Assembly (NCBI GenBank): GCA_016932675.1
Contig: JAFGCK010000084.1
Coordinates: 1 to 37,851 of the forward strand
Reading direction: 5' to 3'
Origin: Methanosarcinaceae archaeon
GTDB lineage: Archaea; Halobacteriota; Methanosarcinia; Methanosarcinales; Methanosarcinaceae
DNA length: 37,851 nucleotides
Positions 1 through 37,851 of this stretch are shown one piece after another. Below the pieces are notes generated by a model. That model did no database searches and was not told the origin of the DNA. It worked only from the letters and a program-made list of their open reading frames with translations. The position numbers were made by a program, and so were the translations under genes. Position 1 is the stretch's first letter; each line of letters begins with the position of its first letter.

Positions 1-36
1 ATACTTCTTTATCGAAGTCCTTATCAGGAGGTGTAA

Positions 37-63
37 ATGGTAGCATTGGTGATTACTAGGTAG
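37..63 (+). other. 8-codon mini-ORF with a perfect Shine-Dalgarno
   Basis: AGGAGGTG at 26-33 is an ideal archaeal ribosome binding site placed three bases before an ATG at 37. The frame reads MVALVITR and stops at TAG 61-63. It could be a leader peptide for the downstream transporter, the remnant of a truncated gene, or chance. The first bases may also be the tail of a gene cut by the window edge: frames 1 and 3 are open from base 1 to stops at 34-36 and 57-59. Confidence 0.25.
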
Positions 64-196
64 TATACGTTCGGAAATTTACAGTCATAGCAGTTGTCTT
101 GGCTTTGTTCTTTTGAAGGCCTGAAGTGTCAGTTATATTGACTAATAGAAGTAAATTAATAATTATCAGAAATATATGTTAGGGAAGTGATTAACT

Positions 197-769
197 ATGG
201 AAGGAGAAGTAACAATTAAAGATACGACCGCGGGAAGCCCGGCGGCAGTAGGTTTCTACGGTCTTGGTTTTGCAGCTTCATTTGCGGGACTGCTGAACAT
301 GGGAATGATCCCGGATGCGCTAATGGTAATTGCAATGGCAATTATGCTTGGTGGTATTGCTGAGGTGATAGCGGGTCTGCAGCTATGGAGAAAAGGTGAC
401 ACGTTTGGTGCAAGCGCATTCACGATCTTTGGTCTGTGGTGGCTAGGTTTCTCATACATAAACCTCGCCCCGGCCGGCCTGTTCGATGCAACAATGGCAG
501 CAGCAAGTAATGCATCAATGGGATATTTCACGCTCCTGTGGGGTATCATAGCGATCTTGCTCACAATTGCTACACTCAAGATCGGCGTAAAGATGATAAT
601 CGTGGTCTTTGTAGTGCTTGACCTTACATTCCTCAGCCTGGCACTTGTGTTCTTCGGACTGTTCCCACTTGCAATCTCAGGATTGATAACCCTGATCACC
701 GGCCTCTGTTCACTGTACCTTGCAAATGCACTGGTCATGGATGCAGTTGGAATTAAAGTACCATTCTAA
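197..769 (+). CDS. GPR1/FUN34/YaaH-family acetate transporter (AceP/SatP-like)
   Basis: A 190-residue, very hydrophobic protein with about six membrane-spanning helices, the usual size for the acetate uptake family GPR1/FUN34/YaaH. The family signature NPAPLG near the N-terminus appears here as SPAAVG at residues 14-19. Members move acetate or succinate with protons across the cytoplasmic membrane. In Methanosarcina related proteins are linked to acetate use; in an obligate methylotroph the role could be acetate assimilation or efflux. The start ATG at 197 follows a GGAAGTGATT ribosome binding site. The gene stands alone and ends at a hairpin terminator shared with convergent dacZ. Family assignment is firm; substrate is inferred. 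Confidence 0.85.
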   Translation: MEGEVTIKDTTAGSPAAVGFYGLGFAASFAGLLNMGMIPDALMVIAMAIMLGGIAEVIAGLQLWRKGDTFGASAFTIFGLWWLGFSYINLAPAGLFDATMAAASNASMGYFTLLWGIIAILLTIATLKIGVKMIIVVFVVLDLTFLSLALVFFGLFPLAISGLITLITGLCSLYLANALVMDAVGIKVPF

Positions 770-788
770 GTGGAATCGGTCTTCAGAC

Positions 789-834
789 AAAAAAAAAGTC
801 CGGCTTTATGCCGGCACCATTTTCTTTTTTTATT
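789..834. terminator. Bidirectional hairpin terminator
   Basis: A run of nine A (789-797) precedes a hairpin with stem CCGGC (800-804), loop TTTAT and stem GCCGG (810-814). T-rich sequence follows (820-832). It lies between the convergent transporter and dacZ genes and can terminate both: T-run on the plus strand, A-run read as T on the minus strand. Confidence 0.7.
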
Positions 835-845
835 GTCAGGACCTT

Positions 846-1724
846 TCAGAGTGGATTGAAGCGTCTTGCCCTTTCCGTGGACTCTATGGACATGAGCTCT
901 TTTCCGTCCATATATACATGGATCAGTCCGCCGGACTCTGAAACCGTTACGGCTATGGCCACCGTGTCCCTTGTGATGGCAGCAGCTGACACGTGCCGGC
1001 CGCCAAGCCCTTTGTCCAGCCGTATATCCCTTGCATCGATATCAAGGTATCTTCCGGCTGCTTCCATTCTTCCTTGTTCGGACACTACGAAGACACCGTC
1101 AAGCTGGGCAAATTCCTTCACTGATTCCCAGTTCTTCTTATTGAGCACATTCCTGTCCTCATCCATGTGACCGGAATATGGATTGAGGATTATCTGGTGC
1201 GAACGGTTCATAACCTCTTCAACATCCCCGATTATAAATGCGGTGCCTACGGGTTTACCTTCACGCCCGGTATTTGATATGTCAAAAGCGATTTTAAGCA
1301 CTGTCCTTATAACGTTCGGGCTGACCCTTTCCTCTAAGGTTTTTAATGTCTGCACAAGCTGGTTCTCTTCAAGATAATGTACGATTATGGCAATGGAATC
1401 TGCAGTTTCAACGATACCAACTACAATTCCTTCTTTCAGTTCTCCCAGCACATGCTCTGTAGCCGATATCTCAGCGATCTGGTCAACAATTCCGGTGCTT
1501 TGCTGTGTGATCCTTTCGGTAATTCCCTTGTTTTTCTCCTCCCTGGGTTTGCTGGTAGTTACCAGGTGGTCGATTATGCTTTTTGTTCTCCTTGAACTGA
1601 AAAGGATGGGGACATCTGTTTTGATACCTTCAAGACTTACATCTGCGGAAACTATTATGGCGCTTGATCCAAGATCTTCCGCAAGTTTTATCGCAGCATT
1701 CAGAATCGTCTTGATATCATCCAT
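846..1724 (-). CDS. dacZ: Diadenylate cyclase, archaeal DacZ type
   Basis: A 292-residue protein whose C-terminal half is a DisA_N domain, which condenses two ATP into cyclic di-AMP. Catalytic landmarks are LDGVFVV at residues 208-214 (the DGA motif, here DGV) and GGRHVSAAA at 241-249 (the RHR-type motif). The N-terminal half (about 1-150) matches the pyruvate-kinase-like extension typical of euryarchaeal DacZ and lacks the membrane helices of bacterial CdaA. REGKPVGTAFIIGD at 154-167 is the entry to the catalytic fold. The enzyme is cytosolic, and c-di-AMP in archaea is connected to osmotic and potassium homeostasis. It is monocistronic and convergent with the acetate transporter. Family assignment is strong. 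Confidence 0.9.
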   Translation of the reverse strand: MDDIKTILNAAIKLAEDLGSSAIIVSADVSLEGIKTDVPILFSSRRTKSIIDHLVTTSKPREEKNKGITERITQQSTGIVDQIAEISATEHVLGELKEGIVVGIVETADSIAIIVHYLEENQLVQTLKTLEERVSPNVIRTVLKIAFDISNTGREGKPVGTAFIIGDVEEVMNRSHQIILNPYSGHMDEDRNVLNKKNWESVKEFAQLDGVFVVSEQGRMEAAGRYLDIDARDIRLDKGLGGRHVSAAAITRDTVAIAVTVSESGGLIHVYMDGKELMSIESTERARRFNPL

Positions 1725-1849
1725 TAGGTCCCCTCTTGCATGCCATTATCCAAGGCCGTAATTATAATATCTTTCATTATAAATAAAAACTTGCTTGTAG
1801 CGTCAACAATATAAATTCTCAGATAGAATGATTAATTGGTGATCGTTTG

Positions 1850-2392
1850 GTGAGAGTTTTTGTAGCAGTGGATCTGCCGGAGGAGTTGCAACCTAAAATC
1901 ACTGATATCCAGTCAAAGTTCAGTGACTTCAAGTTCAAATTCGTCAAACCTGATATTATGCACATCACCATGAAATTCCTGGGCGAGGTTCCTGAAGAGA
2001 TGCTGGAAAAGATTTCAAAGGCCCTTGATTCTGTTTCCTCTGAAACTTTTGAAACAACTGTCAGGGGAGTGGGTGTTTTCCCAAAGCCCCGCTTTGCCAA
2101 GGTCATCTGGCTGGGTTGTGAGGGTGACTTTGAACAATTACACAGTTCGATCGAAGAATCGTTATCCTCCTTCGAGTTTGTTAAAGACCTTCATCCCTTC
2201 AGTGCGCATGCCACCCTTGCAAGGGTGAAGTATCTGCCCAAAAAGAAAAAAGAAGATTTCATGCAACTCCTTGATGAGCTTAAAGACATCGATGTAGGCA
2301 AAATGCAGGTACGTTCTATCAGGCTCAAGAAAAGTACTCTTACGCCGGAAGGGCCTGTTTACGAGACACTGCATGAAGTAATGCTAGGATGA
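1850..2392 (+). CDS. thpR: RNA 2',3'-cyclic phosphodiesterase (2'-5' RNA ligase family)
   Basis: A 180-residue 2H phosphoesterase of the LigT/ThpR family. The two catalytic HxT motifs are visible: HIT at residues 38-40 and HATLAR from residue 120. The N-terminus MRVFVAVDLPEEL is characteristic. The enzyme opens 2',3'-cyclic phosphate RNA ends; some members also join tRNA halves with a 2'-5' bond. I chose GTG at 1850 because GGTGATC (1838-1844) lies five bases upstream and the product then begins exactly where the family begins; TTG at 1847 would add one residue. Its 3' end is convergent with apbE, only 17 bases away. Confidence 0.88.
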   Translation: MRVFVAVDLPEELQPKITDIQSKFSDFKFKFVKPDIMHITMKFLGEVPEEMLEKISKALDSVSSETFETTVRGVGVFPKPRFAKVIWLGCEGDFEQLHSSIEESLSSFEFVKDLHPFSAHATLARVKYLPKKKKEDFMQLLDELKDIDVGKMQVRSIRLKKSTLTPEGPVYETLHEVMLG

Positions 2393-2409
2393 CCGGTCAG
2401 GTCACCCTT

Positions 2410-3453
2410 TCAGGAACTCTCCTGTGAATTGTCCTCTGAACTGCTTTCATATTCTGAAAATCCACTGGAGCGAACCAATCTCTTATCTGCTGTTATTATC
2501 AGACATTCGACCCCTTCCAGTCTCTCTGCCATCTCAAGTCCGTCCTCCTCACCCATAACAAAAATGGCTGTTGCAAAAGCATCTGCATCCATTGCACTTT
2601 CAGATATAACGGTAACACTGATAAGGCTCTGTGCAGGACATCCTGTGCGCGGGTCCGCAATATGAGATACTCTGGCAGCATCGTTGAAATAGCGCTCGTA
2701 ATTCCCGCTTGTGGCAACTGCCATGTCTTTTATGTCCATCACTGCCACCGCTTCACCGGTTTTATCCGGGTTCTGCAGACCTATTTTCCAGGGTGTAGCA
2801 TCCTGCTTGAGTCCAATATATCTGCCGTCACCGCCTGCATTGACAAATCCGGCCTCAACACCGTCCTCTATCAAAGACCCGATTGCAAGGTCAACGGCAT
2901 ATCCCTTAGCAACCCCTCCCAGTGTCAGCATCATGCCTTCGCCCAGGGTGATGTTGCCATCTTCTGTCCGGATAGCAGAATAGTCCACGAGTTCAAGCGT
3001 CTCGTTGATCTCTTCGGGAGTAGGGTCTCTGGGAATGTCGAGACTATACTTGCTCTTCCAGAGATCGAGTATCGGGAGTATCGATATATCGAATGCTCCC
3101 TGGCTGCTCTGGGAATAATACTTCGATCGGTTGATGACATATACGATATCAGCGTTCGCTTCATTGAGATGACCCTGTTCGTTCAGCATGCTAAGTTCAC
3201 TGCTGTTATCGTAGTTGTTCATCAGCCCGTCTATATACTCTATCCTTTCAAAGGCCTTTTCGATCGAATCCCCTGCCTTTGTCTCATTGGAGCTTATTAC
3301 GCTGACAGTCACTGTGGTATCCATAAGACTCCTGGTGGAGGAATAGACCTGTTCGGTTTCCGCTTTATCCTCTGCTATCCCGGGCAGGTAATCTGTCATT
3401 AATAATACTGTAAAAATCGCTATCAGTAAAATGGCAATAGTTTTATACACCAT
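2410..3453 (-). CDS. apbE: FAD:protein FMN transferase (ApbE)
   Basis: A 347-residue ApbE protein that transfers FMN from FAD to a threonine in target flavoproteins, working on the outer face of the membrane. An N-terminal hydrophobic segment (about 4-23) without a lipobox cysteine suggests a signal anchor. Family motifs are GGVAKGYAVD, GGDGRYIG (usually GGN/GGD), ATSGNYERYF and the Mg-site region AMDADAFATAIFVMG near the C-terminus. It is divergent from the Rnf operon, so its expected client is RnfG, which carries the acceptor DALTGAT. No ribosome binding site precedes ATG 3453. A TATA-like element at 3475-3483 is about 25 bases upstream, which suggests a leaderless mRNA. Confidence 0.93.
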   Translation of the reverse strand: MVYKTIAILLIAIFTVLLMTDYLPGIAEDKAETEQVYSSTRSLMDTTVTVSVISSNETKAGDSIEKAFERIEYIDGLMNNYDNSSELSMLNEQGHLNEANADIVYVINRSKYYSQSSQGAFDISILPILDLWKSKYSLDIPRDPTPEEINETLELVDYSAIRTEDGNITLGEGMMLTLGGVAKGYAVDLAIGSLIEDGVEAGFVNAGGDGRYIGLKQDATPWKIGLQNPDKTGEAVAVMDIKDMAVATSGNYERYFNDAARVSHIADPRTGCPAQSLISVTVISESAMDADAFATAIFVMGEEDGLEMAERLEGVECLIITADKRLVRSSGFSEYESSSEDNSQESS

Positions 3454-3481
3454 GCCGTATGAAAAGAAATAATTGATATTT

Positions 3482-3497
3482 ATGTACGGCGGTACAT
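3482..3497. promoter_or_regulatory. Perfect dyad in the apbE/rnf divergent promoter
   Basis: ATGTAC-GGCG-GTACAT is a perfect 6-bp inverted repeat with a 4-base spacer in the 101-base gap between apbE and the Rnf operon. It sits immediately upstream of the apbE TATA-like element (3475-3483) and about 30 bases upstream of the Rnf TATA box (3527-3535). A dimeric regulator could control both transcripts from here. This is a sequence observation; no regulator is known to me. Confidence 0.45.
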
Positions 3498-3526
3498 TAG
3501 AAGAAGGAAATTTTCGGTCTATTTGG

Positions 3527-3535
3527 TTATATAAT
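3527..3535 (+). promoter_or_regulatory. TATA box of the Rnf operon
   Basis: TTATATAAT lies 20 bases before ATG 3555. Archaeal transcription usually starts about 25 bases past the TATA centre, so the mRNA would begin at or next to the start codon. A GGAAG ribosome binding site is nevertheless present at 3543-3547, so a second, more upstream promoter may also be used. Confidence 0.5.
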
Positions 3536-3554
3536 CTATCAAGGAAGTAGTGTT

Positions 3555-3968
3555 ATGAGCAATCCCAGCATAAAAAAAGGCACAGGAGGTAGTTCAAGTA
3601 AGGACAAGTACCTGGTCGTGGCCCTTCATCAGTTAATGGAAGAGTATGGTTGGAGAGGTATTGAGAAACATTTCGGCTTTGTGAAACATCATATTATCTA
3701 TGTCAAGCCGGACTCACCTCTTGATAAGATCGAACTCAAGGCAAATGTTCTTGGAAATCACATGGATGTGGACTTTTTAGGCGTCACTCCGAAGAAAGGG
3801 CTTCTCGACAGGGTATTTGACTTTAACATAAGAGTGGTCCGAAAGTCGTTCGAGATAAGCAAATATGTCTCAGAAGACTTGAAAATCATGAACGAGCAGG
3901 GCCTTAGGAACAGTGTCGTTGTAGTTATCAAGCAACTCGAAGAAGCAGCAGTTAAGAAAGAACAGTGA
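3555..3968 (+). CDS. Unknown protein, first gene of the Rnf operon
   Basis: I do not recognise this 137-residue protein. It is soluble, with no signal peptide or membrane helix. A flexible Ser/Gly/Lys-rich start (1-17) is followed by a mixed alpha/beta region with a KHHIIYVKPDSP strand near residue 40, and the C-terminus is Lys/Glu-rich. No metal-binding or nucleotide-binding motif is visible. It has its own ribosome binding site (GGAAG, 3543-3547) and ends seven bases before mmcA, whose ribosome binding site overlaps its stop. The two are therefore very likely co-transcribed with the Rnf genes. A role in assembly, cytochrome maturation or regulation of Rnf is possible but is inference from position only. 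Confidence 0.85.
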   Translation: MSNPSIKKGTGGSSSKDKYLVVALHQLMEEYGWRGIEKHFGFVKHHIIYVKPDSPLDKIELKANVLGNHMDVDFLGVTPKKGLLDRVFDFNIRVVRKSFEISKYVSEDLKIMNEQGLRNSVVVVIKQLEEAAVKKEQ

Positions 3969-3975
3969 GGTAACC

Positions 3976-5535
3976 ATGGACAGATTGAATACAGTTCTGA
4001 TCATAATTCTTATTTTTATGTTCGCTGCGGCGGGTGTTTATGCTTTTGCAGGTTATAGTGGCAGCGGTGTTCTTGCGACACATTACATGACCGAACAGAA
4101 ATGGTCTGACAGTTCATGCGGGGGTTGTCATATTGGCATGCACGAAGAAGTTGCGGCATCATACCACGTGGAACAGGATCTGAAAAAATGGACTTCTCTT
4201 ATGGAATACGGTGTCGATGTCGACAGTATTGATGGGGAGGACCGGGCTCTTAGCTTAGGCCAGCTGCATCCGGGTGGCGGCTACATGGAAGAATATGGTG
4301 TTGAGCTCGACTGCATGGTGTGCCATGAGCAGAACGGCCTCTATGATTATGAGGCAAGGTCTGAGGTCATTGGATCCGGGGACTTTGAAATGGCCGATGA
4401 GGCAGCACTCGGGGAAGCAAGGTCTGAAATTCAGAAAGAATCCCTGTATATCATCAGTTACATGCTTGATGTGCTGGCACCTCTCCCGCTTGTGACCGAG
4501 ATACACGACGAGGTCAATGCAGGGCCAAGGGCCGACCAGTGTGCAAACACCTGTCATATCAGCGAAGTTGCAAAAACAGCTGTGACCTGGGCTGACGAGA
4601 ACCATGCCCTTTACGATGTGCATGCCGATCTGAATTGTGTGGATTGTCATGAAACAGAAGACCACCAGATCGGTGGTCCTGAACTACTGGATGCACCGGA
4701 ATCTGTTGCGCAAGCTTACGGAACTGAGGTGAAGAGCTGTGATTCAGAAGGCTGCCATGCCGGTATCTCACATGGTGCAATGGTAGACGGACACCTTGAA
4801 ACACTTGAGTGTGAGGCATGCCACATACCTGTTCTGCCCGGAGCTGGAATTGAAGGTGGGGCCGCGCTTGAGATGTTCAGCTGGGCCAGCGGTGAGAGAG
4901 AGGAAGTTACCCATGACTCAGAGTTCTCGCCTACCGTCTACTGGTATAGCGGAGTACCCTACGACAGCCTGCCTGTGAAGTCTGATATGACCGGGGATGC
5001 AATGCTGAAACCTTTCAATGTTATCACCGGAGTATGGTGGGATGAAGGAGTTGATCCGGAAGTCACTGCAGATCCGAACGGAAGCGCATCCATAGGTGAT
5101 CCGATAGCACCTGCAATAGTGCTCGGGGCGGATCTGGATGGCGACGGCGAGGTCATGGCTGAAGAGATACGGACCTACGACGGCAACTCCGACGGTGAGG
5201 CTGATTATCCGGACGCAGTCCTCAGGCATGTTGAGATGTATCTCCCCGTAAGCCATAATATCGCAGGTTCAGAGGTCGGACTTGCAGATCCTTTGGTTTG
5301 TGCAGATTGCCATGGTGCATCAGCTTCGGATACATTGCAGAATGTTCACTTCGGACCTAAGGTCCAGGATTGTTCGATCTGCCATGAAGTGGTTCCGGTT
5401 ATTGACTGGAAACTTCTGGGTTATGACAGAGACCCGGCAGCCACGGATCCACCAACAGATTTCACAACAATGACCATTGATGTGTCCATACCAGGTCAGA
5501 AACCCACTGAGGTGGAAAAGGAGCCGGCATTCTGA
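3976..5535 (+). CDS. mmcA: Multihaem cytochrome c MmcA, Rnf-associated
   Basis: A 519-residue exported cytochrome c. Residues 1-24 form a signal peptide or anchor (hydrophobic core, then VYAFAG). Six canonical CxxCH haem sites are visible at 48, 113, 221, 279, 442 and 466. Two looser motifs, CANTCH (CX3CH) at 189 and CDSEGCH (CX4CH) at 255, give up to eight haem attachments. The equivalent M. acetivorans protein is a multihaem cytochrome taking electrons from Rnf to methanophenazine and extracellular acceptors. Residues 386-397 form a textbook EF-hand calcium loop (DLDGDGEVMAEE) and 402-413 a second, weaker one. GAGGTAACC precedes ATG 3976. It lies directly upstream of rnfC with no gap. Confidence 0.93.
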   Translation: MDRLNTVLIIILIFMFAAAGVYAFAGYSGSGVLATHYMTEQKWSDSSCGGCHIGMHEEVAASYHVEQDLKKWTSLMEYGVDVDSIDGEDRALSLGQLHPGGGYMEEYGVELDCMVCHEQNGLYDYEARSEVIGSGDFEMADEAALGEARSEIQKESLYIISYMLDVLAPLPLVTEIHDEVNAGPRADQCANTCHISEVAKTAVTWADENHALYDVHADLNCVDCHETEDHQIGGPELLDAPESVAQAYGTEVKSCDSEGCHAGISHGAMVDGHLETLECEACHIPVLPGAGIEGGAALEMFSWASGEREEVTHDSEFSPTVYWYSGVPYDSLPVKSDMTGDAMLKPFNVITGVWWDEGVDPEVTADPNGSASIGDPIAPAIVLGADLDGDGEVMAEEIRTYDGNSDGEADYPDAVLRHVEMYLPVSHNIAGSEVGLADPLVCADCHGASASDTLQNVHFGPKVQDCSICHEVVPVIDWKLLGYDRDPAATDPPTDFTTMTIDVSIPGQKPTEVEKEPAF

Positions 5536-5545
5536 GGTGATCATT

Positions 5546-6892
5546 GTGGAAAGCAAAAGATTGAAGAAAATCCCGGAAAAAGTGACTATCCCTTTAAAAC
5601 AGCACGATGGCACGATCTGTGAAGCCATTGTAAAGAAAGGCGATCCAGTACTTATAGGCCAGAAGATAGGCAGATCAACATCCTATTATTCCTCGGATAT
5701 TCATTCCAGTGTATGCGGGGAGGTTCTGTCCGTAGAGGAAGCACCTCATCCCAACGGGAACAAGGTCATGAGTGTGATCATACAGCCTATGGATTCCATG
5801 GAGACCGTGGAGTTCGTTCCGAAAAAGGATGCTTCCAGCGAGGAACTGGTTACGCTGATGCAGGAAGCCGGTATTGTTGAGCATTATGGTGCACCCACAC
5901 ATACGGTTCTCAGGCCAGAGGGCAAGCAGATAGATCTTGTTCTTATCAATTCCACAGCATCCGAATGGATAGGTGGTAAATACAAGACTCCCAAAGAGTA
6001 TGCTTCCAAGATGATAGCCGCCCTCAAGCTTCTCATGAAGGTTGCAGGGGCATCAAAGGGCGCGATAATAGTCCGGAAGGACGATAAGGAGTCCATCGAG
6101 GCCTTTGAGGGCGTTGAGGTCAATGGAAAGGCCCTGGAAGTGGCACCCCTTGTGGGAAAGCGAAGGCTGGGACATTATTTTGCAGATCAGGGTTCCAACA
6201 TCATAGTAGCTTCCCAGGAGCGCATCTATGGTAAGAAGATCCTTAATTTCTTTACCTATAATGTGACAGGACGCAAGGTAAAGATAGGCTGTGACCCCAC
6301 CGATGTGGGTGTTGCAGTGTGTGGTGTCAAATCCGCGAAAGCGTTATACGATGCGGTGCACGAGGGAAGGCCATTCTATGAAACCGTTATTACCGTCCAT
6401 GGTACGAAGGGATGTCCGGAATATATGCTTGTCAGGATAGGCACCCCTTTCAAGGATATCATAGAGGCCTGCACTTTCGAAGAAGATGTCGGAAAGATCG
6501 TCGCTAACGGCGTGATCACAGGTGTTGCGCAGTATACTGATGAAGTGCCTGTGACCAAGAGCACCACAAGTATAATCCTTCTTTCAAAGGAAGAGGTTCT
6601 CCGGGACCAATCACTTGCATGTATCCACTGCGCACGCTGCGTGGATGTGTGTCCCGTATCCCTTGTACCCAGCAGACTCAGTGTTCTGGCGGATCAGGGC
6701 CGTTTTGATGAATGTCGTCAGATGAACATCCAGAACTGTATTGAGTGCGGGAGATGTGCTGTTGTGTGTCCCTCTAAGATACATATACTGCAGCTTATCC
6801 GGTATGCAAAGGATGCAATAGCAAAAGCTTATGCTGATGCTGCTCCCAAGGAGTCGTCAAATCTTAAACTTGGTTGCAGTGGAGGTGAGTGA
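5546..6892 (+). CDS. rnfC: Rnf complex subunit RnfC, without a recognisable NADH loop
   Basis: A 448-residue peripheral Rnf subunit. The C-terminal pair of 4Fe-4S motifs is intact: CIHCARCVDVCP at 359-370 and CIECGRCAVVCP at 398-409. The N-terminal barrel-sandwich and SLBB-like regions align along the length. In bacterial RnfC a glycine-rich loop (GLGGAGFPTH) and an ECEP segment bind FMN/NADH. Here the matching stretches read AGIVEHYGAPTHTVL (108-122) and INSTASEWIGGKY (134-146), so the site looks lost. This fits a complex that passes electrons to MmcA rather than NAD. I chose GTG 5546 because GAGGTGATC (5534-5542) overlaps the mmcA stop just upstream; earlier ATGs lie inside mmcA. Confidence 0.93.
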   Translation: MESKRLKKIPEKVTIPLKQHDGTICEAIVKKGDPVLIGQKIGRSTSYYSSDIHSSVCGEVLSVEEAPHPNGNKVMSVIIQPMDSMETVEFVPKKDASSEELVTLMQEAGIVEHYGAPTHTVLRPEGKQIDLVLINSTASEWIGGKYKTPKEYASKMIAALKLLMKVAGASKGAIIVRKDDKESIEAFEGVEVNGKALEVAPLVGKRRLGHYFADQGSNIIVASQERIYGKKILNFFTYNVTGRKVKIGCDPTDVGVAVCGVKSAKALYDAVHEGRPFYETVITVHGTKGCPEYMLVRIGTPFKDIIEACTFEEDVGKIVANGVITGVAQYTDEVPVTKSTTSIILLSKEEVLRDQSLACIHCARCVDVCPVSLVPSRLSVLADQGRFDECRQMNIQNCIECGRCAVVCPSKIHILQLIRYAKDAIAKAYADAAPKESSNLKLGCSGGE

Positions 6893-6893
6893 A

Positions 6894-7910
6894 ATGACGT
6901 ATACTATTTCAGCTCCACCACATAAAAAAGAAAAGATCACTTTTAGTTCGATAAACCGGAGTAAGTTGCTTGCTCTGTTGCCTGTTAGTATTATCTCAGT
7001 GTATTTCTTTGGAGTACCTGCTCTTGGGATCATACTGGCAGCAGTACTCACTGCAGTTGTAACTGAGTATGGGATACAGTTGATATTCAAACAGGAAGTT
7101 ACATTAAAGGACGGCCATGCTGCAATGATAGGGCTTATGCTCGCATTGCTGACACCACCCACTGCTCCCATGTGGTTGCCTGTGGTAGGTGCCTTCTTTG
7201 CCATAGCCATTGGCAAGCATGCTTTTGGGGGGATCGGCTCCTATATATTCAATCCCGTGCTGGTTGCCTGGGTGTTCATCAGGAGCGCATGGTCGGTCCA
7301 CATGACGCCTGCATCCATTCCGCACACAGGGCAGTTTTCGGACCTTCTGCTTGAGAACGGTGCCGGTCTGCTTGCAGGTGTGTCCCTGATCGCACTCCTT
7401 CCGGGAGTATATCTGATCTATAAGAGGTACATTGAATGGAGAGTACCAATCACCTTTTTCCTGACCGTGTTCTTCTTCAATCAGGTGATAGCCTTTGTAA
7501 CTGAGATCATACACCTTGTGCAGGAAGGTGTGCTGAACCCTCTCATATACCTGTCCACAATGTTCATTTTCCTGGAACTCAACGAAGAGCTATCATATGC
7601 GATGATCGGCGTGGTCCTCTTTGGTATCCTGTTCCTTGCAACTGATTCGCCCACATCCCCTGTAACTAAGAAAGGGCGCATGATCTATGGGGTTTCCTGT
7701 GGCCTGCTTGTCTCTGTCTATGGTTATTTTGGCAATTATGTGGATGGTACCCTGTACGGTATCTTCCTTGCAAATGGTATTACATCTTTCATCGAGGCAA
7801 GGACCATGCCTGCGACATTCGGTCAGGAGTCTATCCTTGAACGTACCTATGATCGTATGATGAAAAGGATCCCTTCTGCTTTGAAATTCGAGGTGATATC
7901 GGATGACTGA
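6894..7910 (+). CDS. rnfD: Rnf complex membrane subunit RnfD
   Basis: A 338-residue integral membrane protein with about nine to ten helices, of the RnfD/NqrB family. LATDSPTSPVTKKGRMIYG is the conserved cytoplasmic-loop signature. The covalent-flavin acceptor of bacterial RnfD, D-x-x-[ST]-G-A-T, is not present anywhere; the aligned position reads DLLLENGAGLL. The subunit may therefore hold less flavin than its bacterial counterparts. The start ATG 6894 follows GGAGGTGA (6881-6888) one base after the rnfC stop. It overlaps rnfG by eight bases. Confidence 0.93.
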   Translation: MTYTISAPPHKKEKITFSSINRSKLLALLPVSIISVYFFGVPALGIILAAVLTAVVTEYGIQLIFKQEVTLKDGHAAMIGLMLALLTPPTAPMWLPVVGAFFAIAIGKHAFGGIGSYIFNPVLVAWVFIRSAWSVHMTPASIPHTGQFSDLLLENGAGLLAGVSLIALLPGVYLIYKRYIEWRVPITFFLTVFFFNQVIAFVTEIIHLVQEGVLNPLIYLSTMFIFLELNEELSYAMIGVVLFGILFLATDSPTSPVTKKGRMIYGVSCGLLVSVYGYFGNYVDGTLYGIFLANGITSFIEARTMPATFGQESILERTYDRMMKRIPSALKFEVISDD

Positions 7911-8469
7911 GTCAAACAAAGAGCCCCTTGTGATCATAGGTAAACTTGTGCTCATATCGGTGCTTGCTGCACTGCTTCTCGGGATAACGTATATCCCTAC
8001 CAGTGCGCAGCTGGAGCAGAATATAATCGCTGCCCAGAAAGAGATCCTGGGAGGTCTGATGCCCGCTGCCCAAAACTTCGAACCGGTCATGGGAGCAGAG
8101 AATGCAGAAGGTCAGAGGGAGATCCTCTACTATCGTGGAGTAGATGATTCAGGAAACATTATAGGTTATGCTTTCTTCAAGGAACATGGAGGTGCACAGG
8201 GCCCGCTAGTCGTGGCCGGTGCGGTTGATGCGTCGTTCTCTAATGTTCTGGGTATGGATGTTCTAAGCCATGAGGAGACCCCTGGCCTGGGATCGAAGAT
8301 CACCACTGCAGATTTCAGGGGACAGTTCAAGGATATCCCTCTATCCCAACTTGCCCTGTCAAGCTCCGGAGGCTCAATAGATGCACTTACCGGTGCTACG
8401 ATCTCATCACAGGCAGTTGTAGATGCCATGAATGAAAAGATAGGTGAAATAGAGGATGCAGAGGCTTAG
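7903..8469 (+). CDS. rnfG: Rnf complex subunit RnfG, covalent flavoprotein
   Basis: A 188-residue protein with one N-terminal membrane helix (about 11-31) and an extracytoplasmic FMN-binding domain. The acceptor motif DALTGAT occupies residues 160-166, putting the FMN-bearing threonine at 166, the residue number reported for M. acetivorans RnfG as I recall. HEETPGLGSKI upstream is the second family motif. ApbE, encoded divergently at the head of the operon, is the expected modifying enzyme. ATG 7903 overlaps the rnfD stop and follows GAGGTGATAT, indicating translational coupling. It ends in TAG, immediately before rnfE. Confidence 0.95.
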   Translation: MTESNKEPLVIIGKLVLISVLAALLLGITYIPTSAQLEQNIIAAQKEILGGLMPAAQNFEPVMGAENAEGQREILYYRGVDDSGNIIGYAFFKEHGGAQGPLVVAGAVDASFSNVLGMDVLSHEETPGLGSKITTADFRGQFKDIPLSQLALSSSGGSIDALTGATISSQAVVDAMNEKIGEIEDAEA

Positions 8470-8478
8470 GTGATACTA

Positions 8479-9093
8479 ATGGACCCATTAAGTGAATATA
8501 TTCGTGGAATTACAAGGGACAATCCGATCTTCGGACTGGTATTAGGTCTCTGTCCTACTCTGGCAGTGACAACATCAGTGGAAAATGCGATCGGTATGTC
8601 GGCAGGTACGGCTTTCGTGCTTGTGTTTGCAAATATCTTCGTTTCGGCACTGAGGAAACAGATACCTTCGGCTGTGAGGCTTCCGATTTTCATTATAATC
8701 ATAGCTACTTTCGTATCAATTGTGGATATGATCATGGAAGCCTACTTCCCGCCCATGTATGCGGCACTGGGTGTTTTCATCCCCCTTATCGTCGTTAACT
8801 GTATTATCATAGGGCGTGCCGAAGCATACGCTAACAAGAACAATGTGTTCTATTCCTTCATAGATGCTCTTGGTATCTCTACAGGTTTTCTCCTGGTGTT
8901 GATGCTGATCGGCGGGATCAGGGAACTTCTCGGAACCGGGCAGATAGTGACCTTTGGCTACACACTGGTATCACTTCCATTAAACCCTGACGTGACAACC
9001 ATGATCCTGCCGCCGGGCGCATTCCTGACGATAGGGACCCTTATGGCTATTGTGAATTACCAGAGGGCTAAAAAGAGGGCAAAAGGTGGTTAA
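8479..9093 (+). CDS. rnfE: Rnf complex membrane subunit RnfE
   Basis: A 204-residue six-helix subunit of the RnfE/NqrD family, which pairs with RnfA. GLCPTLAVT near residue 26 and IVVNCIIIGRAEA near residue 105 each supply one of the cysteines that, with those of RnfA, hold the intramembrane iron-sulfur centre described for Rnf/Nqr. I chose ATG 8479 because AGGTGAT (8468-8474) lies just upstream; a GTG at 8470 directly after the rnfG stop would leave no room for a ribosome binding site. The gene ends at TAA 9091-9093, one base before rnfA. Confidence 0.94.
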   Translation: MDPLSEYIRGITRDNPIFGLVLGLCPTLAVTTSVENAIGMSAGTAFVLVFANIFVSALRKQIPSAVRLPIFIIIIATFVSIVDMIMEAYFPPMYAALGVFIPLIVVNCIIIGRAEAYANKNNVFYSFIDALGISTGFLLVLMLIGGIRELLGTGQIVTFGYTLVSLPLNPDVTTMILPPGAFLTIGTLMAIVNYQRAKKRAKGG

Positions 9094-9094
9094 A

Positions 9095-9682
9095 ATGGTA
9101 GAAAAGGCTTTGTTTGCGATCTTCATGGAGGGCGTCTTCATAAAGAACTTCCTCCTTATCCAGTTCCTTGGACTGTGCTCTTTTGTAGGAGTGACCAAGG
9201 ACTTCAAGAGTGCTGCCGGAATGTCCGGTGCGGTCATATTCGTAATGGCAATGGCTGCAACGGCATCCTATATTGTATACAATTATATTCTGGTGCCAGC
9301 AGGTATGGAGTTCCTTGACCTGATAAGTTTCATCGTGGTCATCGCTGCACTTGTACAACTGGTCGAATTCGTCGTCAGGAAGAATGTTCCTGCTCTTTAT
9401 CGCTCACTGGGTATCTATCTCCCATTGATCACAACCAATTGTGCTGTGCTCGGTGTAGTGCTGCTCAACGTGCTTTCCGAGTACGGTTTTGTGCAGAGTG
9501 TCGTATTTGGTATCTCGGCAGGTATTGGTTATACTATCGTCATGCTGATGATGGCATCTATCAGGGAACGTTCGACCTTCGTTAATATTCCTTCTTCTAT
9601 AAGAGGGCTCCCACAGGCTTTCTTTATCTCAACGATGCTATCTATGGCTTTTGTTAATTACTTCTGGGTGATCCCTATATGA
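9095..9682 (+). CDS. rnfA: Rnf complex membrane subunit RnfA
   Basis: A 195-residue six-helix subunit homologous to RnfE but in inverted topology. FLGLCSFVGVTK near residue 25 and ITTNCAVLGVVLLN near residue 115 carry the two conserved cysteines of the membrane iron-sulfur site. IGYTIVMLMMASIRER is the usual C-terminal signature. ATG 9095 follows AAAGGTGG (9083-9089); the GTG at 9086 would place the start inside the ribosome binding site. Its TGA stop overlaps the rnfB start (ATGA). Confidence 0.94.
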   Translation: MVEKALFAIFMEGVFIKNFLLIQFLGLCSFVGVTKDFKSAAGMSGAVIFVMAMAATASYIVYNYILVPAGMEFLDLISFIVVIAALVQLVEFVVRKNVPALYRSLGIYLPLITTNCAVLGVVLLNVLSEYGFVQSVVFGISAGIGYTIVMLMMASIRERSTFVNIPSSIRGLPQAFFISTMLSMAFVNYFWVIPI

Positions 9683-10482
9683 CCGAGATCAGCAGTTTCC
9701 TTGTACAATCGATGGCCATACTGGGAGGTCTTGGCCTTGCGGTCGGTATAATGCTCATCGTTGCATCCAGGAAGTTCAAGGTGGAAACGAACCCTCTCGT
9801 GGAAGAGATCATTGAAGTCCTTCCTGGAGGCAACTGTGGAGCCTGCGGCTTTGCCGGGTGTGCTGACTTTGCAGAGCGTGTGGTCAACGACGATGCTCCG
9901 ATCAACGGCTGTCCGGTAGGAGGGTTCGATGTTGCAAAGGAGATCGGCGGAATCCTCGGACAGGAGGTTACCGGGGAAGGTGAGGCCCGGTATCCATTCG
10001 TCAGATGTAACGGAGGTCTCAATTGTGTCAACCGTTTCGAGTATGATGGCATTGAGGACTGTAAGGCCGTCATGATGCTCTCTGACGGTGAGAAGGGCTG
10101 TAATTACGGCTGCATGGGACGTGGCACCTGTGTAAGGGCATGTCCTTTTGATGCCATCTCCATTGGAGAGGATGGCCTGCCTCATGTGAACAAGAACCTG
10201 TGTACCAGCTGTGGTCTCTGTATTGCCGCATGTCCGAACGACATCCTTGTCTTTGCAAAGGAATCCGAAAAGGTACATGTACGTTGCGTGTCCCATGACA
10301 AAGGAAAGGCTGTAAAGGAGGTTTGCACTGTAGGCTGCATAGGCTGTAAGCTATGTGAGAAGAACTGCCCTGAAGGGGCTATCAAGGTCACGGACTTCCT
10401 TGCGGTCATCGATCAGGACAAGTGTACAGGCTGCGGTATATGTGTGGAGGTATGTCCGCAGAACACTATAGAGATGAGGTGA
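9679..10482 (+). CDS. rnfB: Rnf complex ferredoxin-like subunit RnfB
   Basis: A 267-residue electron-entry subunit with an N-terminal membrane helix (about 8-28). The Fe-S domain follows with C53, C56, C61 and C78. A cysteine-rich linker has C110, C116, C128 and C141. Ferredoxin-like motifs sit around C145-C155, at 175-185 (CTSCGLCIAACP), 220-230 (CIGCKLCEKNCP, with an extra C216) and 249-259 (CTGCGICVEVCP). This suggests about six clusters, in line with the M. acetivorans protein, which accepts electrons from ferredoxin. ATG 9679 overlaps the rnfA stop. The ribosome binding site of the next gene overlaps the rnfB stop. Confidence 0.95.
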   Translation: MTEISSFLVQSMAILGGLGLAVGIMLIVASRKFKVETNPLVEEIIEVLPGGNCGACGFAGCADFAERVVNDDAPINGCPVGGFDVAKEIGGILGQEVTGEGEARYPFVRCNGGLNCVNRFEYDGIEDCKAVMMLSDGEKGCNYGCMGRGTCVRACPFDAISIGEDGLPHVNKNLCTSCGLCIAACPNDILVFAKESEKVHVRCVSHDKGKAVKEVCTVGCIGCKLCEKNCPEGAIKVTDFLAVIDQDKCTGCGICVEVCPQNTIEMR

Positions 10483-10487
10483 TATCA

Positions 10488-10820
10488 ATGGCATATGATA
10501 CGAAATTGGGTCTGGATGAGAATATCGTTGCAGCTTTGGGCTATGTTGGCATATGGATAGCAGGTATTATCCTCTTGCTCATTGAGCCGGATAACAGGTT
10601 TGTCAGGTTCCATGCAATGCAGTCTGTCATGGTGTTCCTGCCATTGTCCCTGATAATCTTCCTGGTGGCCTGGGTACCTTATGTGGGATGGGTCATAGCC
10701 GATTTCATGGGATTCCCATCCATGTTCCTTGTAGTCCTGCTTGCTTTTCTTGCGTACAGGGGTATGAAGTTCAAGATACCCCTGATAGGCAACTATGCCT
10801 ACAGGCTGATATACGAGTAA
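10488..10820 (+). CDS. Small membrane protein at the end of the Rnf operon (DUF4870/Tic20-like)
   Basis: A 110-residue protein with about three membrane helices, resembling the DUF4870 (Tic20-like) family: an LGLDENIVAALGYVG start, a helix, EPDNRFVRFHAMQS, then two more helices. A gene of unknown function also closes the rnf cluster in M. acetivorans, where it is reported to be co-transcribed. GAGGTGATATCAATG overlaps the rnfB stop, so co-translation is likely. A structural or assembly role in the Rnf complex is a reasonable but untested inference. ATG 10488 is preferred over starts lying inside rnfB. Confidence 0.85.
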   Translation: MAYDTKLGLDENIVAALGYVGIWIAGIILLLIEPDNRFVRFHAMQSVMVFLPLSLIIFLVAWVPYVGWVIADFMGFPSMFLVVLLAFLAYRGMKFKIPLIGNYAYRLIYE

Positions 10821-10837
10821 AAAGCATATTGGGGTGA

Positions 10838-10868
10838 GATGTCCTTGAGGGTCTTGCCTCAAAACATC
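10838..10868 (+). terminator. Hairpin after the Rnf operon
   Basis: Outer stem GATGT/ACATC (10838-10842 with 10864-10868) encloses an inner perfect stem TTGAGG/CCTCAA (10845-10850 with 10857-10862) and a six-base loop. There is no strong T-run directly after it. It may terminate transcription or stabilise the operon's 3' end. Confidence 0.45.
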
Positions 10869-10954
10869 TTATTTCACTGGATGCGAAAAGTTAAAAAATA
10901 ACGCATACCTATTATGCCACCAAATACTATTTTTTCCTGCCGGAGGGTTTAAAG

Positions 10955-11911
10955 ATTAAAGAAGAGATATGGATTGAGAAGTACAGGCCCTTTAAGCTTG
11001 ATGATGTGGTCGGCCAGAACGAGACCGTTGAAAGGCTAAGGTCCTATATTAAGACCAGGAATTTGCCTCATCTGCTGTTCTCCGGCCCACCCGGCGTTGG
11101 CAAGACCGCTACTGCAGTATCTATTGCACGTGAGCTCTTTGCAGACTCATGGAGGGAGAACTTCACAGAACTCAATGCATCGGATGAGCGTGGAATTGAT
11201 ATCGTAAGGACCAAGATCAAGAACTTCGCAAAAACATCTCCCATTGGGGGGGCTGATTTCAAGATAATCTTCCTCGATGAGGCTGATGCGCTGACATCTG
11301 ATGCACAGTCTGCCCTCAGGCGTACCATGGAACGCTACACCAACAACTGCCGTTTCATCCTTTCCTGTAACTATTCATCCAAGATCATCGAGCCCATCCA
11401 GTCAAGGTGTGCCGTATACAGGTTCCGCCCTCTTTCCGATGAAGCAGTAGCAGAACGCGTGCGTTTTGTGGCTGCTAATGAGGATCTGGATATCGCCGAT
11501 GATGGTGTGGATGCTATCAGATACGTGGCCCAGGGTGACATGAGAAAAGCCATCAATGCTCTGCAGGCTGCTGCACTTATCGCAGATACCATTCATAAGG
11601 ATGCCATCTATAAGATAACTGCAACAGCGCGTCCGGAGCAGGTCCGTGAACTTATAGAGACCGCTCTTTCAGGTAACTTCACTGCTGCAAGAGGACATCT
11701 GGACAGTTTTCTGCTGGAGCAGGGGCTTTCCGGTGAGGATGTGGTTGGCCAGATATACAGGTCAATGTTCGATATCGATGTTCCTGAAAAAAAAATGGTC
11801 GAGCTTGTAGATATCATAGCCGAGGTTGATTTCAGGCTCACCGAAGGTGCTAATGAGCGCATACAGCTTGAATCGCTGCTCGCTCACTTTGCGTTGTCAG
11901 GACCGGAGTGA
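10955..11911 (+). CDS. rfcS: Replication factor C small subunit, apparent ATT start
   Basis: A 318-residue AAA+ clamp-loader subunit that opens the PCNA ring at primer ends. Walker A is GPPGVGKT at residues 44-51, Walker B is LDEADALT, sensor 1 is SCNYSSKI and the arginine finger region is IQSRC. The family begins MKEEIWIEKYRP. Here the same stretch is encoded from an ATT at 10955 (ATT AAA GAA GAG ATA TGG), eight bases after GGAGG (10942-10946). No ATG, GTG or TTG exists in frame between the stop at 10892 and a GTG at 11006, which would delete 17 conserved residues. A non-canonical ATT start, or a base error at this codon, is implied. The next gene starts eight bases after the stop. Confidence 0.92.
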   Translation: MKEEIWIEKYRPFKLDDVVGQNETVERLRSYIKTRNLPHLLFSGPPGVGKTATAVSIARELFADSWRENFTELNASDERGIDIVRTKIKNFAKTSPIGGADFKIIFLDEADALTSDAQSALRRTMERYTNNCRFILSCNYSSKIIEPIQSRCAVYRFRPLSDEAVAERVRFVAANEDLDIADDGVDAIRYVAQGDMRKAINALQAAALIADTIHKDAIYKITATARPEQVRELIETALSGNFTAARGHLDSFLLEQGLSGEDVVGQIYRSMFDIDVPEKKMVELVDIIAEVDFRLTEGANERIQLESLLAHFALSGPE

Positions 11912-11918
11912 AAACCGT

Positions 11919-12434
11919 ATGTCTTTAAGGGATCATCTTATTGAGATACTGAGCTCTGTTCCCGACTGGATGGCAACCATCATTATCAGTGCCATTCCCA
12001 TAGCTGAGTTAAGGGGTTCCATACCTGTTGCAATACACGTGTATGGAATGGCTCCTGAGTCTGCATATCTGCTTGCAGTGCTGGGGAACATGCTGCCTGT
12101 TGTCCCTCTGCTTCTTTTCCTTGAGCCTGTCTCAATATATCTGAGACAGTTCCGTCTGTTCGATATGTTCTTTTCATGGCTTTTCGGGAGAACTCACCGG
12201 AATCATACAGAGAGGTTCGAAAAGTACGGTACCATGGCATTGACACTTTTTGTGGCTGTCCCCCTTCCGGTCACAGGAGCATGGACCGGCTGTGCTGCAG
12301 CCTTTGTATTCGGGATAAAGTTCAGGCACGCTTTACCAGCAATACTTGCAGGTGTTATGATAGCGGGTCTGATAGTAAGTTTTGTCACGATGACAGGTAT
12401 CAGCCTGTTAGACATTATGTCAGGTAATGTATAA
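11919..12434 (+). CDS. Small multidrug-export family membrane protein (COG2426)
   Basis: A 171-residue membrane protein with about four to five helices. The signature ELRGSIPVAI near residue 28 and VPLPVTGAWTGCAAAFVFG in the C-terminal half match the COG2426 family. That family is named small multi-drug export protein from one early report; its true substrate is not known. ATG 11919 is eight bases after the rfcS stop, so the pair probably forms an operon, although functional linkage is unclear. Codons upstream of ATG 11919 lie within rfcS. Confidence 0.8.
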   Translation: MSLRDHLIEILSSVPDWMATIIISAIPIAELRGSIPVAIHVYGMAPESAYLLAVLGNMLPVVPLLLFLEPVSIYLRQFRLFDMFFSWLFGRTHRNHTERFEKYGTMALTLFVAVPLPVTGAWTGCAAAFVFGIKFRHALPAILAGVMIAGLIVSFVTMTGISLLDIMSGNV

Positions 12435-12489
12435 GTCTATAATTTTCAAAAAGACTCAAAAGGGACCGTTCGATCTTAAATTCAGATCA

Positions 12490-12510
12490 AAGGGCTTTTC
12501 TTTTTTATAA
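12490..12510 (+). terminator. T-rich terminator
   Basis: GGGCTTTTCTTTTTTATAAAA follows the COG2426 gene by about 55 bases. Archaeal intrinsic termination needs mainly a T-rich run, which is present; no clear strong hairpin is seen. Confidence 0.4.
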
Positions 12511-12534
12511 AAGCAGGCTATCTTCCAGATCATT

Positions 12535-12687
12535 TTTCAAGACACAGATCCACACCACAGATCCACACGGATCAGTATTAAACCCGGGATCTAAAACCGG
12601 CAAAAAGCAAAATCCGCGTAAATTCTGCGTTGATCAGGGTCTGGGATATTTCTGGATTTATGTCTCAGGACATAGATCGCTGCGGAC
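12535..12687. repeat. Palindromic intergenic repeat, copy A
   Basis: Diverged copy of the element also seen at 16441-16660 and 21866-22216. It shows the left arm GACACAGATCCACA, the spacer CTAAAACCGGCAAAAAGC, the right arm AATCCGCGTAAATTCTGCG-TTGATC-GGGTCTG, then GGATTTATGTC and an ATAGATCGCTGCGGACC tail. The two arms are imperfect reverse complements, so the unit can fold into a long hairpin. Here it fills the gap between the COG2426 gene and the histone gene's 3' end. Confidence 0.65.
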
Positions 12688-12900
12688 CTATTTGTCCAGC
12701 ATCTCCCTTGCAAGGTTAATATCTTCTGCCTTTACGGTCTTTCTTCCGGCATGCTCTGCCAGTTTGATCGCTTCTTTTGAGATCTCCAGCCCATAGGACT
12801 CCAGTATCTCAGTAAGGGCTACAGCTGCTGATTCGCTAACTCTCTGGGCACCAGCATTCCTTATTACTCTTTCAATAGGTGCAAATGGTATTATTGTCAT
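12688..12900 (-). CDS. Archaeal histone
   Basis: A 70-residue single histone fold. Family features are the FAPIERVIRNAGAQRVSESA start, the long central helix (ALTEILESYGLEISKEAIKLA) and the C-terminal GRKTVKAEDINLA loop and helix. Archaeal histones dimerise and wrap DNA; the length equals HMfB-type proteins with no tail. The GAGGGATATTT ribosome binding site precedes ATG 12900, and a TATA box lies at 12943-12950. The gene is monocistronic. Confidence 0.97.
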   Translation of the reverse strand: MTIIPFAPIERVIRNAGAQRVSESAAVALTEILESYGLEISKEAIKLAEHAGRKTVKAEDINLAREMLDK

Positions 12901-12942
12901 AAATATCCCTCAATGAAACTTACATCTTCTAATGGAGCATTC

Positions 12943-12950
12943 TATATAAG
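12943..12950 (-). promoter_or_regulatory. TATA box of the histone gene
   Basis: Read on the minus strand the element is CTTATATA, about 45 bases before the histone ATG. This predicts a transcript start near 12920 and a 20-base leader holding the GAGGG ribosome binding site. Confidence 0.55.
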
Positions 12951-13030
12951 TTAATTGGTAAATGAAGTATATAAATATGCCCGATCTTCCATTGATCTTC
13001 AATATTTGCATTTAATAGATATTTACTTGT

Positions 13031-13390
13031 TTACTGGTGCAATCGGACATCGGGCAGGACAGGCACCGGGACCATGTCTTCACGTTCCCCGGGCCAGGGG
13101 TCGATCAAATCCATTCCTCATGCGCGCAGTTTCCCGGCTATCTCCGCAGGTGCCTCCTGCTTAATCCATATGATCCAAAGGCTGCCCCGATCTTGCCTTC
13201 AACGCCTGCATCTGCCGGGCTTATATTTGCTATACTGCTAAGGTTTTCCACAGGATAGGTCTTTGACCTTGTAGTATCCATGGTCATTCATATTTTTCCA
13301 CAGGTCCCTGTCCATAACACCATACAGGTATGTTCTCTGGCCTGGGAGCGAGGGTCTCTGGTACAGTCCGGAAGGTTATTGTGGCAACTA
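13031..13390 (-). pseudogene. Decayed flavodoxin-domain gene, FprA (F420H2 oxidase)-like remnant
   Basis: No intact gene lies in this 566-base gap. On the minus strand, 13200-13162 reads EGKIGAAFGSYGL, the signature of the FMN loop in A-type flavoproteins (FprA: AAFGSYGWSGEA). A one-base deletion after the AGC codon moves the continuation GEAPAEIAGKLRA to another frame. That frame then meets TGA where a Met is expected, followed by GMDLIDPWPG and a stop at 13033-13031. Upstream, in other frames, 13240-13290 gives DHGYYKVKD and earlier fragments I do not recognise. At least one frameshift and one internal stop make this a pseudogene. FprA-like identity rests on the single short motif. Confidence 0.6.
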
Positions 13391-13466
13391 CCCAAAATGC
13401 TATATCCTATTGCTGATAACCGGGTATTCTGGATCAGACAAACCTTCTTCTGAAACGGAGGCCATT

Positions 13467-14774
13467 ATGGATGAGAGAAATGCGTCCCATGCAGAGGAAT
13501 TAAGCAGGGCGTTTGGAAATGAATATAAAGAAGAGATAAAGGCGGAACTGGAAAAGTTGCTGAGTTTTAAGGTTCCCCTGGAAGAAGCAAAAAAGACGGT
13601 TATCAACAAGTTCATGCTAAAGTCCTCGTCCGCTGTCCATGTAAAGGACCTGGTGGCAGGAATGAGCGGATTTGAGATAACAGGGCGCATCACAGGCATT
13701 GAAGAGAAGGATGTCATCGTGAAGGATGAGCACAGGACAATATTCTCGGGCTCTCTGGCTGATGCTACAGGGATATGTTCCTTTACCTGCTGGGACGATA
13801 TGTCCCTTAAGGAGGGAGAAGTTGTCAGGATCAGGAATGCCTATGTAAGGGTGTGGAACAACCGTATGGAACTCTATTTCGGCAAACGCTCCACTGTGGA
13901 GGTACTTCCTGATGACCATTTGCAGGAAATGGACACATCGTCCCTTTCAGGCCCTAAGAAACTTGAGGATATCTCCCCGGCCGATGTGCATGCAAGTTCC
14001 AGTGTGGTTATAATTGAGATGTATCATCGTGATATCCCTTTAAAGGGAAAGGTCCGGACCATAGTTGAAGGTGTGGTCGCAGACGAGACAGGGAAATTAC
14101 CCTTCACTGCATGGATCCCCCTCAAGGGTATCGATATAGGCAGCTTCATCAGATTTGAAAATGCGGCTGTGAGGGTTTTCAGGGGAGTCCCTTCTATGAA
14201 TTTCAACGAGAGTACGGTGATCGGGTTGATCGAAGAGACCCATGATCTCCCTTTTACACTAAGGTCTGCGATCCAGGCGCCAGAACCATTGCCTGTATCC
14301 AGGGTACTGGAAAAGAACGGTATTTTCGATGCGATAGTTATCGGGGACGTGATCTCTGTAAGGCCCGGCTCAGGAATGATCGAGCGGTGTCCTGTATGCA
14401 ACAGGGTGACGCAGAAATCAAATTGCAGGGCTCATGGTCAGGTGGATTGCATCCCGGACATGCGCATAAAAATGATCATTGATGACGGGACGGGTTCATT
14501 ACATGTGATGCTGAACAGCGAGCTATCGGAGTCCATATATGGAAAAAGCATGTATGAGGCAGAAAAGATGGTCCGCGATTCTATCTCCCGGGATGCCGTG
14601 TTCGAGGATATGAGGCGCAAGCTTACCGGAAAGTATATCGCTGTAAGGGGTAATTCATCGAGGAGTGAATTCGGTGTGACCCTTGTGGCAAGATCAGCGT
14701 GGTATCCCGAATATGACCTGAAGGAAAGGATAGGGTCGCTGCTAAGGAGGATCGATGGGGAAGGTGAAAGGTGA
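13467..14774 (+). CDS. Single-stranded DNA-binding RPA-like protein with zinc finger
   Basis: A 435-residue replication protein A homologue. After an N-terminal helical segment (about 1-50, including EEAKKTVINKFML) come two OB folds (about 55-150 and 170-265). A zinc finger C308-x2-C311-x8-C320-x2-H323 is embedded in a third OB-like C-terminal region. It resembles the RPA2/RPA3 class of Methanosarcina, which has two OB folds plus a zinc finger. These proteins coat single-stranded DNA in replication and repair. CGGAGG (13456-13461) places the start at ATG 13467; the ATG at 13410 lacks a ribosome binding site. Its stop overlaps the next gene (TGATG), forming a two-gene operon. Confidence 0.9.
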   Translation: MDERNASHAEELSRAFGNEYKEEIKAELEKLLSFKVPLEEAKKTVINKFMLKSSSAVHVKDLVAGMSGFEITGRITGIEEKDVIVKDEHRTIFSGSLADATGICSFTCWDDMSLKEGEVVRIRNAYVRVWNNRMELYFGKRSTVEVLPDDHLQEMDTSSLSGPKKLEDISPADVHASSSVVIIEMYHRDIPLKGKVRTIVEGVVADETGKLPFTAWIPLKGIDIGSFIRFENAAVRVFRGVPSMNFNESTVIGLIEETHDLPFTLRSAIQAPEPLPVSRVLEKNGIFDAIVIGDVISVRPGSGMIERCPVCNRVTQKSNCRAHGQVDCIPDMRIKMIIDDGTGSLHVMLNSELSESIYGKSMYEAEKMVRDSISRDAVFEDMRRKLTGKYIAVRGNSSRSEFGVTLVARSAWYPEYDLKERIGSLLRRIDGEGER

Positions 14775-15655
14775 TGGCCGAAAGGGAAATGGCTCACAGG
14801 TTATTTGCCGGGGAGTTCAATGATTCGAGTTTTCAGGTAGGTCAGGGTGCTGACATACCTGCTGAGCAGGAGCTGCACTCGCCTAATTTCCTCGTTACAA
14901 GGGCAGGTGCCAAAGTAAACCGTCTTTTTATAGCAGGGGTCGTGACCGAGGTGGAGGATATAGGTAACCAGAAAGGTGCTGAGAAGGAGCTGTGGAAGGC
15001 GCGCATCTCCGATCCTACCGGTACCTTTACGCTGTATTCCGGTAACTACCAGCCTGAAGCTTCTGTATTCCTGTCGACCCTCGAGGTCCCTTCTTATGTA
15101 ACTGTCGTCGGAAAGGTCCGTTCATACGAGCCGGGGGATGGCTCTGTCTTTGTCTCGATACGCCCGGAAGAGATCAACCATGCTGACGAGGGTATCCGAA
15201 ACCGATGGGTCGTTGAGACCGCAAGGCTGACACTTGACCGTCTGGATGTCTTTGAGGCCGTTCTTTCATCAGGCATGAAAGATACCGGGCTCATTGAATT
15301 CCTCTCCAGGATGGATATTCCTTCTTATCTGAAAGAGGGGATCTGTCTTGCACTGGACCACTACCATACGGACCTGACTTACCTGAATGAACTGAAAGGG
15401 AATATCCGGAACGCTCTGGAAACCATCGGAAAAGGATCATCATCGAAGCCCGGTTTCCAGTCAGATGTGGATGGGCTCATACTTTATCTTTTAGAGGAAA
15501 TGAACGATGGCCGGGGCGTGGAGTATCCGGTACTTGTAAAAGAGGCATGTTCCAGGGATATGCCTGCCGAAGCTGTTGAAACGGCTGTAAGGTCCCTGCT
15601 TTCCAGAGGCCATGTCTACGAACCGAAAGTAAGTTTTCTCAGGCTGGTCCGCTGA
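14774..15655 (+). CDS. RPA-associated protein, COG3390 family, long form
   Basis: A 293-residue protein of the RPA-associated family encoded next to archaeal RPA genes. The N-terminal OB-fold region (about 1-150) has SPNFLVTRAGAKVNRLFIAGVV, DPTGTFTLYSGNYQPEA and VSIRPEEI, all shared with the shorter paralogue at 21243-21809. The C-terminal region (about 230-293) looks like a winged helix, comparable to the tail of eukaryotic RPA32. The paralogue lacks this tail. ATG 14774 overlaps the RPA stop; a GTG one codon earlier is less likely. Probably forms a complex with the adjacent RPA. Confidence 0.85.
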   Translation: MAEREMAHRLFAGEFNDSSFQVGQGADIPAEQELHSPNFLVTRAGAKVNRLFIAGVVTEVEDIGNQKGAEKELWKARISDPTGTFTLYSGNYQPEASVFLSTLEVPSYVTVVGKVRSYEPGDGSVFVSIRPEEINHADEGIRNRWVVETARLTLDRLDVFEAVLSSGMKDTGLIEFLSRMDIPSYLKEGICLALDHYHTDLTYLNELKGNIRNALETIGKGSSSKPGFQSDVDGLILYLLEEMNDGRGVEYPVLVKEACSRDMPAEAVETAVRSLLSRGHVYEPKVSFLRLVR

Positions 15656-15770
15656 TCCGTATTGATGTTCCATCATTTACAGATATAGTCGCTATACTTA
15701 AATATAGATACAGATAATCCAGAAAAAACATTAAAATTTTGTCAGCTATGCCAAGGTACGAGGGTTGATC

Positions 15771-16358
15771 ATGCAGCGTGATGATATTATTGAAAAGGTA
15801 AGTTCCTGCATAAGAAATATGCAGGGAGTGGGTGATGTCCTTATTCTTACCAATGAGGACCGTGATATAATCAGGGAGCTTGAAAAGAAGGCAGATGAGA
15901 TGACCCTCATGGGTCTTGGGAAGGGCGACAACAAAGGTGTCAAGCAGGTCCTGAAAAATGATGTCATATTCGCCTTCACCACCAATATGGATTTCAAGTG
16001 GCCTTCGGGGCCGAATGTGATCCTCATGCATGAAGGCTGCGTGGTCGGCGAGGATGTAGATGATGAGTCCAGGCTCGAAGAACTCAAAAGCTGCAAGACC
16101 AACCTTGTAATGGGCAACATTGTGATCTATGATATAAGTGTCCTCAAACGCATGGATGCCAAAAATAATCCCCTTATTGTAGTTCTTCCGCCAAAGCCGT
16201 GTTCGGAGGTTGAAGAACTTTCGGATGTCTGCAACGTAACACTGGCTTCCCCATCCCCTCCCAGTGATGAATATATAAAGGAAAAGATGGGACTTCAGAA
16301 CATACACGGCACAGGTACCTTCCTGCTTGGATTTGACTTCGAGTGCAGCTGCAACTAG
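15771..16358 (+). CDS. Unknown cysteine-containing protein
   Basis: I do not recognise this 195-residue soluble protein. It has no signal peptide or membrane segment. Strand-like hydrophobic stretches (DVLILTN, DVIFAFTT, NVILMHEGCVVG, NLVMGNIVIYD, PLIVVLPPKPC) alternate with helices, suggesting a Rossmann-like alpha/beta fold. It contains eight cysteines, including a C-terminal ECSCN. ATG 15771 follows AGGGTTGATC, a fair ribosome binding site; a TTG six bases earlier is in frame but worse. It stands alone, downstream of the first RPA operon and followed by a hairpin. Confidence 0.85.
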   Translation: MQRDDIIEKVSSCIRNMQGVGDVLILTNEDRDIIRELEKKADEMTLMGLGKGDNKGVKQVLKNDVIFAFTTNMDFKWPSGPNVILMHEGCVVGEDVDDESRLEELKSCKTNLVMGNIVIYDISVLKRMDAKNNPLIVVLPPKPCSEVEELSDVCNVTLASPSPPSDEYIKEKMGLQNIHGTGTFLLGFDFECSCN

Positions 16359-16382
16359 GTTTTTATCTTTCAGTTTCAGCCG

Positions 16383-16399
16383 GCCGGGGTTTCCCCGGC
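16383..16399 (+). terminator. Hairpin after the unknown gene
   Basis: GCCGGGG-TTT-CCCCGGC is a perfect 7-bp stem 24 bases after the stop. A short TTTTTAT run lies before rather than after the hairpin. It probably marks the transcript 3' end. Confidence 0.5.
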
Positions 16400-16440
16400 T
16401 TCGTATGCCCGCACGATGATTATGAATTCCCGTATTGTTC

Positions 16441-16660
16441 AGGGCATGGATTCTGGGATTAACACGGATTACAGGAATTCCGGCCCGGGAATTATCACAA
16501 AAATTAAAATCCATGTAAACCGGTGTTGATCAGTGTCTGAGATATTTATGCAAATATTTTCCCTGAGACACAGATCGATGTGGCAGAACACGATTATAAA
16601 TATGATGAAAAGATCCCTGGTCAGAAGAGGATTTTCAGTAGCTGATCAGATGACCCCTTC
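16441..16660. repeat. Palindromic intergenic repeat, copy B
   Basis: The region between the unknown gene and the aldolase gene (359 bases) has no coding potential and holds a copy of the repeat. The left arm is GGGATTAACACGGATTACAGG, the right arm AATCCATGTAAACCGGTGTTGATCAGTGTCTG, then GAGACACAGATCGATGTGG and a tail with TTCAGTAGCTGATCAGATGACCCC. That tail matches the end of copy D near 22190-22216, so the mobile or recurring unit extends about 100 bases past the hairpin. Confidence 0.65.
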
Positions 16661-16717
16661 CAGAATAACGATCCTGGCTGTATAAAGTGAAAAAAGGATA
16701 CGGCCGTATTCTCCCGA

Positions 16718-17641
16718 TCATTTCCCCTCGTATATCCTCACCGCTTCTTCAACTGAAGCGTCCTCAATGGTAATGGCGTAGATGGCGTTACACATCCTGA
16801 CAGCCTCTTCCAGAGGTTTCTGGTGGATGTTCCTTCCGGTTGCATTACCCTGGGCACCACTTATATGTATCTGGTTATGCAGCTTCTTCAGGAATGATCC
16901 ATACTCGTCACTGGAACCTCCGGCGCAGACGACCTTTGTCCTTCCTGCAGCTAATACTGCCTCCTTGAATACCTCTTCGGAGCTTTCACCCTCTTTCTTT
17001 GGGTAGTTCACCTTCACAAAGTCGGCGTTAAGGGTTGCACCAACACCTGTTGCTCCTGCTATGAGGTGCGGGTCCTTCTCATCTGCTACCGCAGCACCCC
17101 GGGGGTATATCCATAGTACGGCTATCAGTCCGTGTTTGTGTGCATTGTAGATCAGCTGCGCCGCCTGGTTAAGCATGTCGGCTTCGAACTCGCTTCCAAG
17201 GTAGATCGTGTAACCTATTCCCAGTATCTTGAGCCCGCTGTTCTCTCTGAACTCAGCCACCTGGCCGACGTCATACAGCTGGTTACTGAATGGGTCCATC
17301 TGCTTCGTCTTCACAAGGTTTGATTTCGAATTCATCTTCACAAGATATGGTACATCAGGATAGTCCATGCCATACCTTGCGATAAGCCCAAGCTGGGTGG
17401 CAAAGACTCCGATCTTCCCTCTGGAGGCTATATTGAAGAGGTGTTGCGGGTCATTATCATCAGCTGGTATCTCTTCCCCGAAAAAGTCGTCATTCAGGTG
17501 CTCGACTTTCTGGTCACCTGCGAAAAGCATCATTCTCCCTGTTCCCTTTGTGATCTCCATATAATTGTGAAGGTATGTTTCACGAGCTGCCGGGGGAACA
17601 TCTAAAGGTATTACTATATCTTCTTCCCTGATCAAGACCAT
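16718..17641 (-). CDS. Class I fructose-bisphosphate aldolase, archaeal DhnA type
   Basis: A 307-residue aldolase of the DhnA/FbaB class (COG1830), which joins or cleaves C-C bonds through a Schiff base. LFAGDQKVEHLN at 39-50, the strand VLWIYPRGAA and ADFVKVNYPKK with the predicted Schiff-base lysine K210 are the landmarks, followed by VVCAGG for phosphate binding. The likely reaction is fructose-1,6-bisphosphate synthesis in gluconeogenesis; the related ADH synthase of aromatic amino acid synthesis is an alternative. I chose ATG 17641, preceded by GAGTGATAC. A TATA element at 17674-17680 predicts transcription starting near 17652, downstream of the other ATG at 17665. With glpX at 32923 it could serve gluconeogenesis. 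Confidence 0.82.
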   Translation of the reverse strand: MVLIREEDIVIPLDVPPAARETYLHNYMEITKGTGRMMLFAGDQKVEHLNDDFFGEEIPADDNDPQHLFNIASRGKIGVFATQLGLIARYGMDYPDVPYLVKMNSKSNLVKTKQMDPFSNQLYDVGQVAEFRENSGLKILGIGYTIYLGSEFEADMLNQAAQLIYNAHKHGLIAVLWIYPRGAAVADEKDPHLIAGATGVGATLNADFVKVNYPKKEGESSEEVFKEAVLAAGRTKVVCAGGSSDEYGSFLKKLHNQIHISGAQGNATGRNIHQKPLEEAVRMCNAIYAITIEDASVEEAVRIYEGK

Positions 17642-17673
17642 TGTATCACTCAAACCTAAAAACATCTATGACG

Positions 17674-17680
17674 ATATATT
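17674..17680 (-). promoter_or_regulatory. TATA box of the aldolase gene
   Basis: AATATAT on the minus strand lies about 35 bases before ATG 17641 and only about 10 before ATG 17665, so it supports the shorter protein. The rest of the 343-base gap to the antiporter has an imperfect inverted repeat (CGTTATTG 17684-17691 with CAATAATCG 17701-17709). It also has a second TATA-like TTTATATAG at 17811-17819 facing the antiporter. Confidence 0.45.
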
Positions 17681-17984
17681 GATCGTTATTGCTTAAGTAT
17701 CAATAATCGTTTTTTCTATTTTAAATATTGTGCGTGAAGCTCAGAAGAATGGGCTGTGCTGACCCGATAGCTGAGAATGCTTATGCGCCGGTGATAATGT
17801 TTTATATAGTAACTTACATTTGTATAGACGGGATCACATAACCCGAACTACGTTATGGATATATGATGGCTTTTGCCTGCTTTGGATAAAAGGTAAAAAG
17901 GATATAGTGTATATTTTGCGGTTGGACAAGATACCGGGATCTTTTGAATAGGAACCATATTGCGCACACCGGTGGAGATTTGCT

Positions 17985-19820
17985 GTGAACTCTATATATT
18001 TTTTAGGATTGGTTGTTTTTGTGCTATCCATGGGCATCGTCGCCCAGTATCTCAGCAGTCGTTTCAATGTTCCGGTCATACTCTTTCTTTTACTTGAAGG
18101 TATACTGGCAGGACCAGAAGGCCTGTCTATCATAAATCCCATGCTGTTCGGGGACGGACTGACCGCAATAGTCTCCTTCTCTGTTGCGATCATTGTTTTT
18201 GATGGTGGTCTTCACATTGATTTCAAGAGTATTCGTACGATACAGAAAACGGCCCTGAAGCTCACAACAATAGGTGTCTTTGTAACTTTTGTGGGAGCAA
18301 CACTTGTAACCTATACTTTGCTTGATATGGATATAGAAATGGCAGCTCTTTTCGGGGCCCTTGTGGCTGCTACCGGCCCTACTGTGATAACACCGCTTGT
18401 CAGGCAGATCCATGTGAGCCACAAGATAAGCAAGATACTTGAGATAGAAGGTGTTCTCAATGACGCTGCCAGTGTTATAATCGCTGCAGTCATGTTCGAA
18501 TGGATCGTGTCCCAGCTATCCGGCCTTGAGGCAGTTGTATTCATATTTCAGAGGCTGCTGATCGGGCTGGCGATAGGAGGCGTCAGCGGAGAAGTTCTCA
18601 AGCGTGCTCTTTCCAGCGGTTCGTTTGTAACCGACCAGACAGCAAGGCTTGTAACCCTTACTCTTGTCCTGGCTGCTTATGTTACGTCTGAATTGCTGGG
18701 AAGTGAATCAGGAATTCTTGCTGTGGCAGTTTTCGGAATGCTGACCGGTACTTCGAACATCCCACACAAACAGACCCTCAAGGAGTTCAAGTCCGACCTT
18801 GTCCTGGTAATGCTTACCGTGATATTCATACTACTTGCCGCTATGCTGCACTTCAGGGATATACTGAACCTTGGATTAAACGGCATCTTCGTTGTACTGC
18901 TACTTATGGTTCTGGTACGGCCTGCGGCGGTTCTCATCTCCACCATCAACTCCCGCCTTAAGATCAAAGAAAAGGTCTTCATATCTTTCATAGGCCCGAG
19001 GGGAGTTGTTCCTGCATCCATTGCAACTTATTTTGCTTTGAGGCTGGATGCCCTGGACATAGGCGATGGAGAGGTTCTGGTAGGTCTGGTCTTCTTGACG
19101 GTAATAATCACAGTGATCATGACAGGAACACTGGCCAGGCATGTGGCCAGTGTACTAGGAGTCATACCCATGGAAATTCTAATAATAGGTGGAGGAGAGG
19201 TCGGAAGGATTCTGGCCGAGAGATTCGAGAAGCGGGGCGAGAATGTTGTTGTCGTCGATAATTCCGAAGAGATGTGCAGCCGCCTGCTCAAACAGGGCAT
19301 AAGGGCTGTGCATGGCGATGCAGAAGATATAAACGTCCTCAAGGCTGCAGGTATTGAAACGGCAAAATATGTCGTTGCGACGAGCGACCAGGATAATACC
19401 AACCTGCTGGTATCACAGATAGCCAAGAGCAAGTTCGGCCTTAAGGAAGAACAGATAGTTGCCAGGGTCAATAGTATGGAAAACCTCCATGCTTTCTGGG
19501 ATCTGGGCATACGTTCCATGAGCCCCCAGATGACCACGGCCCTGGTGCTGGATAACATGGTAGGCAAGAGCTCTATGTTCTCGCTATGCGAGGTCGGTGA
19601 TGAAGGTGAGATACTTGAGGTCAGGGTCACAAACCCAAAGGTTGTCGGCAAGGCCATCAGGAATATCTCTCTACCTGAGAACAGTCTCCTCCTGATGATA
19701 CGCAGGGGAGACAGGTCGCACATAGCAAACGGGAACTTCGTGCTGGAATACGATGATCTTGTGACCGTGATCGGAGAGGATGATGCGGCAAAGGAGGTTG
19801 CTGATATCCTGCACCGTTAA
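17985..19820 (+). CDS. CPA1-type cation/proton antiporter with TrkA domains
   Basis: A 611-residue membrane protein. Residues 1-390 form about twelve or thirteen helices of a NhaP-like sodium/proton antiporter; the transport-site pair N159-D160 in EGVLNDAAS marks the CPA1 electroneutral class. Residues 397-520 are a TrkA-N (RCK) domain beginning EILIIGGGEVGR, followed by a TrkA-C domain (about 525-611). RCK domains bind NAD(H) or nucleotides, and TrkA-C/RCK_C domains are known c-di-AMP receptors in bacteria, so a link with the window's dacZ is possible. GTG 17985 follows GGTGGAGA (17971-17978). It is monocistronic with a leader of about 145 bases if the TATA at 17811 is used. Confidence 0.88.
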   Translation: MNSIYFLGLVVFVLSMGIVAQYLSSRFNVPVILFLLLEGILAGPEGLSIINPMLFGDGLTAIVSFSVAIIVFDGGLHIDFKSIRTIQKTALKLTTIGVFVTFVGATLVTYTLLDMDIEMAALFGALVAATGPTVITPLVRQIHVSHKISKILEIEGVLNDAASVIIAAVMFEWIVSQLSGLEAVVFIFQRLLIGLAIGGVSGEVLKRALSSGSFVTDQTARLVTLTLVLAAYVTSELLGSESGILAVAVFGMLTGTSNIPHKQTLKEFKSDLVLVMLTVIFILLAAMLHFRDILNLGLNGIFVVLLLMVLVRPAAVLISTINSRLKIKEKVFISFIGPRGVVPASIATYFALRLDALDIGDGEVLVGLVFLTVIITVIMTGTLARHVASVLGVIPMEILIIGGGEVGRILAERFEKRGENVVVVDNSEEMCSRLLKQGIRAVHGDAEDINVLKAAGIETAKYVVATSDQDNTNLLVSQIAKSKFGLKEEQIVARVNSMENLHAFWDLGIRSMSPQMTTALVLDNMVGKSSMFSLCEVGDEGEILEVRVTNPKVVGKAIRNISLPENSLLLMIRRGDRSHIANGNFVLEYDDLVTVIGEDDAAKEVADILHR

Positions 19821-19976
19821 TGGAGTTCTGAAGGGGATCATACTTTCTGAGAATGCTTTTTTCATTATCTCCCTTAATACTTTCACCATGCTTACTATCC
19901 ACATATATACCAGTACTACATACAGTGTATCTGCCTCTCCAAAAAGAAGAACAAACAAGAGGCCCGAGGTTAGAAT

Positions 19977-21242
19977 ATGAAAGAGATTTCACAAGATATC
20001 AACGCAAGGTTCCTGGAACTGGGTGTCGAGATCCCTGTCGGGGACATCGAAGAAAGACTGGACAAGATGGTCAATAAGTTCAAGGTGCCGAAAGAGGAAG
20101 CAAGAAGAAGTGTTATCAACTACTTTTTGAAAGAATACAACATCCCCAGAGACGAGTTCTATCCTAGCAGATCGGAAGGTCTGAAACAGATCTCCGAACT
20201 AAGCACTGATGGTGAGTGGGTAAACTTGAAGGCCAAAGTAGTACAGCTATGGGAGAACACTCATGAATCCATATCTCAGGTTGGTCTCATTGGTGATGAG
20301 ACAGGTATCATCAAATTCACAAAGTGGGAGAATGCAGAACTCCCTGATATCGAAGACGGGCAGGTCTATCTTTTCAGGAATGTGATCGTCAAAGAGTGGA
20401 GTGGTAAATTCCAGGTAAATCTCAATAAGAGCAGTTCAATTGAAAGGCTTGCTGAGGATCTGGATACCGGTGCATCAGCTGGCAAATTCGCAAGTGCAAT
20501 GGGGGAGTCTGAATCTCCCCGGAAGAAGGTATCTGAACTGAATGCTGATGGTCAGTGGGTCAGTGTAAAGGCCAAAGTGGTACAGTTATGGGAGAATTCC
20601 CATGAATCCATATCTCAGGTAGGCCTGATCGGTGATGAGACCGGCACTATCAAATTCACAAAATGGGCAAGTGCTGAGCTCCCTGACATTGAAGAAGGGA
20701 AAAGTTACCTTTTCAGGAACGTTGTTACCAATGAGTGGAACGGTAAGTTCCAGGTAGATCTCAATAAGAGCAGTTCCATTGAGAGCATTGATGAGGATAT
20801 GGAAGTCGGAACATCGACAACTACATTCACCGGTGCCATGGTGGATATCCAGTCTGGTTCCGGACTGATAAAAAGATGTCCGGAGTGTAACAGGGCCCTT
20901 ACAAAGGGTGCCTGCATGGAGCATGGTAAGGTCGACGGTATCTATGACCTGAGGATCAAGGCTGTAATGGATGACGGTATCACCACCCAGGATGCTATTA
21001 TAAAAAGAGATGTAGCCGAACAAATAACAGGCCTGACCCTCGAGAACGCGATCGCCCTCGCGGCAGATGCCCTTGATCAGGGAGTTGTACTTGAGCAGAT
21101 GAAAAAAGTCCTCGTTGGCAAATACTACACGATCAGCGGTACCAGGCTGGATAGGTACCTGCTGGTTGATTCCATAGATGAACTGGAGTTTTTGGACCAG
21201 AAGGAACTGGATGAACTTATCAATGCTGCAGAGGCGGTATAA
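19977..21242 (+). CDS. RPA-like single-stranded DNA-binding protein with duplicated OB fold
   Basis: A 421-residue RPA paralogue of the gene at 13467. The N-terminal helical part (1-66) shares the PKEEARRSVINYFL motif. It is followed by two OB folds about three-quarters identical to each other (residues 70-158 and 183-271). A zinc finger C301-x2-C304-x8-C313-x2-H316 follows, with a C-terminal OB-like region. The layout is that of Methanosarcina RPA2/RPA3. No gap separates it from the COG3390 gene (TAA then ATG). ATG 19977 is the family-consistent start. It provides the second RPA operon in the window. Confidence 0.92.
   Translation: MKEISQDINARFLELGVEIPVGDIEERLDKMVNKFKVPKEEARRSVINYFLKEYNIPRDEFYPSRSEGLKQISELSTDGEWVNLKAKVVQLWENTHESISQVGLIGDETGIIKFTKWENAELPDIEDGQVYLFRNVIVKEWSGKFQVNLNKSSSIERLAEDLDTGASAGKFASAMGESESPRKKVSELNADGQWVSVKAKVVQLWENSHESISQVGLIGDETGTIKFTKWASAELPDIEEGKSYLFRNVVTNEWNGKFQVDLNKSSSIESIDEDMEVGTSTTTFTGAMVDIQSGSGLIKRCPECNRALTKGACMEHGKVDGIYDLRIKAVMDDGITTQDAIIKRDVAEQITGLTLENAIALAADALDQGVVLEQMKKVLVGKYYTISGTRLDRYLLVDSIDELEFLDQKELDELINAAEAV
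20184..20450 (+). repeat. OB-fold tandem duplication, first unit
   Basis: First of two 267-base units inside the RPA gene. It encodes KQISELSTDGEWVNLKAKV through NKSSSIERL. Alignment with the second unit (20523-20789) gives 68 of 89 identical residues with no gaps, so the duplication is recent or kept similar by gene conversion. Confidence 0.85.
20523..20789 (+). repeat. OB-fold tandem duplication, second unit
   Basis: Second 267-base unit, encoding KKVSELNADGQWVSVKAKV through NKSSSIESI, separated from the first by a 72-base acidic/serine linker. Longest shared protein block: HESISQVGLIGDETG. Confidence 0.85.
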
Positions 21243-21809
21243 ATGGCAGGTTATACAAGGGAAGTTGCACGACGGGTCTTTGCCCAGGAGTTCCGGGAGT
21301 CCGATCTGACCTATAAGGACGGCGATGACCAGTATGCACCTCACTATCTCCTGACACCCACAGGTGCCAGGGTGAACCGTATGTTCATCGTCGGTACGCT
21401 GGTGGAAAAAGAGGATATTGGAAGTGATTCCGAGTACTGGCGTGGCAGGGTCATAGATCCCACCGGTTCCTTCATGATATATGCAGGCCAGTATCAACCT
21501 GAAGCTGCACAGGTCCTTGCAGAGTGTGAAACCCCTGCCTTTGTTTCAATTGTGGGAAAACCAAGCACCTATACCACCGGTGAGGGAGACGTACTTACCT
21601 CAGTACGTCCGGAGTCCATCTTTGTGGTTGACGGTCAGACGAGGGACCTATGGGTGGCAGACACTGCAAAGAGGACTCTGGAACGTCTCAAGAAGTTTGA
21701 TAATGGCTCTAACGACACAGCAAAGGCAAGAGAGCACTATGATCCAGATCCGAAGCGTTATTACTCGATGGTCTCGCAGGCTCTCAGGTCTCTGAAAGAG
21801 ACTTTTTGA
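21243..21809 (+). CDS. RPA-associated protein, COG3390 family, short form
   Basis: A 188-residue paralogue of the protein at 14774. Shared blocks are APHYLLTPTGARVNRMFIVG, DPTGSFMIYAGQYQPEA and SVRPESIFVVD. It stops after the OB-like core and a short helical tail, lacking the C-terminal winged helix of the longer form. It begins immediately after the RPA stop, so the pair is translationally linked. In other archaea such proteins bind RPA and modulate its assembly on single-stranded DNA; that role is inferred here. Confidence 0.88.
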   Translation: MAGYTREVARRVFAQEFRESDLTYKDGDDQYAPHYLLTPTGARVNRMFIVGTLVEKEDIGSDSEYWRGRVIDPTGSFMIYAGQYQPEAAQVLAECETPAFVSIVGKPSTYTTGEGDVLTSVRPESIFVVDGQTRDLWVADTAKRTLERLKKFDNGSNDTAKAREHYDPDPKRYYSMVSQALRSLKETF

Positions 21810-21865
21810 TAGCATTTAAGTTATTTTTGGTGCATGTATTTGCACCTTCCTTTCTTCCCGATCCT

Positions 21866-22010
21866 TTTTCAAGACACGGGTCTACACAAATAAACACGGA
21901 CCCATGGTAATACCTAAAGCTAAAACCGGCAAAAAAATGAAATCCGTGTTAATCCCGCGTTAATCCGTGTCTGGAATATCTATGGGATTGATTTATGTAA
22001 GACACGGATC
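21866..22010. repeat. Palindromic intergenic repeat, copy C
   Basis: Within the 477-base non-coding gap after the second RPA operon. Left arm: CAAGACACGGGTCTACACA. Spacer: GCTAAAACCGGCAAAAAAAT. Right arm: AATCCGTGTTAATCCCGCG-TTAATCCGTGTCTGG. It ends GGATTGATTTATGT. The arms are imperfect inverted complements. Copy D follows head-to-tail. Confidence 0.7.
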
Positions 22011-22216
22011 TACACCGATTAACGTAGATGCCAGTAATACTAGAAACTAAAATCGGAAAATTGCAAAATCTGTGTTAATCCTGTGTTGATCAGTGACTGG
22101 AATATTCCTGGATTGATTTCCCCAAAACACAGATCAATGCGGACCCGTATCGATTCCAAGTATGATCTAATAATGTCTAATTAGAAAAGGAATTTTAGTG
22201 GCTGATCTGATATCCC
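22011..22216. repeat. Palindromic intergenic repeat, copy D
   Basis: Tandem with copy C. Left arm GACACGGATCTACACC-GATTAACG, spacer AACTAAAATCGGAAAATTGC, right arm AATCTGTGTTAATCCTGTG-TTGATCAGTGACTGG, then ACACAGATCAATGCGGACC and the tail TTTTAGTGGCTGATCTGATATCCCC shared with copy B. No gene is visible in 21810-22286 apart from these repeats. Confidence 0.7.
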
Positions 22217-22286
22217 CCGTATTATGCAAACAATGACCAAAAGGGTCATAAGGCTCTGCATCATTTATATTTTTGAAGGTGATCCT

Positions 22287-22520
22287 ATGAAAACTTATCT
22301 GCTACTCTGGTATAGTAGTGATGGTGCCACGCCTTCAGAAGTAAACAGGAGTCTTATGTCTCTGGGTTTCAGGGTGATGCAGGGTACCTATGACTATGTA
22401 TACGACTGGGGTGACAATGTAGAGCTGGATGAGATCGTCCGTTTCAGTGACAAGGTCCAGATGACCCTGAAAGGTACGGGAGTAATGTTCAAAACAGAAA
22501 CTGTAAATGGCAATGAATAA
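22287..22520 (+). CDS. Unknown small protein, 77 residues
   Basis: I do not recognise this small soluble protein. It begins MKTYLLLWYSSDGATPSEV and has an alternating strand and helix pattern (beta: MKTYLLLWYS; helix: PSEVNRSLMSLGF; beta: QGTYDYVYDWG; helix: LDEIVRFSDKVQMTLKG; beta: GVMFKTETV), suggesting a ferredoxin-like fold. An excellent ribosome binding site, AAGGTGATCCT, sits just before ATG 22287; the in-frame ATG at 22224 lies upstream without one. It is convergent with the phosphoesterase gene, 15 bases away. Confidence 0.8.
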   Translation: MKTYLLLWYSSDGATPSEVNRSLMSLGFRVMQGTYDYVYDWGDNVELDEIVRFSDKVQMTLKGTGVMFKTETVNGNE

Positions 22521-22535
22521 TGGTGTTTTTCCCCT

Positions 22536-23069
22536 TTATCTCCCACCAAGTTTCCTGGAAAAATCAATATAGCTACATGATTGTCCGGTGATCCCGATAA
22601 GTTCCGTGCTCATAGAACCGTTATCTATCACAAGTTCCACTGCACAGGGATCGGACATTCGGGGTTTGGTTGGTGATCCGGGACATATCAGAAGTACATC
22701 ATTCTTTTCTATAATTGGCCTGTGCAGGTGGCCAAAAACAAGTACGTTCACTCCCATTTCAAGCGCCTTGTACTTAATGGGTGTTGTATCGATAACAGAG
22801 AGGGCACCTTGGTGCACTATTCCAATCCTGACTCCCTCTACATCAAAGATAAGTTCTTCCGGAAGTAACTCTTTCAAAGCATCCTCATCGCTATTCCCGT
22901 GTACAGCTCTTAGCTTGCCTGTAGCCTCAAGGGCCTTATAAAAGCCCATGGAAATGAAATCTCCTGCATGCACTATTACGTCATAGTCCTCAATGACATC
23001 AGACAGGTATCGGGGAATTTCACTTCCTTCGATGTGTGTATCGGAAATAAGGATGCATTTTACGGTGAT
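22536..23069 (-). CDS. YfcE/MJ0936-family metallophosphoesterase, no canonical start codon
   Basis: A calcineurin-like phosphodiesterase of about 177 residues. Dimetal-site motifs are complete: SDTH, HAGD, GNSDE, VHQG and GHLH, followed by the family signature GSPTKPR. Similar proteins hydrolyse phosphodiesters or cyclic nucleotides. In frame, no ATG, GTG or TTG precedes SDTH: the first is a GTG at 22973, inside HAGD, which would remove the first metal ligands. The frame runs open up to the TAG stop (23091-23093) of the upstream regulator. I placed the start at ATC 23069 because GAGGGATC lies just upstream and the length then matches the family. Read-through of the UAG is the alternative. Confidence 0.8.
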   Translation of the reverse strand: MTVKCILISDTHIEGSEIPRYLSDVIEDYDVIVHAGDFISMGFYKALEATGKLRAVHGNSDEDALKELLPEELIFDVEGVRIGIVHQGALSVIDTTPIKYKALEMGVNVLVFGHLHRPIIEKNDVLLICPGSPTKPRMSDPCAVELVIDNGSMSTELIGITGQSCSYIDFSRKLGGR

Positions 23070-23090
23070 CTTGATCCCTCTGCTGATGTC

Positions 23091-23882
23091 CTATTGTATG
23101 CTCAGGTCTACAAGCTCATATTCCAGGTTCTCAGCCTCAAGCCGGCTCAGGATCGCAGGCACTTCCTCATCGATAGCCAGCACAAGAGAGGATAATCCAT
23201 GATATGCGGCCTCAATGACCGATTCCCTGGCACCGAACATCACATCTGGTTTCATGCCTATCTTTTTTAAAGCTACAAGGGATTCCACTCCTACCGTGGC
23301 AATGTAGCCCTTTGACTTCGCAAGGGATCGCAGGCGTTCAATGTCCACGTTCCTGGATCCTCCGCGTTCGACCCTGGGTACCCTGCAAATGGTAATGCTT
23401 GCATTTTCAAGATCGATGAGTCCCATGAGGTCTGTTACTCCCACATCCTCCCCTTTAATGGCATCGGAGATCGTCGTACCTGAAGCGTTGCTGACCTCTT
23501 CTGTTTCGACATACAGGAGTCCATCCCTCATCTTTAGATAGACCTTTACGCCCTTATCAAGATCTTCTTCGGCAATAGCAGTCCAGGTGGATACGTGGCT
23601 TATAATATCGCTCATTACGTACCGTGCATAACGTTTCATATCATTTGCATTCTCGAGTACCCATTCCACACCCTGTTTGGTAATGCGATAGCGAACCCTT
23701 CCCTCAGAGTAGACGTGGCCTTCGGCCACAAGTTCCTTGATGTACTCGGAAACTGCCTGGGGGGTAACACCTATCTTTTCAGCTATCTCTTTCTGCCTGA
23801 CATTTGGCTGGTGAGCAGCCACTTCTATGAGTATCTGAAACTTGGTTATGCCACTTTTACTATGAAGGAGTTCTATCATCAT
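23091..23882 (-). CDS. Winged-helix transcriptional regulator with C-terminal sensing domain
   Basis: A 263-residue archaeal regulator. Residues 1-75 form a MarR/ArsR-type winged helix with recognition region VRQKEIAEKIGVTPQAVSEYIKEL. The remaining 190 residues form an alpha/beta domain of unknown ligand, typical of a euryarchaeal regulator family (COG4800-like; I am not certain of the number). ATG 23882 overlaps the stop of the upstream regulator by one base (TAATG), so the two are coupled. It ends in TAG, after which the phosphoesterase frame continues without a shift. Confidence 0.82.
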   Translation of the reverse strand: MMIELLHSKSGITKFQILIEVAAHQPNVRQKEIAEKIGVTPQAVSEYIKELVAEGHVYSEGRVRYRITKQGVEWVLENANDMKRYARYVMSDIISHVSTWTAIAEEDLDKGVKVYLKMRDGLLYVETEEVSNASGTTISDAIKGEDVGVTDLMGLIDLENASITICRVPRVERGGSRNVDIERLRSLAKSKGYIATVGVESLVALKKIGMKPDVMFGARESVIEAAYHGLSSLVLAIDEEVPAILSRLEAENLEYELVDLSIQ

Positions 23883-24388
23883 TATTCCCCATCCATTAGC
23901 TTCAGCCTTTGCCCCATAACGGATAATCTATCAGAACGTCTTGCAACAGCACGTATATACAATGGACTCTTGTTCAATGCCCTTGTAAGGCTGCTCATTG
24001 AGTTATTTCCCTGCTCTACCAAATTCTCAAGTTCTTCTATGATGTCCTGCACTTCTTCATATGGCATGAAAGTCAACATAATGATATCACTCATATCCTC
24101 AAAGGAACATTGAAAATTTGTCTGAACTTTTGAATATGATGTGCGATATTCCTTCTCAGGCGTTTTTCCCGGTTCAGGCATATGCCACTGACTCTCGATA
24201 AGTCCGCTTTTCTTGAGTATATTGATACTGGACGTGACGTCAGTACCCAATACTTGTTCCAGGTCATCTTTTGTCATCCATAGATTTAGTAGTTCATCAA
24301 AAACCTTTTTATGTCTCTTTGATCCAAAAACTTGAAGCAGAGGTACGAGTTCGGAAGGGTCGTTAATGATTCTTGTTCGTTTACTCAT
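23882..24388 (-). CDS. ArsR-like helix-turn-helix regulator
   Basis: A 168-residue protein with an N-terminal winged helix (about 10-75: PLLQVFGSKRHKKVFDELL ... DLEQVLGTDVTSSINILKKSGLI). An EYRTSYSKVQTNFQCSFEDM segment and a helical C-terminus (about 110-168) follow. It resembles ArsR-type regulators common in methanogens and haloarchaea; target genes are unknown. GAGGTAATTA precedes ATG 24388. It heads an apparent three-gene unit: this regulator, the second regulator, then the phosphoesterase. Confidence 0.8.
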   Translation of the reverse strand: MSKRTRIINDPSELVPLLQVFGSKRHKKVFDELLNLWMTKDDLEQVLGTDVTSSINILKKSGLIESQWHMPEPGKTPEKEYRTSYSKVQTNFQCSFEDMSDIIMLTFMPYEEVQDIIEELENLVEQGNNSMSSLTRALNKSPLYIRAVARRSDRLSVMGQRLKLMDGE

Positions 24389-24525
24389 TTAATTACCTCA
24401 TATTGCGGACCTGTTATAACCACATATGAACCACCTTTTATGTTCATGTGGGGATGTCGCTTGCCCAGATACGTATAATTTAGTACCTCTTATATTGGCT
24501 TTTGATAAATAAATGTGTTTTGTTC

Positions 24526-25560
24526 TCACAATGTTCCAAAATGCAGATTCATCTCTCCTCCCGTCCATTCAAAACAAGGAACATTACGTTTTTCCGTGTT
24601 CTTTTTTTCATGGAGTGCGTGGACAACGATCGGGAGTGCAATGGTCGCATCCACGAATACCTGTACTTTTTTAGCTTCCTTTGCTATTTTTCCCCAGGAT
24701 ACTGCCTCATCAAAGGTACATCCTGAAAGTCCTCCCCAGTGGGGTGAATCCGCAGTGAACTGTATCGCATACTCATGTCCTGCAACGTCATGTCCCATAA
24801 TGGATGCAACGACCTCGGTTTGCTGGATGAAGTTCTTCGGCACGCCTCCCCCTACGTATATCACTCCTGTCCTGCAGGAGGCCTCGACCATCCGGGTGAT
24901 CTCGTCAACATCCTTTATCTGGTCGATACTGATATTTATACCGTTCCTTCTTGCAATGGTCAGTCCGATGCCAATGGAACTATCACACAGTGCCGGTATG
25001 AATATTGGTACATTGTTGCGGTATGCACTTGCAATTATAGAATCTGTGTTGCCTTTCTCAGAGATCTCCCTGCCAAGCAGACGTATGAACTCGCGGGAAG
25101 AATAGCTCTTACCATCGTGCTGTTTTGCGAAAGCAGCGATGAAATGGTCAGTATCCCTGAACTCACCTTCATAGGCGAAAATATCATATATTCTATCGAT
25201 CCCATGACTGAAAAGTTCGTCGTCTTTTGCAAGATGTGAGCCTACATAGTGTTTCAGGCCCAGGGCCTCATGGCAGTCGTGGAATATGTTCGCTCCAGTG
25301 CTAACAAGGCAGTCAATGAGGTGATTCTCTATCAGGTACGTGACCACATTGCGCATCCCTGCCGGTACCATTGCCCCGCTAAGTCCCATAAAGATGGTGA
25401 CACCATCATCATTCAGCATGTTCTCCCAAACAGCCACGGATTCTGCGAGTTTCCTTCCCTGAAAGCCGGTATATTGCATTGCATCCATTAATTCGCTTAT
25501 CGACCTTTCATTCACTTCTAAGGGTCTGGTGGGAGTTCTGGTAAAATTGTGTAACTGCAT
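24526..25560 (-). CDS. dys: Deoxyhypusine synthase
   Basis: A 344-residue enzyme that transfers the aminobutyl group of spermidine to a lysine of translation factor aIF5A, using NAD. VGGGVPKNFI at 237-245 and SGCTFDEAVSWGKI, carrying the catalytic lysine K291, are diagnostic. HDCHEALGLKHYVG at 94-107 is the NAD/spermidine region. Length is normal for the family. It is transcribed alone; the 342-base upstream gap contains a TATA-like element and a hairpin. Strong assignment. Confidence 0.95.
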   Translation of the reverse strand: MQLHNFTRTPTRPLEVNERSISELMDAMQYTGFQGRKLAESVAVWENMLNDDGVTIFMGLSGAMVPAGMRNVVTYLIENHLIDCLVSTGANIFHDCHEALGLKHYVGSHLAKDDELFSHGIDRIYDIFAYEGEFRDTDHFIAAFAKQHDGKSYSSREFIRLLGREISEKGNTDSIIASAYRNNVPIFIPALCDSSIGIGLTIARRNGINISIDQIKDVDEITRMVEASCRTGVIYVGGGVPKNFIQQTEVVASIMGHDVAGHEYAIQFTADSPHWGGLSGCTFDEAVSWGKIAKEAKKVQVFVDATIALPIVVHALHEKKNTEKRNVPCFEWTGGEMNLHFGTL

Positions 25561-25615
25561 CTGCTTTCCTCCAATGATGTCATATCTGTTCCATCTGGTG
25601 GTCCAACAGCATCAT

Positions 25616-25632
25616 ATCTGCCGACGGCAGAT
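25616..25632 (-). promoter_or_regulatory. Perfect hairpin in the deoxyhypusine synthase leader
   Basis: ATCTGCC-GAC-GGCAGAT is a 7-bp perfect stem 56 bases before the gene's ATG. A TATA-like TTTTTATATGTG (minus strand, 25664-25675) lies above it, so the hairpin would sit near the 5' end of the mRNA or at its start. It may be an operator or a leader structure. The rest of 25561-25902 is AT-rich and shows no gene. Confidence 0.4.
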
Positions 25633-25902
25633 CCTGTAATATGGTCTCAAATGCATCAATCGACACATATAAAAACATCATCATTAAGATCTTTGTCTCC
25701 TGCTTTTCCTTTTTTCCTTTTTGAGTGGGCTAACAGGATTTCTCTCTAATGTAACTGATAGTTCTTATATCTATCACATTTTAAGTGGGGGAGCCTAATT
25801 AGAAAATGGGTTATGGAGCCAATCAGCTAGCCTTCATTTTCTCAAAAAAATTTAACCGATAGGTTTATCCAAGTCTGTTACCAATATTGGTGCGAGAAAA
25901 AC

Positions 25903-26520
25903 ATGCCTGAAAATCTTTATTCCAGCATCAATGAGATCCTGGTGGGTAAACAGCTTTCAATAAGTGCAATAACCCGTGAGCTGAAAGGGATCGGTGTCAA
26001 TGAGCACCGCCTTATTATGACCGGCTATCTGCGTGCTCTCCGGGATATGAAAAAACTTGAGGAGATTGATATCCCCCCATCCAAAGTGTACAGGATCATC
26101 GATGCAAAAGTGGATGATACACAGGCCGATCTCTATTCATTGATTGCCAGGGAAACAAGACATTTTGATTACAATACTGCCTTACCTCTTGCTGTCTATG
26201 TTGTTACTAAAATACTTGACAGGCCGGTCTTCAGAGAGGAACTTCTCAGAATGGGCTTTACACCCAAGAGCATAACTGACCACCTTTCCCGCCCTGATCG
26301 CATGATCATGGAATCGCGTAATGAAAACATCAGGGAGTACAGCTCCGGAATAACCAGGATATCCATTCCGGCTGCTGATCCTGCATATGAGGCAGAACCG
26401 GAATCCAATGAACTTCTCGGTGATGCCAGCTGTTTACTGATAAAGATGCTCAGGTTCTCCCTGGACATGAGTGGTCTTACCCCACGGACAAAAAGAACAA
26501 CCATTGCTGATTTCGGATAG
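25903..26520 (+). CDS. Unknown protein with winged-helix-like domains
   Basis: A 205-residue soluble protein I cannot name. Residues 1-65 look like a helix-turn-helix (LSISAITRELKGIGVNEHRLIMTGYLRAL), and DRPVFREELLRMGFTPKSITDHL (about 106-130) suggests a second one. The C-terminus is basic (TPRTKRTT). A DNA-binding or regulatory role is plausible. ATG 25903 has only a weak ribosome binding site. It is followed 30 bases later by the amidohydrolase gene on the same strand, so they may share a transcript. Confidence 0.78.
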   Translation: MPENLYSSINEILVGKQLSISAITRELKGIGVNEHRLIMTGYLRALRDMKKLEEIDIPPSKVYRIIDAKVDDTQADLYSLIARETRHFDYNTALPLAVYVVTKILDRPVFREELLRMGFTPKSITDHLSRPDRMIMESRNENIREYSSGITRISIPAADPAYEAEPESNELLGDASCLLIKMLRFSLDMSGLTPRTKRTTIADFG

Positions 26521-26550
26521 AAACCGATCTAAAGCCAGAATGACGATAGC

Positions 26551-27342
26551 ATGAGCGTAATGCGAGTTGCCTGCATACAGACCGATATCTGCCTGTGTCA
26601 TAAAGAGAAGAACATCGAAAAGGCCCTTTCAATGGTCAGCCAGGCGGCTTCAGAAGGTGCCAGTATCATAGTATTGCCTGAAGTATTTTCCACTGGTTTT
26701 TGCTATGAACACATGTCTGATTCATCTGAGGGAGCAAACGGGCCAACCCTGGAATTGTTTTCTGGGCTGACAAGGGAAATGGACTGTGTCCTGATCTCCT
26801 CGATCATTGAGAAGGAAGCATCGGATGAGGGAGACAAATACTACAATCTTGGTTTTTGCATGGAGAATGGGGTGATCAGAGGCACCTATCGAAAAACACA
26901 TCCTTTCAAAAGGGAAAAGCAGTATTTTACCCCCGGAAATGTGCTTGCACCAATAAGGCTTCAAAGCAGGGATCTGACAATAGGCCTTCAGATATGCTAT
27001 GAACTGAGGTTTCCGGAGGTCGCAAGGAAACTCTCCCTGATGGGTGCTGATATTCTGGTTACAGTTGCCGAATTCCCCAAACCGAAGAAGCAACTGTGGC
27101 AGACCCTTGTCAGGGCAAGGGCCATGGAGAACCAGATCCCGCATATTGCCTGTAACCGGACTGGCAGTGACCCAGGATCATCCTTTTTTGGAAATTCAAT
27201 GATAGTGGATGCCTCGGGTGATGTAAAAAAGGAAGCAGGCGAAGAGGAATCTGTTCTGATCTGGGACATGGATACATCAGAGACATCTGCTGTCAGGGAA
27301 AACATTAGTGTTTTTTTAGACAGAAGGCCCGATATTTACTGA
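26551..27342 (+). CDS. Carbon-nitrogen hydrolase, nitrilase superfamily (omega-amidase-like)
   Basis: A 263-residue nitrilase-fold amidase. The catalytic triad is visible: E44 (LPEVFSTGF), K115 (YRKTHPF) and C149 (LQICYELRFPE). The CYELRFPE signature and size resemble omega-amidases, which hydrolyse alpha-ketoglutaramate or similar amides to free ammonia, but other amides are possible. ATG 26551 is taken; ATG 26560 three codons later is equally possible since neither has a good ribosome binding site. It converges on the histidine kinase gene, 13 bases away. Confidence 0.88.
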   Translation: MSVMRVACIQTDICLCHKEKNIEKALSMVSQAASEGASIIVLPEVFSTGFCYEHMSDSSEGANGPTLELFSGLTREMDCVLISSIIEKEASDEGDKYYNLGFCMENGVIRGTYRKTHPFKREKQYFTPGNVLAPIRLQSRDLTIGLQICYELRFPEVARKLSLMGADILVTVAEFPKPKKQLWQTLVRARAMENQIPHIACNRTGSDPGSSFFGNSMIVDASGDVKKEAGEEESVLIWDMDTSETSAVRENISVFLDRRPDIY

Positions 27343-27355
27343 ATTACATCAGGTT

Positions 27356-28696
27356 TTAACGATCAAGCGTCACCCAGAAAACGCTCCCCTTTCCGGAAGG
27401 ATTGTCCTCGACACCAACATTACCTTCATGAAGTTCCACAATACGCTTTACAATAGCCAGTCCAAGTCCTGTCCCTTTTATGTTCACTTTTCCTGCACGT
27501 TCGAAACGGTCGAATATGAGAGGCTTATCATGGTCTGGGATACCTTCTCCTTCATCAGTGATTGATACTTTCCAGCCCCCATTATCCTTTTCTGTCACCT
27601 TTACGTTGATAGTGGTAGCTTCTGCCGAGTACTTTATACTGTTGGAGATCAGGTTGGAGAAAACCTCTTCTATTATTCTGTTGGCCTTTGCAGGATAATT
27701 CCCTTTATTATCATATTCGATCTTCATCTGCTTCTCATCAGCCTCTGGCTTAAGGTTCTGTATAACTTCTTCAAGTATAGTCCCTATATCCATTTCCTCA
27801 AAATCCAGCTCTTCAACGCTTTCCAGCTTGGCAAGGTTAGCGGCATTCTCTATCATTTCTATCAGCTTGAGGTTGTTCCGCTCGATAGCCTTCAGGGCGG
27901 TTATCTTCTGTTCATCATCTTCATTTTCAAGAAGGTATTCAACATAACCTTTTATTACAGTTGCAGGGTTTATCAGGTCATGCCTGAGGATGTCGGTAAA
28001 GAGATCCTTTAGTTCGTTGGAATGCTTGAGCTGGGTAAAGTACTGCTTTAGTTTCTTCTCTACCGCCAGTCTTTCCATGACCTCTGTTTCAAGCTCACGG
28101 TTTTTGGAATTCAGTTCCGATGTTTTCGTCTCTATCCGGTCCTTAAGAATAAAGCTCAGGATTATGAATATCAGAAGCATGCCTCCGCCTATTCCCACAC
28201 TGAGCTTGAGCCAGGCAGGGCTCTCCCAGGTGTTAAGGCTTGCAGATTGTCCATTCTGCGGGAAGTAATTGACATACTGTGGATCTGTACAGGCAACACC
28301 CCGTGCAGTGGTAATGCTTTCACTTGTGAGAATGTACCTTTCATCGATCTCCTGCGGATCAGGAACACTCGCCAGTATTTTGATGTCACGGTTTTCCAGT
28401 CCTTCAAGTTTCGCTTCCCCTGGTCCATGGATTTGATCTGTTTTCCACCTCCCCTTCTCTGCAATTGCTCCGATCATATCTGCATAGGGTCCTGTCATCT
28501 CTTTGTCCTGCCCTATCATTATAAGGGGTTCACCCTGGAAAATGCCTGCCTGTGCAATATTGCCGGAGCTCTCTGAATAAGCGGTGGGTATCAGAAGTAA
28601 TAGAAGAGATGCTAATGTAAGGTATCTGAGTATTTCAGTAAACCGGAATTTTTTGATCTTCAGGCCTGTACTTCCTTTTTTGCAGCGACCATACAT
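27356..28696 (-). CDS. Membrane sensor histidine kinase with shortened periplasmic domain
   Basis: A protein of up to 446 residues. A signal/anchor helix (about 26-42) precedes an external domain (45-160) that looks like part of a family-3 solute-binding fold (IFQGEPLIMIGQDKEMTGPYADMIG). A second helix (about 165-185), a coiled coil, a HisKA region with RHDLINP (phosphoacceptor His) and a HATPase domain (NSIKYS, DEGEGIPD, GTGLGLAI) follow. No response regulator is adjacent. A TATAA element (28696-28703) overlaps the ATG at 28696, so translation may really begin further in, for example at CTG 28663, which follows AAGGAAG. The ATG is kept as the only canonical start. Confidence 0.88.
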   Translation of the reverse strand: MYGRCKKGSTGLKIKKFRFTEILRYLTLASLLLLLIPTAYSESSGNIAQAGIFQGEPLIMIGQDKEMTGPYADMIGAIAEKGRWKTDQIHGPGEAKLEGLENRDIKILASVPDPQEIDERYILTSESITTARGVACTDPQYVNYFPQNGQSASLNTWESPAWLKLSVGIGGGMLLIFIILSFILKDRIETKTSELNSKNRELETEVMERLAVEKKLKQYFTQLKHSNELKDLFTDILRHDLINPATVIKGYVEYLLENEDDEQKITALKAIERNNLKLIEMIENAANLAKLESVEELDFEEMDIGTILEEVIQNLKPEADEKQMKIEYDNKGNYPAKANRIIEEVFSNLISNSIKYSAEATTINVKVTEKDNGGWKVSITDEGEGIPDHDKPLIFDRFERAGKVNIKGTGLGLAIVKRIVELHEGNVGVEDNPSGKGSVFWVTLDR

Positions 28697-28864
28697 TATA
28701 TAAAGTACACACGCTTTAAATATATATTTATTTACTTATCTAAAATTCTATTTATTTTAAACTGATCCCCCATGGCACTTCCCGGGCCCTGGATGATCCT
28801 CAGTATCTCCCAGAGCTAAAACGAGAACATGTGGCAAAGTCTCTGTGACAATGCCGCAGAAAGA

Positions 28865-31753
28865 TCATTCAAGGTATATTGCAGGCCTCAGTGGTGCTGC
28901 AAACCTTGACTTGTTCTCAGGGTCATATTCGGGGGAATCTGCAGTGTATACATCGATCTGGCAGCCGATCTCATTCGCGAGACATTCGCCATTCTCCCGG
29001 AGTATGCTCTGCTCGTCAAGGTCAAAGCCAAGCAGCATTTCGAACCTTCCGGTTTTCATGCTTTTTATGTCCGGTACGAGTTTCTGCACGTATTTTGGTA
29101 TCTCTTTTCCATAATGGCGGTTCTCCGGTTCGGCCATGAGCTCCTTAATAAGCTTTCCGGGATCGAGGTCCTCCTCATGAAGCATCTTCAGGGCAAGCTT
29201 GAATGCCCTCGTCTTCCATGCAGGGGATGTGTAGAGCACAGCCTTCTTCGGCCTGATCTTTGTGACCTTGATGATCTCCTCTATATCTGACAGCGTATTA
29301 CAGATAAGTTCCTCTGCAAGTTCTGCATCGTTGTCCACGTACTCCGGGCAGAAGATCGGATATGGTGCCATGGACACAAAGTCATTTTCCCCATGTCCCA
29401 TTGCAGACCATATCTCCTCGCATATATGTGGTGTGAAAGGCGCCATCAGGCGCACCCATGAATCAAGCACGTCATAGAGGACTGCGCTACCGCCGCGCCT
29501 CTGATACCATTTAACATCATTGTAAAGCAGGAAGAAGGCATTCTGCAATGCACCCCTGGTCCTTATGGATGTCATGTCATTGTTTGTCTCCCTGACGATC
29601 TGCTGCAGCCTGCTGAGCATCCAGCGGTCTATCAGATGCAATTCCCCTTCTATGCCGGAGCTTGCTCCTGAGCTGATGATTTCCATGGCCAGTTTGTAGA
29701 ACCTTTCCATCTGTTTTCTGGCACTCTCAACTCCTGCATTCCTCCAGTCAGCATCCTGGGTCTGTTCTGCACTGGATAGTATGTACATCCGTGAGACATC
29801 AGCACCATAGGTACCGACCGCTTCTTTCATGGTCAGGATCGGGCCCTTGGATTTGCTCATCTTCTCTCCCTCAAGTGACACGAAGCCATTCACTGCCATC
29901 GCACGTGGCCATTTGTCCTCATCAAAGATCGCTACATGATGGAAGAGGAAGAAGAGCAGGTGGTTTGACACAAGGTCCTTTCCGGAAGACCTGAGGTCAA
30001 CAGGATACCAGTAATCGAAATCAGCCTTCATATCTGCGATAAGTTTCTCATCGAGACCGGTATCTGCTGCAGTTTCCTGTACCCTCCCTTTTCCAAGCAG
30101 TACATAGTCAAAGAGGGATGGTTTCAGTTGCTCCGGCAGGACTCCCTGTGAGAAGAACTTGTTGGTTATGTAGTAGGACATGTAGATGGTGGAATCCCCA
30201 AGGGACTCTATAAGCCATTCCGTATCAAAGGGCAATCTTGTACCCAGTCCCTTTTTCCTGGCACATGCCTTGTCCTTCAGCCAGTCCACCTTGTTTTTGA
30301 ACTCCACCCGGATCTCTTCAGGTATGATCTCCATGTTCTCTATACACCTGTAGACAATGTCCTTCCATTCGGGACTGGAATAGTTCAGAAACCACTGGCC
30401 CTTTACCATGTTCACAACACAGGGTGTTCCGCAACGGCAGACCACAGGCTCGCTGAACTCGTAGAATATCTCCCCTATTCCTCTCGACAGAAGGTCACGG
30501 GTCAGGACGTCCTTTATTTTTGAAACGGCAATACCTGCATATTCCCCGGTGTTATCCTTCAACACACCACCATGGAACTCACGGCGGTACACAAGCTTTG
30601 TCGCCTCTTCAGCCCTGGGGTCTTTCTGGTCCTCTACGCCAAGCTGCCTGACAGCATCGACAGCAGGGTATTCCCCGAAATCCTTTACTTCGATAAGTGA
30701 TATGAACTCGATATCGCGTACATTTTCGGTGATACCATACTCTGAAAGGTCCTTATCATAGAGATCCTTGATAGCAAGGTAGTCATAGGGTGCGTGTGCC
30801 GGTACGCTCATAACTATGCCACTCCCGTTCCCGGCCTTCACAAAGGAAGCCGGCAGTGTGATAACCTCTTTTCCTGTCAGGGGATTCCTAACTTTTATCC
30901 CGATGATCGATCCGGAGGGCACGTTATCAACAAATTCAACCTCCCTGTCGGTATAGGTAAGCTTGTCGTATGCTTCCCTGCTGACTACCCAGAACTCTTC
31001 TTTTCCGCCCTGCTTCACCTTGATCCTTACATGTTCGATATCCGGGTTCACCCAGAGGTTGGTAACACCGAATATTGTCTCGGGGCGCAGGGTAGCACAG
31101 GGCAGTATAAGTCCGTCATGCTCAAATTTGATGAATGTGAAGTCCACGATAGTAGCATTCTCGCCGTGGAGGATGTCGTGGTCCTCAACCGGGTTATTGT
31201 CGTGAGGGCACCATTTGACAGGATGAGACCCCTTCACGATAAGTCCCTTGTCGTGCAGCAGGTTGAACTGCCATTCGATGAACTTCTTATATGTGGGGTC
31301 GGTGGTGGTGAACTTTCTGCGCCAGTCAATGGAGTAACCGATGGAGCGCATTGCAAGTTCAGCTTCCACGCTGAAATAGTCCACGATCTTTTCCGGCGTA
31401 TCCAGAAAAGGAAGGACGTCCTCCGGGATCTTGTGCAGCCTGGAATATACGTCCATTGTCTGCGGATCCCTGCTGGCGATAAGCTCTGCCAGCCCCACGA
31501 TGGGGGTCCCGGTCACGTGAAAGCCCATGGGGTAGAGCACATTGTAACCCAGCATCCTTCGGTGCCTTGCAACAACGTCACCGATCGTGAAGGTCCTGGT
31601 ATGCCCGGCGTGTAAGTTGCCGTTCAGGTAAGGGTAGGGGATGGTTATGAAGAATTTATCCCTTTCATCGGGCTCCGGTTCGAAGACCCGGCTCTCGTTC
31701 CAGCGGCTCTGCCATTTTTTCTCGATTTCCTGCGGATTATAATCCTGTTCCAT
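28865..31753 (-). CDS. leuS: Leucyl-tRNA synthetase
   Basis: A 962-residue class I synthetase of the archaeal/eukaryotic LeuRS type. The HIGH motif is HAGH at 48-51 within PYLNGNLHAGHTRTF, and KMSKS is present as GEKMSKSKG in the last third. The CP1 editing domain lies between them, with the threonine-rich CATLRPETIFG segment. The C-terminal anticodon-binding and extension domains are full length. I chose ATG 31753 because AAGGTG lies upstream on the minus strand and the product MEQDYNPQEIEKKWQ is the family start; a GTG at 31762 adds three residues. It diverges from cgi121. Confidence 0.97.
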   Translation of the reverse strand: MEQDYNPQEIEKKWQSRWNESRVFEPEPDERDKFFITIPYPYLNGNLHAGHTRTFTIGDVVARHRRMLGYNVLYPMGFHVTGTPIVGLAELIASRDPQTMDVYSRLHKIPEDVLPFLDTPEKIVDYFSVEAELAMRSIGYSIDWRRKFTTTDPTYKKFIEWQFNLLHDKGLIVKGSHPVKWCPHDNNPVEDHDILHGENATIVDFTFIKFEHDGLILPCATLRPETIFGVTNLWVNPDIEHVRIKVKQGGKEEFWVVSREAYDKLTYTDREVEFVDNVPSGSIIGIKVRNPLTGKEVITLPASFVKAGNGSGIVMSVPAHAPYDYLAIKDLYDKDLSEYGITENVRDIEFISLIEVKDFGEYPAVDAVRQLGVEDQKDPRAEEATKLVYRREFHGGVLKDNTGEYAGIAVSKIKDVLTRDLLSRGIGEIFYEFSEPVVCRCGTPCVVNMVKGQWFLNYSSPEWKDIVYRCIENMEIIPEEIRVEFKNKVDWLKDKACARKKGLGTRLPFDTEWLIESLGDSTIYMSYYITNKFFSQGVLPEQLKPSLFDYVLLGKGRVQETAADTGLDEKLIADMKADFDYWYPVDLRSSGKDLVSNHLLFFLFHHVAIFDEDKWPRAMAVNGFVSLEGEKMSKSKGPILTMKEAVGTYGADVSRMYILSSAEQTQDADWRNAGVESARKQMERFYKLAMEIISSGASSGIEGELHLIDRWMLSRLQQIVRETNNDMTSIRTRGALQNAFFLLYNDVKWYQRRGGSAVLYDVLDSWVRLMAPFTPHICEEIWSAMGHGENDFVSMAPYPIFCPEYVDNDAELAEELICNTLSDIEEIIKVTKIRPKKAVLYTSPAWKTRAFKLALKMLHEEDLDPGKLIKELMAEPENRHYGKEIPKYVQKLVPDIKSMKTGRFEMLLGFDLDEQSILRENGECLANEIGCQIDVYTADSPEYDPENKSRFAAPLRPAIYLE

Positions 31754-32311
31754 TGTTCGCACCTTATCACGCCGGTCCTATATCCATGATGAAATTGTAA
31801 TCTAGTTAGTAGAATGTAAATATTAACTTTATGTATTGAGCCTGTAAAGACAGGCTTTCGGATATTATGTTCCTGTGCTTCAAACAGTGTCAAGCTAAAT
31901 AAAACAAACGGAAATGAGTACAGTTCCTGTTTCGTTTCCGCTTTAAACTTACGAATAAAGGTGCTCAGGGGGGTAGAGGAAGCCTGCGGGCTTTGGCCGT
32001 GGGGGGCAGTCGCAGAAGAATCAAAAATATGTTTTAGCAGTTCACTCCTTTTTCTCATTTACATATTCGACACAGGATGGATACATTGAAGCTTTTTCAT
32101 AACAAATTTAACAGGGGTTGATCACCTCATCCAAAAAACGCAATTCCGGCAGAAATAGTGATCTTCCGCTTGCATATCGCATGTCGTGTTCATGTGATCT
32201 GAGCTCCCGTCATTATCCTGCTTCCCGGCAAAATATGATTTGTGCATATATATGCAGGATCTTTTCAGAGGCACCGATATGCTTATCGGGGGATAGCTCC
32301 AATTCCAGCAC
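31754..32311. other. 558-base intergenic region, no gene recognised
   Basis: Between divergent leuS and cgi121. AT-rich flanks enclose a GC-rich patch at 31967-32015 with two G6 tracts (31968-31973 and 32002-32007). A hairpin AGCCTG-TAAAGA-CAGGCT lies at 31839-31856. The one longer reading frame here (minus strand, to 32058) has unnatural composition and runs into leuS in another frame, so I do not call it. A small RNA is possible but unproven. Confidence 0.35.
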
Positions 32312-32821
32312 ATGGATTTTAGAGTATTCTGCGGCCATACGCACATTGGCAGTGTCCCGGAATTCATGAAGCAGGTCTCATCGATATCCTCTGAGAACGG
32401 GACTGTGATCCAGGCCATGGATGCTGGAAAGATCGCGGGAGAGAGGCATGTGATCCTTGCCATTGAAAAGGCATTGCGCGCAATAGCTAACAATTGCAAT
32501 GCCGCAAAGGACCCCGGGATCGAGATCATGAGATATGCGTCGGGAAAAAGACAGATCGAGGAGGCATTTTCCATGGGTGTGCATGAAGGTGAGATGGATA
32601 TTGTCTTTGTCATACTGGGGGATCCGGAAAATATGTCCCTCTCTGAAAAAGCACTGGAGGGACTTACAAGTAAGACCAGTGCCATCGAATACACTGCAAG
32701 TAAGAGAAGTGCTATCCTCTCCCAGTTCGGCATAACGGCAAAAGAGATCGGGGCTGCAGGGGAGGAAATGATACCAGAACTGGTCCTTGAGAGAGTGGCC
32801 CTTGTGGATGTATTGAAGTAG
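32312..32821 (+). CDS. cgi121: KEOPS complex subunit Cgi121
   Basis: A 169-residue Cgi121 family protein. The core signature is AMDAGKIAGERHVILAIEKA followed by DPGIEIMRYASGKRQIEEAF. The protein is a KEOPS partner (with Kae1, Bud32 and Pcc1) that helps make the universal t6A modification at tRNA position 37. The C-terminal KEIG...ELVLERVALVDV is also typical. ATG 32312 begins the family-consistent MDFRVFCGHTHI; no strong ribosome binding site precedes it. Two genes downstream, an MtaB-type enzyme would further modify t6A. Confidence 0.88.
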   Translation: MDFRVFCGHTHIGSVPEFMKQVSSISSENGTVIQAMDAGKIAGERHVILAIEKALRAIANNCNAAKDPGIEIMRYASGKRQIEEAFSMGVHEGEMDIVFVILGDPENMSLSEKALEGLTSKTSAIEYTASKRSAILSQFGITAKEIGAAGEEMIPELVLERVALVDVLK

Positions 32822-32922
32822 TTATCAACGATACAGGCCGAAGTTCTAATATGGAAATTATTAATACAGGTGTCAGGTAATCTAATCATGTGGATAATAA
32901 TTGAAATCCAGGGGAGATGATA

Positions 32923-34014
32923 ATGCCTCATCCGAAAACAGCAGAAGAAATGATAAAGTGTGCAGGTCCGATAGAATACGAGCTTTTGCCAAGATTATTG
33001 CATGTGACCGAAGCGGCAGCTATTGCGGCATCCTACCAGATGGGCCGTGGAGACAAACAGTTTTCTGACAAGGTGTCAGTGGAAGCCATGCGCAGAATGC
33101 TGAACTGCCTTGATATGAAAGGCATCATCAAGATCGGTGAGGGTGAGCGTGATGAGGCTCCCATGCTCTACATCGGAGAGAAGGTCGGCACATGGGAGAA
33201 AGACTTCGAAGTTGATATCGCTGTAGACCCACTTGAAGGCACAAACCTTGCAGCAAATGGTTTCCCCGGAGCTATCGCCGTTATGGCAATGGCCGAAAGG
33301 GGGGGCCTTTTCCACGGGCCTGACATCTATATGGACAAGATCGTTGTGGGGTCGGAGGTTGTGAGATATGAGCGCGAGCATCCTGATAAAAGAATAGACC
33401 TTGATGCGCCTGTACGCATGAACCTTGAGATAGTTGCTGAAGCCCTCAACAGGAATGTGGATGAACTTGTTGTTGTTATTCTGGAAAGGAAGAGACATGA
33501 GCAGAAGATCAGGGAGATCAGGGATGCAGGTGCGCGTGTGATCCTGGTGACCGATGGTGACCTGATGCCGGGTGTATCTACTGCCATAAGGGGTTCCGGC
33601 GTACATATGGTACTCGGTGCCGGGGGGTCGGGAGAGGCTGTTCTTACCGCAGCAGCCATAAAGTGCCTCGGCGGGAAGATCCTTGCCCGCCTCGTACTTC
33701 CGACAGTTGCCAATGAGAAGTCCGATGATGAGATAGCAAAGGAAAAGGCAGAGAAGATGCCACGGCTGGCAACAATGGGTATAACCGAAGAGAACATCAA
33801 TGAAGTACTCGATACGGAACGCCTGGTCCCGGGTAATGATATCATCTTCTCGGCAACAGGTGTTACCTCAGGTCCGATCCTGCGTGGTGTAAGCCTTTTC
33901 GGCGAAGGGGATGCAAGGGTGCACAGTCTGACGATCGGAAGCTCAGGTGTTGTCAAGTTCACTGATACGATATACATTCACGATAAGGAAGAAACGCCTC
34001 TGCGTTACCAGTAA
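32923..34014 (+). CDS. glpX: Fructose-1,6-bisphosphatase, class II (GlpX)
   Basis: A 363-residue class II fructose bisphosphatase of the GlpX family, a Li-sensitive, metal-dependent phosphatase that removes the 1-phosphate. IKIGEGERDEAPML, the metal/phosphate site VDPLEGTN and VTDGDLMPG are diagnostic. I chose ATG 32923 because GGGGAG (32911-32916) lies six bases upstream; ATG 32917 overlaps that ribosome binding site. Many archaea instead rely on the bifunctional FBP aldolase/phosphatase, so GlpX here, together with the separate class I aldolase in the window, is notable. The MtaB-type gene follows five bases after the stop, suggesting one transcript. Confidence 0.95.
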   Translation: MPHPKTAEEMIKCAGPIEYELLPRLLHVTEAAAIAASYQMGRGDKQFSDKVSVEAMRRMLNCLDMKGIIKIGEGERDEAPMLYIGEKVGTWEKDFEVDIAVDPLEGTNLAANGFPGAIAVMAMAERGGLFHGPDIYMDKIVVGSEVVRYEREHPDKRIDLDAPVRMNLEIVAEALNRNVDELVVVILERKRHEQKIREIRDAGARVILVTDGDLMPGVSTAIRGSGVHMVLGAGGSGEAVLTAAAIKCLGGKILARLVLPTVANEKSDDEIAKEKAEKMPRLATMGITEENINEVLDTERLVPGNDIIFSATGVTSGPILRGVSLFGEGDARVHSLTIGSSGVVKFTDTIYIHDKEETPLRYQ

Positions 34015-34019
34015 TCAAA

Positions 34020-35309
34020 ATGAAGGTTCACGTATCAACCTACGGGTGCTCTGCAAGCCAGGCGTCCGCAGAGATCATGATGGCTGCTGTCCGGGACAGG
34101 GGTCATTCCCTTGTTCCCGAGAAGCAGGCCGATGTGCTGGTTATCAATACCTGTACTGTGAAGTATACCACGGAGCAGAAGATCCTTCATAAGATCGGGG
34201 AAGCAGGCAGGCTGGGTAAGAAGGTAGTGGTATCCGGGTGCATGCCTGAGGTCCAGCTTGACGATATCCTTGCCCGCAATCCCCGGGCTCACATACTGGG
34301 AGTCAATTCCGTTTCCCGGATCGGACAGGTTATAGATTCGCTTGGTTCTTCAAAAGAGAGAATGCAGATATTCCTGAATGAGCCTGAGGGGTTCCAGGGT
34401 GTCCCGCGCATACGCTTCAATCCGAACATACATATCTGCCAGTTATCCCAGGGATGTAACTATTCATGCGCTTACTGTATCGTACGTATCGCCCGGGGAA
34501 AGCTCAGGTCATTCGAGCCGCAGGACATTGTTGCAGATATCAGGAACGCTGTTTCCGAGGGCTGCCGGGAGATATGGCTGACCTCCCAGGACAACGGGCA
34601 GTACGGGACGGATAAGAAGGTACTTCTTCCGGAGCTGCTGGAAATGATATGCGACATACCGGGGGATTTCAAGCTGCGGGTAGGGATGATGAACCCATTT
34701 TCTGTACTTCCTGTTCTTGATGATCTTCTTGATGCTTTTGGGAATGAGAAAGTGTACAAACTGTTGCACCTTCCAATACAGTCAGCCTCGGACAATGTCC
34801 TTGAAAGGATGAACCGTTATCATAATATTGAAGATGCCAATGATGTTATCCGCAGGTTCAGGGAAAGGTTTGATGATCTGACCCTTTTCACAGATATCAT
34901 AGTGGGTTTCCCCGGAGAGGAAGAGGAGGATTTCAGGAAGGGTATTGGATGGGTCAGGGAGTTCAGGCCTGATAAGGTCAATATCTCCAGGTACACCCCG
35001 CGCCCCCTGACAGAGGCTGTGGGATACAGGCAGATCGATTCCCGTATCATGGTCAGAAGGTCCAACGAGCTTCATAATGCATGTGAAAGTATCAAGCTGG
35101 GGTCAAAGAATGCCCGGGTGGGCAATGAATTCACAGTTTTCATTTCCAGGGAGGCAAAAAAGCAGGGTGTTATGGCACGCACTGGATCCTACCTGCCGGT
35201 CGTCATCCCTGAATGCGGTCCGGATTCAGGCCTCTCACCCGGCATGTCCTGCAGGGTGAGCATATATGATGCTACTCCGGGGTATTTCCTGGGCAGGATC
35301 ATCAGCTGA
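34020..35309 (+). CDS. tRNA t6A methylthiotransferase, MtaB/CDKAL1 type
   Basis: A 429-residue radical SAM enzyme that adds a methylthio group to t6A37, giving ms2t6A. The N-terminal auxiliary 4Fe-4S site is formed by C10 (YGCSASQ), C45 (NTCTVK) and C74 (SGCMPE). The radical SAM cysteines are C146, C150 and C153 (CNYSCAYC). DIIVGFPGE and a C-terminal TRAM-like domain (about 360-425) complete the layout. The archaeal e-MtaB branch, rather than MiaB, is favoured by GCSASQ and by the nearby KEOPS gene. ATG 34020 lies five bases after glpX, without an obvious ribosome binding site. Confidence 0.92.
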   Translation: MKVHVSTYGCSASQASAEIMMAAVRDRGHSLVPEKQADVLVINTCTVKYTTEQKILHKIGEAGRLGKKVVVSGCMPEVQLDDILARNPRAHILGVNSVSRIGQVIDSLGSSKERMQIFLNEPEGFQGVPRIRFNPNIHICQLSQGCNYSCAYCIVRIARGKLRSFEPQDIVADIRNAVSEGCREIWLTSQDNGQYGTDKKVLLPELLEMICDIPGDFKLRVGMMNPFSVLPVLDDLLDAFGNEKVYKLLHLPIQSASDNVLERMNRYHNIEDANDVIRRFRERFDDLTLFTDIIVGFPGEEEEDFRKGIGWVREFRPDKVNISRYTPRPLTEAVGYRQIDSRIMVRRSNELHNACESIKLGSKNARVGNEFTVFISREAKKQGVMARTGSYLPVVIPECGPDSGLSPGMSCRVSIYDATPGYFLGRIIS

Positions 35310-35311
35310 TT

Positions 35312-35339
35312 TCAGGGGTGTTCCCCTGACTCAGTTTTT
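35312..35339. terminator. Hairpin terminator between convergent genes
   Basis: TCAGGGG (35312-35318), loop TGTT, CCCCTGA (35323-35329), then CTCAGTTTTT ending at 35339. It is a perfect 7-bp stem with a T-run for the plus-strand transcript. The T-run overlaps the last codons of the clc gene on the other strand. Confidence 0.7.
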
Positions 35340-37070
35340 AGATACTTCTTCCCGCTGGATCTTGTCAATGACCTTTTTATCATAGAGTTTGACAATATCA
35401 CTTCTGGTTATTATGCCCAGCAGCTGTTTATTGTCGTCCCTTGATACAACCGGCAGCCTTCCTATGTCCTTTGCAGCCAGGCGCTTCAGCACAGTATCCA
35501 GTGTCTCGTCGGGATATGCAGTTTCCATTTCCCTGGTAGCGATCTCGCAGATGTTCTTGTCGAACTCATCCCTTTTCACCTTGTCCCTCAGGTCTTTCAG
35601 GGTCACTATCCCGCATAATTTTCCACCTGAGTCCAGTACAGGGAACCCTGCATGACGGCTTGACTGCATGAGTGCTATAAGAGCCTGCACATTCTTGTTC
35701 TCAGAAACGGTCTGTACATTGGTTTTCATTGCATCCCGTACAAGGAGCGATTCCATTATATCGACCTCCTTGCCTTTGCGTATGATAAAACCACGCTTTT
35801 TCAGACCTTCTGTAAATATGGATTCGGGGTTCAATGCGCCTGAGACCAGGTTGCTTACGACACATGCGAGCATGAGAGGCAGGATCAGGTTATAATCCCT
35901 TGTCAGCTCAAAGAGGATGAGTATTGCAGCAAGGGGTGCGTGGCTGGTACCCGCCAGCACGGCTCCCATCCCGGCAAGTGCGTAGGCACCGGATTCGGCA
36001 GTGACGCTGGGAAATGCACTATGTACGATGGCCCCGTAGGCACCCCCCAGCATGGCTCCTGTAAAGAGTGCGGGAACTATGGATCCCCCTGAACCGCCGG
36101 AGCCCATTGTGAAGGAGAATGCAATGATCTTGAGGAAAATAAGTGCGATCATAAGGTTAAGGGTAAGATCATTTGCAAGGGCATCCGTGATAACATCATA
36201 CCCCAATCCGAAAACCTGGGGATAGAAGTATCCGATCATACCCACGAGCGCACCACCGATCGCTGGTTTTATTATCGGGTGTACATGCAGGGAGCAGAAA
36301 AGCTCATGTGCCGAGTTCAATGAGCGCATCAATATGATAGCAGTTATCCCTGCGCAGATCCCAAGGCCGAGGTACAGTATTGATTCATAGAAGGGGTTTA
36401 CAAGTTCGTAATTTGAAATATGGATCACCCTTACACCAAAAACAGTATTTGCGACAAGGGTTGCAAATACCGATGAGACAACAATTGGAATGAAAGTGCT
36501 GGCTTCCAGTTCCCCGAGAATTACCTCTACCACAAAGACCACGCCGGCAAGCGGGGCGTTGAAAGCTGCGGCCAATCCTCCGGCGGCACCACATCCGAGC
36601 AGTATCTTCCCCCTGTTCCCGTGTATCCTGAGCACTCTGGCAAGGGATGAGCCAATGACCGAACCACCAAGTATCACCGGCGCTTCTTTACCCACCGATC
36701 CTCCGGAACCTATGGAGATAACGGATGCAAGGACTTCCAGGAATGCATTGCGGATGGATATCCTCCCTCCCCTCAGTGTGGTGGCCTCTATGACCTCTTC
36801 GATGTCATAGCGTCGGCTGGTAATTAGAAAGTGTGCGATGGTGCCTACAAGAAGACCACCGAGTGCTGGAAGAAGGATTACGTAATGCCGGGGGAGCCCG
36901 TAGACACTACCAAAGAAAATACTTCCACTGCTTTTAAGCGCATAATCGTAAAGGACGATCGCAAGTCCTGTAAGGGTCCCTATCAGAAGTGCAAGGGAAT
37001 TGGATATCACCGATTCATTCTGAAACCAGCGGTTCAGTTTCTGTTCGATCTTTCCCTTAAAGGCATCCAA
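35331..37070 (-). CDS. CLC-family chloride channel/antiporter with CBS pair
   Basis: A 579-residue protein. About 430 residues form the CLC membrane core, followed by two CBS domains (about 450-510 and 515-570). The gating glutamate is E129 in GKEAP (usually GREGP). The internal proton-pathway glutamate of exchangers (second E of IIEE) is V183 here (VVEVILGE). The usual GSGIP selectivity motif is replaced around 86-92 (RRYDIEE). RDYNLILP keeps the conserved anion-site tyrosine. CBS domains bind adenine nucleotides and could tune activity. ATG 37070 is the family-consistent start. Its promoter probably includes the TATATAAC element at 37155-37162. Confidence 0.9.
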   Translation of the reverse strand: MDAFKGKIEQKLNRWFQNESVISNSLALLIGTLTGLAIVLYDYALKSSGSIFFGSVYGLPRHYVILLPALGGLLVGTIAHFLITSRRYDIEEVIEATTLRGGRISIRNAFLEVLASVISIGSGGSVGKEAPVILGGSVIGSSLARVLRIHGNRGKILLGCGAAGGLAAAFNAPLAGVVFVVEVILGELEASTFIPIVVSSVFATLVANTVFGVRVIHISNYELVNPFYESILYLGLGICAGITAIILMRSLNSAHELFCSLHVHPIIKPAIGGALVGMIGYFYPQVFGLGYDVITDALANDLTLNLMIALIFLKIIAFSFTMGSGGSGGSIVPALFTGAMLGGAYGAIVHSAFPSVTAESGAYALAGMGAVLAGTSHAPLAAILILFELTRDYNLILPLMLACVVSNLVSGALNPESIFTEGLKKRGFIIRKGKEVDIMESLLVRDAMKTNVQTVSENKNVQALIALMQSSRHAGFPVLDSGGKLCGIVTLKDLRDKVKRDEFDKNICEIATREMETAYPDETLDTVLKRLAAKDIGRLPVVSRDDNKQLLGIITRSDIVKLYDKKVIDKIQREEVSKN

Positions 37071-37387
37071 AGCAGTTCATCTCTTTCGGTCCGGATTGTC
37101 AGGGGTATTCATGCATTCTAGAAATACTTTTTTGATAATTTTTACTTTTGGGTGTTATATATCCGTCAGGATGAACTGACCAGAATATTACAAACTATCC
37201 AGAGTAAATACTCTTATAATAGATTGTTGTATATTGCTAATAAGTAGCGATATGTGGGGGCATCGGTATACAGGTGTCAGCATAAAACAGACCATGTCAT
37301 GCCAGGGTACACTGGCTGAATAATGGAATATTACTTCAGTTGTTATCAAGCTGGGGTTTAAACATAAATATTATCAAGGTTGGTAGT
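37071..37387. other. 317-base divergent promoter region
   Basis: Between clc (minus) and the exported protein (plus). It is AT-rich with a TATATAAC element on the minus strand at 37155-37162, a suitable clc promoter about 85 bases upstream. Several AT-rich stretches near 37215-37260 could serve the plus strand. I see no gene in it. Confidence 0.35.
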
Positions 37388-37851
37388 ATGCGTCCTCTCC
37401 CCAAAAATGATGTCAAAAAGCAATTAATGAATAATATCAGGATCTTCCTGACCATCTCTATCTTGTTCTCCATGTTCAATCCCGTATTCACTGCCAGCGC
37501 AGCGTCTGGCGCAACAGCTTCTGTAAATGATCTTTCCCTGGATGTCGGGGAAACATCTTCTGTTTCCATTTATATTGGAAACTGCAGTAACGTTACATCC
37601 CTGTATGCGACCCTGAGTTTCAATGATAGTATTGTGGAGTTTACCGGAGCCGCAGTAAGCACGGGTGTTCCAGGTTCTTTAACCAGCGCTTATTCGTCAG
37701 GAACCATTGATATTGAGCTGACAGGGATGGAAATGTTCACCACCTCCTCTGAAACAGCTGTTGCCGATCTGAGTTTCAGGGGACTTGAAAGCGGAAGTAC
37801 TGATCTTTCTCTTGATCATGTGGAACTGAACACAACCCTTGGTCCGGATAT
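37388..37851 (+). CDS. Exported protein with cohesin-like domain, cut by window end
   Basis: Partial gene: 154 codons are visible with no stop. An N-terminal charged region is followed by a hydrophobic signal segment (about 17-36), ending VFTASAAS. Then comes a beta-rich domain with VNDLSLDVGETSSVSIYIG, LYATLSFNDSIVEF and VADLSFRGLESGSTDLSL. This pattern (VGETxxV, small strand repeats, the LxxV..D spacing) resembles cohesin domains, which bind dockerins in surface assemblies. The protein is probably cell-surface anchored. ATG 37388 has a weak AAGGTTGG ribosome binding site. Cohesin-like identity is by eye and moderately confident. Confidence 0.75.
   Translation, partial: MRPLPKNDVKKQLMNNIRIFLTISILFSMFNPVFTASAASGATASVNDLSLDVGETSSVSIYIGNCSNVTSLYATLSFNDSIVEFTGAAVSTGVPGSLTSAYSSGTIDIELTGMEMFTTSSETAVADLSFRGLESGSTDLSLDHVELNTTLGPD

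Follow-up and report, generated by a model that had tools for sequence, protein, structure and literature searches.

The stretch of DNA analysed here (the window, 37,851 nucleotides from a Methanosarcinaceae archaeon) carries on its minus strand a gene for an ArsR-type winged-helix protein, a gene for a winged-helix/DUF7839 regulator, and a reading frame for a metallophosphoesterase (Table 1). The stop codon of the ArsR-type gene overlaps the start of the regulator gene, and the former shows 89-97% identity across eight related stretches. Both the open reading frames and the Pfam matches bear out what an earlier note had read from the letters, namely that the TAG at 23091-23093 closes the regulator and that the phosphoesterase follows in the same frame. 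From this TAG to the TAA at 22536-22538 (minus strand), the phosphoesterase frame comprises 184 sense codons. The leader that separates the TAG from the SDTH motif reads GAC ATC AGC AGA GGG ATC AAG ATC ACC GTA AAA TGC ATC CTT ATT, and SDTH is encoded directly 3′ of it by TCC GAT ACA CAC. These leader codons confirm the claim that neither ATG, GTG nor TTG occurs in frame between the TAG and SDTH. The note had also held that a start at the first in-frame GTG, at 22973, would destroy the active site, and this is correct, since that codon lies past SDTH and initiation there would give a truncated protein. Of the well-supported genes in the window, the phosphoesterase alone has no canonical start when compared with all the ATG-started relatives that served as queries.

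Table 1. Coordinates of the features at the regulator and phosphoesterase locus of the window.
Feature	Position	Strand	Basis
ArsR-type (PF09824) winged-helix gene, upstream	23882..24388	minus	Pfam E=2.4e-67; ORF
Winged-helix/DUF7839 regulator, 263 aa, C-terminus LVDLSIQ, stop TAG	23091..23882	minus	Pfam DUF7839 1.2e-30
TAG stop codon of the regulator	23091..23093	minus	TAA in G013 (same clade), TAA/TGA elsewhere
Shine-Dalgarno site GAGGGATC	23073..23080	minus	Predicted duplex with 16S 3′ end GGAUCACCUCCU
Proposed near-cognate start ATC (AUC) of the phosphoesterase	23067..23069	minus	ATC/ATC/ATA in the clade; opens conserved block; Shine-Dalgarno spacing
GTA codon in alignment with the orthologues' start ATG	23061..23063	minus	GTC or TTG in relatives
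YfcE/MJ0936-type metallophosphoesterase, 177 aa if started at ATC 23069 (MTVKCILISDTH...), stop TAA	22536..23069	minus	Family matches; purifying selection

The phosphoesterase matched Metallophos_2 (E=1e-25) and the PDB entries 2kkn, 2ahd and 1s3l, and its metal-binding motifs SDTH, HAGD, HGNSD and GHLH are intact. It resembles the MJ0936/YfcE phosphodiesterase family (TIGR00040; PDB 1s3l, 2ahd) in these motifs and in its TIGR00040 (yfcE) score of 108 bits, against a family cut-off of 56, but differs from it in adjoining a DUF7839 regulator and in the AUC or AUA codon at which it probably starts in its clade. The ratio dN/dS was about 0.07-0.09 where dS was estimable, and about 0.09 in the comparison with the related genome G013, indicating purifying selection, while synonymous sites are near saturation (pS 0.63-0.85) among the three lineages without an ATG start. 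These data indicate that the normal start was lost a long time ago and that the gene is neither a fresh pseudogene nor the product of a sequencing error; the latter is also ruled out by the loss of the ATG in three other genomes. A pseudogene without a start, or a gene expressed solely from an internal start as a product devoid of the active site, would agree with the absence of a canonical start and with the location of the first GTG past SDTH. We consider this highly improbable, in view of the complete set of motifs, of the low dN/dS relative to G013 and of a clade that has remained without the ATG until synonymous sites approached saturation.

The gene pair was compared in 30 genomes, corresponding to the window genome, 26 other Methanolobus genomes and three genomes of other Methanosarcinaceae genera. 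The C-terminal residue of the regulator occupies the same position in all 30, followed by TAA in 17 cases, TGA in 9 and TAG in 4. An ATG-Lys start of the phosphoesterase, six codons ahead of SDTH, is found in 26 of the 30 genomes. The gene is in the frame of the regulator in 13 of these 26 pairs and in another frame in the rest; the G026/G023 group shows an overlap between this ATG and the regulator's TGA. Given these separate starts in most pairs, the ancestral state is that of two separate genes. The frame shared with the upstream gene is unremarkable by itself, since half of the ATG-started pairs share it too. Nor does a TAG at this site imply a fusion, because in G017 the regulator ends with TAG and the phosphoesterase is out of frame and ATG-started. 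A fusion of the two proteins in G020, suggested by an open frame of 455 aa, turned out to be false, the protein there having 180 aa and its own ATG.

The ATG of the phosphoesterase is missing only in the window genome, G013, G014 and G008, which form a single clade (support 96/94); a scan of genome contigs for further members of the clade yielded only three more distant Methanolobus/Methanosarcinaceae loci. The codon aligned with the lost ATG is GTA in the window, TTG in G013 and GTC in G014 and G008, and the stop codon of the regulator is TAG in the window, G014 and G008 and TAA in G013. An Ile codon (ATC in the window, G008 and G014, ATA in G013) lies two codons upstream of the lost ATG in each of the four genomes and is followed by the Thr codon ACC or ACA. 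The differences at both positions affect the third base only, which suggests that these codons are translated. A sharp conservation boundary coincides with the ATC: over the three lineages, which are the only effectively independent sequences of the clade, pairwise residue identity is 4/21 in the seven codons before the ATC, with 3 of those 4 identities at the Gly codon within the Shine-Dalgarno (SD) site, and 30/36 from the ATC onwards. An out-of-frame ATG just past the lost start (23057-23059, minus strand) is present in all four genomes (AAATGC or AGATGT); the frame that it opens in the window is very short, and this ATG is probably a by-product of the Lys/Arg-Cys codons. Initiation in another frame from it, or a frameshift, was rejected, as a stop is soon reached there.

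The 3′ end of 16S rRNA, read in G008 and G013, is GGATCACCTCCT. In the window, GAGGGATC is predicted to form with it a duplex of -11.5 kcal/mol, at an aligned spacing of 8 to ATC 23069. This purine-rich site is conserved in the clade: the relatives carry GAAGGGAT at the same position, with predicted duplexes of -6.8 kcal/mol and spacing 9 ahead of the ATA of G013, and of -6.5 kcal/mol and spacing 10 ahead of the ATC of G008 and G014. A conserved AUH codon is thus found at a proper distance from the SD site in the four genomes without the ATG (aligned spacing 8-10). When 16 other starts of the window were scored, a stronger duplex was observed in only three of them, and clear sites lay mostly at a spacing of 8-11; for reference, the site of rnfG has -13.3 kcal/mol at spacing 10, and those of the genes starting at 24388 and 25560 are both at spacing 8. 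An SD site as strong as -11.5 kcal/mol at spacing 7-11 precedes about 0.6% of the ATH trinucleotides of the window, and about 7% match the weaker, moderate sites of the relatives. For the codons aligned with the ATG (GTA, GTC or TTG), the aligned spacing is 14-16, outside the range of the window genes with a clear SD site.

AUC (AUA in G013) is the most likely start, given the strength and spacing of the SD site and the abrupt onset of conservation at this codon. Our main reading, to which we assign a probability of about 0.76 from sequence comparison, is that the pair is an ordinary two-gene operon whose phosphoesterase starts at this near-cognate codon. According to this proposal, the UAG would end the regulator and the ribosome would initiate the phosphoesterase afresh at AUC 23069-23067, 21 nt past the stop, guided to it by the strong SD site pairing with the 16S 3′ end at standard spacing. 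The initiator Met-tRNA would read AUC as a near-cognate codon, giving a product of 177 aa that begins with MTVKCILISDTH. The common ancestor of the four Methanolobus species would have lost the ATG, and the start would have shifted two codons upstream, to a codon that is now AUC in three species and AUA in the fourth. Expression may be weak or require termination of the regulator, because we infer near-cognate initiation with insertion of Met. The earlier note had left two options for the phosphoesterase, a rare start at ATC 23069 behind GAGGGATC or a fusion through pyrrolysine; the former is supported by the strength and spacing of the SD site and by its conservation in three relatives, and the latter did not stand up to the comparison of orthologues, which showed two of the outcomes that the note itself had named as refuting, ATG-initiated phosphoesterases at this place and TAA or TGA in the place of TAG. 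Several points weigh against the AUC start: the SD sites of the relatives are only moderate and the in-frame TTG of G013, at the position aligned with the ATG, could serve as start in that species; and both lineages without any canonical start carry TAG, as is also expected under read-through.

A start at the GTA, GTC or TTG that has taken the place of the ancestral ATG, working as a degenerated GUG- or UUG-like codon, would put initiation exactly where 26 orthologues have it, and in G013 the TTG is a canonical start. Initiation at GTA or GTC would not be absurd either, since Streptomyces sigR has a proven GTC start, replaced by GTT in two species (PMC5472188). We regard it as unlikely, because its spacing of 14-16 to the SD site departs from the 8-11 of most genes with a clear site, and because the Ile-Thr codons upstream of it are conserved with third-position changes only. 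Somewhat less credit is given to the possibility that UAG is read as pyrrolysine and that the functional enzyme makes up the C-terminal half of a 448-aa fusion with the regulator. The organism is indeed able to decode UAG, as the note had stated: PylS is present in all 27 Methanolobus genomes of the set, and the window genome contains a pylT with CTA anticodon (L059, G000:C105:8658-8686) and an amber mtmB about 4 kb from it (G000:C105:12933-14282). The pylS gene lies on another contig (C114); ARAGORN detected no tRNA near it, and pylT was found elsewhere by pattern. In archaea with pyl genes, UAG serves both as sense codon and as stop, and a reporter with an introduced amber codon gave 20-30% read-through in M. 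acetivorans (PMC2933860). Moreover, the UAG stands in the phosphoesterase frame, at the same distance of 48 nt, in the three genomes without any canonical start, and the lineage that has TAA, G013, is the one with TTG. Read-through was kept under consideration because of this fit between TAG and the absence of a start, which involves three independent sequences only.

On the other side, the fusion as main product was rejected on the variation of orthologue stops and starts. The stop is TAA or TGA instead of TAG in 26 of the 30 genomes, including G013 of the same clade, and it is not replaced by a sense codon in any of them; the 26 orthologues outside the clade combine TAA, TGA or TAG with an ATG-initiated phosphoesterase at the same place, in many cases out of the regulator's frame or with the ATG overlapping the stop, and G017 retains TAG ahead of an out-of-frame gene. 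The linker from TAG to ATC has diverged, with the genes on either side conserved. In addition, UAG ends ordinary genes of the window, as the note had remarked: the gene at 15765-16358 (plus strand) ends with TAG where all 7 related stretches have TAA at the same position, and that at 25903-26520 (plus strand) does so where TAA is found in 5 of 6. Both genes are conserved, with no Pfam or NCBIfam match, and they speak for TAG as a functional stop codon in this genome. A PYLIS-like structure, which would be supportive of read-through but not essential to it, was also discarded, as the predicted GACATCAG/CTGATGTC helix past the TAG (z=-2.16) occurs in the window genome alone and is not conserved in G008, G013 and G014, which fold differently. 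What the window case shares with the known read-through proteins MtmB, MtbB and MttB is a UAG in frame, within a genome that has pyl genes; in contrast to theirs, the UAG of the window is not conserved within the clade, lies between separate genes and precedes unconserved sequence. One internal TAG is, by comparison, present in each of the six full-strength MtmB copies found in the four genomes of the clade. With the Pyl system present and the reporter read-through cited above, a minor fusion by-product is plausible in the species with TAG, although nothing points to it as the functional product. There is also a slight chance that in these species (the window genome, G008 and G014) UAG is partly and functionally decoded as pyrrolysine, with AUC supplying the separate enzyme; the fusion would then be made whenever Pyl is charged, and the phosphoesterase would be coupled to growth on methylamines. 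In the segment 22993-23090 (minus strand), the predicted partner of GACATCAGCAG, which directly follows the TAG, is CTGTCTGATGTC, some 80 nt farther downstream (z=-2.16); this pairing is not conserved in G008, G013 or G014.

Non-canonical start codons have precedents among bacteria: infC begins with ATT in E. coli and with ATC in Streptomyces, and the GTC start of Streptomyces sigR lies behind a strong conserved ribosome-binding site (PMC5472188). The likeness to infC and sigR resides in a rare start kept across species behind a good SD site, with the codon drifting among related codons. The window case differs in being archaeal, in concerning a phosphoesterase gene without known initiation-factor feedback, and in that initiation is deduced from sequence. 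Two statements in the literature also weigh against the AUC start: non-canonical translation in archaea had been demonstrated only for elongation and termination, according to a 2021 review (PMC8211752), and Sulfolobus aIF1 discriminates against non-canonical starts (PMC6237735). The phosphoesterase is presented as a new candidate, drawn from comparative genomics, for a type of start known in bacteria, and not as a new decoding system. A clade-conserved AUC/AUA start would offer a natural setting for testing how initiation in archaea, through aIF1 and SD strength, tolerates near-cognate codons. In annotation, gene callers limited to ATG, GTG and TTG would truncate the phosphoesterase to GTG 22973 or miss the gene, and it could be mistaken for a pyrrolysine fusion.

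A second pair of genes separated by an in-frame TAG, rnfG-TAG-rnfE, occurs in the window at 7903-9093 (plus strand; TAG at 8467-8469), and the in-frame TAG is kept in several relatives. This pair is clearly not a fusion: rnfE starts at a conserved ATG of its own (8479), the TAG forms part of the rnfE SD site AGGTGAT (TTAGGTGAT), and G008 shows an extra in-frame TAA between the two genes.
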